From Maricaulis sp. (lineage in GTDB: Bacteria > Pseudomonadota > Alphaproteobacteria > Caulobacterales > Maricaulaceae), in assembly GCA_017643585.1 (NCBI GenBank), contig JAEPND010000014.1, positions 2,270 through 63,782 on the forward strand: a DNA stretch of 61,513 bases, given 5' to 3'. The position numbers and the translations under genes were made by a program. Positions 1 through 61,513 of this stretch are shown here, in pieces. The notes under the pieces were generated by a model. The model was given only the letters and a program-made list of their open reading frames with translations. It made no database searches and was not told the origin of the DNA. How positions within the stretch are numbered: position 1 is the stretch's first letter; each line of letters opens with the position of its first letter.

Positions 1-579
1 TTCCTGCAAGGTGATCTGGTGGGCGGCGAGCTCGAAGCGCTGACACTGAAGCCATCTTTGGTACTTCATGCTCCAGGCCTTCTTGCCGGGGTAGATCCGG
101 CCATGCTTGAGCATGAGCGAGCCGATGGCTTGGCGCTTGCGGCGCAGGTCGTCCACTGCGCGCTCTCTCGACCTCACCAGGTCGCGCATCGCCTCGTGAA
201 CATCGTCGGGAACCCAAACGGATGTGAGTTCGCCGGCGCGCAGCAGACGTGCCAACCGAACCGCGTCGCGCTGGTCGGTTTTTACGCGATCCCCTGAACG
301 CATCGGAACAAGCGACGGAGCGACCACGGTGCAAGCATGACCCATCTGCGTCAGCTGACGGTAGAGACCATATCCAGTCGGTCCGGCCTCGTAGCAAAAA
401 CGGAGCTCCGAATGTCGGTCCTCCAACCTCTTCACCAGCCGGCGCACGGCATCGGGCGCCGACGAGATCGATCCGAGTTTGCGCACCTCTCCATCCCGTC
501 CGGCTTCCGCGATCGCCACGGCATGACTGGCCTTGGCAACATCCAGCCCGATGTAGGCTTCAGTCTTCGAACTTGGCAT
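1..579 (-). mobile_element. IS110-family transposase, N-terminal part, cut by window edge
   Basis: DEDD-type recombinase of the IS110 family, read on the minus strand from ATG at 579 for 193 codons to the window edge with no stop, so the C-terminal Tnp20 part lies outside. The RuvC-like DEDD residues are visible: Asp13 in GLDVAK, Glu64 in YEAGPTGYGL, and Asp102/Asp105 in KTDQRDA. Residues 150-193 match the conserved stretch with YPGKKAW and a basic helix. In this family the enzyme works with a bridge RNA encoded in the non-coding end of the element, here probably just upstream (580 to about 697). The insertion interrupts an AraC-like gene on the same strand. Family assignment is firm; the subgroup is not known from this half. 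Confidence 0.9.
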
Positions 580-697
580 TCACCTGTCCTCCCCTTCAGG
601 CCGGGAGCAGGCCGCCAATCGATCTGCCCACCGGCAATCCCAGTCTGCAACGATAAGGCTGCAGCTGGTTGGAAAGGACATGCGGTCTTACTGCGGA
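580..697 (-). ncRNA. IS110 non-coding end, candidate bridge RNA
   Basis: About 118 nt lie between the transposase start and the point (near 690-697) where the reading frame of the interrupted AraC-like gene resumes. The stretch is non-coding and can fold. On the minus strand CCAG-CTGCA pairs with TGCAG-A-CTGG around a 10-nt loop, and GGCC pairs with GGCC nearer the ATG. IS110-group elements encode the bridge RNA in this position, and it guides target and donor recognition. Its presence here is inferred from position and foldability. The exact IS boundary cannot be fixed because the other end is outside the window. Confidence 0.45.
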
Positions 698-1508
698 TCT
701 GGCGGCCCAGACTATTCACGGTCAGACCGGGGCGCAGATAGACCTGGCTACTGGCCAGATGGTCTTCAATGCGGGTCATCACGGCACGTAGGGACGGATC
801 TTGTCCGGGCGGCGGTGTGGTGGAGAGCGCCAGCTCGTCCGCGCTAACGCCATCGAAGAGCCTGGGATATTGCAGACCGTGAAACAGGAACAGGTTCACA
901 AGGCTCGCCAGCCCGACGAAGACGAGCAGTTCCGCCGCCTGGCTGGCCTGTGTTTGCCCGGACATTGCCAGGCTCGAACTGGCGGCATTGAGGACCAGAA
1001 TGGCGCACTGGACGCCGAGCAGGCGTTTGAGCCAGGTCAGTTTGAGATGGTCGAAATCCGTTCGCGTATTCTGCAAGGCTGCATGGAAGCGTGTGATCAG
1101 GCGCCAGGAGAACAAACCGTAGACGGCGATGCTGGCCAGGATCCCGAAGGCGAACACAAAGATGCTGACCGGCAAGATTTCAAACACCAGAAAGGTCAGG
1201 ATGGCCGGGCCTGCATGGGCCAGGTCGGAGCGGCGGAAACTTGCATTCTCCAGCGAAAGGCTGCGCGTATAGAGATACATCACCGGGCCGTAACAAAAGC
1301 CCAGAGCAATACCCAGGCTGGCCAGGTGCGGGCCTTGCTAGGGTGGGCCGACCAGATTGATCCCCATATGGCTGCTCAGCACAACGAGGAAGAGGCAGAG
1401 CACCTGGTTGGCGAATGTGCGAAAGCGGCCGCTGAGGGCGAGATACGTCACAAACAGCGCAGGTTGCACAATGATGATGATCTGTATGGTGCGGAACACT
1501 TCTTCCAA
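690..1508 (-). pseudogene. Membrane-sensor AraC-like regulator, broken by IS110 and by an amber codon
   Basis: The minus-strand frame runs from a probable TTG (1508; alternative GTG 1499) through several hydrophobic helices (for example IIIIVQPALFVTYLAL and VCAIL/LLVFVGLASLVNLFLF-like segments) to a linker ending LTVNSLGRQI, where an AraC-type helix-turn-helix normally begins. At that point the sequence switches to IS110 DNA, so the DNA-binding domain is separated. A second lesion is an in-frame TAG at 1338-1340, after VGPP; the same frame continues cleanly on its far side to MYLYTRSL. The architecture is that of regulators with an N-terminal membrane domain and a C-terminal AraC domain. It is non-functional unless the stop is suppressed and the IS excised. 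Confidence 0.75.
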
Positions 1509-1678
1509 AACCGGCCCCTGGTCCTCACCGATGAGACATGGATCGTGTGCGGGTCGCGTAGGACCGGATCACGGTCGCAAAAGTTCTAAATCGCGATTCA
1601 GGTCGAATGCATCTCGCTGAATATCCTACGAGCATCTCCACGAACAGTTTTAATCCGAAAACGCGTCGGGAGACACAT

Positions 1679-2719
1679 ATGAAACGCATCAATCTGGGGC
1701 TTGCCGTTGCCTTGCTGACCTTGGCTGCAGCCAGTTCGATCGTTCTGAAATCGCCCAATGAAAGCGCAGACGCGCAGGATGTTGAGACCGGTTTTCGTCC
1801 GCTTGTTGCCCAGATGGAGACCCTGCTTCAAACCCATCATTTCAATCGCGACGCGCTGCAGGGCGAACATTATGACAACACCCTGGCCGCCCTCTATGCG
1901 CTGGCTGAAACCGCACCGGATCAGGAGGCTTTTCTGGATGGCTTCCGGACAGTCTGGGCCGAGGGGCCGTTCTCGCATGTCAATTTGATGCCGAGCAACA
2001 ATACCGCTGCGGAGATGAGTGCCTATTTCGATGCGATGAATGTTGGCCCGGAGGCCACAGATCTGAGTCTCGTCGACAATATTGCGGTTCTGAGCGTGCA
2101 CACGATGATGGGCCAGGACACGGTCCGCTTCATCGAAAACGCGTTCGAGGAGATTGTCGCGCACGAGCCTGATGCCTTGATCATCGACCTGCGCCGCAAT
2201 GAGGGCGGAGCGTTCGCCATGCGTCCGACGGTGTCTGGCGTGATCGAGAACCCGGTGGATGCGGGTTATTTCATCTCGCGTCGGTGGACAGATCACAATG
2301 AGCATCAGCCAACGCGGGCCGATATTGTTGCCCTGGACCCCTGTACCGGGTGGTCCGTGCGGGAATTCTGGGATGCAGTCATCGAAGAGGCGGTCATTCG
2401 GGTTCGGTTCCTGCCATCGGAAACGGTTTATCGCGGGCCGGTCTATGTGCTCACGAGCGAAGCCACGGCGAGTGCGGCGGAGATGGCGGTCGAGGCCTTG
2501 CAGGCCGCGGGGCGTGTGCAGGTGATCGGCGAGCCCACTGCCGGGCAGATGCTGTCCCAGCGCCCCTTTGATCTGGACGGGGGCTTCCTGCTCTTCCTGC
2601 CCATCGCGGACTATTATTCGCTCAACACCGGGCGGATCGAAGGCCATCCGGTCCAGCCTGATATCCGGGTTGATGCCGACGAGGCGCTTGTACGGGCGAT
2701 GGAGCTTGCCCGCGAATGA
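1679..2719 (+). CDS. S41-family (TSPc domain) serine peptidase, exported
   Basis: A 346-residue protein with an N-terminal hydrophobic signal segment (residues 6-24), so probably periplasmic or membrane-attached. The tail-specific-protease core lies at about 130-335: strand NIAVLSV, then IIDLRRNEGG (168-177), then VLTSEATASAAEMA with Ser265 as the likely nucleophile, then GEPTAGQ (284-290). The usual GExTaG turn is kept, but the lysine found in CtpA-type Ser-Lys enzymes is Pro here, as in some S41B/IRBP-like members, so the catalytic partner is uncertain. No PDZ domain is apparent. ATG 1679 was chosen over an upstream frame start at 1607 because it has GGGAG upstream and begins a signal peptide. 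It is divergent from the broken AraC-like gene. Substrate unknown. Confidence 0.8.
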   Translation: MKRINLGLAVALLTLAAASSIVLKSPNESADAQDVETGFRPLVAQMETLLQTHHFNRDALQGEHYDNTLAALYALAETAPDQEAFLDGFRTVWAEGPFSHVNLMPSNNTAAEMSAYFDAMNVGPEATDLSLVDNIAVLSVHTMMGQDTVRFIENAFEEIVAHEPDALIIDLRRNEGGAFAMRPTVSGVIENPVDAGYFISRRWTDHNEHQPTRADIVALDPCTGWSVREFWDAVIEEAVIRVRFLPSETVYRGPVYVLTSEATASAAEMAVEALQAAGRVQVIGEPTAGQMLSQRPFDLDGGFLLFLPIADYYSLNTGRIEGHPVQPDIRVDADEALVRAMELARE

Positions 2720-2874
2720 ACACGACCCTCGCGTGACCAAGGGGCAGGCAGGCGGCTTGCCCCTCATCGGGGCGGCTGTTTTCCCGGAGCATATTTTAGC
2801 CCCTTGCCCCGAGCGGTCTGGAGTTGAAAACATGAGAGTGAGGGATTCGTTTTTGAAGCCGGGAAGGAACCCGC

Positions 2875-3180
2875 ATGCAATTCACCGTAACGCCGGCCGC
2901 CGAGGCGCTTCTCGTCGCGTTATCGGGTACGTTTCGATTTGACGATCAAGAGCACTTCAAAGGTGTGCTCAAGGCCATCGACAGTTTTGACGGCAAGGGG
3001 GTGACGATAGACCTCGCCGGAACGACCGCCCTAGATTCTGCCGGTGTCGGCATGCTGCTTCTGGCGCATGAACGGGCAAAGAAACAGGGCAAGACAGTGT
3101 CCCTGCGCGGGGCGCACGGGCCGGTCCGGCAAGTTCTGGACGTCACCAAGATCGACAACATCATGACCATTCATCCCTGA
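2875..3180 (+). CDS. STAS-domain protein (anti-sigma factor antagonist type)
   Basis: A single-domain 101-residue STAS protein. The motif TALDSAGVGMLL contains Asp54-Ser55, where SpoIIAA/RsbV-type proteins are phosphorylated by a partner kinase. GGAAGG lies just before the ATG. The next gene, 68 bp downstream on the same strand, is a membrane hybrid histidine kinase, so a shared signalling role is plausible. No RsbW-type anti-sigma kinase or RsbU-type phosphatase is encoded in the window. Alternatively it could be a chemotaxis or lipid-asymmetry STAS protein, but no Mla or Che genes are near. Confidence 0.85.
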   Translation: MQFTVTPAAEALLVALSGTFRFDDQEHFKGVLKAIDSFDGKGVTIDLAGTTALDSAGVGMLLLAHERAKKQGKTVSLRGAHGPVRQVLDVTKIDNIMTIHP

Positions 3181-3248
3181 TGCGCAGGGCGAGCAGTCAT
3201 TTTTTAAGCATGTTTGCTTAGGTTGCTTCGCGCAATCAGGAGGATGGC

Positions 3249-5048
3249 GTGTTCTGGACGAAAGTTGACGGGTTTGCGGGCGTAGATCCCAGTCAGGCAC
3301 CGGAGCTTGCAGAACGGGTTCGTATCGCGGCCGCTTTTACTTTCGTGCTGGCGTGCACGGCCTTCATCAACGCCGCCATTCTGACCTACACCGGTCAGGG
3401 ACGACCCGGCATGATGGAGCTCGGCTTGATTTCGGGCGTGTTGGCCCTGAGTGTCGGTGCCGTGGGCATCCGTTTGCGGCGACCGAATGCGACGATCGCG
3501 GCCATCCTGGTCATCACCGCATTGGTCTTCCTGGCGACGGCCTGGGGAAACCGGGGTTCGTTCCCGCCTGCAGCGGCGTATGTGCCCGGCATTGTTCTGG
3601 GAGCCTATATCGCCTGGGGATGGCGCGCCGCCATCGGTGCCATACTTCCGGTCGGAGTCTTTTATGGGCTGGTCCTGAAATGGGGGGCCGATTTCCGGGG
3701 TACCGAATTGCAGTACGATGCCAGCTTCATGCTGCCCTCCCTGGTGATCGCGGCGGCAATGGCTGTTGTCTGGATCGTCTTTTTCGGCTCGTTGATCCGT
3801 CAATCCAGCCATGAAAGCGCTGCCGCCTTGCAGCGCAAGAATGAAGAATTGACGGTTGCACTGGAACGGGCGGAAGCGGCCAATCGGGCCAAGTCGGAAT
3901 TCCTCGCCAATATGGGGCATGAAATTCGCACCCCTCTCAATGGAGTGCTTGGCATGACACGGGTCATGCTGCATGAGGGCGCCCCGGATGATGAGGCGCG
4001 CAAACGTCTCGAGCTGGTCAATCAATCCGGTGAGAACCTGCTCGAACTGCTCAATGATGTGCTCGACCTGTCAGAGATCGAGGTCGGTGGTTTGCGGTTC
4101 GAGGACAAGAGCTTTGATCTGTCTGACCTCGTCGAGACGACGGTCGCGCCCTGGAAGGCGCAGGCCGAGGACAAGGGATTGAAGTTTGTCCTGGCGATGG
4201 ACCGTGTGGAACACCGCGTGCTGATCGGTGATGTTGTGCGTCTTCGCCAGGTCCTCAACAACCTGCTGTCAAACGCGGTGAAGTTTACCCACCGGGGTCA
4301 GATCAACGTGCAGCTCGACCAGCGGGAGCTGGGTGATGAGCGCATCGAGACCTGGATCGATGTCGAGGACAGCGGCATCGGCATCCCCCAGAACAAGCAG
4401 GCCCGTATTTTCGACGCTTTCAGCCAGGTCGATATGTCGACCAAGCGACAATATGGCGGTACCGGTCTGGGGCTGGCGATTTGTGACAAGCTGACGCGTG
4501 CCATGGGGGGCAAGATCCACTTGCGGAGTGCACCCGGTCAGGGATCAAGCTTCAAGGTCTCCATTCAGAATGAGCGCGGTGAAGCTGCGGAATTGGCGGC
4601 AGGAGAAGCGCAGAGCCAGCCCGTGGAGATCCGTGACGATTTCCGCCTGCTGCTTGTGGACGACGTGGTGACCAATCAGCTGGTTCTCAAGGCAATGATC
4701 CAGAATACGATCTGCGCCAAGGGGTTGGTCGTGGATGTCGCTTCGAGCGGTCGTGAGGCTATCAACCTGGCAACCATGCGTCCCTATGACATGATCCTGA
4801 TGGATATCCAGATGCCGCAAATGGATGGCATAACGGCACTGAAATGCATCCGTGAGGTGCCCGCGTGTGACCCGACTCGCATCGTTGCGGTGACGGCTCT
4901 GGCCTCGGACGGTCATGAACAACAGCTACGGGCTGCAGGTTTCACAGACTATCTGGCCAAGCCAGTCGGTATCGATGGTTTACGCCAGGTCTTCCGCCGC
5001 ATGGCTGAGGCGGAAGCCGGGACTGCAACGCAAGCGGTCGCTGGCTAA
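3249..5048 (+). CDS. Membrane-bound hybrid histidine kinase (HisKA-HATPase-REC)
   Basis: 599 residues. Five to six hydrophobic helices occupy about 25-185 and form the sensor. A short coiled coil (190-215) is followed by a HisKA domain with His224 in [12 protein letters not shown], then a HATPase with N-box [10 protein letters not shown] (337-346), DSGIGIP (374-380) and [10 protein letters not shown]-terminal receiver domain begins at [10 protein letters not shown], has the phospho-acceptor Asp519 in [11 protein letters not shown], and ends with YLAKPVG. The start is GTG 3249 with AGGAGG 6 bases upstream; the ATG at 3244 is out of frame. No output domain or partner regulator is adjacent, so phosphate probably passes to an unlinked phosphotransferase. 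The gene ends 4 bp into the convergent ThDP-enzyme gene. Confidence 0.93.
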
Positions 5049-6595
5049 ATTTCCGCGACGATGGTCTGAGGGCCTCCGGCCTTGAGCGCGCGAACAAGTG
5101 CCGCGTCAAACTCACCCGCTGTCCGCGCAGACTGGGCGGGCACGCCAAAGCCTTCAGAGATTTTCACCCAGTCCATTTTCGGATTGTCGAGTGACAGCAT
5201 TTGCTGGGCCGCCGGGCCCGGTTCGCCGGCACCGACACGCGCCAGTTCGAAATTCAACACCAAATAGGAATGATTGGCGAAGACGACGTTGATGACGTTC
5301 AGGTTTTCACGGGCCTGCGTCCACATCGCCTGCAGCGTATAGGCCGCCGCACCATCCCCGCACAGGGCGAAGACCTGACGCTCCGGGCAGGCCAGTGCGG
5401 CGCCAATCGATTGTGGCATGCCGGAACCCAGAGAGCCGCCGGTCAGACACAGCCAGTCGTGGCGTGGGCCCGAGGAAATCCACGGAAAGACACCCATGCC
5501 CGAGGTCGTGGCGTCATCACAGATAATGCTGTCCTCGGGCATGTGACGCATCATCGAGATGCCGACAAATCCCGGATTGAGTTCGGCGTCGGGAAAGAGT
5601 TTCGGGGCCTGGGCCCTGTCCGGAACGCTTGGCTTGGCAGGGGCGTCAAACCGGTTCGCCAGTTCCGCAAGTGCTGCGACGGTATCGCCTTCTGGCCCGC
5701 CTAGCGGCACCACCGGTATGCCTTCCGGGGCGAATTCCCCCCGTTCACCGGGATAGGCAAAAAACGCGACCGGGGCCTTCGTGCCGGCGACAATCAGAAG
5801 ATCGGCATCCTTGAGCTCTTCCATCGCCTCGGCGCCGAGATAGCTCAGACGTTTGGGGGCAAAGCGGCCATGGCCACGCGCGATGCGTGCGATGAATGTG
5901 TCCATGAAGACCTTGGCACCGGTGGCTTCGGCGAGGCGGCCCACCGCCTCCAGCCCGTCATCCAGACAGGCATTGGAGCCCAGCAGGATGTGCGGGTTCT
6001 CGGCATTGCGCAGGGCATCTTCCGCAGCGTTGATCAGGGCGGCGTCTACGGGGATAAGGCCGGGCATGTCCTGCGCGTCGATGACATCCGGCTCCGCATC
6101 GGACCAGGCGCAATCGGCGGGCAGAACCAGGCTGGCGATACCCCGTTCGGGGCCATGGGACTGGCGCACCGCTTCCACGGCGAGCGATGATAGCTCACCT
6201 GGCGTAGTCACGCGCCCGACCCAGCGCGACATCGGGGCAACGACACCCTCGATATCACTGGTCAGCGGAGCATCATGTTGTAGGTGGTCCTGTGCGTGAT
6301 CGCCAACGATATTGACGACCGGCGCATGCGCGCGCCGCGCATTGTGGAGGTTGGCCAGGCCGTTGGCTGCACCCGGACCGAGATGCAACAGCGTGGCGGC
6401 CGGTTTTCCGGACATGCGGGCATAGCCATCTGCGGCGCCGGTCGCGACACCCTCGAACAGGCACAGGACGGACTTCATGCCATCCACCCGGTCGAGCGCG
6501 GCGACCATGTGCATCTCCGAGGTGCCCGGATTGGTGAAACAGGTGTCGACGCCCTGGTTGATCAGGGTCCGAACGAGGCTTTCAGCTGCAAACAT
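5045..6595 (-). CDS. ThDP-dependent 2-keto-acid enzyme (acetolactate synthase/benzoylformate decarboxylase superfamily)
   Basis: 516 residues with the three-domain layout of pyruvate-oxidase/acetolactate-synthase-type enzymes. The cofactor-activating Glu48 lies in [14 protein letters not shown], His71 in LLHLGPG, and the ThDP/Mg motif runs from GDG (413-415) to Asn441 in ANHSY. Proteins of this subgroup are usually annotated acetolactate synthase large subunit, but they lack a regulatory subunit partner. Here the gene lies 11 bp downstream of an FMN-dependent 2-hydroxy-acid dehydrogenase, an arrangement more like mandelate-type oxidation followed by decarboxylation of the keto acid. The substrate is therefore inferred to be a 2-keto acid of unknown side chain. 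The fold is certain, the exact reaction is not. Confidence 0.85.
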
Positions 6596-6606
6596 GGTGA
6601 CGCTCC

Positions 6607-7749
6607 TTAAGGGCGACGAACAAAATCTGGTGTGAGATCTGAGAGTTTTGCGACCCCGGTCAAGGCCATATCGCGTTCCAGGCTGGTCATTAGCAATTCC
6701 AGCGCCCGGCTGACCCCGGCCTCGCCCGCCGCGCCCAGGCCATAGAGATAGGGGCGTCCGACGGCGACGGCGGTAGCACCCAGGGCGATGGCCTTGATGA
6801 TATCGGTACCGCGGCGGACACCCCCGTCGAGGATAATGTCAGCCTGTCCGCGCACGGCTGCGACAATGTCTGGCAGGGTGTCGATCGTGGCAGGAGATGT
6901 ATCCAGCTGGCGGCCGCCATGATTGGAAATCCAGACGGCGTCGGCGCCGGCGTCGAGGCAGCGGCGCGCATCATCGGCGCGGCAGATGCCCTTGATTGCG
7001 AACGGTCCGCCCCAGACCTCTTTCATCCAACGGGCGTGCTCCCAGGTGACCGTGCGGTCGAACTGGGAGTTGAGGAATTCGATAATCCCCATCCCACCGG
7101 TATCCATGTCGGCCCAGTTGGCCGCTGCGATCTCGGGCGAGCCCAGCATGTCCATCAGATAGCCCGGTCGGGCGAGCACCTGGCTCACCGTCCTGGCATT
7201 GATTTTCGGCGGGATGGTAAAGGCGTTGACGTGGTCGCGCTCGCGATTGCCGGCAACGGGAACGTCCACAGTCAGGATAACACCTGTGAAGCCGGCGGTC
7301 CGGGCGCGTTCGAGGGCTTTCTCGACAATAGCCCGGTCTTTCCACACATAGACCTGAAACCATTTCGGCCCGTCAGTCAGTTCAGCCACACGCTCAATGG
7401 TCGTCGAGCCGAGCGTGGAAAGACAATAGATTAGCCCGGCTTTCTTCGCAGCCCGGGCAACCGCGCTCTCTCCACCCTTGGGATGAAAAAGGCGCTGGGC
7501 GGCCGTCGGTGTCACCACAATCGGTGCGGTGCTTTCAGCACCCATCACCGAGGTGCGCATGTCGATCTCGGAGATGTCGACCAGCGTCTTGAAGTTCAGC
7601 TTGTAGTCGGCAAACCGTCCGGGATTGTCCCGCAGCGTGACCTCGTCATCCGCTCCGCCATCAATATAGTCGAACACCATCCGCGGCAGTCGCTTGCGCG
7701 CCAGCTCTCGCAAATCGCTGATATTGTGAGCAGAAGAGAGGGACCCCAT
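6607..7749 (-). CDS. FMN-dependent 2-hydroxy-acid dehydrogenase (LldD/mandelate dehydrogenase family)
   Basis: 380 residues, a single TIM-barrel flavoenzyme that oxidises an L-2-hydroxy acid to the 2-keto acid. Recognisable parts are FDYIDGGADDE near residue 26, the FQVYV strand with Tyr134, Lys253 in FAIKGI, the catalytic His277 and Arg280 in SNHGGRQLD, and the phosphate loop GGVRRGTDIIKAIALGA. Length equals lactate and mandelate dehydrogenases. It is the first of a two-gene unit with the ThDP enzyme downstream, and its start is only 32 bp after the stop of the RND pump gene on the same strand. Lactate, mandelate or glycolate cannot be told apart from sequence alone. Confidence 0.88.
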   Translation of the reverse strand: MGSLSSAHNISDLRELARKRLPRMVFDYIDGGADDEVTLRDNPGRFADYKLNFKTLVDISEIDMRTSVMGAESTAPIVVTPTAAQRLFHPKGGESAVARAAKKAGLIYCLSTLGSTTIERVAELTDGPKWFQVYVWKDRAIVEKALERARTAGFTGVILTVDVPVAGNRERDHVNAFTIPPKINARTVSQVLARPGYLMDMLGSPEIAAANWADMDTGGMGIIEFLNSQFDRTVTWEHARWMKEVWGGPFAIKGICRADDARRCLDAGADAVWISNHGGRQLDTSPATIDTLPDIVAAVRGQADIILDGGVRRGTDIIKAIALGATAVAVGRPYLYGLGAAGEAGVSRALELLMTSLERDMALTGVAKLSDLTPDFVRRP

Positions 7750-7781
7750 AGCGGTGAAGGTCGCTCTCTATCTGGTCGCGG

Positions 7782-10700
7782 TCAAGCGGTGTCGGCGACT
7801 TGATCGATGATTTTCTCAGGTTGTCCGGCCCGCACACCAAAAAACAGCGCATAGATCGTCGGGACGGCGATCATGGTCAGGATCGTTGCGAAGGCGAGGC
7901 CGCCGATAATGGTCACGGCCATGGCCTGGAAGAAGGCATCGAACAGCAGCGGTGTCATGCCCAGGATGGTGGTCGAGGCGGCCAGCAGGACCGGGCGCAG
8001 GCGGCTGACGGAGCCGTCTCGCACCGCGTCGACCTTGTCCGCGCCATCACGGATGCGCGCATCAATTTCGTCAACGAGCACGATCGCATTCTTGATCAGC
8101 ATGCCGGACAGCGACAACAGGCCGAGCAGGGCCGTGAAGCTGAAGGCGACATTGGTGAGCAGGAGGCCGATGACCACGCCGTTGACTGACATCGGCACTA
8201 TGGACCAGATGATCAGTGGCTGACGGACCTTGGCAAATAGCATGAAGGAGATGGTCAGCATCACCACCAGGGTGAAGGGCAGGGTTCCACCAAGAGATTC
8301 ATTCGCCTGGGCTGAGCTTTCGTACTCGCCACCCCATTCCAGGGAATAGCCCGGTGGAATATCCATCGCTTCGATGATCGGGCGGAAACGGGCAAAGCCT
8401 TCCATCGCCGTCTCGTGCGGATGGGGATTGGCACGGACCGAAATCGTGCGCACGCGGTCACGGCGCTGGATCAGGGCGTCTTCGGCAACCAGGTCAAAAC
8501 GCGAGACGACCTGGTTCATCGGGACATAGGTGCGTTGTGACGAGCTCCAGACCAGACGGTCGAACAGATCATCCACATCAGTGCGTTCGCTGAGAGGCGC
8601 GCGTGCGATGATGGGGATCAGGTCCTCACCTTCCCGGAATACACCGACTTGGGCGCCATCCGTGGCAAAGACCAGAGCGTTGGCGATGTTTTCGCGGGTG
8701 ATGCCGGTGGTGCGGGCGCGCTCCTCGATGACGTTTGGACGGAAGGTCGTCGTGCGATTGCGCCAATTGGTGCGGATGTCGAGGACGTCGCCCTCGGCAT
8801 GCAGGCGGGCCATGGCCTCCTCGGAAAGGGCGCGCAGGACGTCGGCGTCAGGGCCGGAGAAGCGCGCCTCCAGCTTGGCCCCGCCCGGCGGACCGAAAAC
8901 GATGCGATCCGCGCGGATGGACACGTCCGGATAGGTGTCGCGAACATGCGCCAGGATGCGTTCGGCAAGCGGGGGAATAGTCTCCAGATTGGCGGTTTGC
9001 ACAATAATCTGGCCGTAGGACGCGCTGGGCTGTTCGGCGTTGTAGGTCAGCATGAAACGCGTGGCGCCGGCGCCGACGAAACTGTCGAACTGTGCGGTCT
9101 CAGGTTGCTCGGCGATGAAGGCGCCGACCTCCCGGATAGTCTGGTCGACCGTCAGGATGTCCGCACCTTCCGGATGCTCGATGTTGACGAAAAACATCGG
9201 CGTATTGGTTTCCGGGAAAAAGGAATTCCGGACGGAGCCGAAACCGACATAACAGGCCATTGTAACGACGAGCAGGCTGCCAAGAACGACCCATCGTCTT
9301 TGCAGGGCCTGGCTCAGCAGGCCGCGATAGACCGTGTACATGCCTCCGGTATAGACCGACGCCTCGTCCTGGTCTTCCTCGTTCTTGCTCAGGGCTTGCT
9401 GACGCTGACTTTCGAACAGGTGATAACCCACCATTGGAACGACTGTGACAGCCAGGACCCAGCTCAGCAGCAGGGAGATGGCAATGACCGCGAAAAGCGA
9501 GAACAGGAATTCGCCGGTTGAGTCCGGCGACAGTCCGATGCCAGCAAATGCCATGATGCCGATGACGGTGGCGCCGAGCAGGGGCCATTGTGTGGACTTC
9601 ACCGCATCTTCAGCGGCGGCCAGCCGGGGTTTGCCGCGCAGGACACCGGTCAGCATGCCTTCAGTCACAACGATGGCGTTATCGACCAGCATGCCCATGG
9701 CGATAATCAGCGCGCCCAGGGAAATCCGCTCCATCTCCAGCGACATCATGTTCATGAAGAAAAGCGTGCCCGCGACGGTCAGGAAGAGAACTGTGCCGAC
9801 AGTCAGGCCGGCGCGCCAACCCATGAAGATGCACAGAACGCCCACCACAATGCCGACAGACATCAGGAGGTTGATGAGGAAGTCATTGATAGCCGTGTCG
9901 ACCACCAGGTGCTGTTGGTAAATCGGGTGAAGTTCGATCCCGAGGGGCAGCTCGGCCTCCAGCTCTACCAGTCGCGCTTCGACGGCAAAGCCGACATCAA
10001 CGATATTGGCCGTGGTCTGACCGGCGATGCCCAGCGTGAATGCGCGGGTATTGTTGTGATAGATGATGTTGTCCGGTCGGTCCTGGCTGGATCGCGTGAT
10101 CGTGGCGATGTCCGACAGACGGATCGTCTCCGCGGTATCGCCGGGTGTGATCAGAATATTGTTGATCGCATCCACACCGGACAAGGTTTGAGGAATATCC
10201 AGTCGGATATAGCGCCCGCCCAGCGGGGTCGAGCCCGAGACAACCACAGTGTTTTCACGGCCAATGGCCTGCAGCAGGCTTTCATAGGACAGGCCCAGCT
10301 GGACGAGGTTGTCCTGGGGAATGTCGATATAGATGCGCTCATCCGGCTCGCCGTCGACGGAGACCTTGGCCACACCGTCCACGACCAACAGCTCCCGGCG
10401 CAGGGTCCGGGCAACCTCGCGGATCATGTCATCAGAAAAACCCTCGGCCGTGACGGCATAGAAGATGCCGTACGTGTCTCCGAAATCGTCATAGACGCGT
10501 GGGTTCGCGGCGCCGGGCGGCAGCATGGGGACGGTGTCGCGAATGCGGGCACGCAGCTTGGTCCATACGCCGGGCAGATCCGCGCTGTTGATCGTGTCGT
10601 CGATGGTGATCTGGATTTCCGACATGCCGGGCGAGCTCTCCGAGTGGATCTCGGAGACTTCAGCCAATTGCTGGATAGCGATTTCCAGGCGTTCGGTAAC

Positions 10701-10907
10701 TTCCTGTTCGACCTCTTGCGCATTGGCGCCGGGATAGGGCGTGAAGACGATAGCCTGTTTGATGGTAAAGGCCGGGTCTTCCAGGCGACCGACATTGAAA
10801 AAGCCGTGCAGGCCGCCCAGGACGCAGAACAGGATAACGATCCAGGTCAGGACCGGTTTTTCGATGGAGAGGCGGGCCAGGGACATGGCGGACGTGTTCT
10901 CGCTCAT
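7782..10907 (-). CDS. RND-family efflux transporter permease
   Basis: 1041 residues, the full length of an AcrB-type inner-membrane proton/drug antiporter. Twelve transmembrane helices are predicted in two halves (first helix about residues 18-38, clusters near 335-540 and 860-1030), separated by two large periplasmic loops. The charged TM4 motif GMLVDNAIVVTEG is present, as is the mirror motif SGMLIKNAIVLVDEID in the second half. ATG 10907 (MSENTS) was chosen over an upstream in-frame ATG because AGGGGC precedes it. It lies 10 bp after the adaptor gene and is presumably under the TetR gene at the head of the chain. No outer-membrane TolC-type partner is encoded nearby. Confidence 0.93.
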   Translation of the reverse strand: MSENTSAMSLARLSIEKPVLTWIVILFCVLGGLHGFFNVGRLEDPAFTIKQAIVFTPYPGANAQEVEQEVTERLEIAIQQLAEVSEIHSESSPGMSEIQITIDDTINSADLPGVWTKLRARIRDTVPMLPPGAANPRVYDDFGDTYGIFYAVTAEGFSDDMIREVARTLRRELLVVDGVAKVSVDGEPDERIYIDIPQDNLVQLGLSYESLLQAIGRENTVVVSGSTPLGGRYIRLDIPQTLSGVDAINNILITPGDTAETIRLSDIATITRSSQDRPDNIIYHNNTRAFTLGIAGQTTANIVDVGFAVEARLVELEAELPLGIELHPIYQQHLVVDTAINDFLINLLMSVGIVVGVLCIFMGWRAGLTVGTVLFLTVAGTLFFMNMMSLEMERISLGALIIAMGMLVDNAIVVTEGMLTGVLRGKPRLAAAEDAVKSTQWPLLGATVIGIMAFAGIGLSPDSTGEFLFSLFAVIAISLLLSWVLAVTVVPMVGYHLFESQRQQALSKNEEDQDEASVYTGGMYTVYRGLLSQALQRRWVVLGSLLVVTMACYVGFGSVRNSFFPETNTPMFFVNIEHPEGADILTVDQTIREVGAFIAEQPETAQFDSFVGAGATRFMLTYNAEQPSASYGQIIVQTANLETIPPLAERILAHVRDTYPDVSIRADRIVFGPPGGAKLEARFSGPDADVLRALSEEAMARLHAEGDVLDIRTNWRNRTTTFRPNVIEERARTTGITRENIANALVFATDGAQVGVFREGEDLIPIIARAPLSERTDVDDLFDRLVWSSSQRTYVPMNQVVSRFDLVAEDALIQRRDRVRTISVRANPHPHETAMEGFARFRPIIEAMDIPPGYSLEWGGEYESSAQANESLGGTLPFTLVVMLTISFMLFAKVRQPLIIWSIVPMSVNGVVIGLLLTNVAFSFTALLGLLSLSGMLIKNAIVLVDEIDARIRDGADKVDAVRDGSVSRLRPVLLAASTTILGMTPLLFDAFFQAMAVTIIGGLAFATILTMIAVPTIYALFFGVRAGQPEKIIDQVADTA

Positions 10908-10917
10908 GATCTTGCCC

Positions 10918-11994
10918 CTATTGCGTGCGGCCGAAACGGGCCTGTTCATCGATCGGGCGAACCGTCATGCCTTCCACCAGCGCATTGACGCCCGCGGTTA
11001 CGATCTGCTCGCCTTCGGACAGCCCGGCCAGGATGGTGACGCTGTCACCGTGCACGCCGTTGGTTTCAACAACGCGACGTTCGACGTGATCCTCGGCAAA
11101 CACCCAAACGAATGACGAGCCATCCGGGGCGTAGCCGATGGCGCGGATGGGCACGAGAATCTCGGCTTCGCCGCCATTGTCACGGTCAAACTCGGCCCAC
11201 ACGGTTGCGGTCATACCCGGCAGGATATTGGCAGGCAGATTGGCCGGCAGCGCCAGGATGGCGTGATACGTCTGGGACGCATTGTCTGGCTCGGCCACCA
11301 TTTCGCGAAACTCCAGCGGGAAGGTCTGGTCCGGCAGGAAGGGGAAAGCCGCGCGGACAGAGATCACGTCGTCCGCATTCAGCGTGGCGACCATGTCTTC
11401 GGAGACGGGGATGTTGAGACGTAGTTCCGAAACATCCTGGATGCGCGCCACCGGCTGCCCGGGAGAAACGACGGTGAAGGCATCGACCAGGCGACGGCTG
11501 ACAAGCCCGTCAAACGGCGCGGTCAGGGTGGCATATTCCAGATTGCGGCTGGCCGTTTCCAACGCCACTGACCGCAGGTCGAATTGTGTCTGTGCGCTGT
11601 CCAGGGCCGCCTGGGAGGCAATGCCGCGCTCGTGCAGGGTTTGCTGGCGCTCAAGATCTGTCCGCGCCTGTTGCAACTGGACTCGCGCCTCGCGCTCGGC
11701 GCGGCGGAAATCCTCGAGGTCCAGCTGGGCGATGAGATCGCCCGCTGCGATTTGCTGGCCTTCGGCGAGGGGCAGTTCAGCCAGCTGGCCGCCGACCTGG
11801 AAGGCGATATCGACCGAGATGCGCGCTTCGACGCGTCCGACGAATTCGAACCGGCTTTGCGGGCTGGTGGTCTCAACCGTCTGCACGAGAACCCGGCGTG
11901 CCGGAGCCTCTTCGGTTTCCATGGGTTGGGAACAGGCCGCCAGCAGGGCAAGCGGCGCGAGCAGGGATATCAGCGTCGTGCGGGGGGAGGTCAC
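10918..11994 (-). CDS. RND efflux periplasmic adaptor (membrane-fusion lipoprotein)
   Basis: 358 residues. A lipoprotein signal peptide ends in LLAACSQ, so the protein is anchored to the inner membrane by a lipidated cysteine near residue 21. A biotinyl-lipoyl-like segment (QVGGQLAELPLAEGQQIAAGDLIAQLD) is followed by an alpha-helical hairpin of about 60 residues rich in Gln/Arg/Leu, a second lipoyl half (ATLTAPFDGLVSRR), then beta-barrel and membrane-proximal domains. This is the HlyD/AcrA order. It links the RND pump encoded next to an outer-membrane channel supplied from elsewhere. Its start overlaps the tetR stop by 4 bp, indicating translational coupling. Confidence 0.92.
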   Translation of the reverse strand: MTSPRTTLISLLAPLALLAACSQPMETEEAPARRVLVQTVETTSPQSRFEFVGRVEARISVDIAFQVGGQLAELPLAEGQQIAAGDLIAQLDLEDFRRAEREARVQLQQARTDLERQQTLHERGIASQAALDSAQTQFDLRSVALETASRNLEYATLTAPFDGLVSRRLVDAFTVVSPGQPVARIQDVSELRLNIPVSEDMVATLNADDVISVRAAFPFLPDQTFPLEFREMVAEPDNASQTYHAILALPANLPANILPGMTATVWAEFDRDNGGEAEILVPIRAIGYAPDGSSFVWVFAEDHVERRVVETNGVHGDSVTILAGLSEGEQIVTAGVNALVEGMTVRPIDEQARFGRTQ

Positions 11995-12554
11995 GCATAC
12001 ATCTCCGTCATCATCTGGATAAGTCGGGACTGGACGGCTTCACGCTGGGCATCGTCGACATAGTGAAGTCCGAGCAGGTCTGAAAAGTGCAGGCCGTCCA
12101 TCGCCAGGAAGGCAATGAGGCCCAGGATCGGGTCGGGGGCGGGTTTGACGGCGTCCGCAACAATCGTCTCGATGTAGTTGCGCGCGCTGTCGAGGAGTTC
12201 CGGTTGCTCGGCAGAGGCTGCGAGAAGCGCCGAGCTGACATTCGTGTTGGGTTTGCGGTGCTGGACCATGGCCGTGATGATCGCGGGCAGGGTTGGCCGG
12301 TCCTGTTCCATGGCCTGGTCGCGCGCGCCGTCGATTTCCACAGCAATGCCGTCGACCATGCGGTCGACCATCGCGGCGAGCAGGGCCGTCTTGTTCGGAT
12401 AGTGATAGAGCACGCCGCCCTTGGAATAGCCGCTCTCTACGACAACCGCGTCGATGGTCAGTCGGGATGCGCCATCGCGCGCCACGACAGTTTCAGCAGC
12501 ATCGAGAATGGCTTCACGGGTATTCGGCTTGGGTGTGTTCGGCGGCATGGTCAT
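11991..12554 (-). CDS. TetR-family repressor, probable local regulator of the efflux genes
   Basis: 187 residues. The N-terminal helix-turn-helix is clear: REAILDAAETVVARDG, LTIDAVV, then GYSKGGVLYHYPNKTALL at about 42-60. The C-terminal ligand domain is short and of the TetR_C type seen near RND pumps. Two ATG codons are possible (12554 and 12548); the second has better spacing to GTGAG. It heads the chain adaptor-pump-dehydrogenase-ThDP enzyme, and two tandem palindromic operators lie 25-70 bp upstream, so autoregulation and repression of the whole unit is the simple model. The inducer is unknown. Confidence 0.9.
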   Translation of the reverse strand: MTMPPNTPKPNTREAILDAAETVVARDGASRLTIDAVVVESGYSKGGVLYHYPNKTALLAAMVDRMVDGIAVEIDGARDQAMEQDRPTLPAIITAMVQHRKPNTNVSSALLAASAEQPELLDSARNYIETIVADAVKPAPDPILGLIAFLAMDGLHFSDLLGLHYVDDAQREAVQSRLIQMMTEMYA

Positions 12555-12578
12555 CTCACTTTGCTGCGATGCACATAA

Positions 12579-12620
12579 ACCATCCAGACGGTACAGTCAA
12601 TACCGTCCAGACGGTACAGT
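12579..12620. promoter_or_regulatory. Two tandem palindromic operators upstream of tetR
   Basis: The sequence TACCGTC-CA-GACGGTA (12601-12616) is a perfect palindrome with 7-bp arms. A second copy 23 bp nearer the gene has one mismatch in its left arm (ACCATC-CA-GACGGT). Both share CCAGACGGTACAGT (12584-12597 and 12607-12620). Size, symmetry and position fit binding sites for the adjacent TetR protein. The 23-bp spacing puts both sites on nearly the same face of the helix. That the TetR protein binds here is inferred. Confidence 0.8.
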
Positions 12621-12769
12621 TCTTTTTGAGCTCATAATTGCCGTGATTTTGCTTCGTTTTCAATTTTAGCGAGAAATCAGGGGGCTGGAACAAATTCCGG
12701 TTGGTGGAGCGCGCGCGATTGACGGCCTAGGGAGGGGAGAGTGCGGCCCCTGCCCAGAAGAGAGCTTCC

Positions 12770-13657
12770 ATGACCCTGTTTCGCGTTCTGATGTCTGCCG
12801 GTGTTGTTGCGACCCTGGCCCCAACCGCTCCAGCCATGGCTTATGGACGAGATGGACACCGCATCGTGTGCGATCTGGCCTATCGATTCCTGCAGCCGGA
12901 GGCACGTGCGGAGGTGGATCGCCTGGTCGCGCTGGACCCGCAATTTGATCATTTCCGCGATGTCTGTAGCTGGGCTGACCAGGTGCGCAGCTCGACCCAC
13001 CTGCGAACCGCGCCCTACCACTATACCGGGCAAGACCGTGACGACCCCATCGTGGATCCGGAAGACTGCGCCTTCAATGGCTGCATCATGTCTGCCATCG
13101 ACCTGCATGCACGCGAGCTGGTTGATGAGAGCAATTCCGATGCGGAGAAGCTGGAAGCGTTGAAATTCCTCGCGCACTGGATCGGTGATATACATCAGCC
13201 ATTGCATGTCTCGATCAATGGTGATCGTGGCGGCAATGACATCCCGGTGATCTGGCGCGGTGAACGTCATACCAATCTCCATCGCGTCTGGGACAGCGAG
13301 ATTATCCTGGACTATATGGGCGAGACCTGGCCCTTGGTCGAAGAACGCAGTCGCTGGTCCTATTTTGCAGATGAGCTGGCGGCTGAGATCCCGCTGACGG
13401 ATTCGGAAATCTATACGACGGTCGACCCGTTCGCCTGGGCGCAGGAGAGCCACAATATCGTGCGTTCTCGCGATTTCGGGTACTACTGGGCCAATGCGGA
13501 GAACACGATTGAACCCGGCGACGCCTATTATGAGCGCGGCCTGCGCATTTCCCGGCAGCAGCTCAAGCTGGCTGGCGTGCGCCTGGCGGGCGTTCTGAAC
13601 GGCCTGCTGGACAGTCCGGCGGATGGTTCGGGCGGTTTCGAGACGGCGATCGACTAA
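12770..13657 (+). CDS. S1/P1-type zinc-dependent single-strand nuclease, exported
   Basis: 295 residues with a signal peptide cleaved after AMA (about residue 24), so periplasmic or secreted. The S1/P1 fold is marked by the zinc-site residues GRDGHRIV, CSWADQ, HYTGQ, the HWIGDIHQPLHV motif and NLHRVWD. The family normally has Trp as the first mature residue, which binds zinc through its backbone; here the predicted first residue is Tyr. It would degrade single-stranded DNA/RNA and remove 3' phosphates for nutrient scavenging. It stands alone between divergent tetR and the SDH-type protease; AGAGAG lies before the ATG. Confidence 0.88.
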   Translation: MTLFRVLMSAGVVATLAPTAPAMAYGRDGHRIVCDLAYRFLQPEARAEVDRLVALDPQFDHFRDVCSWADQVRSSTHLRTAPYHYTGQDRDDPIVDPEDCAFNGCIMSAIDLHARELVDESNSDAEKLEALKFLAHWIGDIHQPLHVSINGDRGGNDIPVIWRGERHTNLHRVWDSEIILDYMGETWPLVEERSRWSYFADELAAEIPLTDSEIYTTVDPFAWAQESHNIVRSRDFGYYWANAENTIEPGDAYYERGLRISRQQLKLAGVRLAGVLNGLLDSPADGSGGFETAID

Positions 13658-13822
13658 CGTGCAGCTCAAGGCTGTTCGCGCGGGCTGTTACATCTTCGCA
13701 ACGGCTCTCTGTTGACGCGAAATTTAATACTTACATTCGCTTCAATCTCCTTGTCCGTCAGGCGCATAAATGGTTAACATCATCCATGTGTAAACCTTCC
13801 GCGAAGCGGTAAGGGGGGAAGT

Positions 13823-14902
13823 GTGTTTGAGTTGATCTCCGAGCAAGAGCTGGTGGTCGCTGCGGGTGTGTTCGCAGTGATTTCGCTGCTGTGCTGGGGA
13901 TACTGGCAATACCTTACGCACGAAACACGCAAGCGTGACGCCGCGTCTGTCGCCAAGCTCCGCAGCTGGCTGGGTCGATCCTATGAGGATGCCAGCAAAG
14001 GCTATGAGACGGCCAAGACGAATCTGGAGAAGCGAAATCGCAGGAACACCATCGTCATCGATCTGATCCATGATCTGGGTGATGAGTTCGAGGGCCGTGA
14101 CAGCGCCGAGCAGGAAATCACCTTCGACGAGGCCTTCAACGCCATAGCTGCGATACGCGGTGCGAATGAGCGCACGCACATCATGGTCATCCTGCATACG
14201 CTGGGGGGATATGCCCGCCCGGCGCACATGATTGCGCTGGCGCTGAAAAAACATCTGCGCAAGGTTGGCCAGCACAATCCGCACAAACATCCCAAGGTCA
14301 CAGTCTATGTGCCCTATGTGGCGATGTCCGGTGGCACCTTCATCGCGCTGTCGGCAGACCGGATCTACATGGACGAAACAGCTTCGCTGGGGCCGATCGA
14401 CACGATTTACGGCTCATTCCCGAGCGAGGCCTATGAAGACCTGATCGCGCAAAAGGGGGTCGAACAGACCCAGGACCTGCTGGTCCTGCTCGCGCACGAG
14501 GCCGCCAAGTATGACAAATACGCCCAGGACGTGGCGCGCGAGATCATCAATCCGGTGCACAAGCTCCCGGGCAAGACCTCGCAGGCGCTGGCCGACCACC
14601 TGACGTCCGGTGAGATGTCGCACAGCCAGGCGATCTCGCCGAAATCCGCGCGCAAACTGGGCATCAATCTGTCCACCAAGCTCCCTGCTGATGTTTACAG
14701 CCTGGTCGATGCGCGTATTCGCATGATCCAGACCAAGGCTGTCAGCGAGGCTGAGAAAGAGGCGCGCGAGGCGGCGGAAAAGAAAGCCGCAAAGCCGGAT
14801 GCCGACGGTGATGATGACCCGCAACCTACCGCCGGCCGTCCCGGACGCACGGATCCGATTATCCAGAAAGTCATCGACAAGACACTCGAGGGTATCGAGT
14901 AG
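13823..14902 (+). CDS. SDH/SppA-like ClpP-fold serine proteinase, membrane anchored
   Basis: 359 residues. One N-terminal transmembrane helix (about 10-28) is followed by a short charged helix and a ClpP/crotonase-fold protease domain of the serine-dehydrogenase-proteinase (SDH) type. The oxyanion-loop segment ILHTLGGYARPAHMIA (about 123-138) and the nucleophile Ser169 in VAMSGGTFIAL, followed by MDETASLGPID, are typical. A charged Lys/Glu/Ala-rich C-terminal tail follows. The start is GTG 13823 after a G-rich AAGGGGGGAA; GTG 13821 is out of frame. Likely a membrane-tethered quality-control protease; the substrate is unknown. A TTAACCAT-type site lies about 50 bp upstream. Confidence 0.85.
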   Translation: MFELISEQELVVAAGVFAVISLLCWGYWQYLTHETRKRDAASVAKLRSWLGRSYEDASKGYETAKTNLEKRNRRNTIVIDLIHDLGDEFEGRDSAEQEITFDEAFNAIAAIRGANERTHIMVILHTLGGYARPAHMIALALKKHLRKVGQHNPHKHPKVTVYVPYVAMSGGTFIALSADRIYMDETASLGPIDTIYGSFPSEAYEDLIAQKGVEQTQDLLVLLAHEAAKYDKYAQDVAREIINPVHKLPGKTSQALADHLTSGEMSHSQAISPKSARKLGINLSTKLPADVYSLVDARIRMIQTKAVSEAEKEAREAAEKKAAKPDADGDDDPQPTAGRPGRTDPIIQKVIDKTLEGIE

Positions 14903-14990
14903 CAGCGGCAAACATTCACCCTCAGCTGCATCCTTGGCTTGAAACCCGCGTCATCATCGCCACCTTGCACCCAGCACAAGGGAAAGCGCC

Positions 14991-15461
14991 ATGACCAGCA
15001 AAGCCGAACTCTATGATGATGTCCGCAAACAGATTGTTGCGGTGGTGACCGGGGAGACTTCCCATACCGCACGTTACGCGACTGCGTCCTGCCTGCTGCG
15101 CGAGACGTTCGGCGATCGCTATTTCTGGACCGGCTTTTATGTCGTGGATCCGGCCAAGAAGACCGAGCTGGTTGTCGGGCCCTATCAGGGCACGATGGGT
15201 TGTTTGCGGATTCCTTTTGGCAAGGGGGTTTGTGGTGTGGCGGCCGCCACGGGCGAGACCCAGCTGGTCGAGGACGTGCACGCCTTTCCTGGCCACATCG
15301 CCTGTGACAGCCGTTCCAATTCGGAAATTGTCGTGCCTGTCTTTGACAGCAAGGGCGAACTGGCAGCTGTGCTCGATGTCGACTCCACCGAGTTCGGCGC
15401 GTTTGACACCGAGGACCAGGCTGGTCTGGAAGCGATCTGTCGCGATCTGCTGACGGTCTGA
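14991..15461 (+). CDS. msrC: Free methionine-(R)-sulfoxide reductase (GAF domain)
   Basis: 156 residues, a single GAF domain. The three catalytic cysteines of fRMsr are all present with the same spacing as in the E. coli enzyme: Cys71 (GCLRIPFGKGVCG), Cys81 and Cys105 (GHIACDSRSNSEIVVP). The enzyme reduces free L-methionine-(R)-sulfoxide in the cytoplasm using thioredoxin, part of oxidative repair. AAGGGAAAG precedes the ATG. The gene converges with the DUF4892-OmpA gene, with only 3 bp between stops. Confidence 0.92.
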   Translation: MTSKAELYDDVRKQIVAVVTGETSHTARYATASCLLRETFGDRYFWTGFYVVDPAKKTELVVGPYQGTMGCLRIPFGKGVCGVAAATGETQLVEDVHAFPGHIACDSRSNSEIVVPVFDSKGELAAVLDVDSTEFGAFDTEDQAGLEAICRDLLTV

Positions 15462-15464
15462 ACC

Positions 15465-16376
15465 CTATTTCAGAACGATTTCGACGCGCCGGTTGAGTGC
15501 GCGACCCGCCTCGCTGGCCTGGCTGGCCTCCGGCGAGAGAGGGCCGACGCCGTGCGCCTCCAGTCGGGTGGCATCGAACCCGTACTGCTCGACCAGTGCA
15601 GTGACAACCGCGCTGGCGCGCCGCTGTGACAGCGAGATGTTATGGGCAAAGGCGCCGCTGCTGTCCGTGTGGCCGACCACATAAAGGGACATTTCGGGGT
15701 TTTGCTCCAACAGCTCGGCGACGGCCTGCAGGGCCGTTTCCGAGCCAGGCAGGAGGTCGGCCTGGTCGAGGGCAAACAACAGGCCATCAACGCGTACATG
15801 GCCGTTTGCCTCAAGGCCCGAGGCGAGGGCTTCGGCGGACACCGTTACCCTGCCGGTTGCCATTTCAGTGGTTTCAATGATGTCGATCGAGGTGCCGTGT
15901 CGGCCGGTGCCAAACGCAATATAGGCCAGTCGGCCGTCATGTTCGAGCGTGCCGGCCGCGTAACGTGAATTGCCGCCATTCATCGCAGCGAAGCCGTTGA
16001 AATTCCGATAAGCATTGCGGGTGGAGCCGGTGAAGCACTCACCATCGCCTGCACACTGGAAAATGACCGATAATCCAGCGTCCTCGAAGGCTTCAAGGTA
16101 ATTGGCGAAAATCTCGTGCTCCGAACGCTCGTCCGGATTGTCGTGATAAAGGCGGGTGATCCGGCCCTCGATCGTGATCCCCGTCGCGATGCGGTCCTCG
16201 AAATCAAAGCCGGTAACGAGGCGATAGGTGTCAAACTCGAACTGTTCGCCGGATCCTAGCTCAGCGCCCTCATAAAGTGCGACCAGTGGATGCCCGCTGA
16301 TCTCTCTCTGGGCCCAGCTTGTGGTGGTGAAAAACAGCGAAGCGACACACGCAGACAGGACAGACAGTTTGATCAT
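15465..16376 (-). CDS. DUF4892-like and OmpA C-terminal domain outer-membrane protein
   Basis: 303 residues with a signal peptide ending SWA (about residue 22). Residues 25-165 resemble the DUF4892 domain (HPLVALYEGAEL, TYRLVTGFDFE, a Cys pair in FQCAGDGECF). The C-terminal third (about 185-303) is an OmpA/MotB peptidoglycan-binding domain with LLFALDQADLLPGSE, VVGHTDSSG, LSQRRASAVVTAL and NRRVEIVL. It would anchor the envelope to peptidoglycan. GGGGGTC precedes the ATG. The function of the N-terminal domain is unknown. Confidence 0.85.
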   Translation of the reverse strand: MIKLSVLSACVASLFFTTTSWAQREISGHPLVALYEGAELGSGEQFEFDTYRLVTGFDFEDRIATGITIEGRITRLYHDNPDERSEHEIFANYLEAFEDAGLSVIFQCAGDGECFTGSTRNAYRNFNGFAAMNGGNSRYAAGTLEHDGRLAYIAFGTGRHGTSIDIIETTEMATGRVTVSAEALASGLEANGHVRVDGLLFALDQADLLPGSETALQAVAELLEQNPEMSLYVVGHTDSSGAFAHNISLSQRRASAVVTALVEQYGFDATRLEAHGVGPLSPEASQASEAGRALNRRVEIVLK

Positions 16377-16460
16377 GACGACCCCCAGCTTGCTTGTCCG
16401 CAGAACCTATCAGGCGGGACCGAAGCGTGCACCGGAAATCTGGCTCATGTGAGAGAGGTC

Positions 16461-17594
16461 TCAATTCTCCATCACCAGCTCAAAATCATGGCGCCCGCAA
16501 GCTTTGCCATTGACCTGCAGTTCCACCGCCTGCAGGCCGGGATAGTATCTACGGGTCGTGATTGGGCGGATCGGGTGGCGTTTGCTAACCGAGATACGCT
16601 CGCCCGGTGCCAGGGTGAGAGTTTTCAGCTTGAAGACCTTGGGCGCGGTTTCGCCATTGGCCTTGCGCCAGTGCACGATGAAATCGATTGCGAGCTGCTG
16701 TTTGCGGTCTGAGGTTGACCGGATCACGCTTTCGAACTCCAGCGCTTCGCCGAACTGAACGACGGGCGTCTGGATGTGGAGTGGTGAGAGCTCGATCTCG
16801 GCTGCGCCAAAGCCGAGCGTCTCCAGCGCGAGCGGATGGCCCTGCTTGATCAGGGTGCGCAGCGCGTGATGGATCAGCTTCTTGCGGTGGGGTGTGGCGT
16901 TTTCCATCCATTTCGCACAGACCCGGGCCGTCGTATCCCCATTATCCTTGGCGATGTCGTTGAGATGATTGGCGACCGAGCGCCGCACATACTCTGTCGG
17001 GTCATTCTTCAGCTTCTCCAGGATCGGCAGGCTGGGGCCTGGGTCGGCGATGAAGGCCGGCAATTGCATGGCCCAGGGTAGGCGAGGGCGTGTGCCTTCC
17101 GACGCCAGTCGCCGGACATGGTAATTGTCATCATCCGCCCACCTGGTGATCTCGGCCATGGCTCTGTCCTGATCCTGGAGGATCAGATGACGAATGCCGA
17201 ACTCCGAGGAGAAGCGCTTGGTCATCTCCTTCTGCGCCATCAAAGCGGTATCAAAGGCCTCGGCGCATCGAAGCCCGACCAGATCGCTCATTGGCATCAC
17301 CGCCCAGCCTCGAATACCGTCGGCATCCATGCCAACCGATGAGAGTTCGACACTATCGTCCGGGTGCAGGCTGGCCAGCATGACCTCGATCGCGTTTTCC
17401 AGATCACTGGGCAAAAAGCGGTTCAAGGCATCGCAAATGTGGCCGGCGCGTTCTTTCAGCTCGAGGGCGTCCAGTCCGGTCGTTGCCGCGTGGATGAAAC
17501 CGGCGACATCAAATGCGGGATAGACCCGCTTGAGATGGTCTCCCATCGTCGCAACGAGGTCGCGTGAATAAAAGTTCTTCAGCGGTTCGGGCAT
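16461..17594 (-). CDS. AlkC-type DNA alkylation repair protein with C-terminal Ig-like domain
   Basis: 377 residues. The N-terminal two thirds are HEAT-like alpha-helical repeats with the AlkC signature HVRRLASEGTRPRLPWA (about 155-171), followed by DPTEYVRRSVANHLNDI. The last 110 residues are beta-rich (LSPLHIQTPVVQFGEALEFESVI to HDFELVMEN) and match the Ig-like domain present in some AlkC proteins. Known AlkC/AlkD glycosylases excise N3- and N7-alkylated bases such as 3-methylcytosine and 3-methyladenine. It is divergent from the YgjP-like peptidase. No ada or alkB gene is nearby. Confidence 0.85.
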   Translation of the reverse strand: MPEPLKNFYSRDLVATMGDHLKRVYPAFDVAGFIHAATTGLDALELKERAGHICDALNRFLPSDLENAIEVMLASLHPDDSVELSSVGMDADGIRGWAVMPMSDLVGLRCAEAFDTALMAQKEMTKRFSSEFGIRHLILQDQDRAMAEITRWADDDNYHVRRLASEGTRPRLPWAMQLPAFIADPGPSLPILEKLKNDPTEYVRRSVANHLNDIAKDNGDTTARVCAKWMENATPHRKKLIHHALRTLIKQGHPLALETLGFGAAEIELSPLHIQTPVVQFGEALEFESVIRSTSDRKQQLAIDFIVHWRKANGETAPKVFKLKTLTLAPGERISVSKRHPIRPITTRRYYPGLQAVELQVNGKACGRHDFELVMEN

Positions 17595-17685
17595 TTGCGT
17601 ATCCAGCTTGTCTTGGGCGTATCAGCACGTCACCATTCGCTGTATCGATTCACAAGTGCCCGATCCGGCACCTCCTGACGCCCTT

Positions 17686-18408
17686 ATGTCACCAGAAACC
17701 ATTTTCCTTGCCGACCAGCGGGTCGACTATCAGCTCAAGCGCAGCCACCGCCGCACCATCGGATTCTCGGTCTCCGAAAAAGGCTTGGCCGTGACCGCGC
17801 CGCACTTCGTGTCCAAGCGCGAGGTCGAGGCTGCTCTGTGCAGGAAGTCGGACTGGATCCTGAAGAAGCTGGCGAAATGGGCCGAGCGCCCCGCCGCCCC
17901 GGAGCTGGCTTTCGTGGATGGAGAGACATTGCCCTGGCTCGGGGCCGAGCGAGAATTGCGGGTGCGTCGCGACGGGGTCCGGACACGCGTGGTAGCGACA
18001 GGCGGTGGCCTGGAGGTGCGTGTCGATCCAGAGCTGTCGGGGGATTTGCTGAAATCGACCATCCGCAATGGGTTGGTTCGTTTCTACAAGCGCGAGGGGT
18101 TGCGATTGATGACCCCCATGACCCAACGTCATGCCCGCTCTCTCGACCGCGATGTGCGCAAGGTCATCGTGCGCGAACAGAAGTCCCGCTGGGGCTCATG
18201 TGCGGCGGATGGAACAATTCGCCTGAACTGGCGACTCATGGGGTTTCCCCAGGAGGTGATAGATTACGTGTGTGCCCATGAAGCTGCACACCTGGTCCAT
18301 GCCAATCATTCGCGCGCATTCTGGGAAACGGTGGAGAAGGTCTGTCCTGACTGGCGAATCCAGCGCGATTACCTAAAAACTAATTCTTACGTACATGTAT
18401 ACTTCTAA
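17686..18408 (+). CDS. YgjP/DUF45-type zinc metallopeptidase
   Basis: 240 residues from ATG 17686 (GTG 17656 or TTG 17608 also possible). The domain order is that of the YgjP family: an N-terminal beta-rich segment (RRTIGFSVSEKGLAVTAP) and a C-terminal SprT/WLM-like zinc protease domain with RWGSCAADGTIRLNWRL and HEAAHLVHANH (His198, Glu199, His202, His208). This is probably a cytoplasmic metal-dependent peptidase of unsettled role. The 3' end is unusually AT-rich for the window and ends in YVHVYF. Confidence 0.87.
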   Translation: MSPETIFLADQRVDYQLKRSHRRTIGFSVSEKGLAVTAPHFVSKREVEAALCRKSDWILKKLAKWAERPAAPELAFVDGETLPWLGAERELRVRRDGVRTRVVATGGGLEVRVDPELSGDLLKSTIRNGLVRFYKREGLRLMTPMTQRHARSLDRDVRKVIVREQKSRWGSCAADGTIRLNWRLMGFPQEVIDYVCAHEAAHLVHANHSRAFWETVEKVCPDWRIQRDYLKTNSYVHVYF

Positions 18409-18420
18409 CCGAAACGTAAG
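18386..18420. repeat. Inverted repeat between the peptidase end and the TonB receptor
   Basis: CTTACGT (18386-18392) is matched by ACGTAAG (18414-18420), 21 bases apart, in an AT-rich patch spanning the YgjP-like stop codon. A further hairpin, CACGCCG/CGGCGTG with a 7-nt loop, lies at 18474-18494 in the leader of the receptor gene. No T-run follows either, so neither looks like a strong terminator. A regulatory role for the receptor is possible but unproven. Confidence 0.35.
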
Positions 18421-18515
18421 TCGTCGGTACGGGCGCCGGTAATCCCAATCCTGTCACAACCCGAAGCTGACAACACGCCGTTCGGGGCGGCGTGATCTAA
18501 TTCGGGATATCAATC

Positions 18516-20606
18516 GTGAAACTCTTCAAGCAGACGGTTTCCGTCGGCCTCGCGGCACTTCTCCTGTCGAGCACAGCGCTCGCGCAAACCAGCACCCAGG
18601 ATGGGGCGGTGCTGGTCTATGAGCCCGCCTATTTCGACGCCTTCAATCCGATCACCGCACTGGACATGGTCAACCAGGTGCCGGGCTTTTCGATTGATAA
18701 TGGCCAGCACGTGCGCGGTCTTGCGGACACCTTTGCCAACGTCCTGGTGGACGGTGAGCGGCAGAGTACGAAGTCTGAAAGCATTCACGACATTCTCGGA
18801 CGGATCCCGATCGCCAATATCGAACGCATCGAGCTGGTACGCGAAGCCGTCGCCGGGGTCGACATGCGCGGTCAGACGCGGGTGGTGAATGTAGTTCTGC
18901 GCGAGGAGCAGTCCAGCCGTTCCACGACCGCCTCTGTTGGAGGCATTTACTGGGTGGGCAGTGGTCGTCTGACCCCGACTGCGTCCGTCTCAACCACCTG
19001 GGAACGCGGCGATACGAGAATTACCCTGGCGGGAGGCCTCGAAACCAATGCTGCGCCCCTGCCGCGCGATGAATGGCTGTTTGACGCTGCCGGTAACCTG
19101 CTGGAGAGCCGCGATGAACAAACCTCTCGCGATCTGGTGATGCCGCGTCTGAGCGGTTCGGTGAACACGACATTCGACAATGGGTCACGTCTGAACGTCT
19201 CGCTTTCCGCGAACCAGCACGACTCCCAATCGCTCGACACCTCGGTGGTCGTCGACGCACTCGGCGATGACCTGCGCACAGAGATCTTCACGTCCGAGTT
19301 CGAGGATACAAGCTGGGAAGGCACGCTGACGTACGAACATCCGTTCGGTGAGAATGTGTCAGGCCAGCTGGTCTTGCTGAACCAGCAAAGCGAATCCTCC
19401 TCGGCCGATGAATTCCTGCGTGCCACCGCGAGTGGCAATCGCAATACCACATTCTTCGACAATGAGGTCGAGAGCGGTGAACGCGCAGTGCGAGGAACGC
19501 TGACCTGGGAAATGAATGAGCGGCATTCGTTCGAATTCGGAGCGGAGGGCGCGTTCAACTATCTGGAAAACAGCCTTCTCATCTCGGTCGCAGCAGGGTC
19601 GACACAGCCAACGCAATTGCCGGTGTCCAACACGCGAGTCGAGGAAGAGCGCGCAGAGCTGTTCGCGTCTCATGTCTGGCGCCCGGTCGACAATGTCACG
19701 GTTGAGTCCGGTTTCCGACTGGAGCGATCCACCATTTCCCAGTCCGGTGACGCCTCACGCGAACGCAGTTTCGACTACCCCAAACCGTCCATCACCCTGA
19801 CCTGGAATGCGGATGAGGACACGCAATGGGTCTTCGGTCTCGAGCGTGAGGTCGGACAGTTGTCGTTTGGCGCATTCGCAAGTTCCATCAATCCGACCGA
19901 CGATGTCATTCTGATCGGAAACCCGGAGCTGGAGCCTGAGAAGACCTGGCGTGCATCCGCCATGTGGGAACGCCGATGGAATGGCGAGGGCTTCTTCCGC
20001 GTGAGCCTGACGCATGAAGAAGTCGAGGACGTTCGTGACGCACAGCCAGTGACCGTCGTCACCGATAACAGCGTCAACCCGCCGCTGACCACCACGTTCG
20101 ACGCGCCCGGCAATATCGGAGATGGCCGTCGCACCTATCTGCAGGCCGAAACCGCAATCCCGCTCGACGATTACGGTATGGGCGACAGTCGCCTCAACCT
20201 GGCGCTCTTCCTGCGTGACACGGAAGTCACCGATCCGACCACCGGTGAATCCCGCCGTTTCCAGGGTAATGAAGACTGGCGTTTCTCCGCCAATTTCCGT
20301 CAGAACCTGACAGAGCATAATCTGTCCTGGGGCTGGAGTGGCATGGTTCTGGGTGACGAGGACCTTCATCGTTTCGACGAGATTTATCTCTTCAGCCGTG
20401 AACCGCGTTTCGACCTCTGGGTGGAAACCACAGCCTTCTTTGACGCCACCGTGCGCCTGTCCTGGCAGGATTTGAATGCCCAGGTGAATGAACGCGAGCG
20501 TCGCTTCTATTCCGATGCGCGCGATGTGGGCACGCTGGAAGCTGTTGAAATCCGTGAACAGGATCTGGGTGGTTTCGTCGTGCTGACCGCTCGAAAAACC
20601 TTCTGA
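18516..20606 (+). CDS. TonB-dependent outer-membrane receptor
   Basis: 696 residues, starting at GTG 18516. The signal peptide runs MKLFKQ to TALA (1-23). A plug domain (about 35-140) carries ALDMVNQVPGFSIDNG, the VLVDGERQ turn, and IERIELVREAVAGVDMRGQTRVVNVVL. A 22-strand beta-barrel of alternating aromatic/polar strands follows and ends with Phe (VLTARKTF), the outer-membrane sorting signal. The barrel is short for the family. It imports a siderophore, sugar or peptide through TonB-ExbBD. The divergently oriented downstream neighbour is a DPP-IV-like peptidase, so a peptide substrate is conceivable but speculative. The ribosome site is weak. Confidence 0.85.
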   Translation: MKLFKQTVSVGLAALLLSSTALAQTSTQDGAVLVYEPAYFDAFNPITALDMVNQVPGFSIDNGQHVRGLADTFANVLVDGERQSTKSESIHDILGRIPIANIERIELVREAVAGVDMRGQTRVVNVVLREEQSSRSTTASVGGIYWVGSGRLTPTASVSTTWERGDTRITLAGGLETNAAPLPRDEWLFDAAGNLLESRDEQTSRDLVMPRLSGSVNTTFDNGSRLNVSLSANQHDSQSLDTSVVVDALGDDLRTEIFTSEFEDTSWEGTLTYEHPFGENVSGQLVLLNQQSESSSADEFLRATASGNRNTTFFDNEVESGERAVRGTLTWEMNERHSFEFGAEGAFNYLENSLLISVAAGSTQPTQLPVSNTRVEEERAELFASHVWRPVDNVTVESGFRLERSTISQSGDASRERSFDYPKPSITLTWNADEDTQWVFGLEREVGQLSFGAFASSINPTDDVILIGNPELEPEKTWRASAMWERRWNGEGFFRVSLTHEEVEDVRDAQPVTVVTDNSVNPPLTTTFDAPGNIGDGRRTYLQAETAIPLDDYGMGDSRLNLALFLRDTEVTDPTTGESRRFQGNEDWRFSANFRQNLTEHNLSWGWSGMVLGDEDLHRFDEIYLFSREPRFDLWVETTAFFDATVRLSWQDLNAQVNERERRFYSDARDVGTLEAVEIREQDLGGFVVLTARKTF

Positions 20607-20636
20607 TCCTGCACCCCACCTGGGATTGGAACGGAG

Positions 20637-20664
20637 AAGGTCGGCCCTCAGTAGGGCCGGCCTT
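20637..20664. terminator. Bidirectional terminator between TonB receptor and DPP-IV-like genes
   Basis: AAGGTCGGCCCT pairs with AGGGCCGGCCTT around CAGT, a 12-bp stem with one G-T pair, lying between two convergent genes. T-rich sequence follows on the plus strand (CCTTTGCTGTG). Confidence 0.75.
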
Positions 20665-20672
20665 TGCTGTGT

Positions 20673-22916
20673 CTATTGCTCGTCCTTCAGGTGGCGGTCG
20701 AAGAACTCGAAGATATCGGTCCACATGTGCACCGAGCGATCTTCGCCGCGAACGCCGTGTCGCTGACCCGGATAGGTCATCATCTCGAAGTCCGCGCGGC
20801 GTTGCTGCAGCTCGCCATACAGGCGGACGGAGTTGGCAAAGATGACATTGTCATCGGCCATGCCGTGGATCAGGAAGAGCGGCGTTTCATAGCCGTCCAG
20901 GTGTGCGAATACGGAAGACTGTTCATAGCCTTCGAAATTGGCATCGGGATGATCCATGTAGCGCTCGGTATAGGCGGTTTCATAGAGCGTCCAGTCGGTG
21001 ACCGGAGCGCCGGAGACACCGGCCGCGTACTCGCCCGGCGCCTGCAACGTGGTCATCAGCGTCATGTAGCCGCCATAGGACCAGCCCCAGATGCCGATAT
21101 TCTCGGCGTCCACATAAGGCAGGCTCTTGAGGTAGTCGAGGCCGACCAGCTGGTCTTCCACTTCCACAGAACCCATGCGGCGCTGCAGGTGACCCTCGAA
21201 GTCGCGACCGCGATTCCACGAGCCGCGATTGTCGATGGTGAAATAGATATAGCCACGCTGTGCGAACAACTGGGCGCGGGTGCCCTGCCAGCCGCGATGA
21301 ACGACCTGGGCGTGAGGGCCGCCATAGAGGTATTGCACGACCGGGTATTCACGGTTCGGATCGAAATCGGTCGGCAGATACATCTGGTAGTGAAGCGTGG
21401 TGCCATCGGCCGCCTCGAGCGTCCCGTATTGCGGATGGATGTGCGCTTCGGCGAACTCGAAATAGGGGTGTCCCTCGACCAGGGCGTTTTCCTCGATCCA
21501 GCGAATGCGTTCGCCATCATTGGAATAAAGCCCTGTCTGAGGCGGCGTTGATGGATTGGAGTAACTGCCGATGAAAGTGGTCGCGCCGGCATTGAAGGAA
21601 CCGCTCCAGCGACCTTCGCCTTCGGTGATCGCGGTCGGTTGCGCCGATCCGTCCAGCGGCACGACAAACAGGTGCCGGTCCAGCGGGCTGTCCATCCAGC
21701 CGGTGAAATAGACGAGACCGTTTTCCTGGTCGACGGTATTGATGCTGCCAACCACCCATCCCCCGGAGGTGACCTGTGTGATCAGGCTGCCATCGGCAGC
21801 GCGGTGCTGGATGTGGCGGAAACCACCGGGCGTGTCCTCCGAGGTCCACAGAACCGATCCATCGTCCAGAGCCCGGAAGTCATTGGTCAGGTTGATCCAG
21901 ATGTCCGTGCTCTCCATCAACCAGGTGTCAGACGCACCGGTCGCCGGATTGACGGCTCTGATGTCCAGATTGCGCTGCATGCGGTCCAGCACCTGGACGT
22001 ATGCCGTCTGGCTGTCGCGCGACCAGTTTACGCGCGCCAGGTAGTAGTCACTGGTGTCCGCGAGATCGACACGGGAGAAATTCCCGCTTTCAAGATCAAA
22101 TATATAGAGATCGACATTCGCATTGGCGGTTCCGGCGCGAGGGTAGCGCTGGTCCACGACGCGCGCGGAGCCATCGGCGTCGATTTCCATGCGCTCGATA
22201 TTCTCGACCGGGCTTTCATCCACCCGGGCCACAGCCATGTAGCGCTCGTCGGGAGACCACCAGTAACCGGTGTAGCGGCTCAGCTCTTCCTGCGAGACAA
22301 ACTCGGCCATGCCCCAGGAAATCAGCCCCCCGCCTTCGCGAGTGATGGCCCGCTCGCGACCCGTTTCCAGGTCCGTGATGAAGAGGTTCTGGTCACGAAT
22401 AAAGGAGACGTAATTACCCTGCGGAGAGATGCGGGCATCGGTCTCGTATTCCGGTGTTTCCATGACGCGGCGTGCATCGCCGCTTTCGATATCGACATGG
22501 AAGACATCGCCATCCAGCGGCACCAGGATGGCATCGCCCTGGCTGTCCCACTGATAGCGGACAATACCGGAGGAGGAGATGCGCGCGCGTTCACGCAGCT
22601 GGCGCTCGGCCTCGGTCAGTTCCCGTTCCTCTTCCACGAGGACGCGGCTGTCGACCAGCATGTAAGGCTCGCCGCCATCGATATTCATGGCCCAAAGGTC
22701 CAGCACCCGCTGGTCGTCCTCCTTGGCCCGCAGGAAGGTCACGCGCGTGCCATCCGGCGAGAAGCGCAGCGAACGCGGGCTGGGGCCGGTCAGGGACGGG
22801 CTGGCATAGGCGCGTTCGATCGACAGGGCCGGTTCCGGCGCAGCGACGTCCTGCGGCTGGCAGGCCGCAAGGGCGGTCGTGGCCACAAGGCCAAGCCCCA
22901 ACAGGCGAAACTTCAT
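20673..22916 (-). CDS. Dipeptidyl-peptidase IV-like S9 family lipoprotein
   Basis: 747 residues from ATG 22916. The signal peptide ends in a lipobox (LAAC, Cys19), so it is a membrane-anchored periplasmic enzyme. A beta-propeller (about 50-480) includes the DPP-IV signature WGMAEFVSQEELSR followed by TGYWWSPDE, whose paired glutamates bind the substrate amino terminus. The alpha/beta-hydrolase domain has nucleophile Ser613 in GWSYGGYM, the acidic residue in HGMADDNV, and His720 in GQRHGV. It cleaves X-Pro or X-Ala dipeptides. An in-frame start 35 codons upstream lacks a signal peptide and was rejected. Confidence 0.92.
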   Translation of the reverse strand: MKFRLLGLGLVATTALAACQPQDVAAPEPALSIERAYASPSLTGPSPRSLRFSPDGTRVTFLRAKEDDQRVLDLWAMNIDGGEPYMLVDSRVLVEEERELTEAERQLRERARISSSGIVRYQWDSQGDAILVPLDGDVFHVDIESGDARRVMETPEYETDARISPQGNYVSFIRDQNLFITDLETGRERAITREGGGLISWGMAEFVSQEELSRYTGYWWSPDERYMAVARVDESPVENIERMEIDADGSARVVDQRYPRAGTANANVDLYIFDLESGNFSRVDLADTSDYYLARVNWSRDSQTAYVQVLDRMQRNLDIRAVNPATGASDTWLMESTDIWINLTNDFRALDDGSVLWTSEDTPGGFRHIQHRAADGSLITQVTSGGWVVGSINTVDQENGLVYFTGWMDSPLDRHLFVVPLDGSAQPTAITEGEGRWSGSFNAGATTFIGSYSNPSTPPQTGLYSNDGERIRWIEENALVEGHPYFEFAEAHIHPQYGTLEAADGTTLHYQMYLPTDFDPNREYPVVQYLYGGPHAQVVHRGWQGTRAQLFAQRGYIYFTIDNRGSWNRGRDFEGHLQRRMGSVEVEDQLVGLDYLKSLPYVDAENIGIWGWSYGGYMTLMTTLQAPGEYAAGVSGAPVTDWTLYETAYTERYMDHPDANFEGYEQSSVFAHLDGYETPLFLIHGMADDNVIFANSVRLYGELQQRRADFEMMTYPGQRHGVRGEDRSVHMWTDIFEFFDRHLKDEQ

Positions 22917-23085
22917 TTCAGACTCTCCCCAAGAATACGTCGGGCGTAGTTGTATCCAGAATGCACCCCAGGGGCCAGCGCCGTGCTGCGGCCTGGCGAT
23001 GAGCGCGATGGCATTGCCCAAAGGCGCGCACTCGGTTACACGGAGCGACCTTGAGTTTCCCCTGACAAGAAGAGACGACGCGCCG

Positions 23086-24753
<1,668 letters not shown>

Positions 24754-24773
24754 CGGATTTCACACCGGAAACG

Positions 24774-24802
24774 AAAAGGGCGCCGCGTGGCGCCCTTTTT
24801 TG
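24774..24802. terminator. Bidirectional terminator between ettA and dadA
   Basis: AAAAGGGCGCC, loop GCGT, then GGCGCCCTTTTTT: a perfect GC stem followed by six T on the plus strand and a matching A-run for the minus direction. It sits between two convergent genes. Confidence 0.92.
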
Positions 24803-24806
24803 ATTC

Positions 24807-26072
24807 CTAAATCCGATCCGCCGCGTAGGGCGCCGGATCGATCGCCGGTTCCTTGTCCGCGATCATGTCGGCCAGCAGGGCGCCTGAGCCCATGGCCTGG
24901 GTCCAACCCAGATGGCCGTGCCCGGTCGACAGCCACAGGCCCTTGGCGCGGGTCTCGCCGATGAAGGGTTTGCCGTCGGCACTCATCGGGCGCAGGCCGG
25001 CCCAGGGTTTGACTTCCCCGTCCAGGACCCGCGGTGCGATCTCCGGGTACAGTCCGGACAGGAGAAGTTTGAGGTTCTCGATGCGCTCCTCGCGCAATTC
25101 CATGTCCTCACCCGCGATCTCGGCTGTGCCGGCCACGCGAAGTCGATCGCCCAGCGGCGTCACGATCGCATGCATCGCATCATCCACGACCGGCAGGCCG
25201 GGACGTTCATTGAGGCCACTCATATCCATGGTCAGGGAGTATCCCTTCACCGGCCGCACGGGCAGGTGAAGGCCCAGCGGGGTCATCAGCTTCCAGCTGG
25301 CATGCCCCGAGGCGAGCACAACGGCATCGACCTCGATCTCTTCGTCTTCGGTATAGACACCGATGATCTCGCCGGCGCGGTCCATCAGGCCCGTCACGCG
25401 GGTGTTCCACTCGAAGGCGACCCCGGCCACTTCGGCCTTGCGCGCGAGGGCGCAGGTGAAGGCGTTGGCGTCGCCGGACTCGTCCATCGGGTAGAGAACA
25501 GCACCGGCGATCCGATCCTTGATCGGCGCGAGCTGCGGTTCCAGCGCAATCGTTTCCTCACAGGACAATGGCTTGTATTCCAGCCCCTCATCCTTGAGCA
25601 GATCAGCGGCGGCAATGGCCGCCTGCAAGCGGGCGTCGCTCTGGAAAACCTTCAGGGTCCCGGCCTGGATGTTGTCGAACGCGATGTCCAGTTCGTCCCG
25701 CGTGTTCTGGGTCAGGCCCAGCGAGTATCGCGAAAGGGCGAAATTGGCTTTCGACGCTGCCAGGTGGCGCGTGTGCGTGGAGTTGCGCAGGAAACGCAGC
25801 CCCCAGCTGATCAGGCCGGGCAGGGGGGCTAGCCGCAGTTTCATCGCGGCATGCGGATCAAACAGCGACTTGATCAGATCCCAGTGCACGCCGGGCGCAT
25901 TCCACGGCTCGGGCTCGGACGGTGTCAGGGCGCCGGCATTGGCAAAACTGGTCTCCAGGGCCGGGCCTTCGCGGGCATCCAGCACGCTGACATTCATGCC
26001 CCGCTTGTGCAGCTCCCAGGCTGCGGCAATGCCGGCGAGGCCGGCGCCAATGACGAGCACATCCTTGCGCAC
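24807..26072 (-). CDS. dadA: D-amino-acid dehydrogenase (DadA-like FAD oxidoreductase)
   Basis: 421 residues from GTG 26072, with GGAG nine bases upstream. A longer open frame to 26561 is only antisense to the ArsR gene. The Rossmann FAD motif VLVIGAGLAGIAAAWEL is at the N terminus; the DAO domain follows, with ETSFANAGAL, PVRPVKGYSLTM and the C-terminal KPWAGLRPMSADGKPFIGE plus LSTGHGHLGWTQAMGSG. It oxidises D-amino acids (chiefly D-Ala) to keto acids and feeds electrons to the respiratory chain. It is divergent from an ArsR-methyltransferase regulator with 99 bp between starts, which may control it. Confidence 0.88.
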   Translation of the reverse strand: MRKDVLVIGAGLAGIAAAWELHKRGMNVSVLDAREGPALETSFANAGALTPSEPEPWNAPGVHWDLIKSLFDPHAAMKLRLAPLPGLISWGLRFLRNSTHTRHLAASKANFALSRYSLGLTQNTRDELDIAFDNIQAGTLKVFQSDARLQAAIAAADLLKDEGLEYKPLSCEETIALEPQLAPIKDRIAGAVLYPMDESGDANAFTCALARKAEVAGVAFEWNTRVTGLMDRAGEIIGVYTEDEEIEVDAVVLASGHASWKLMTPLGLHLPVRPVKGYSLTMDMSGLNERPGLPVVDDAMHAIVTPLGDRLRVAGTAEIAGEDMELREERIENLKLLLSGLYPEIAPRVLDGEVKPWAGLRPMSADGKPFIGETRAKGLWLSTGHGHLGWTQAMGSGALLADMIADKEPAIDPAPYAADRI

Positions 26073-26171
26073 TTTGGAAAGCTCCAGAATCCTGAATACA
26101 TACTGGTGTTTGAACTTCGCAACGATGCGGATAAAAGCAAGACTTATTGCACACCTGAGGACAGGTTTTTC

Positions 26172-27119
26172 ATGGACGGTCTCGTCGCCCAGCTTAAGGC
26201 TCTGGCCGAGCCCACCCGTTTGCGGGTGGTGGTCATGCTTGCGCGTGGTGAGCTGACCGTGTCCGAACTGGTCAATATCCTCGGGCAAAGCCAGCCGCGT
26301 GTGAGCCGTCACCTCAAGCTCTTGACCGATGCCGGCCTGGCCGAGCGCCTGCCCGAAGGTGCCTATGTCTTCTATCGCCTGACCGACAGCGGTGGCGGGA
26401 GACGACTGGCCGAGCTGGTCAATGACATGGTGCCGGCCGGTGATCCGATCATCGCGCGGGATATCTCCCGGCTGGAGCGCACAAAGGAAGCGCGGGCCGA
26501 GGCCGCTCAAGCCTATTTCGAGAGTGTCGCGGATGACTGGGATCGGATCCGCAAACTCCATCTCTCAGATGACGAAGTCGAGCGCGAGATGCGTCAGCTT
26601 GCCGGCGAGGGGCCGTTCGATCTGATGATCGATGTCGGAGTTGGCACCGGGCGTGTGCTCGAACTCTTCGCGGATCGCGTCAAGCGCGGCATCGGTATCG
26701 ACATCAATCACTCCATGCTCAATGTGGCACGCTCCAATCTGGAGAATGCCGGGCTGAGCAATTGCTCCGTGCGTCATGCCGATGTCGGCGCTCTACCGTT
26801 CGAAGAGGGGGCGGCGGATCTGGTGACTGTGCACCAGGTTTTGCACTATCTCGACGACCCGGCCCTGGCGGTGGCTGAGTGTGGCCGGGTCCTGCGGCCG
26901 GGCGGGCGCTTGCTGATCGTGGATTTTGCTCCTCACCAGCTGGAAACCCTGCGCGAGGAACAGCATCACCGGCGGCTCGGTTTTTCCGACGAGGAAATGG
27001 GCGAAATCATTGAGCGGGCAGGTCTGAAACTGGCCCAGCAGGTCGAGCTGCACCCCATGGACAAGGACAACCAGCTGACCATGAAGATCTGGACAGCGGA
27101 GGCGCAGGTCAGCGACTGA
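26172..27119 (+). CDS. ArsR-family regulator fused to a SAM methyltransferase domain
   Basis: 315 residues. The N-terminal 90 residues form an ArsR winged helix (LAEPTRLRVVVML, GELTVSELVNILGQSQPRVSRHLKLLTDAGLAE), with no cysteine metal-binding motif in helix 3. Residues about 115-310 form a class I methyltransferase with motif I DVGVGTG (154-160), GIDINHSML, and LRPGGRLLIVDFAPH. Such fusions in proteobacteria include regulators of the S-adenosylmethionine/homocysteine cycle (SahR-like), where the methyltransferase domain senses SAH or SAM. No met gene lies next to it here; dadA is divergent. TGAGGACAGG precedes ATG 26172. Confidence 0.85.
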   Translation: MDGLVAQLKALAEPTRLRVVVMLARGELTVSELVNILGQSQPRVSRHLKLLTDAGLAERLPEGAYVFYRLTDSGGGRRLAELVNDMVPAGDPIIARDISRLERTKEARAEAAQAYFESVADDWDRIRKLHLSDDEVEREMRQLAGEGPFDLMIDVGVGTGRVLELFADRVKRGIGIDINHSMLNVARSNLENAGLSNCSVRHADVGALPFEEGAADLVTVHQVLHYLDDPALAVAECGRVLRPGGRLLIVDFAPHQLETLREEQHHRRLGFSDEEMGEIIERAGLKLAQQVELHPMDKDNQLTMKIWTAEAQVSD

Positions 27120-27137
27120 CCCGCGCCCCCGAACTGA

Positions 27138-27656
27138 TTAATCCGCAGTCGGAATAATGACGCGATCCACGACGTGGATGATGCCATTGCTGGTGCGGAT
27201 GTCGGCCTGCACGACCTGGGCATTGCCCACGCGCACACCATCGGTCGCGTCGATCAGGACTGTGGAGCCCTCAACCGTCTCAACAGCCAGGATCTGGCCG
27301 GACAGCTGGTCCGCCGTGATGGCACCCGGCACGACGTGATAGGTCAGGATATCGATCAGCTCGTGGCGGTTTTCCGGGCGGAGCAGACGGTCGACTTCAC
27401 CGTGCGGCAGGCCGGCGAAGGCTGAATCGAGCGGTGCGAACACCGTGAACGGGCCATCACCCTTCAGCGTATCAACGAGACCGGCGGTCTGGACAGCTGC
27501 CACCAGCGTGTTGAACTGGCCGGCATTCACTGCGGTGTCGACGATATCGGCACGCATGGTGGTGTGGGCATTGTAGTTACGCTTGGCGTCGTCTCCGGCC
27601 AGGGCGGGAGCGGCGAACAGGGATGCAGCAATCGCTGCGCAAGTAACAAGACGCAT
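27138..27656 (-). CDS. Fasciclin-domain secreted protein
   Basis: 172 residues from ATG 27656, with AGGAGGAAAGAC immediately before it. The signal peptide ends ALA (about residue 21). One FAS1 domain fills the rest: [19 protein letters not shown], the [15 protein letters not shown] motif, LTYHVVPG, and the C-terminal [14 protein letters not shown]. Such proteins act in adhesion or as periplasmic/extracellular matrix proteins. It stands alone and converges with the ArsR-methyltransferase gene. Confidence 0.92.
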
Positions 27657-27790
27657 GTCTTTCCTCCTGAGATCAGGTCTGTGTGCGAGGGCGGGCAGAG
27701 GCCTCTGCCGCACCCGTCCGGGGGCGTCTCATCGATGTGACAGGAAGATCTACGTTCCGTTCGTCGGATTGGATGATTTCTTGCGTCGTT

Positions 27791-30700
27791 TTAATGATCT
27801 AGACAATTCAGGCCGCCGCCGCCCGGAGTCTCGATCTCGATCTGATCACCCCGCTCGACATCCACGCTGAAGAGCCCGCCGAGCGTCTCGATCGTCCCGT
27901 CTGCGAGGATCCGTCGTTGCAGACCAGACCGGGCATGACCGGCGCCATTGAGGCCGAAGGGCTGCTCGTGGCGCCGGGAGGACAGCAGGGACACCGTCAT
28001 CGGTTCCAGGAAGGTCAGTCGCCGACAGCTTCCATCACCACCGGTAGCGTCACCAGCGCCACCGGATCCCGGGCGGACCCGGTGGTGCTCGACGCGAACC
28101 GGGAAGCGTTGCTCTAGCACTTCCGGATCGGTCATGCGTGAATTGGTCATGTGGGTGTGGATCGCGTTTTCACCCGGAAAGGGGTGGCCGTCATGCCCGA
28201 TGCCGGCGCCAGCGCCCCCGCAAATGGTTTCGTAATACTGGTGGCGATCATTGCCGAAGGTGAGGTTGTTCATGCTGCCCTGGCTCGCGGCGAGGCGGCC
28301 GGTGGCTGCGAACAAGGCATCGACGACCAACTGGCTGGTTTCCACATTGCCGGCGACCACGGCAGCTGGCGGCCGGGGATTGAGCAGGCAACCCTCGGGA
28401 ATGACCAGCTGGATCGGGATGAGACAGCCCTCATTGAGGGGGATGCTGTCGCCGACAAGACAGCGAAAGACATACAGCACTGCCGCCCGCGCTACCGATG
28501 CCGGCGCATTGAAATTGCTCTCACGCTGGGCAGAGGTACCGGAGAAATCCACCCGGGCCGAGCGGGTCTCGTGATCGACGTCGATACGGACGCGGATTTC
28601 CGCGCCATCGTCGAGGCGGACACAGGCGGTGCCGCTGTCGAGCGCGCTGATGACCCGGCGGACGGATCGTTCGGCATTGTCCTGCACATGTTTCATGTAG
28701 GCCGAGACAACATCGAGACCGTTATCGGCGATGAGGCGGTGCAGCTCCTCTGCGCCCCGTGCGCAGGCCGCCAGCTGGGCTTTGAGGTCCGCGATATTCT
28801 GCTCGGGATTGCGCGCCGGATAGCGCCCGCTTTCCAGGACGTCTCGCACAACAGGGGTGAGGAATTTTCCCTTGTACACGATCCGGACATTACGGAACTG
28901 GACCCCTTCTTCCTCGATGTGCGTGGAAAAGGGAGGCATCGAGCCGGGGGCGATACCGCCGACATCGGCATGGTGGCCGCGCGAGGCGACATAAAAGAGC
29001 CGCTGGCCTGTCTGCTCGTCATGGACGGGGGTGACAATGGTGATGTCGGGCAGATGGGTGCCCCCGTCATATGGCGCGTTGACGGCCACCGCATCACCCG
29101 GTCCCAGATCGGGGTGCGCCCGGGCGGCCGCTTGCACCGAGGCTGACATCGACCCGAGATGAACCGGCATGTGCGGCGCGTTCGCGACGAGACCGCCATC
29201 GGCATCGAAAACGGCACAGGAGAAATCCAATCGCTCCTTGATGTTAACCGAGTGGGCAGTGCGTTCCAGCGCAACGCCCATCTGTTCGGCCACACTCATG
29301 AACCGCTTGTTGAACAGTTCCAGCCGGACCGGGTCGAGCGCGGTGTCGCCCGAGAGGGTTCGGGTGTGCCCGGCGTGTTCGAGGATGAGCATCCCCGTCA
29401 TGTCACGGCGCGCCGTCCATCCCGGTTCCAGGACGATGGTTGAATTGGCATCCAGCAGCAGCCCAGGGCCTTCGATCCGGGTTTCCGGTCCAATATCCTC
29501 CAGCGCATGGACCGGCACCTGTTGGGTCGAGTCATCCAGATGCATCGGCGCGTGTGCCCGCGCATTGGCGTTCGGGCCCTCGGGAAAGCGCTCTGCGTCA
29601 AGCCTGGCTGAAGCGGGCGTGGCTGAAACCTCCACGGTCACGGACTGGACGACCAGCTCGCCGTCGGGCCGGAAGCCGAACAGGCGCGTATGTGCCGCAT
29701 CGAACTCGGTCTTCATCGCGTCGAGGTCTGCGAGCGTGACGGGCAGGGCACTGTCCGAACCGGCAATGTGGATATGCAGCAAGACGCTGCGTTTCATGTC
29801 ATCCGCACCGATCCCGGACCGTGACAGGGCGGCACTGGCGTCGGCGACCAGGTGTTCCACCGCGTCACTCACAGGCTCCAGCGCCTGTGCCAGGGGGCGG
29901 CCAATCGCCGCTTGTCGGGTTTCGACCAGATCTGCTAGGCCGATACCCAGCGCGCTGAGCAGGCTCGCCTGCGGGTGCAAAAGGACAGTCTGGATACCAA
30001 GGGCTTCAGCAACCCGGCAGGCATGCTGGCCACCGGCTCCACCAAACGCCGAAAGCGCATAGGCAGAAGGATTGACACCCTGCCCGATGGAAATCTGCTT
30101 GATGGCCTGGGCCATGCTCTCGACTGCAACGGCCAGAAAACCCTCGGCTGCAGCTTCGGCACTGGGCAGGCCCATGGACTGGGCCAGGGTCTGAAGACGT
30201 GCCCGGCTGGCATCGACATCCAGCGGACCATCGCTGTTCGGACCAAAGACATGGGGGAACCAGTCCGGTTGAATACGCCCCAGGACCACATTGGCATCGG
30301 TGACTGCAGCCGGCCCTCCGCGTCCATAGGCAGCCGGGCCGGGCATGGCGCCGGCGCTTTCCGGACCAACGCGAGCCCGTTCGCCATCGAAATGCAGGAT
30401 AGAGCCGCCTCCGGCAGCAACCGTGTGAACCGCCATCATCGGCGCGCGAAGGCGCTGATCGGCCACAACCGTGTCCTGGACGCGTTCGAAACGTTCGCCG
30501 TCGAAGCGGGACACATCGGTCGAAGTGCCGCCCATGTCGAAGCCAATGACTTTTGGATACCCGGCCGCCAGACCGGTCTTGGCCATGCCCACAACGCCGC
30601 CGGCGGGACCAGACAGGACGGCATCACGCGCATGAAAACTGTCTGCTGCAGTCAGCCCGCCGGAGGACTGCATGAAATAAAGCGGCGTCTCGTTTAGGCC

Positions 30701-31366
30701 GGAACGCACACGTCCGACATAATCGAGCAGAACGGGCGTCAGATAGGCATCCAGAACTGTCGTCGATGCACGTGGCACTATCTTGATCAGCGGGCTGGCG
30801 ACACTCGAGCGCACAATGGTGGAGAAGCCGATGTGTGTCGCAAGGCGCTCGACCTCGATCTCGTGCTGGGCATTGGCGTAGGCGTGCATGAAGCAGATTG
30901 CCAAAGATCGTATGCCGTCATCATAGGCCGCCCGCAAAGCGGCCTTCACGTCTTCGGAAACGAGAGGGGTGAGCACCTGCCCGTCGGCATCCAGACGTTC
31001 CTTTACACCGACCACACGGTCATAGAGCGGTGCGGGTCGGCGGAGGTCGAGGGCGAAAATGTCCGGACGGGTCTGGTCGCCAATGACCAGCAGGTCCTCA
31101 AATCCGGCAGTGACCAGGAAGAGCGTGCGTTGGCCCTTGCGCTCGAGCAGGGCGTTGGTGGCGACGGTGGTGCCCATCTTAACTGCAGCCACGGGTGTCC
31201 CGGCAGCCAGGCGGCGCACGCCTTCGCTCGCGGCGTCTGCGTAATCGGGGCTTTCCGAGAGGAGTTTGAGAGCGGTCAGCTTGCCCTCGGGGGAGCGGCC
31301 AAGCACATCCGTGAAGGTGCCGCCTCGATCAATCCAGAATTCCCAACTGCCCGAACCCGCCGTCAC
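27791..31366 (-). CDS. 5-oxoprolinase (ATP-hydrolysing), hydantoinase A/B fusion
   Basis: 1191 residues in a single chain. The first half is the HyuA/oxoprolinase ATP-grasp-like part ([13 protein letters not shown] at the N terminus, [34 protein letters not shown]). The second half is the HyuB part ([48 protein letters not shown], and the Gly-rich tail [16 protein letters not shown] and ETPGGGG). Fusion of both halves is the form of ATP-dependent 5-oxoprolinase in the gamma-glutamyl cycle, converting pyroglutamate to glutamate. N-methylhydantoinases are usually split, which favours oxoprolinase. The start is GTG 31366 with GGGAGAG. Confidence 0.88.
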
Positions 31367-31513
31367 TTGCGCTCTCCCTCAGCTCGTCGGCGAGCGTATC
31401 CGGGCGCGTGTCGCACGCAAGCGACTTGTGCTGCGGTCTGCGGAAATCCGTCGCACTTGCCCTCTTTCATCGGAAAGGGGAGATTCCTACATAACCGAGA
31501 GGACGGGAGAGAT

Positions 31514-32212
31514 ATGGGTTTTTGGCGAAAGCTCGCGGCGCGATTGAAGGGCAAGGATTGCTTCCTGGCCTGCGATGGCTGTGATGATGCCAACAACCGG
31601 ACCGTTGGCGATGCTGATTTTGCCATGGCGTTGATTGGGCTCGGTGCCAAGATGGCGAAGGCCGATGGCGTTGTCTCCCGCAGTGAGATCAAGGCGTTTT
31701 ACGAAGTTTTCCGACCGCCGCCGGAAGGGCGCGAACCGCTCGACCGGGCGTTTGAGCTGGCCATGCAGACCACGCTGGGCTTTGAGGGCTATGCCCGCCG
31801 CCTCGCACGACGGTTTCGCAACAACCCGGCTATTCTGGAAGACGTGATCGACGGCCTCTTCCACATCGCGAAGGCAGATGGTGCGGTGACCACCAGTGAA
31901 GAAGATTTCCTCGAACAGGTCGCCGACATATTCGGCTTCTCACCCCAGGAATTCCGTCGCATCCGGATGGGTCATCTGGGCGCGCCCGACGATGATCCCT
32001 ATGTGATCCTGGGTATCGAGGCCGATATCTCCGACGCTGACCTGAAGCGCGCCTATCGCAGAATCGCCTCGCAAAACCATCCGGACCGGATGATCGCCAG
32101 GGGTGCACCGCCTGAAGCTCAGCGCCTGGCGGGCGAAAAAATGGCCGTGATCAATCTGGCTTATGATCAAATTCTCAAGGAAAGAGGGTTAATTGTCGGC
32201 CTTCCCAATTGA
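31514..32212 (+). CDS. TerB/DjlA-like protein with C-terminal J domain
   Basis: 232 residues. Residues about 35-155 form a TerB/DjlA central domain: FAMALIGLGAKMAKADGVVSRSEI, and a second acidic repeat FHIAKADGAVTTSEEDFLEQVA. Residues about 165-232 are a DnaJ domain with DPYVILGIEADISDADLKRAYRRI, the HPD tripeptide (NHPDRM) and MAVINLAYDQIL. There is no N-terminal membrane helix as in classical DjlA, so it is probably cytosolic. It would stimulate a DnaK-type ATPase. GGGAGAG stands before ATG 31514. A small membrane protein follows. Confidence 0.88.
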   Translation: MGFWRKLAARLKGKDCFLACDGCDDANNRTVGDADFAMALIGLGAKMAKADGVVSRSEIKAFYEVFRPPPEGREPLDRAFELAMQTTLGFEGYARRLARRFRNNPAILEDVIDGLFHIAKADGAVTTSEEDFLEQVADIFGFSPQEFRRIRMGHLGAPDDDPYVILGIEADISDADLKRAYRRIASQNHPDRMIARGAPPEAQRLAGEKMAVINLAYDQILKERGLIVGLPN

Positions 32213-32268
32213 CGCGGGCGCGATTGATGCCAACATATCGGGTACAGGAAAGGACGTTACACAAAACG

Positions 32269-32580
32269 ATGACAAACACTTCGAACACTTCCAGTCCGTT
32301 TTTCGGCAATGGAGCAGGCGGATTTCTGCGAGATATCCTTGCGGCGGTTGTAGCGATCGCGGCAGCTGTGCTGGTGTTTGTCCTCGCGATGATGTTGACG
32401 GCCGCCTTCCTGTTTGTCTTTGGCGCAGCGCTGCTGGCCGCTGGGGTGTATTGGCTGTGGCGCAAGGTACGCCGACCGTCCACCAGCCGGGAATACGGCG
32501 AGGATGGTGTTGAAATCCTCGTTGCGACGCGGGGCCCCAAGGGGTGGACCGTCGATGGAACGAATTCCCCCAAATCCTGA
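32269..32580 (+). CDS. Small two-helix membrane protein, unknown function
   Basis: About 103 residues. A polar N terminus rich in Asn/Ser/Thr is followed by two adjacent hydrophobic helices (about residues 23-45 and 46-65), a basic WLWRKVRR stop-transfer segment, and a polar tail ending in NSPKS. I do not recognise the family. The start is uncertain: ATG 32269, ATG 32227 and TTG 32209 (overlapping the DnaJ-protein stop as TTGA) are all in frame, and the best purine stretch, AGGAAAGGA, is rather far from 32269. It probably forms an operon with the DnaJ-domain gene. Confidence 0.6.
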   Translation: MTNTSNTSSPFFGNGAGGFLRDILAAVVAIAAAVLVFVLAMMLTAAFLFVFGAALLAAGVYWLWRKVRRPSTSREYGEDGVEILVATRGPKGWTVDGTNSPKS

Positions 32581-32647
32581 TTACACATCAATGTGAGTGG
32601 CCGTCTCGGGACACGCTGATAGCGTGACGTGAATCCTGGAGTGTCGC

Positions 32648-33883
32648 ATGCGCCGTGTCTTTCTGTTCCTCGCCATTCTCCTGCCGCTCATGCTTGTCGG
32701 GTGTGTCAGTATGGCGCTTCCTAAAGTGTCATCGCGTGAAGCCGAGCTGCCCGTGCAGCCGGACATTGCCGTTCTGGCAGCAGACCGCGCGAGCTGGGAG
32801 GCGGCGCGCCCACAATTGCTGGAGCTGTTTCAGAGCGAGGTGTACGGCACTTATCCCCCCAACGCGGAAACAGAAGTGCTTGAGCGCCGCCTGATCGACG
32901 CCAACGCCTATGACGGCCGGGGGCGTCTGGAAGACTGGCATATCTCGATGGACGGGTTCGAGACCTATATCGCGACCGTCCGCCCGAACGGCATTGAAGG
33001 GCCCGTCCCCACCATCATCATGCAGCTCTTCTGCGGAACGCGAGCCGCTCTCGGCGGAAATGAGGACATGCGACAGATGCCCGGCGCGCCCAATTGCGAT
33101 GGCGATAGCTGGATGGTGGTGCCAATGCTGTGGATTTTCGGCGAACATATCGCCGAGCCCCCCGTCGCTGACATCCTGGATGCAGGATACGCTCTGGCCT
33201 TTGTCTATGCTGGCGATGTCGTTCCCGACAGCGCCAGCCGTGCGCAAGCACCGCTTGAACAATTGGTGCCGCAGGGCGATGGCGGCGCGATCGCGGCCTG
33301 GGCCTGGGTCTATTCACGCGTGATTGATGTCCTGGATGCCCAGCCGGAGTTCGATAATGACCGCACGGCAGTGTGGGGGCATTCCCGCAATGGAAAGTCG
33401 GCCTTGCTCGTCGCAGCCTTTGATGAGCGGGTCGACCTTGTCATTGCCCATCAGGCAGGGACCGGCGGAACGACCTTGTCGCGCAGCCATAATGGCGAGA
33501 GCATCGCACAGATCACAGAGAGCTATCCGCACTGGTTCTCCCCGCGTTATGCCGAGTATGCGGGCCGCGAGGAGGAGCTGCCCGTTGATCAGCACCAGCT
33601 GATTGCCCTGATGGCGCCGCGTCCCTTGATGATCGGCGGGGCCTGGCGCGATGCCTGGTCTGATCCGACCGGCAGTTTCCGGGCAGGCCGGGCAGCAAAT
33701 CCGGTTTACGCCCTCTATGGCTCTGACGGCATGACCCAGACCTCGCTGGGCGACTTTCAGCCCGAGGCCGATGTGGCGCAATTCATGCGCCGGGGTCTGC
33801 ATGGCGTACGCCCAGGAGACTGGCGAGCTTTCCTGGCCTTCCTGGATGCACATTTCGAACCCGAGCGGCGCCAGGCTCAGTAA
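32648..33883 (+). CDS. CE15-like (glucuronoyl esterase family) lipoprotein
   Basis: 411 residues. A lipoprotein signal peptide ends LVGC (Cys19). The alpha/beta-hydrolase domain carries the CE15-type nucleophile motif GHSRNGK with Ser246, followed by AAFDERVDLVIAHQAGTGGTTLSR, and a C-terminal His region near GLHGVRPGDW. CE15 enzymes cleave ester bonds between glucuronoxylan and lignin alcohols; bacterial members are broader. In this likely aquatic organism the substrate may be another uronic-acid ester. The nucleophile motif is GxSRxGK, with His in place of the more usual Cys, so function is less certain than fold. Confidence 0.78.
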   Translation: MRRVFLFLAILLPLMLVGCVSMALPKVSSREAELPVQPDIAVLAADRASWEAARPQLLELFQSEVYGTYPPNAETEVLERRLIDANAYDGRGRLEDWHISMDGFETYIATVRPNGIEGPVPTIIMQLFCGTRAALGGNEDMRQMPGAPNCDGDSWMVVPMLWIFGEHIAEPPVADILDAGYALAFVYAGDVVPDSASRAQAPLEQLVPQGDGGAIAAWAWVYSRVIDVLDAQPEFDNDRTAVWGHSRNGKSALLVAAFDERVDLVIAHQAGTGGTTLSRSHNGESIAQITESYPHWFSPRYAEYAGREEELPVDQHQLIALMAPRPLMIGGAWRDAWSDPTGSFRAGRAANPVYALYGSDGMTQTSLGDFQPEADVAQFMRRGLHGVRPGDWRAFLAFLDAHFEPERRQAQ

Positions 33884-33921
33884 TCACTTGTCACCCGGCG
33901 CAACGCGCGCGATGAAGACGT

Positions 33922-34836
33922 ATGAAACTGCGTGATTTTCTCGCCCTGGTCGCGGTCTGCGTCGTGTGGGGTCTCAATTTTGTCGTGGCGAAATTCTCGG
34001 TCACCGGCGCGCCTGGCTGGGTGCCCGGGTTTGAGGGCACGCCACCGATATTCTTTGCCTTCATGCGGTTTGCCCTGTTGTACGCGTTTCTGGCCCCGTG
34101 GCTCCGGCCCGGACCGACCGACATGAAAACCATGATCGGTGTCGCGCTGTGTATGGGCGCGCTGCAATACGTCCTGATCTTTTTCGGCCTGCAGACCGCT
34201 ACCCCCTCGGGGATGGCCATTGCCCTGCAGCTTGGGGTGCCGTTTGCGACCATCCTCTCGGTCTTCATGCTGAAAGAGCAGATCGGCAAAGTCCGATTGG
34301 CAGGCATCGTCATCGCCTTTGGTGGAATCATGCTCGTCGTCATCGACCCGCAGGGCGCAACACTTGAACTGGGATTGATGATTGGCGTGGCCGCCGCCTT
34401 TGTCGGCGCTTTGGGCATGATCCTGGTCAAGCGAATGCCGCTCGATTCCATCCGGATGCAGGCCTGGATCGGGTTATTGTCGTGGCCGCCTTTGCTCATT
34501 CTCTCGCTGCTGACGGAGCAGGATCAGATTTCCGCTGCTCTCAGCGGTGGGTGGCTGTTCCTGGCCGCATTGTTGTTCACGGTCGTACTGGTCAATATTT
34601 TCGGACACGGTGTCTTCTATTATCTCCTGCAAAAGTATGATGCGACGCTGATTGCGCCGCTGACGCTGATGGCGCCTCTGGTCGGCGTGATTTCCGGTCT
34701 TGTGATCACCAATGACCCGGTCGGATGGCAATTGCTGGTGGGGGGCGGCCTTACCTTGTCCGGGGTCGGCATCATTGCCTTCCGACAGAACAAGAAGCTG
34801 CCGACGGCGGCGCTGGCGCGCGAGAAAACACTGTGA
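33922..34836 (+). CDS. EamA/DMT-family transporter
   Basis: 304 residues, about ten hydrophobic helices in two EamA repeats. The first helix begins FLALVAVCVVWGLNFVVAKFS, and the first repeat ends with GGIMLVVIDPQG. The second begins IGVAAAFVGALGMILVKR and ends with LTLSGVGIIAF. Drug/metabolite-family exporters of this size carry amino acids, purine-like metabolites or sugars; the substrate cannot be told. Its stop overlaps the amidase start by one base (TGATG), so the two are probably co-translated. Confidence 0.87.
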   Translation: MKLRDFLALVAVCVVWGLNFVVAKFSVTGAPGWVPGFEGTPPIFFAFMRFALLYAFLAPWLRPGPTDMKTMIGVALCMGALQYVLIFFGLQTATPSGMAIALQLGVPFATILSVFMLKEQIGKVRLAGIVIAFGGIMLVVIDPQGATLELGLMIGVAAAFVGALGMILVKRMPLDSIRMQAWIGLLSWPPLLILSLLTEQDQISAALSGGWLFLAALLFTVVLVNIFGHGVFYYLLQKYDATLIAPLTLMAPLVGVISGLVITNDPVGWQLLVGGGLTLSGVGIIAFRQNKKLPTAALAREKTL

Positions 34837-35501
34837 TGTCCGGGGTCATCGACGCGCCGTCACCAAATTTCAATGAGCGAAAACTGCCGATATCGCTCAT
34901 CATCCTGCACTATACGGGGATGGAAAGCGGCGATGTCGCCCTGCAGCGCATGTGTGAGCCGCAGGCGCAGGTCTCGGCTCACTACATGGTGGAGGTAGAC
35001 GGGCGTGTTTTCCGCCTGGTTGCCGATGAGAAACGTGCCTGGCATGCCGGGGTGAGTTATTGGCACGGAGAGCGGGATATCAACTCGGCCTCGATTGGCA
35101 TCGAGATCGTCAATGGCGGACATGATTTCGGGTTGCCGGCCTATCCCGAGACACAGATCGATGCGGTTATCCAGCTCGTGAAGCGATTGATGGCCGAGCA
35201 CGGGCTTTCGCCGGACTGCGTTATCGGGCACTCCGATATTGCGGTCGAGCGCAAGGAGGATCCGGGCGAGCATTTCCCCTGGCAGCGATTGGCCGCGGAA
35301 GGTTGCGCGCTCGCTCTGGCTGCTGAGGGGCCGAGCGAGGATCCGGAGGCGGACCTCATTCGGGCCGGCTATAATCCGGACGCGCCGGTCGAGGATACGG
35401 TCAAGGCATTCCAACGCCGCCATCGCCAGACGTGTATCGATGGACAGATTGATACAGAGACTTCTGCCCTGATCCGTGCTGCGGCCCTGGCGGGGCGGTG
35501 A
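34836..35501 (+). CDS. amiD: AmiD-like N-acetylmuramoyl-L-alanine amidase with peptidoglycan-binding domain
   Basis: 221 residues. The Amidase_2 zinc domain includes LIILHYTGM, SAHYMVEVDGRVFRLV, KRAWHAGVS, SIGIEIVNGGHD, and the distal GHSDIAVERKEDPGEHFPW motif with zinc His. The C terminus (about 165-221) is a peptidoglycan-binding repeat (LIRAGYNP, VKAFQRRHR). It cleaves the bond between MurNAc and L-Ala, mainly in recycling of anhydro-muropeptides. No signal peptide is visible from ATG 34836, so either it acts in the cytoplasm like AmpD or the start lies elsewhere. The gene symbol is by domain similarity. Confidence 0.85.
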   Translation: MSGVIDAPSPNFNERKLPISLIILHYTGMESGDVALQRMCEPQAQVSAHYMVEVDGRVFRLVADEKRAWHAGVSYWHGERDINSASIGIEIVNGGHDFGLPAYPETQIDAVIQLVKRLMAEHGLSPDCVIGHSDIAVERKEDPGEHFPWQRLAAEGCALALAAEGPSEDPEADLIRAGYNPDAPVEDTVKAFQRRHRQTCIDGQIDTETSALIRAAALAGR

Positions 35502-35532
35502 TCGTCAGCAGGCCAGTCGCGCGACCGCGGGG

Positions 35533-35645
35533 AAAACGAAGGGCGGTGAATGCCTTCACCGCCCCCGCTGCCTCTTCAGGCTAAACGTCTCGCGGGTGCT
35601 CGTGACTTCACTCCTGGAGACTAGCCGGAACTCTAGAAATTCCGG
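35533..35645 (-). ncRNA. Candidate small RNA, copy B of a tandem pair
   Basis: On the minus strand a 5' hairpin (CCGGAA, 9-nt loop TTTCTAGAG, TTCCGG; 35625-35645) is followed by a block shared with copy A (CCAGGAGTGAAGTCACGAGC plus ACCC), a small GCCT-GAAG-AGGC hairpin, and a terminator hairpin GGGCGGTGAA-GGCA-TTCACCGCCC (35541-35564) running into TTCGTTTTCCCC. The structure resembles a free-standing sRNA of about 110 nt. Only an 11-codon frame exists in the shared block. No known family was recognised. The 5' end and promoter are uncertain. Confidence 0.6.
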
Positions 35646-35650
35646 ATCCA

Positions 35651-35850
35651 TGGGTCGGGACGGTGGATAGAATGAGCGCGTGCAAACGTGTTTTCACGCC
35701 CGCAATCACGCTTGAACCAAGGAGGGTGCCGCCATCCCGCTCTTGATACGTTCACATAGGCAAGTTTCCGGCGCTGTCGAGTGCTGTCTTGTCCGCCTGC
35801 CGGGTACCCGTTCGGCGCGGGGCAAGGGCGTGCGTGTTTCGCTGGGCAGG
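35651..35850. other. Spacer between the two small-RNA candidates
   Basis: About 200 bp with no convincing ORF, no terminator and no homology to the two flanking repeats. It presumably contains the promoter of copy B (a weak TTCTAT-type element near 35670) and the run-off of copy A. Confidence 0.4.
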
Positions 35851-35856
35851 GGAAAA

Positions 35857-35981
35857 GCAAAAGAGACGATGGCTAAAGCCACCGTCTCTTCGCTACCTCG
35901 GAGGGAGGTAATTCGCCCGTTGGGTGCTCGTGACTTCACTCCTGGGGCTCACCGGGACCCTAGAAATCCCAGCTATTTCAT
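35857..35981 (-). ncRNA. Candidate small RNA, copy A of a tandem pair
   Basis: On the minus strand a 5' hairpin (CTGGGA, 9-nt loop TTTCTAGGG, TCCCGG; 35952-35972) preserves the stem of copy B through compensatory changes. The shared CCAGGAGTGAAGTCACGAGC block follows, then a hairpin ACCTC-CCTCC-GAGGT exposing a CU-rich loop, and a terminator hairpin AGAGACGGTGGCT/AGCCATCGTCTCT followed by TTTTGCTTTT. A TATCAT -10-like element lies at 35988-35993, which would start the RNA near 35981. A 77-codon frame starting in the shared block is not conserved in copy B. Confidence 0.62.
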
Positions 35982-35993
35982 TTTCGAATGATA

Positions 35994-36430
35994 CGCGATG
36001 CCTGGTCGATCAATCATGAACGCGCCACTGAAGGCCCATCGTAAATGATCGTTGGAATATTCTGCTATACATCCCTCCAGGACGGCGCAAACCATCCATT
36101 GCGATTAGACACAAAGGAAAGAAGTCCGGATCAACGCTTCCGGCCGCCTTAAGCACAGACACCTGCACAACATGGACAATATTGCCCGAGCAGTCGTGTG
36201 GTGTGCCTGTAACTCGATCCTTCCCTTTTCAGCGCTTCCCCAAGCGCATGTACACGCTGGCTCACACCTCCGTGATCGTCAATGAGCAAACTGTAATATT
36301 TCCGACAGTCTTCTGCGATTGGATACAAAATCCGCATTCTGTTGCAGGAACGTCACATGGCGGTTTCGTAACCAAACCATCGGAGCATTTCTTGTGTATA
36401 TTCTAGAACCTGATCGCCTGATTTGAGGCC
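35994..36430. other. Gene-poor, relatively AT-rich spacer
   Basis: Between copy A's promoter and the rnpB promoter I see no supported gene. A 62-codon minus-strand frame (36149-36337) has no good ribosome site and unremarkable composition. Base composition is noticeably less GC-rich than the flanks, which may mean regulatory or foreign DNA, or an unrecognised RNA. Confidence 0.5.
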
Positions 36431-36433
36431 GGC

Positions 36434-36462
36434 TTGCCAATCTGAGTCGGATGCGCTTTAAG
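36434..36462 (+). promoter_or_regulatory. Probable sigma-70-type promoter of rnpB
   Basis: TTGCCA (36434-36439), a 17-bp spacer, then TTTAAG (36457-36462). The expected start, about 7 bases on, coincides with the first base of the rnpB P1 helix (36469). Confidence 0.65.
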
Positions 36463-36468
36463 CGCGCT

Positions 36469-36858
<390 letters not shown>

Positions 36859-36871
36859 TTTTCTGTCGCGA

Positions 36872-37106
36872 ATGGTTAATCGTAAACGGGCAAGTCGAGC
36901 GCTGCTCAATATTTATGCACGCATTCTCTCTTTTTGTTCCGCGTTTTCGGGAGTCGTTCAGCGAATCTTGGCGGGCGGCTGTGGATATTAACTTAATGTT
37001 CCTTCTTTGTTCGGATTGCATTGGTTAATCAGCGCGTTAATCCATCAAAAACCAACCTTTCGTCATTGTTTCCCATCTAATCCCATGTTATCCCATCGTT
37101 AACCAT
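36872..37106. promoter_or_regulatory. Leader/promoter region of the dcw cluster with CtrA-like half sites
   Basis: About 285 bp between rnpB and mraZ without a gene. ATGGTTAA (36872-36879) and TTAACCAT (37099-37106) are inverted copies of the 8-mer known as a CtrA-type site in Caulobacter. TTAA-N8-TTAA (37025-37040) is a near match to the full CtrA box, one base too wide. The region is AT-rich compared with its flanks. In Rhodobacter the corresponding mraZ leader yields an sRNA, so a processed leader RNA is possible here. Confidence 0.5.
37071..37095. promoter_or_regulatory. MraZ operator: three TCCCA boxes at exact 10-bp steps
   Basis: TCCCA at 37071, 37081 and 37091, separated by 5 bp each (TGGGA-N5 repeats on the minus strand). 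This is the box arrangement bound by MraZ upstream of its own gene in other bacteria. They lie 50-70 bp before the mraZ start and imply autoregulation of the division cluster. Confidence 0.85.
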
Positions 37107-37143
37107 GAGGCGGTTCGTGCGGTTAGCTGGGGAGTAGGCGGAC

Positions 37144-37605
37144 GTGTTCCTGTCCACCACCATCAATGGCGTAGATGCGAAGGGGCGGGTTTCCGTGCCG
37201 GCGGATTTCCGTGCGGTGGTTGGCGGAGGTGCGTTTGACGGCATTATCGTCTGGCCGTCCTTCGACGGGACCTATCTGGAGGGTGGGGGTCAGGCCCTGC
37301 TTGAGCGCTACCAGTCCCTGATCGAGGAAATGGACCCTTATGACGAAGCGCGTGTCGCTTTCGAGCGCGCCATTTTCGGAGCGGCGCGGCCGCTCTCATT
37401 TGATGCCAATGGTCGCGTGACGCTTCCCAAGGATTTCATCGATCACGCCGGGCTCGAAGGAAAGGCGACTTTTGTTGGTCTTGGGTCGCGGTTCGAAATC
37501 TGGTCGCCAGATGTGTATGAGGCCCACAAGGCAAATGCCCAGTCATTTGCGCGCGACAACAAGCGTGCGCTGAAGCTCGGGCCGCGTCCGGGAGGTGCCT
37601 TGTGA
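37144..37605 (+). CDS. mraZ: Transcriptional regulator MraZ
   Basis: 153 residues, two SpoVT-AbrB-like MraZ half domains: TTINGVDAKGRVSVPADFR at the N terminus and RPLSFDANGRVTLPKDFIDHAGL at about 80-102, each with the DxxGRxxxP motif. It forms a ring that binds TGGG repeats and represses the dcw cluster. It starts with GTG 37144 after GGGGAG. Three matching boxes lie upstream. The stop overlaps the rsmH start by 4 bp (GTGA). Confidence 0.95.
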   Translation: MFLSTTINGVDAKGRVSVPADFRAVVGGGAFDGIIVWPSFDGTYLEGGGQALLERYQSLIEEMDPYDEARVAFERAIFGAARPLSFDANGRVTLPKDFIDHAGLEGKATFVGLGSRFEIWSPDVYEAHKANAQSFARDNKRALKLGPRPGGAL

Positions 37606-38597
37606 GTCATTATCCCGTGATGTTGAGCGAGGTGTTGGCCGGTTTGCGTCCGCAGGCTGGTGAGGTGCATCTGGATGGCACTTTCGGCGCTGGCGGATAT
37701 TCACGCGCCGTCCTGGGCGCCGCCGATTGCACCCTGATCGCCGTGGATCGCGACCCGAACGTCGCACCGACCGTTGAGCTTTTTAATCGCGAATTCGGCG
37801 AGCGTTTCAGCTTCCATGCGGGCCCGTTTTCCGAACTCCAGCGTGCTGTTTCCGGCAGTGGCCGGGAGGCGGTGAACGGGGTCGTGCTCGATATCGGCGT
37901 CTCGTCCATGCAGATCGACCAGGCCGAGCGCGGATTCTCCTTCAGCAAGCCGGGGCCACTGGATATGCGGATGTCCGGTGAGGGGGCGTCGGCCAGTGAC
38001 GCGGTTAACCGTCTGAGCGAGCGCGAACTCGCGGACATATTTTATGTCTATGGCGAAGAGAGAAAATCGCGCCGGGTTGCGCAATTCGTGGTTCGCGCGC
38101 GTGGCGAGAGCCCGATTACGACGACGGACCAGTTGGCGGACATTGTTTCCCGCGCAATTGGCGGAAAACACTTGAAAATTCATCCTGCGACGCGGGTCTT
38201 TCAGGCCTTGCGCATTTTTGTGAACGACGAGCTCGGTGAGCTCGCCCGGGCTTTGAGTGCTGCAGAGCGCGTTCTGGCGCCAATGGGGAGGTTGGTGGTG
38301 GTTACGTTCCATTCATTGGAAGATCGCATGGTTAAGACGTTCATGCGGGCCCGTTCCGGTCTGGCTGGTGGCGGTGGTTCTCGCCACAACCCGGTTGCGG
38401 TCGAGGGGCCTGCAGCAAGCTTCACGCTGGAGACCCGCAAGGCGGTGACCGCGTCCGAGCAGGAATTGTCCGAGAACCCGCGATCGCGTTCCGCGAAACT
38501 ACGCGTCGCGGTGCGCAACCAGGCGCCCAGCTGGCAGGAAGAGGAGTTCGTGATGCCCGGAGTTGTGCCGCTTTCCAAGCTGGAGGCCGCTCTATGA
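37602..38597 (+). CDS. rsmH: 16S rRNA m4C1402 methyltransferase RsmH (MraW)
   Basis: 331 residues. The SAM-binding motif HLDGTFGAGGYSRAVL lies near residue 25, followed by LIAVDRDPN, GVVLDIGVSSMQID and GFSFSKPGPLDMRM, the RsmH signature; the C terminus has VVTFHSLEDRMVK and PRSRSAKLRVA. It methylates N4 of C1402 in the ribosomal P site. GTG start at 37602 within the mraZ stop; the stop overlaps ftsL (ATGA). Confidence 0.97.
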   Translation: MSHYPVMLSEVLAGLRPQAGEVHLDGTFGAGGYSRAVLGAADCTLIAVDRDPNVAPTVELFNREFGERFSFHAGPFSELQRAVSGSGREAVNGVVLDIGVSSMQIDQAERGFSFSKPGPLDMRMSGEGASASDAVNRLSERELADIFYVYGEERKSRRVAQFVVRARGESPITTTDQLADIVSRAIGGKHLKIHPATRVFQALRIFVNDELGELARALSAAERVLAPMGRLVVVTFHSLEDRMVKTFMRARSGLAGGGGSRHNPVAVEGPAASFTLETRKAVTASEQELSENPRSRSAKLRVAVRNQAPSWQEEEFVMPGVVPLSKLEAAL

Positions 38598-38971
38598 TCC
38601 GCCTGCTGAACGGAATCGCACTCCTGGTGGCTATCACCTTGGCTGTGGCGCTCTACATTGCCAAAACCGAGGCCAAATCCTCTCAAGAGCGCCTCGAGCT
38701 TATCCAGGCGCAGCTCGCTGAAGAGCGTCGCCAGGTCAATGTCCTAAATGTCGAGATCGCGCATCTGGAGGAGCCGGAGCGGCTGCGGGCGCTGGCGCGT
38801 CGTTATCTCGGGCTCGAACCGCTGGATCCTAGCCGGGAAATCGGGGTCAACGATCTGCCGATCGTGACAGATGTCGAGGATGAAGGGCTGCGCGAAGATC
38901 TGTTTCTGTCGAATGATGGTGGCGAGCTGGCGCTGGCAGATGCCGAACCGGCAGGAGGTCCCGATCGATGA
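38594..38971 (+). CDS. ftsL: Cell-division protein FtsL
   Basis: 125 residues, a bitopic membrane protein. A transmembrane helix (residues 4-23) is followed by a coiled coil (about 28-65: RLELIQAQLAEERRQVNVLNVEIAHLEEPERL) and the short RYLGLEPLDPSRE motif seen in alphaproteobacterial FtsL. With FtsB and FtsQ it forms the divisome complex that activates FtsWI. Position between rsmH and ftsI supports the name; primary sequence is poorly conserved. Confidence 0.88.
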   Translation: MIRLLNGIALLVAITLAVALYIAKTEAKSSQERLELIQAQLAEERRQVNVLNVEIAHLEEPERLRALARRYLGLEPLDPSREIGVNDLPIVTDVEDEGLREDLFLSNDGGELALADAEPAGGPDR

Positions 38972-40725
38972 AGCTGTGGCCGTTCCGTCGACCTGTTTCC
39001 ACTGAAACAGTCAACCCGGCGCTGCCGCCTCTGGCGGAAGCTGCGCCGGCGGACGTGTCACGCCTGCTGCGGTTGGAGAGCGACGAGGCCCAGGCTCTGG
39101 ACCAGGCGCGCTCGCGTCTGAGAATTCTGGGTCTTGCCGTGGCTGTGGGGTTTGGTCTTCTGGCCCTGCGATCTGTCGAGATGGCTGTGGCCAACCCGGT
39201 GGATGTCGGCAGTGATGCGAGCAATACGGTGGCGGCTGTTGATCGCGGAGAGATCTTCGACCGTACTGGCCAGGTGTTGGCGACGACGCTGGAAACACAC
39301 TCTCTTTATGCAGATCCGACCCAGGTTTGGGATGCCGGCGAGACCGCCGAGGCGCTGGCCGGCGTGTTGCCGGGGCTGGATGTCGAGCGGGTAGTCCGGG
39401 ATCTGTCTTCGCGCCGGCGCTTTGTCTGGATCCAGCGCAATCTGACCCCGAGACAGCGTCAGGCCGTATTTGCGCTTGGGCTTCCCGGAGTCGGGTTTCG
39501 CACCGAGCCGCGCCGCGTTTATCCGCGCGGCCGCCTGGCCTCCCATGTGGTCGGCTATACAGATCGCGACCTCGCCGGCCTGGCCGGCGCGGAACGCGCC
39601 TTCAATTCAGCGCTGTCGTCGGGAGACGGCCGCCCGGTTGCTCTGTCGATCGACATGGCCGTGCAATTCCATCTCGATGAGGTTTTGCGGGCAAGCATGA
39701 TCGAGTTCGACGCACTCGCGGCGTCCGGGGTCGTCATGAATGTGCGGACGGGAGAAATCGTCGGGATGGTCTCGCTGCCGGATTTCGATCCGAACCGTCC
39801 CATGCAGAGCGAGGCGCGAGAACGTCTGAACCGGTCCGCCCAATCCGTCTACGAAATGGGCTCGACCTTCAAGGCGTTCACTGTGGCCCTGGCCCTGGAG
39901 ACGGGCACTGCGACACTGGAGAGCGGCTATGACGCATCCAACCCGCTGCAGCTGGGTGGTCACACAATCAATGACTATCACGCGGAAGACCGTTGGCTGA
40001 CCCTTTCGGAAGTTTTCACGCATTCCTCCAATATCGGCTCTTCGCTGATAGCGCTTGAGGTGGGCTCGGAAGCCCAGCGAGGGTTTCTGGGTGATTTGCG
40101 CTTGCTTGAGCGTGCCCCGATCGAGCTGATCGAAAGCGCCGACCCGCTGCTGCCGCGCCAATGGGCGCAAACCGAAACGGCCACGATTTCCTATGGCCAC
40201 GGCATTGCCGTCAGCCCCATTGCGACGATCGCCGCTTTTGCAGCGATCGCGAATGACGGGGTTTATGTGCCGCCGACCCTTCAGCCGGTCGCCGCCAACG
40301 AGACCATCGTCGGTGAGCGTGTGATGAGTTCCGAGACCGCGCGCGATGTGCTGGCGCTGATGCGGGAGAACGTAACGGATGGCACCGGTGGCAGCGCCGA
40401 GGCCGCCGGTTATCGCGTCGCCGGCAAGACCGGGACGGCGGAAAAGCCGCATCGCGGCGGGTATGACAGTAGCCGCCTTATTTCCTCCTTCTCTGCCGTG
40501 TTCCCTTATGACGACCCGCAATATGCGGTGCTGGTGTTGTTGGACGAACCGCAAGGCAATGAATCGACCTATGGCTACGCCACGGGGGGATGGACAGCTG
40601 CGCCGGCGACGGGGGAGATCATCTCCCGTATTGCGCCGATCCTCGGAGTTGAACGCTCGAACGAAGATCATGACAGTCGTGCCGCGCTGGTTCGTGCCGC
40701 GCTGATGCCGGAGGATTATCCGTGA
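38968..40725 (+). CDS. ftsI: Division-specific peptidoglycan transpeptidase FtsI (PBP3)
   Basis: 585 residues. A single N-terminal membrane helix (about 47-66) is preceded by an extended cytoplasmic tail. A PBP dimerisation domain (about 90-230) contains RGEIFDRTGQVLATT. The transpeptidase domain has the active-site motif STFK (in YEMGSTFKAF), SSN (HSSNIGSS) and KTG (GKTGTAEKPH). It crosslinks septal peptidoglycan together with FtsW. Overlaps ftsL and murE by 4 bp each. Confidence 0.97.
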   Translation: MKLWPFRRPVSTETVNPALPPLAEAAPADVSRLLRLESDEAQALDQARSRLRILGLAVAVGFGLLALRSVEMAVANPVDVGSDASNTVAAVDRGEIFDRTGQVLATTLETHSLYADPTQVWDAGETAEALAGVLPGLDVERVVRDLSSRRRFVWIQRNLTPRQRQAVFALGLPGVGFRTEPRRVYPRGRLASHVVGYTDRDLAGLAGAERAFNSALSSGDGRPVALSIDMAVQFHLDEVLRASMIEFDALAASGVVMNVRTGEIVGMVSLPDFDPNRPMQSEARERLNRSAQSVYEMGSTFKAFTVALALETGTATLESGYDASNPLQLGGHTINDYHAEDRWLTLSEVFTHSSNIGSSLIALEVGSEAQRGFLGDLRLLERAPIELIESADPLLPRQWAQTETATISYGHGIAVSPIATIAAFAAIANDGVYVPPTLQPVAANETIVGERVMSSETARDVLALMRENVTDGTGGSAEAAGYRVAGKTGTAEKPHRGGYDSSRLISSFSAVFPYDDPQYAVLVLLDEPQGNESTYGYATGGWTAAPATGEIISRIAPILGVERSNEDHDSRAALVRAALMPEDYP

Positions 40726-42176
40726 AACTAGCCGAGCTGCTGCCAGCCTCAGCGCTTGAGCCGGGCTTTGATCAGATCGAAATCATCGGGTTGACCCTGG
40801 ACAGTCGCAAGGTCAAGCCTGGCTGGGTCTTCGCCGCGCTGCCGGGAGTTGCGGTTCATGGCAGTAAATTCGCGACGCAGGCCGCGGCAGCCGGTGCCGC
40901 CGCCATTGTCAGCGATGTGCCTATCGAGGGGCTTGGCATTCCCGTCATCCAGGCGAGCGATGCGCCGGCATTGTTCGCCACGATGGCCGCAGCTTATTAT
41001 CCCGCGCAACCTGCCAATATCGTCGCGATAACAGGTACAAACGGTAAAAGTTCGACCGTCGAGTTTGTCCGTCAGATCTGGACAGCTGCCGGGATCGACG
41101 GAGCCAGCCTCGGCACGCTGGGCGTGGCCCGGGGCAATAGTTCTGAAGTGACCGGTTATACCACGCCGGATGCTGCCGCGCTCCACCGCTCACTGGATGA
41201 GCTGGCCCGCGATGGCGTCACGCATCTGGCTATGGAAGCCTCCAGCCATGGCCTGAAGCAACGCCGGATGGAGGCGGTGAAAGTCACCCTCGCGGCATTC
41301 ACGAATCTGACGCAGGACCATCTGGATTATCACCCGGATTTTGAGGACTATTTTGCGTCCAAAGCGCGTCTCTTCCTGAATTTCATGGAGCCTGGCGCGC
41401 CGGCAATTATCAACACCGACAGCGAGTGGGGCGAGCGCATGGCCGCACTTGCCCGAGAGCGCGGCCTTGAGGTTTTGACCATGGGCTGGCGCGGTGAGGA
41501 CTTGCAAATCTGCGAAATCACCCCGCGCGCAGCCAGCCAGGATGTTGTGTTCCGTTGGAAAGGCGACGAAACGCGTCTGAATATCCCGCTGGTGGGTGAG
41601 TTCCAGATTCTCAATGCGCTCGCCGCAGCAGCGATCACTCTGACAGGCGGTATCAAACCCGCGATTGTCTTCGATACCCTGGCGCAGCTGGGCGGTGTGC
41701 CCGGTCGCCTCGACAAGGTTGGTGAAACTGCCGCCGGTGCCCCGGTTCTGGTGGATTACGCGCACACACCGGACGGGCTGGACAAGCTGTTGCGTGCCGC
41801 GCGCCCCCATACCAAGGGGTGGGTGATCGTGGTCTTCGGGTGCGGTGGTGACCGCGATCCGGACAAGCGTGCGAAGATGGGTGCAATCGCCCAGAAGCTG
41901 GCGGACATCGCCATCATCACGGATGATAATCCACGATCCGAGGATCCGGACCTGATCCGCGCTGCGATCAAGAGCGGGTGTCCAGACGGTATCGAGATCG
42001 CTGATCGGCGCGAGGCAATCAATCACGGCGTTGGCCTGTTGCGAGAGGGCGATTGCCTTCTGGTTGCCGGCAAGGGGCATGAGACCGGCCAAACCATTGC
42101 CGGCGTGGTTCATCCCTTTGATGATCGCGCCGTATCGCGCGACGCCCTGGACGCTTTGGAGGTCCGGCATGTCTAA
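40722..42176 (+). CDS. murE: UDP-MurNAc-L-Ala-D-Glu:meso-DAP ligase MurE
   Basis: 484 residues with the Mur-ligase three-domain order. The N-terminal UDP-binding part has LDSRKVKPGWVFAALPG; the ATP loop is GTNGKSSTVEF. The C-terminal motif DDNPRSEDP is the DNPR signature specific for meso-diaminopimelate, which identifies the third residue of the stem peptide in this organism. Acts in the cytoplasm. GTG start, overlapping ftsI by 4 bp; the last 8 bp overlap murF. Confidence 0.97.
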   Translation: MKLAELLPASALEPGFDQIEIIGLTLDSRKVKPGWVFAALPGVAVHGSKFATQAAAAGAAAIVSDVPIEGLGIPVIQASDAPALFATMAAAYYPAQPANIVAITGTNGKSSTVEFVRQIWTAAGIDGASLGTLGVARGNSSEVTGYTTPDAAALHRSLDELARDGVTHLAMEASSHGLKQRRMEAVKVTLAAFTNLTQDHLDYHPDFEDYFASKARLFLNFMEPGAPAIINTDSEWGERMAALARERGLEVLTMGWRGEDLQICEITPRAASQDVVFRWKGDETRLNIPLVGEFQILNALAAAAITLTGGIKPAIVFDTLAQLGGVPGRLDKVGETAAGAPVLVDYAHTPDGLDKLLRAARPHTKGWVIVVFGCGGDRDPDKRAKMGAIAQKLADIAIITDDNPRSEDPDLIRAAIKSGCPDGIEIADRREAINHGVGLLREGDCLLVAGKGHETGQTIAGVVHPFDDRAVSRDALDALEVRHV

Positions 42177-43581
42177 ACCGCTCTGGACTGCGAAACAGGC
42201 GCTGGCCGCAGCGGGGGGAGAGCTGGTTGGCGCGTATGACTGGACGTGCAATGGCATCTCGATCGATACGCGCACCATTTGCCCCGGCGATCTCTTTGTT
42301 GCCTTGAGGGATGTGCGTGACGGACATGATTTTGTCCCCGATGCGATGGCGCGCGGCGCCGCAGCAGCCTTGGTCGAGCGGTCAGACGGACTACCCGGTG
42401 CACATCTGAAAGTCCCTGACAGTCTCGACGCTTTGCGGGCACTAGGCGCGGCCGCCCGCGACCGCTGTTCCGGCATTCGTGTTGCGGTAACGGGCAGTGT
42501 CGGCAAGACCAGCGTGAAAGAGGCCATCGCGGCCGTGTTCCGTGCTGCGGGGCCCGCGCACTGGAGTGTGAAGTCCTACAACAATCACTGGGGCGTGCCG
42601 CTGACACTCGCCCGCATGCCGGCTGACACCCAGCGTGCCGTGTTTGAAATGGGAATGAACCATGCCGGCGAGATCCGTGATCTGTCAGCGCTGGTGCAAC
42701 CCCATGTCACGCTGATCACGCGGATCGGCGAAGCCCATCTGGAAAACCTTGGTTCGATCGAGGCCATTGCAGACGCCAAGTCCGAGATTTTCGAGGGCAT
42801 GGAACCTGATGGAGTCGCCGTCATTCCGGCGGACGACCCTCTGTGCGACCGGATTGCTCAACATGCGCGTAATTCCTCAGCCGCCTTCCTGCTGGAATTT
42901 GGCCGGGCCGCACACGCCGCTGTTCGGATTGAAGAATTCGAGACCGGTCTGGACGGGAGCCGTGGCCGGATCAATGTGATGGGCAATCGCATTCCCTTCC
43001 GGCTGGCGGCGTCCGGCGAGCATTGGGCGTGGAATGTCGCGGCGGTTTTTGCGGCTGCGGCAGCAACCGGGCTGGACGCGCGCGATGTCGCCGAGGCACT
43101 GAGCCAGGTAGATGCGGCAGCTGGCCGAGGTCGCGCCGTCGAAATAGCGCTGCCAGGCGGCGGCGAGGCCACTTTGCTGGACGATGCCTATAACGCCAAT
43201 CCCGTATCGATGCGCGCTGCGATGAGCGCGCTGGGTGCGGCTCAGCCGGCGGGCGATGGGCGTCGTATCGCCGTTCTGGGCGACATGCTGGAGCTCGGCT
43301 CAGCAGGACCGGGTCTGCACGCCGAACTGGTGGAGCCTTTGCTCGACGCTAACACTGATCTGGTTTTTTGCTGCGGCTCTCTGATGAAACACCTGCATGA
43401 TGCCTTGCCCGCAGCAATGCGCGCGGGCTATGCGAAAAGCGCCAGAGAGGTGCTTGAGCCGCTTAAATCTGAGCTTCGATCGGGGGATGTCGTGCTGATG
43501 AAAGGCTCCAACGGATCCGGGCTCCACAAGATTGCCGCAGTTCTGGCCGATGGCACTGCATTCGATCTGACGGAGGCCTGA
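42169..43581 (+). CDS. murF: UDP-MurNAc-tripeptide:D-Ala-D-Ala ligase MurF
   Basis: 470 residues from ATG 42169, inside the murE end; a frame extending to 42031 overlaps murE deeply and was rejected. IDTRTICPGDLFVALRD at the N terminus, ATP loop VTGSVGKTSVKE, central-domain FEMGMNHAGEI, and C-terminal DDAYNANPVSMRAAM with LGDMLELG are MurF motifs. It adds D-Ala-D-Ala to finish the pentapeptide precursor. Confidence 0.96.
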   Translation: MSKPLWTAKQALAAAGGELVGAYDWTCNGISIDTRTICPGDLFVALRDVRDGHDFVPDAMARGAAAALVERSDGLPGAHLKVPDSLDALRALGAAARDRCSGIRVAVTGSVGKTSVKEAIAAVFRAAGPAHWSVKSYNNHWGVPLTLARMPADTQRAVFEMGMNHAGEIRDLSALVQPHVTLITRIGEAHLENLGSIEAIADAKSEIFEGMEPDGVAVIPADDPLCDRIAQHARNSSAAFLLEFGRAAHAAVRIEEFETGLDGSRGRINVMGNRIPFRLAASGEHWAWNVAAVFAAAAATGLDARDVAEALSQVDAAAGRGRAVEIALPGGGEATLLDDAYNANPVSMRAAMSALGAAQPAGDGRRIAVLGDMLELGSAGPGLHAELVEPLLDANTDLVFCCGSLMKHLHDALPAAMRAGYAKSAREVLEPLKSELRSGDVVLMKGSNGSGLHKIAAVLADGTAFDLTEA

Positions 43582-43587
43582 CCGCCA

Positions 43588-44691
43588 ATGCTCTATCTGT
43601 TGTTCGCGCCGCTTGCAGAGGATCTGCAACTGGCGAACTTGTTCCGCTATATCACGTTTAGAACGGGTGGTGCCTTGATGACGGCGATGCTGATCGCCTT
43701 CGTTTTCGGCAAGCCGATGATCAGCTGGTTGCGCCGCAAGCAGGGCAAGGGTCAGCCCATTCGCGAGGAAGGCATTCAGCGCCACGTGGTGGAAAAGGCC
43801 GGCACCCCGACCATGGGCGGTTTCCTGATCCTGTTGGGTGTCATGGTCGGCACGCTGTTATGGTCGGACCTGACCAATCAATATGTCTGGATCGTGATTT
43901 TCGTGACGGCTGGCTTCGGTCTGATCGGCTTTGTCGATGACTATATGAAGGTGACCAAGCAGAGCACGGCTGGGTTTGGCGGCAAGTTCAAGCTGTTGTT
44001 CGAATTCACCATTGCGGCTATCGCGGTGTTCTGGGCCACCAGCGTCGCACGTGCCAACGGCATGGATGCCGGGCTTGAGACGTCGATTGCCTTCCCCTTC
44101 TTCAAGGACTTCCTGATCAATATCGGGCCGCTCTTCTATGTCTTTGGCTGTATCGTCATTGTCGGCTCGGGCAATGCCGTGAACATGACGGACGGGCTGG
44201 ACGGGCTGGCCATTGTCCCGGTCATGATTGCCGCCGCGACTTTCGGCGTCATCGCCTACCTGGTCGGCCGGGTCGATTTTGCCGAATACCTGCAGGTCCA
44301 CCACACGCCGGGAACCAGTGAGTTGCTGGTCTTCTGTGGTGCGCTTCTCGGCGCGGGGCTTGGCTTCCTGTGGTGGAATGCTCCCCCTGCGATGATCTTC
44401 ATGGGCGATACCGGGTCGCTATCGCTCGGCGGCGCGCTTGGGGCCATCGCCATTGCCGTCAAGCACGAGATCGTGCTGGCGATTGTCGGCGGTCTCTTTG
44501 TTCTGGAAATGGTGTCGGTCATGGTCCAGGTGGCCAGTTTCAAATTGACCGGGAAACGTGTTTTCCGCATGGCGCCCATCCATCACCACTTCGAGAAAAA
44601 GGGCTGGGCTGAGCCGACCATCGTCATCCGTTTCTGGATTATTGCAGTCATTCTCGCATTAATCGGACTCGCAACACTCAAATTGAGGTAA
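43588..44691 (+). CDS. mraY: Phospho-MurNAc-pentapeptide translocase MraY
   Basis: 367 residues, ten membrane helices. Conserved catalytic pieces: [18 protein letters not shown] with the Asp-Asp pair, [28 protein letters not shown], and the C-terminal [11 protein letters not shown]. It attaches phospho-MurNAc-pentapeptide to undecaprenyl phosphate to make lipid I in the inner membrane. Six bases after murF, 11 before murD. Confidence 0.98.
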
Positions 44692-44702
44692 ACTGCAACC
44701 AG

Positions 44703-46121
44703 ATGATCCCGATCCATTCATATAAGGGCCGACGCGTGGCTGTGTTCGGATTGGGGCGCACAGGTATTGCGGCCGCCAAAGCCCTGGAAGCCGGAGGCGC
44801 GGAGGTGTCGTCATGGGACGATTCCGAAACCGCACGCGCGAATGCCGAAGCGGCGGGTGTGCATTTGGATGATCTCAATCGCCGGGATTGGGGCGACATC
44901 GCCGCGCTGATCCTCTCTCCCGGTATACCTCTGACCCATCCCAAGCCACATCGCATGGTGGAGCTGGCCCAGTCTGTCGGGGCTCCGGTCATCGGCGATA
45001 TCGAGCTGTTCGCTCGCACCCTGGCCGAGATGCCGGAACATCGCCGACCGAAAATCATCGGCGTGACCGGAACCAATGGCAAATCCACCACCTCTGCCTT
45101 GATCGGACACATTCTCCGGGAAACCGGCCGCAATGCGATCGTGGCCGGCAATATCGGCGACGCCATTCTGGCCCAGGACCCGCCGCGTCCGGGATCCTAT
45201 TACGTCCTCGAGCTGTCGAGCTATCAAATCGATCTGACCCAGACATTGGAATGCGATGTCGCCGTCCTGCTCAATATCTCGCCAGACCATCTGGACCGCC
45301 ATGGTGGATTTGACGGCTATTTCGCCGCCAAGAAGCGGCTGTTCGACATGCAGGGTAACCGGGGCATCGCCATTATCGGGATCGATGATGACGAGACCAA
45401 CGCCTTCTATTCCAGCCTGCGTCAACGCCGTCGCGAGGAACAGATCATCCCCATTTCTGCCGGGCGGGTGTTTGCGCGTGGCGTCTATGCGCTTGGTGAC
45501 CGAGTCTATGACGCGCTGGACAGTGCCTCCCACCCGCTCGTGGACCTGACCAAGGCACAGGCCCTGCCGGGCAGACACAATGCACAGAATGTCGCTGCGG
45601 CCCTCGCAGCCGTGCGCATGCTGGGTATCGGTGGTCGCGCTGCCGCGGATGCGATCGCCAGTTTTGGTGGCTTGCCCCACCGTCAGGAAGTGGTTGCGAA
45701 TGAAGCGGGCGTACGCTTCGTCAATGACAGTAAGGCGACCAATGCGGAAGCCGCATTGCAGGCGATCAATTGCTACAGCGATATCTACTGGATTGCGGGC
45801 GGGAGAGCCAAGGAAGACGGGCTCGAGGTGCTCGAACCGTCTCTTCACCGTATCCGCAAGGCGTATCTGATCGGGGAAGCGCAGAATCAGTTCGCGACCG
45901 AACTGGATGGCAAGGTGAGATGGCAAAAATGCGGAGACCTGGCTAACGCACTCGCAGCGGCCCGCGCGGATACAGCCGGGTCACCCGGATCTGTCGTGCT
46001 GCTCTCGCCAGCGGCAGCGTCGTTTGACCAGTTCAAGAGTTTCGAGGAACGCGGTGAGGCGTTTGCCCGCCTGGTGCTCGATCAATCGGCGACGGTGGTC
46101 GCGGCTGGAGGCGCCGGTTGA
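44703..46121 (+). CDS. murD: UDP-MurNAc-L-Ala:D-Glu ligase MurD
   Basis: 472 residues. An N-terminal Rossmann-like domain (VAVFGLGRTGIAAAKAL) is followed by LILSPGIPL, the ATP-binding GVTGTNGKSTTSALI, LELSSYQID, the NISPDHLDRHGGF motif, and the C-terminal VNDSKATNAEAAL and LLSPAAASFDQFKSFEERG. It adds D-glutamate to UDP-MurNAc-L-Ala. The stop overlaps the ftsW start as TTGA. Confidence 0.97.
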   Translation: MIPIHSYKGRRVAVFGLGRTGIAAAKALEAGGAEVSSWDDSETARANAEAAGVHLDDLNRRDWGDIAALILSPGIPLTHPKPHRMVELAQSVGAPVIGDIELFARTLAEMPEHRRPKIIGVTGTNGKSTTSALIGHILRETGRNAIVAGNIGDAILAQDPPRPGSYYVLELSSYQIDLTQTLECDVAVLLNISPDHLDRHGGFDGYFAAKKRLFDMQGNRGIAIIGIDDDETNAFYSSLRQRRREEQIIPISAGRVFARGVYALGDRVYDALDSASHPLVDLTKAQALPGRHNAQNVAAALAAVRMLGIGGRAAADAIASFGGLPHRQEVVANEAGVRFVNDSKATNAEAALQAINCYSDIYWIAGGRAKEDGLEVLEPSLHRIRKAYLIGEAQNQFATELDGKVRWQKCGDLANALAAARADTAGSPGSVVLLSPAAASFDQFKSFEERGEAFARLVLDQSATVVAAGGAG

Positions 46122-47245
46122 ATACCCTGGCTCCCCGCGCTGCGATCTCCTGGTGGCGCGGTATCGATCGGACATTGCTGTTTGTTGTGCTCGCGCTGAT
46201 CGCGGCCGGCCTGATGTTGTCGATGGCCGCCAGTCCTGCGGCCGCTGACCGACTGGGTATCGAGGACCCGTTCTTCTTCCTCTACCGCCAGAGTGTCTTC
46301 GCAACCCTCTCCCTGATTGGCCTGTTGGCCATTTCTGCCCTGTCGCCCACGGGCGCGCGACGGCTGGCCGCCACCGCCTTGCTGGGCTCGCTCGCCTTGA
46401 TGGTCGCGATGCCTTTCATCGGGCACGAGGTGAAGGGCGCGACGCGCTGGATCCGCATTGGCAGTTTCGGTCTTCAGCCGTCCGAATTCCTGAAACCCGC
46501 CCTGGTCGTAACCGCTGCCTGGCTGTTCGCCGAGGAAAAGCGGGGGGCGCCGGTGCCGGGCCGGATTATTGCCTTTGCTATCTTTCTCGTCTCGATCGGG
46601 CTGTTGATGATCCAGCCGGATTTCGGCCAGTCCGTTCTCCTGACCCTGTGTTTCGGTGGCGTGTTCTTCGCCTCGGGCCTGTCCTGGATCTGGGTGGCTG
46701 GCCTGGGAGGCCTGGCCGTCGCCGGATCGGGGGCTGCCTATATGATGTTTCCGCACGTTGCCAGTCGGGTAGAACGTTTCCTCGACCCGGAAAGTGGCGA
46801 TACCTACCAGATCGACCGGGCGATGGACGCCATTTCCCGCGGTGGCATTGCCGGCGTTGGCCCCGGCGAGGGCGAGGTGAAACACTTCCTGCCGGACGCC
46901 CACACGGATTTCATCTTCTCGGTCGCAGCCGAGGAATTCGGCCTGCTGGCCTCACTCTCCATCATCGGTCTGTTTTCGATCCTTGTGGCTCGCGCCTGGA
47001 GTCAGGCGATGCGCCTGACCGATCATTTCGCGCAGCTGGCGGTCGCCGGCCTGGCCCTGCAATTCGGATTGCAGGCGCTGGTCAACATCGCTGTGAACTT
47101 GAACCTGATCCCGCCAAAGGGCATGACTTTGCCATTCGTTTCCTACGGGGGATCCTCCATGCTCGCGCTCGCTTTCGGAGCCGGCCTCATGCTGGCCTTC
47201 ACCCGTCGTCGCCCCGGCGCATACTCCAGTCGTTACACCGCATGA
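46118..47245 (+). CDS. ftsW: Septal peptidoglycan glycosyltransferase FtsW
   Basis: 375 residues, ten predicted membrane helices of the SEDS family. Signature segments are KGATRWIRIGSFGLQPSEFLK-type (written in parts: GATRWIRIG, LQPSEFLKPAL), the large extracellular loop with PDAHTDFIFSVAAEEFG, and the C-terminal LPFVSYGGSSMLAL. It polymerises lipid II at the septum with FtsI. The start is TTG 46118, overlapping murD by 4 bp; no nearer ATG fits the N-terminal cytoplasmic segment. Confidence 0.95.
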   Translation: MNTLAPRAAISWWRGIDRTLLFVVLALIAAGLMLSMAASPAAADRLGIEDPFFFLYRQSVFATLSLIGLLAISALSPTGARRLAATALLGSLALMVAMPFIGHEVKGATRWIRIGSFGLQPSEFLKPALVVTAAWLFAEEKRGAPVPGRIIAFAIFLVSIGLLMIQPDFGQSVLLTLCFGGVFFASGLSWIWVAGLGGLAVAGSGAAYMMFPHVASRVERFLDPESGDTYQIDRAMDAISRGGIAGVGPGEGEVKHFLPDAHTDFIFSVAAEEFGLLASLSIIGLFSILVARAWSQAMRLTDHFAQLAVAGLALQFGLQALVNIAVNLNLIPPKGMTLPFVSYGGSSMLALAFGAGLMLAFTRRRPGAYSSRYTA

Positions 47246-48344
47246 CACCCAGACGTTGCCTGATCGCCGCCGGAGGAACCGGCGGACACATGTTTCCTGC
47301 GCGCGCGGCCGCCGAAGCGCTGATCGAGCGCGGCTGGCAGATCCGTCTGGTGACCGATGCGCGTGGCATGAAACACACCGAGGACTTCCCGGCCGTGGCC
47401 GTCGACGAAATCCACGCGGCCAGTCCCTTCACCAAGAACCCGTTGAAACTGCTCAAGGCCGGCGTCGAGCTAACGCGCGGCCTGGCGGAGACCCAGGCCA
47501 TTGTGAAGGCGTGGAAGCCGGATGTTGTGGCCGGTTTCGGCGGTTATCCGGCGTTCCCGGCCATTGCCGCTGCGAGAACGGCAGGCATTCCGTTTTGCAT
47601 TCACGAACAGAATGCGGTGCTTGGCCGGGTCAATCGGACGTTTGCGTCCAAGGCGGGTTTCATTGCGTCCGGTTTCGAGCGCCTCGACCGCCTGCCGGAG
47701 CGGGCTCGCAAGCGCCATATCCTGACGGGCAATCCCCTGCGAGAGCCGATCGTGGACGCGCGAGCCGCCGGTTATCCCGAAATCTCGGATGACAGCCGGA
47801 TCAATCTTCTGGTGCTGGGCGGAAGCCTGGGGGCGCGTATCCTGTCCGAGACGGTTCCGGTGGCGATCGCAATGCTCCCGGAAAAGCTCAAATCTTGCCT
47901 TGATGTCGTCCAACAGACACGCGAAGAAAATCTCGACATGGCGCGAGAGACTTACAGCAAGGCCGGCGTGAACGCCCAGTGCGAGCCCTTTTTCAAGAAT
48001 GTGGGCGAGCTGCTGGCCAGTTCCCATTTCGTGATCGGTCGGGCCGGAGCCTCAACGGTGTCGGAAGTCGCCGGCGTAGGCCGTCCCGCGATTTTCTGTC
48101 CGTTGGGCATCGCCGCTGACGATCACCAGAGCGCCAATACCGAAGGTCTTTACAAGGCGGTGGCGGCGGATGTGCTGCCGGAAGCCGACTTCACTGCAGA
48201 ACGGCTGAGCGAATTGCTGGAAACCCGCCTGTCGAACCCGCAGGATCTGAAAGAACGCGCGGCTGCAGCGCGGGCGTTGGGGCGCCCGGATGCAGCTGAA
48301 GCGCTGGCCAAGGCCGTGGATGGCCTGGTGACAGGAGCAGTTGT

Positions 48345-48348
<4 letters not shown>
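47242..48348 (+). CDS. murG: Lipid II-forming GlcNAc transferase MurG
   Basis: 368 residues from ATG 47242. GT28 family: an N-terminal [10 protein letters not shown] loop, [12 protein letters not shown], the [12 protein letters not shown] motif, then the C-domain [39 protein letters not shown] and DDHQSANTE, which bind UDP-GlcNAc. A peripheral membrane protein on the cytoplasmic face that turns lipid I into lipid II. Overlaps both neighbours by 4 bp; a longer frame from 46648 runs over ftsW and was rejected. Confidence 0.97.
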
Positions 48349-49747
<1,399 letters not shown>

Positions 49748-49751
<4 letters not shown>

Positions 49752-50668
49752 ACCTCATCGAGCGCCTTCCGACCGTTCGCGGCAAATATCTCGAGCATGC
49801 GTCGCTCAAGGACGTCACCTGGCTGCGCGTCGGTGGTCCGGCGGATGTGATGTATCTGCCGGCGGACGAGGCGGACCTGTCGCGTTTCCTCGCTGAAACC
49901 CCGGACGATATCCCTGTGCACGTGCTCGGCGCGGGATCGAATACGCTGGTGCGCGATGGCGGTATCCGCGGTGTTGTCATTCGCCTGGCGGGGACGTTTG
50001 CGCGCACGGAAGTGCTCGAAGGCAAGCGACTGAAGGCGGGCGCCGGTGCGCTGGACAAGATGGTCGCCAAGGCGGCAGCGAAGGCTGGGCTGGCGGGTAT
50101 GGAATATCTGGTTGGAGTGCCGGGCACGATTGGCGGCGCGCTGCGCATGAATGCCGGTTGTTATGACCAGGAAACCAAGGATGTTGTCGTCTCTGTGCGT
50201 GCGATCGACCGCCTGGGCCGCATCATCGAGGCCAGCCCGGAAGAGCTGAACTATTCCTATCGCCATTGTGAGGCGCCTGAGGACTGGATCTTCACCTCGG
50301 CCGTTTTCCAAGGCACGCCGGACGAGCCTGCCGCCATCGAGGCGCGCATGAATGGCATCACCGAACGTCGCGAGGGCACCCAGCCGATCCGTGAGAAGAC
50401 CTCCGGTTCGACTTTTGCCAATCCGGACGCGCCGGGCACGCCCAATCAGCGCCGCTCCTGGCAATTGATCGACAGTGTCGGCGGGCGTGGCTATCGCGTC
50501 GGCGGGGCGTTCTTTTCCGAACAGCACTGTAACTTCCTTATCAATGACGGCACGGCGACCGCGGCAGACCTGGAACAGGTCGGCGAGGATGTGCGCGCCC
50601 GTGTGAAGGAAAAACACGGCGTGGATCTGCGCTGGGAAGTGAAACGGGTTGGGGAGCCCCAGGAGTAA
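49748..50668 (+). CDS. murB: UDP-N-acetylenolpyruvoylglucosamine reductase MurB
   Basis: 306 residues if started at TTG 49748, which overlaps murC by 4 bp like other junctions in this cluster; an upstream in-frame start at 49709 would overlap by 43 bp. FAD-binding parts: [49 protein letters not shown]. The catalytic region SGSTFANPD and [19 protein letters not shown] places it among MurB enzymes with Ser/Cys near the acid site. It reduces enolpyruvyl-UDP-GlcNAc to UDP-MurNAc. Confidence 0.95.
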
Positions 50669-50671
50669 GTC

Positions 50672-51586
50672 ATGAGCAAACGTATCGCAGTCCTTCTGGG
50701 CGGTTTGTCCCCCGAGCGTGAAGTCTCGCTGGTGTCCGGCAAGGCGGTGGCTGATGGTCTGCGCGAGAAGGGCCATGACGTTGTCGAGATCGATGCCGGG
50801 CGGGACCTCTATAACCAGCTGGTCGAGGCTGATCCGGATATCGTCTTCAACGCGCTGCATGGCGAGTGGGGCGAGGATGGAATGGTGCAGGGCGTGCTGG
50901 AGCATTTCGGCAAGCCTTATACGCATTCCGGTGTGCTGGCCTCGGCCCTGGCGATGAACAAGCAGATGGCCAAGGACGTGCTGCGCGCGGCGGGAATACC
51001 CTGTCCGGAAGGCATGCTGGTCAATCGCTTCGAGGCGGCCAAGACACATGCGATGAAACCGCCCTATGTCGCCAAGCCGAACGCACAGGGTTCGTCAGTT
51101 GGTGTGCACATCGTTCTGGAAGGCGCCAATCGTCCTCCGGCCGGGCTGGCTGCGGAGACGGATGATCTGGGTGATGAGGTGCTCGTTGAGCGCTATGTGC
51201 CGGGCCGGGAGCTGACCGTTGCGGTGATGGAGGACCGGGCGCTCGCCGTCACCGAGATCATCCCGAACACGACTTTCTATGATTACGAAGCGAAGTACGC
51301 GGCTGGCGGATCTGATCATATTTTACCGGCAAAAATTCCGGCAGAGGTCGAGAAGCTGGCCATGGAAATGGCGCTAAAGGCCCATAAAACCTTGGAATGT
51401 CGCGGGCTGACACGGTGTGACTTCCGTTACGACGAATCAGCAGAACACCCGCTATGGTTACTCGAAATTAACACCCAGCCGGGCATGACTCCTACGTCTT
51501 TAGCGCCAGAACAGGCGCAGTACTGCGGGATCGCGTTTCCAGATCTCGTGGATTGGATGGCGGAGAATGCGTCGTGTCGAAGGTGA
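50672..51586 (+). CDS. ddl: D-alanine:D-alanine ligase Ddl
   Basis: 304 residues, ATP-grasp fold. [20 protein letters not shown] at the N terminus, [35 protein letters not shown], and the C-terminal TRCDFRYDE and [20 protein letters not shown] are the Ddl type-B motifs. It makes the D-Ala-D-Ala substrate for MurF. Three bases after murB; overlaps ftsQ by 13 bp. Confidence 0.97.
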
Positions 51587-52482
51587 GGCGCGGTGGACCG
51601 AAAAAACCGGTCCGTCGTAGAACCAGAGCCAAGTCCGCCGCGGTCCCAGCACCGCGGCGTTTGCGTAATTGGGTGGAAGCCCAGGTCCGAAGTGCGCGTT
51701 ATCGTGTTGCCAATGCTGCTCGTCTGGGCGGGATTGCGCTCGCGGGCGTTGCGGCAGTGACCGTGGCTGGTCTGGCCCTGTTCGGCCAGCTTGATGACGT
51801 GCGCCAGTCTGTTGTCACCCATTCCCAGGTTCAGCTCGCCAAGGCCGGATTTGCCGTTGAGACCATTGATGTCTCCGGTGCCCAGGGCGTGATCGCCCAC
51901 AATATTGTCGAAGCCACCGGTCTTCAGGGCGGATATCCGATTTTCGCCGTTGATCCGGCGGAAATCCGCGCACGCGTCGAGGCCTTGCCGATGGTACGCT
52001 CCGCGTCCGTGGCGCGCCTGTGGCCCAATTCTGTCGCCGTGGTTGTGGAAACGCGTGAAGCCTTTGCCCTGTGGCAGGTTGAGGGCCAGCTCAACATTAT
52101 CGATCGCTATGGCGTGGTCATGGGGCAGGCCGATGTAATGGCCCCGCCGGCCCTTCCGCTGGTTGTAGCCGAAGGCGCCAATGACAGTGTTGTCGAGATC
52201 GTCGAGGCGCTCGACCGCCATCCGTCGATCCGCGACGAGGTTGTCGGTGCGGTGCGTGTCGGCGAACGCCGCTGGAATTTGCGTCTGGAAAACGGGGCGG
52301 ACATCAAGCTGCCCGAAGGCGATGTGAACGCGTCCATGGCGATCCTGGCCCGTCTGCATTCCGAGCGCGGGGTCCTGCGCCTGGCAGCGGAGAGTTTCGA
52401 CATGCGTGGGCAAGGTGACCTGATTGTTAGAGCTTTGCCCGATCGCGCCGCTGAAGCCGGAATGGCGGAGCGCGACGCATGA
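51574..52482 (+). CDS. ftsQ: Cell-division protein FtsQ
   Basis: About 302 residues. A basic cytoplasmic tail ([12 protein letters not shown]) is followed by one transmembrane helix (about 50-70), a POTRA domain (about 83-155, [33 protein letters not shown] in parts) and the FtsQ beta domain ([20 protein letters not shown]). It links early and late divisome proteins. The start is GTG 51574, with GGAG eight bases upstream; GTG 51583, which would give a GTGA overlap, is possible. Confidence 0.92.
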
Positions 52483-53807
52483 GTTTCTTCGGCCTGTTCC
52501 AGCGCCAGTCTCCGGCTGCGCCGCAGCCTGCCAAGGGTAATGGCGTCTACGCCGCGCTGGATGTGGGATCGTCCAAGGTTGCCTGTTTTATCGCACGCAC
52601 GGATGAGACCATTGCCGGGCCGCGCCCACGCATGGTTGGCGTGGGACACCAGTCCAGCCGGGGTGTGAGAGGCGGGGCGATCGTCGACATGGACGGCGCC
52701 TCCGATGCTATTCGTGCTGCTGTCGAACAGGCGGAACGCATGGCGGGGACGGCTGTCACGGCGGTCAGCGTCAGCCTGTCCGCGGGCCAGCCCAATTCTA
52801 CCCGTATCGCCGCAGAAGTTGACCTGCACAATCGCGAGGTTACCGCCAAGGACCTGCGCAAGTTGCTGAACGGTGCGCTGGCCGAATTCCAGGTGGATGA
52901 TCGCGTCATCCTGCACGCCATCCCGTTGTCCTGGTCCGTGGATGATCATCGCGGCATTCGCGATCCGCGCGGCATGTATGGCCGTACGCTGGGCGTGGAA
53001 GTGCACGTCATCACGGCCGCGGTGGGGCCGCTGCGCAATCTGATGAATTGTGTCGAGCGCTGCCATCTCAATCTCAAGGGCGTGGTCGCCACACCTTATG
53101 CCTCGGGTCTGTCTGCGCTGGGCGATGACGAGGTCAAGCTCGGTGCGACCCTGATCGACATGGGCGCGGGCGCGTCGACGGCGTCGGTCTTTGCCGATGG
53201 CGCACTCCTGCATATCGACAGCGTGCCGCTCGGCGGCACCCATGTGACCTCTGACATTGCGCGCGGCCTGTCGACGCCGATCGCCGCCGCTGAACGTCTC
53301 AAGGTCCTGTACGGCTGTGCACTGGATAGTCCGGAGGATGATCAGCAAATGATCGAAGTACCTCCGGTGGTGGGGGAGGAGGGAGCCGGATACGGCACTG
53401 CGCCACGCTCTCTCCTCAACTCCATCATCCGTCCGCGGCTGGAAGAGACCTTCGAGCTGATCCGTGATCGCCTGGATGTTGCCGGTGTCATGGAAGCGGG
53501 TAGTCGCAGCATGGTCCTGACCGGTGGAGCATCGCAATTGCCGGGCGCGACCGAAGTGGCGGCCCGAATTTTCGGCAAAAAGGTCAGATGTGCAGGGCCC
53601 AGCGGTATTACCGGCCTGGGTGATGCGGTCGCGGGTCCGGCTTTTAGCGCGGTCGCGGGTATCGTCCGCCGGGAGACGCGTGGTGCCGCCGAAGCCATCT
53701 CTGGTCCACCCCAGATGATGCACCCGCTGCACGACCGCCCCGCACGCCCCGCGGGCGAGGTGAAAGGGCCGGCGGCAATGTGGCGCTGGTTCGCGGAGAG
53801 CTTCTGA
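52479..53807 (+). CDS. ftsA: Cell-division actin-like ATPase FtsA
   Basis: 442 residues, actin/Hsp70 fold. Phosphate-1 loop AALDVGSSKVACFIAR; the 1C/SHS2 domain at about 95-175 with VSLSAGQPNSTRI; phosphate-2 TLIDMGAGASTASVF; adenosine loop VLTGGASQLPG. The C-terminal MWRWFAESF is the amphipathic helix that tethers FtsA, and through it FtsZ, to the membrane. ATGA overlap with ftsQ. A 142-bp gap, with its own regulatory sites, separates it from ftsZ. Confidence 0.97.
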   Translation: MSFFGLFQRQSPAAPQPAKGNGVYAALDVGSSKVACFIARTDETIAGPRPRMVGVGHQSSRGVRGGAIVDMDGASDAIRAAVEQAERMAGTAVTAVSVSLSAGQPNSTRIAAEVDLHNREVTAKDLRKLLNGALAEFQVDDRVILHAIPLSWSVDDHRGIRDPRGMYGRTLGVEVHVITAAVGPLRNLMNCVERCHLNLKGVVATPYASGLSALGDDEVKLGATLIDMGAGASTASVFADGALLHIDSVPLGGTHVTSDIARGLSTPIAAAERLKVLYGCALDSPEDDQQMIEVPPVVGEEGAGYGTAPRSLLNSIIRPRLEETFELIRDRLDVAGVMEAGSRSMVLTGGASQLPGATEVAARIFGKKVRCAGPSGITGLGDAVAGPAFSAVAGIVRRETRGAAEAISGPPQMMHPLHDRPARPAGEVKGPAAMWRWFAESF

Positions 53808-53868
53808 GAATTGGCGCGTTAAGGCGCGTCAATAAATCCTGCTGATTTCTATGCATTTCTTATCACGT

Positions 53869-53923
53869 TTAACACTCGCTTAAGGCTCCTAAGCGGAAAA
53901 TGCCCCGTGAATCGCTGTTAACC
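53869..53923. promoter_or_regulatory. CtrA-like box and TTAACC site in the ftsZ promoter region
   Basis: TTAACACTCGCTTAA (53869-53883) is an exact TTAA-N7-TTAA, the full CtrA consensus except for G instead of C after it. TTAACC follows at 53918-53923, 27 bp before ftsZ. The right TTAA of the box also lies in a short inverted repeat CGCTTA/TAAGCG (53877-53895). In Caulobacter CtrA represses ftsZ in swarmer cells. Binding here is inferred. Confidence 0.7.
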
Positions 53924-53949
53924 TTAATCATCCGTACACGGGGTCGATC

Positions 53950-55569
53950 ATGACGCTCAATCTCTCCATTCCGGAAACGACCGAATTGCGGCCGCGCATC
54001 GTCGTCTTTGGTGTCGGTGGCGCTGGGGGCAACGCGGTCAACAACATGATTGAGGCCAGCCTGGAAGGTGTCGACTTCGTTGTCGCGAACACCGACGCCC
54101 AGGCCCTGACTCGTTCGCAGACAGACAAGCGCGTGCAGATGGGTGCCGCGATCACCGAGGGACTGGGCGCGGGCGCGCGACCGGAAGTCGGTGCGCAGTC
54201 TGCCGAGGAATCCATCGACGAAATCCGTGAGCACCTGGCCGGTGCGCACATGGTGTTCATCACCGCCGGCATGGGCGGTGGCACGGGCACAGGCGCTGCG
54301 CCGGTTGTGGCGCGCGCGGCTCGCGACATGGGCATTCTGACGGTTGGCGTTGTCACCAAGCCGTTCCACTTCGAAGGCACACGCCGCATGAAGATGGCCG
54401 ACAGCGGTATCGACCAGCTCCAGGATCATGTCGATACGCTGATCGTGATCCCGAACCAGAATCTCTTCCGCATCGCGACCGAGAAGACGACCTTTGCCGA
54501 AGCCTTTTCCATGGCGGACCAGGTCCTTCATTCCGGTGTCCGGGGGATTACCGACCTGATGGTCATGCCGGGCCTGATCAATCTCGACTTTGCCGACGTT
54601 CGCGCCGTCATGAATGAGATGGGCAAGGCGATGATGGGTACGGGTGAGGCCGAGGGCGAGAAACGCGCCGTTGAAGCTGCGCAGGCCGCGATTTCAAATC
54701 CGCTTCTGGACGATGTCTCCATGAAAGGCGCGACCGGTGTGCTGATCAATATCACCGGCGGCTATGACATGACCCTCTATGAGGTCGATGAGGCGGCCAA
54801 TGAGATCCGCGCCGAGGTGGATCCGGATGCCAATATCATCGTGGGCTCGACCTTTGACGAGAACATGGAAGGCTCCATGCGCGTCTCCGTCGTTGCGACC
54901 GGTATCGAGGCCGAGGCCATGGCGGCCCCGGACCCGCGTACCCGCACGCGTCCGCTCGAGCGTCAGCCAGCTGTCGCCACACAGGTGGCGTCTGCTAGCA
55001 ATGCCAATGATGCGATCCTGCCCTGGAAGCGCATGAACACCGATCGTCCCGGCCGTGTGATGGCCGAGCAGCGCCCCGACACGCCAAGTGTTCGCGAAGA
55101 GGTCCAGCAAGAACCGGACGTCCAGGCCGAGCCGATGAAAATGGCCGCCGGCGCTGAGGAGCTCGCTGACGCGGTTGCCGAGCAGCGTGAGATCCCGGTA
55201 TCCGATCCATTTATCGCGCCGGCAGAGCAGGTTGCCCAGGCACCTGTCGAGGCACCGCAGGTCGTGATGGATCGCGAGCGTCTGCAGCGCGAGGCCGAAA
55301 CGCTGAATGCGCGTTATGAGCAGCGTCGTGCGACCGAAGCGCCTGTTCCAAGCCCGGCGCCGGAAACCAGGGCAGAAGAACCCAAGCGGGGTTTCTCCCT
55401 GTTCGGTCGCCGCCGCAAACCCGTTGAAAGTGCGCCAAAAACCGCGCCAGTTGCTGCCACCGCGCCCAGCGTACAGGCGCCGCGTGCGCCGTCCGGTGAC
55501 CTGTTCGGTGACAGCCTGGATGAAGGTGATCTGGAGATCCCGGCCTTCCTGCGTCGTCAGGCCAACTGA
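53950..55569 (+). CDS. ftsZ: Cell-division GTPase FtsZ
   Basis: 539 residues, long because of the linker typical of alphaproteobacteria. The GTPase core (1-320) has [16 protein letters not shown] and the tubulin signature [16 protein letters not shown], followed by the T7-loop region [15 protein letters not shown]. Residues about 330-520 form a Pro/Ala/Glu/Arg-rich disordered linker. The C-terminal [13 protein letters not shown] is the conserved peptide that binds FtsA. It forms the Z ring. Separately transcribable from ftsA by virtue of the 142-bp gap. Confidence 0.98.
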
Positions 55570-55617
55570 CTGAAACACGCGCGTAACAAACCGCAACAAA
55601 GCTTTAATTGAAGTCTG

Positions 55618-55653
55618 GCCGCCCCTATCGTTCTCTGTAAGCGAAGGGGCGGC
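55618..55653. terminator. Hairpin between ftsZ and lpxC
   Basis: GCCGCCCCT (55618-55626) pairs perfectly with AGGGGCGGC (55645-55653), with further TCG/CGA pairing inside the 18-nt gap. Only a weak T-rich run (TGCTTTG) follows. It could be a terminator after ftsZ or an attenuating leader hairpin for lpxC. Confidence 0.5.
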
Positions 55654-55696
55654 TGCTTTGCCGCATTGGGTAACCATAAGACGACGGCGAGTTGTT

Positions 55697-56596
55697 GTGA
55701 TTAACCGGCAAACATTGGCGGCACCTGTAGTATGTGCAGGCGTAGGGCTCCACAGCGGCGAACATGTTCGCATGGTGATGCAACCCGCTGCGGCCGGAAC
55801 CGGCATCGTCTTCATCCGTTCCGACATCCAGGATCGCGATAATCGCATCGAGGCCCGTGCCGACGCTGTTACAGCGGTGCGCCTGGGTACAACCATTTCC
55901 AACGCGTCTGGCGCCTCTGTAGCGACGGTCGAGCATCTGATGGCCGCGCTGGCGGGTATCGGTGTCGATGACCTGGTTATCGAGATCGACGGTCCGGAAC
56001 TGCCGGTCATGGATGGCTCATCCGCTCCATTTGTCGAGTTGATCCACAAGGTCGGCCTCAAGGCGCATGCCATGCCGCGCCGCGCGATCCAGGTTCTCAA
56101 GCCCGTCGTGGTCGAGACCGAGGGCCGCCGCGCCAGCTTCCTGCCGGCACTGCGTCCGATGATCGAAGTGGATATCTGCTTCGAGCACCAGGCCGTTGGT
56201 CGTCAGAGCTGTGTGTTCGACGTCACGCCTGACATCTTCGCAGAAGATATTGCCGGTGCGCGCACCTTCGGCTTCCAAAAGGATTTTGACACGCTGCTGG
56301 CTGCAGGCCTGGCGCGTGGGGGATCGATGGAAAACGCTATCGTCCTGGACGAAGACGGCGTGGTGAATCCGGAAGGGCTGCGTTTTGACGATGAGTTCGT
56401 TCGTCACAAGGCGCTTGATGCCCTGGGTGATCTTTATCTCGCCGGTGCACCCATCCTGGGTCGCTATTCCGCGAGTCGTCCCGGTCATGCGATCAATAAC
56501 GAGGCGCTGCGTGCGCTGCTGAATGATCCCACCGCCTGGAAAATGGTTCCGATGCGGAGCGGCGTTGTCGAGGAAGTGGCGCTGGCCAAATCCTGA
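55697..56596 (+). CDS. lpxC: UDP-3-O-acyl-GlcNAc deacetylase LpxC
   Basis: 299 residues from GTG 55697 (INRQTLAAPVVCAGVGLHSGEHV); a frame start at TTG 55658 would add 13 residues not typical of the family. Zinc ligands: His in VEHLMAAL and the His-x3-Asp pair in VRHKALDALGDLYL; the catalytic His lies in RPGHAINNEALRAL. SFLPALRPMIEVDI and GARTFGFQKD are also family motifs. It commits lipid A synthesis. Location after ftsZ is the usual one; a hairpin precedes it. Confidence 0.95.
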   Translation: MINRQTLAAPVVCAGVGLHSGEHVRMVMQPAAAGTGIVFIRSDIQDRDNRIEARADAVTAVRLGTTISNASGASVATVEHLMAALAGIGVDDLVIEIDGPELPVMDGSSAPFVELIHKVGLKAHAMPRRAIQVLKPVVVETEGRRASFLPALRPMIEVDICFEHQAVGRQSCVFDVTPDIFAEDIAGARTFGFQKDFDTLLAAGLARGGSMENAIVLDEDGVVNPEGLRFDDEFVRHKALDALGDLYLAGAPILGRYSASRPGHAINNEALRALLNDPTAWKMVPMRSGVVEEVALAKS

Positions 56597-56703
56597 TTTT
56601 CCGGCCGGTTACTGACACGGGCCTTTTGCCGCGGCCAATGATCAGCTACAAAGCTTCCCAAGACTGGCCGTTATCGGCTGATTAGCTTTAAGAGTCGTGT
56701 TTG

Positions 56704-57534
56704 ATGACTGTTTCGTCGCGCCTGATTATCCCTGTACTGTGTTCTGCCATCGTCGCTTCATGCGCAAGCCGGGCCGATACGTCCGTTGCCTATGTTGAAC
56801 GGCCGGTAGAGACGATCTACGCGGAAGCGTTTGACACGATGCAGGGGCGTCAATTCCGTCAGGCCGCCGCGCAGTTCGACGAGGTCGAGCGACAGCATCC
56901 CTATTCCGAATGGGCCCGTCGTTCGATGCTGATGGCCGCTTTCGCGAACTATCAGGCGCGCAATTACGAAGAGGCGATTTCCGACGCCCAGCGTTTCATC
57001 TCGCTGCACCCGGGCAATCGCAACACGGCTTATGCCTACTACCTGATCGCGATTTCCTATTTCGAGCAGATCATGGATGTCGGGCGTGACCAACAGACGA
57101 CGCAACAGGCCATGGATGCCCTGCAGCAAGTCGTTCGCCGTTTCCCTGACAGCCGTTATGCCACGGATGCGCGTCTCAAGATCGACATGACGCGTGACCA
57201 CCTGGCCGGCAAGGAAATGGATGTTGGCCGCTGGTATCTGCGCCGCAATTTCCATCTTGCCGCGATCAATCGCTTCCGCAACGTCATCGCGGAATACGAG
57301 ACCACGTCGCATACGCCGGAAGCACTTCACCGTCTGGTCGAGGCCTATGTAGCGCTGGGTATCGACGAGGAAGCCCGCCAAGTCGCTTCTGTTCTGGGTT
57401 ACAACTTCCCGGGCAGCGAGTGGTATGAGGCCAGCTATAACCTGCTGACGCGTGAGGGCATCGCCCTCGACAACGCCGTCGCCCAGGACGATCCGAGCTA
57501 TTTCCAGCGCGCCTGGCGCCGGCTGTTCGGTTAA
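56704..57534 (+). CDS. bamD: Outer-membrane assembly lipoprotein BamD
   Basis: 276 residues from ATG 56704. The signal peptide ends in VASC (lipidated Cys20). Five TPR-like repeats follow: AEAFDTMQGRQFRQAAAQFDEVERQHPYS, then ARNYEEAISDAQRFISLHPGN, AYYLIAISYFEQ and similar (given in parts). BamD is the essential partner of BamA in beta-barrel insertion. The alphaproteobacterial place upstream of recN is conserved. Confidence 0.94.
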   Translation: MTVSSRLIIPVLCSAIVASCASRADTSVAYVERPVETIYAEAFDTMQGRQFRQAAAQFDEVERQHPYSEWARRSMLMAAFANYQARNYEEAISDAQRFISLHPGNRNTAYAYYLIAISYFEQIMDVGRDQQTTQQAMDALQQVVRRFPDSRYATDARLKIDMTRDHLAGKEMDVGRWYLRRNFHLAAINRFRNVIAEYETTSHTPEALHRLVEAYVALGIDEEARQVASVLGYNFPGSEWYEASYNLLTREGIALDNAVAQDDPSYFQRAWRRLFG

Positions 57535-57557
57535 GCGGCGAGGTTGCTCCACGCCGG

Positions 57558-61393
<3,836 letters not shown>

Positions 61394-61397
61394 GCCT

Positions 61398-61513
61398 GTC
61401 GTTAGATCTTCAAGTGACGCGTGAAGATCGCAGCACGCCTAGTTGTCATTGCCAAGCAGGTTGTTCACGCGTTGCCAGGGAGTGATGCCGCCGATACCGG
61501 CGTGGGGTCTTGA
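61398..61513 (-). mobile_element. 3' end of an rve-type (IS481/IS3-like) insertion sequence, cut by window edge
   Basis: From the window end, a minus-strand frame reads RPHAGIGGITPWQRV then NNLLGNDN and stops at TAG (61439-61441). The RPHxGIGG-TP segment is the usual C-terminal tail of integrase-core (rve) transposases of the IS481/IS3 groups. Outside it, GATCTTCA (61405-61412) and TGAAGATC (61422-61429) form an inverted repeat, and a TGT at 61398 could be the element tip. Only 24 residues are in the window, so the family is tentative. Confidence 0.7.

Follow-up and report, generated by a model that had tools for sequence, protein, structure and literature searches.

Two tandem structured RNAs of Maricaulis stem from the 3′ UTR of a TonB-dependent receptor gene lost in one of two sister species

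Two structured elements, A and B, are encoded in tandem on the minus strand of a 61,513-bp stretch of the Maricaulis sp. contig JAEPND010000014.1 (hereafter, the window), and a previous reading of the sequence alone had described them as a pair of paralogous small-RNA candidates of no recognised family. This locus raises the question of what kind of RNA the two elements represent, where they come from and on what they might act. Both elements are present (Table 1) and follow the same plan, with helices P1 and P2, an inner stem, a 24-nt identical block and a terminator, and both fold better than shuffled sequences (for A, z -4.5, with none of 200 shuffles as good; for B, z -3.6, with one of 200 as good). 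The folds follow one another as P1, P2 (which encloses the identical block), the variable hairpin P3 and the terminator; P2, which is formed by GCCC/GGGC in A and by GTCTC/GAGAC in B, was missing from the sequence-only description. A 20-nt portion of the identical block occurs exactly twice in the window, at positions 35598-35617 and 35926-35945 (0 in 100 shuffles), and only twice in the whole 3.1-Mb genome even when up to 3 mismatches are allowed; the identity between A and B extends beyond this portion to 24 nt, CCAGGAGTGAAGTCACGAGCACCC. The block includes the loop AAGUCACGAG, which is predicted to be open in A (unpaired probability 0.87-1.0) and mostly open in B (0.65-1.0). The exposed CCTCC loop that had been reported for A is indeed found in A only. 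No sigma-70-like promoter was found in the region 35450-36500. In the otherwise diverged spacer between A and B, a 15-nt patch, GGGATGGCGGCACCC (35724-35738, minus strand), is identical in the window genome and its sister species; it lies about 75-90 nt before B and possibly belongs to a control region of B's own.

Table 1. Features of the A/B locus in the window (all on the minus strand; G188, sister Maricaulis species)
Feature	Position	Strand	Evidence
Element A, whole structured RNA; begins with the final codons of the lost receptor gene (SWDF*) and runs to the terminator tail	35853..35974	-	
A, hairpin P1: 6-bp stem, loop TTTCTAGGG with the former Phe codon and TAG stop	35952..35972	-	
A, helix P2 and inner stem around the invariant block	35915..35948	-	
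A, 10-nt loop AAGUCACGAG, predicted unpaired	35927-35936	-	unpaired probability 0.87-1.0
A, region of hairpin P3, GAAUUACCUCCCUCCGAGGUAGCGAA, with CCUCC in the loop; antisense to the G188 receptor mRNA at its start site	35889..35914	-	
A, intrinsic terminator and T-rich tail	35853..35889	-	terminator scan; 12/12 pairs kept in 4 copies
Element B, paralogue sharing P1, P2, the invariant block and the terminator with A; its P3 differs and lacks CCTCC	35533..35647	-	
B, invariant 20-nt block	35598..35617	-	exact match
93-bp stretch in place of the ~3 kb receptor coding sequence of G188; probably a decayed remnant	35975..36067	-	
Retained leader of the lost receptor gene, Shine-Dalgarno GGAGGG, no start codon	36068..36112	-	41/46 columns identical to G188
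Conserved upstream block, candidate promoter/regulatory region of the lost gene	36219..36347	-	109/133 columns identical to G188

Homologues were detected in a single other species. A search for the exact 19-nt core in a set with one genome for each of 84,980 species, which possibly lacks the window's own genome, retrieved one record, the Maricaulis MAG NZ_JAEPNI010000001.1 (taken here as G188), in which the core again occurs as a pair. A covariance model, R1, was built from the four available copies, namely A and B of the window genome (G000) and A and B of G188; among 19 genomes of the genus and 137 genomes of the family, the latter searched with stricter filters, only these four copies score above 100 bits (A, 128 bits; B, 117.8 bits at 35530-35647), and these scores are not independent, being those of the sequences from which the model was built. 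The outcome that the sequence-only reading had named as refuting, a covariance search that finds neither homologues nor support for the 5′ stem, did not occur: homologues were found, in one other species only, and the 5′ stem is kept in all four copies. The next-best scores are 30.2 bits in the genus (E 1.8e-5, the E-values of this model being rough) and 32.1 bits in the family. The genus search produced 77 matches, 4 of which are the true copies, and some of the other 73 are antisense to the elements' own terminators. Weak matches at receptor 3′ ends in G301 (contig C90, 22.2 bits) and G108 (contig C6, 25.6 bits) were discarded as they cover the terminator or P1 only and contain no core, and the same applies to the family match in G218 (32.1 bits), in which the terminator is present and the core absent. 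In an order-wide pattern search with up to 3 mismatches, 8 of the 299 genomes match, and with up to 2 mismatches only G000 and G188 do; each of the six other genomes has one match with 3 mismatches, no more than obtained with the reversed-pattern control (7), and one of these six matches, in G108, coincides with the beginning of a different reading frame. Plasmids and phages contain no match to element A, and viral contigs none to the 19-nt core. The A/B RNA is known only from two sister species.

The alignment of the four copies fits a single structure and supports the reading of A and B as a paralogous pair of structured RNAs. All 108 pair cells are standard, and 9 of the 27 pairs change on both sides, a count reached by 7 of 500 shuffles; the covariation score and the number of paired cells lie above all 500 shuffles, and one of the five covariation measures, further pair types, is not above chance (248/500 shuffles). 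When the pairing partners are slid by 1-3 columns, pairing falls to 38-52%. All these values derive from four sequences of two species, and the structure was drawn from the same sequences. In P1, all six pairs are kept in the four copies and two of them change on both sides; the compensatory changes noted previously in the 5′ stem are real. Two of the four pairs of P2 show compensatory changes, and four of the five pairs of the inner stem are invariant. The terminator is one 12-bp helix in which five pairs are changed on both sides; its CGGTG core is common to all four copies, contrary to the claim that the terminator stems are unrelated in sequence. The comparison of orthologues between G000 and G188 gives the same picture, with all changed pairs still paired (7/7 in A and 5/5 in B) and 4 of these 12 being double changes. 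The counterpart in the sister species resembles A, and likewise B, more closely than A and B resemble each other, which implies that the duplication predates the split of the two species. The structure of the RNA and its origin, described below, are well supported.

Copy A of G188 forms the 3′ end of the gene for a TonB-dependent receptor of 1003 aa, the open reading frame of which lies on the same strand and ends inside P1. The gene terminates with AGC TGG GAT TTC TAG (SWDF*), so that the TTTCTAG of the P1 loop contains the last Phe codon and the stop codon. The 5′ loop, originally perceived as an RNA motif, is therefore a conserved hairpin loop but also a codon and stop of a former gene. The receptor contains the TonB receptor plug, the TonB-dependent-receptor barrel and a carboxypeptidase-regulatory-like domain of Pfam. 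Copy A of G188 constitutes the 3′ end of an mRNA and carries the terminator of that mRNA, which is the arrangement of 3′-UTR-derived RNAs; the elements are structured RNAs, as suggested by the designation as small-RNA candidates, but they originate in the 3′ UTR of a receptor gene, which G188 still has in intact form. The same receptor, 74-75% identical, is found at the same place in G301 and also ends with SWDF*, with a shorter 3′ UTR that consists of a plain terminator and no core. As for B, no minus-strand open reading frame of at least 80 aa in the window, or of at least 90 aa in G188, ends ahead of it.

The window genome encodes no orthologue of the receptor (best match 84 bits, 28% identity, query positions 18-317). 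It aligns with G188 on both sides of the gene, with the leader and an upstream block on one side and A and B on the other; the leader, the last codons, A and B are thus retained, and ~3 kb of coding sequence are gone from the locus, which is located between an amidase gene and rnpB. The 93-bp stretch found instead is not repeated elsewhere in the genome except for a match of 15 nt. Over its last 30 nt it agrees with the coding end of G188 at 15 of 30 positions, a score reached at 5 of 2968 positions of the coding sequence, and the 10 nt before P1 are identical to G188 at 1 of 10 positions compared to 15 of 15 in the next 15 nt; these values indicate that the stretch is probably a decayed remnant of the coding sequence. 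The upstream block is possibly the promoter and operator of the receptor gene; in a blastn search with 36200-36380 against the rnpB loci of 16 other Maricaulis genomes, only G188 matched. This block includes TTACAGTTTGC, CATTGACG and the inverted repeat GCGCTTGGGGAAGCGC, and in G188 it contains a perfect 18-bp palindrome, GCTCACGGATCCGTGAGC, that is degenerate in the window genome.

To gauge the constraint on the retained parts, the two sister species were compared across the locus and its neighbours, which were checked against Pfam (EamA, Amidase_2, MraZ and MraW methylase, along with Band_7 for an SPFH gene considered below). At 4-fold degenerate sites, the identity between G000 and G188 is 79/171 in the EamA gene, 48/87 in MraZ, 104/174 in RsmH and 30/85 in the amidase gene; the corresponding values are 133/286 columns for the spacer between A and B and 53/104 for the 100 nt that precede the leader. 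Above this background are A (106/123 alignment columns), B (97/121), the leader (41/46) and rnpB (359/390). Since the window genome still carries a conserved old leader, the gene may have been lost only recently, and A may owe its conservation to the time before that event; the conserved leader fits either a part of a working transcript or a gene lost too recently for erosion. The Amidase_2 gene (34725-35501, plus strand), which we take to be AmpD-like, diverges faster between the sister species than the three other neighbours.

What the element might do in the presence of its gene is suggested by P3, the 26 nt of which are identical in A of both species. In G188, P3 of A forms an antisense duplex with the leader of its own receptor mRNA, spanning from GCUGCC through GGAGGGA to GUAAU at the start codon, with a predicted energy of -31.5 kcal/mol that is attained by none of 2000 shuffles of either partner. 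For P3 alone, this leader ranks 1 of 44 and 1 of 115 (the genes of the latter set were called crudely). When the antisense of P3 itself is set aside, the best 50-nt stretch of the 61.5-kb window reaches -28.5, and no other place in the 9 kb around the G188 gene equals -31.5 kcal/mol. P3 was chosen for its CCUCC loop; in the unbiased scan of all 26-nt windows of the G188 3′ UTR, the leader of the same gene ranks 4 of 145, and for the whole 3′ UTR, 6 of 500 shuffled leaders do as well. The test with checked starts comprised six genes including G188, leaving out G138 C1, G301 C47 and G138 C29; in the five homologous genes, the own leader ranks 1 (G108, GC-rich), 21, 103, 126 and 127 of 145. Given the ranks in G188 and the four homologues without a preference for their own leader, self-pairing appears likely in G188 and not general. 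In the window genome, A pairs with the old leader, from which the start codon is lost, at -23.9 kcal/mol (17/2000 shuffles; rank 6 of 115).

Based on these observations, the elements are best explained, with a probability of roughly 0.55, as an autorepressor located in a 3′ UTR, probably an sRNA comparable to OppZ and CarZ, that was orphaned by the loss of its gene and kept. The structure, the homology, the gene loss and the complementarity of P3 to the leader can be read directly from the genomes, and what follows about transcription, processing, repression and function after the loss is inferred. Copy A of G188 would start in the last codons of the receptor gene, with P1 closing over the stop codon, the loop AAGUCACGAG exposed and a terminator of its own. 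It could provide post-transcriptional negative feedback, either as the 3′ end in place or after release near the stop codon as an sRNA of ~120 nt; P3 would block translation by pairing with the receptor mRNA over its Shine-Dalgarno and start region. With the stop codon inside P1, terminating ribosomes might open this helix and in this way couple maturation of the RNA to translation. B, which lacks such a P3, would act through the shared loop AAGUCACGAG. The divergent targets previously proposed for the two paralogues are plausible with respect to P3, as A and B have different hairpins there, but a shared function is suggested as well by the open loop, which is identical in both. In the window genome, where the coding sequence is lost and the leader and both elements are kept, the RNA would be an orphan that could act only on other mRNAs. 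A further step, in which an sRNA locus was born from an mRNA, i.e., a self-repressing 3′ UTR was duplicated, the coding sequence was lost, and the leader and elements were selected as trans regulators of, e.g., the SPFH gene, is offered only tentatively.

This SPFH gene also figures in a different explanation that we regard as rather doubtful, namely that A and B are stand-alone trans-acting sRNAs, with the shared loop and the anti-Shine-Dalgarno loop of A as the active parts and the receptor gene reflecting mere ancestry. Such a role would agree with the loop being the same in all four copies and predicted to be open, and with the repression of TonB receptors by anti-Shine-Dalgarno sRNAs of Caulobacter, as described in part of the published account (PMC12559287). 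Outside the elements, the exact 10-nt complement of the loop occurs once in the window genome (contig C46, about 64425-64450), 25 to 16 nt upstream of the ATG of the Band_7/SPFH gene and beside its Shine-Dalgarno sequence, and the orthologous site of G188 (on contig C3) carries it as well; of the 18 Maricaulis genomes with the SPFH gene, the site is present in exactly the two RNA carriers and absent from the whole ~3.9 kb SPFH loci of the other 16. However, about 4 matches of this 10-mer are expected per genome by chance, as estimated from base composition, the reversed-pattern control yields 2 in G000 and 1 in G188, and the second real match in G188 falls inside a reading frame. Moreover, the two carriers form one clade, so the co-occurrence amounts to one event; the two species share 93.6% identity over the 3 kb around the SPFH gene, considerably more than in the genes that flank the RNA locus, and by the duplex energy of the core the SPFH leader ranks only 9 of 44. 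With one clade and a count near chance expectation, the match at the SPFH gene amounts to a prediction and not to evidence of a target.

Under a more conservative interpretation, which we consider unlikely, the elements are passive, being elaborate terminators or 3′-end stabilisers of the receptor mRNA, left in the window genome as an uneroded relic. Both A and B do end in well-kept terminators, the old leader without its gene is conserved too, as expected after a recent loss, and the receptor of G301 at the same place makes do with a plain terminator without the core. Nevertheless, a 24-nt invariant block inside a covarying helix is superfluous for a terminator or stabiliser, B keeps every pair though no gene precedes it in either species, and the window sequence just before P1 looks decayed rather than fresh. 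A short peptide encoded by the conserved block (AGGAG, then GTG AAG TCA CGA GCA ...) is highly improbable: a Shine-Dalgarno-like GGAG and an in-frame GTG are present in all four copies, but the Shine-Dalgarno overlaps with the start codon, the frames further downstream are not alike and terminate differently (B reaches a stop after 11 codons, whereas the B copy of G188 has a long frame, L034 2446-2922) and the changes follow base pairing. This reading was rejected on these grounds.

If A and B are indeed an orphaned autorepressor, they would work most like OppZ and CarZ, the autoregulatory 3′-UTR-derived sRNAs of Vibrio cholerae (PMC7398697, PMC9438474), and resemble SisA-D and ChvR in what such RNAs regulate. 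As far as the portions of these publications considered here describe them, OppZ and CarZ are RNAs from an mRNA 3′ end (in the case of OppZ, that of a transporter operon) that base-pair with their own transcript and inhibit its translation, which for A is a prediction only; A and B differ in deriving from a single TonB receptor gene of an alphaproteobacterium, in the 5′ hairpin over the stop codon, in the second tandem copy and in the absence of the parent gene from the window species. RNAs of this kind are characterised further by RNase E cleavage, with Hfq, that yields a stable sRNA. The alphaR8 RNAs of Caulobacter (SisA-D), in the excerpted account (PMC12559287), likewise comprise sibling copies with a terminator and an anti-Shine-Dalgarno stretch, and 9 of 10 letters are the same in UUACCUCCCU of A and the alphaR8 core UUUCCUCCCU. 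In A, however, this stretch is partly paired in P3, and in B it is lacking; P1, P2 and the loop AAGUCACGAG are not mentioned in that part of the description of alphaR8/SisA-D, and the neighbours there include a formylglutamate amidohydrolase gene, compared to the amidase gene and rnpB here. ChvR of Caulobacter crescentus, as outlined in part of the source (PMC6237742), is an sRNA of narrow distribution whose base pairing represses a TonB-dependent receptor; by description, A/B shares the narrow distribution and, as a prediction, this type of target, whereas ChvR is a separate gene acting in trans, unlike A at the 3′ end of the receptor gene.

None of the families tested has a definition that A/B satisfies in full. 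At gathering score, RNase P is the only match of Rfam 15 in the window, with none at A or B, in line with the initial view that the pair belongs to no recognised family; a sub-threshold match to the CsrC family at the elements (23.1 bits versus a gathering score of 279) is not credible. Membership in alphaR8 (SisA-D, MmgR) was rejected because the 10-nt single-stranded core is absent, with a partly paired counterpart in A and none in B, although the Rho-independent terminator typical of that family is present, as detected by the terminator scan in A and by the helix in all four copies. G000 has 3 exact copies of UUUCCUCCCU at other places, and none of them precedes a terminator-like hairpin and a T-run. 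In the openly accessible literature, the searches retrieved no 3′-UTR-derived sRNA associated with TonB receptors in alphaproteobacteria, no such RNA in Maricaulis (judging by titles and the beginnings of abstracts) and, among the matches listed, nothing fitting an sRNA that outlived its parent gene.

To our knowledge, few clear cases exist in which a 3′ UTR has become an RNA that lacks its parent gene. The two sister species compared here display the two states, a gene with its tail and a tail without its gene, and the paralogous pair separates the self-pairing part (P3, in A only) from the shared part (the core loop). What is new is the origin of A and B from a receptor gene, as well as an unusual 3′-UTR-derived regulatory RNA, putative in its activity, the parent gene of which is gone. 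A hairpin over the stop codon, CTGGGACTTCTGAGTCCCGG, is also found in a paralogous receptor gene of G108 (contig C6, near position 1770), and out of 145 leaders the best partner for the 3′ UTR of that gene is its own start site, through other, GC-rich letters.
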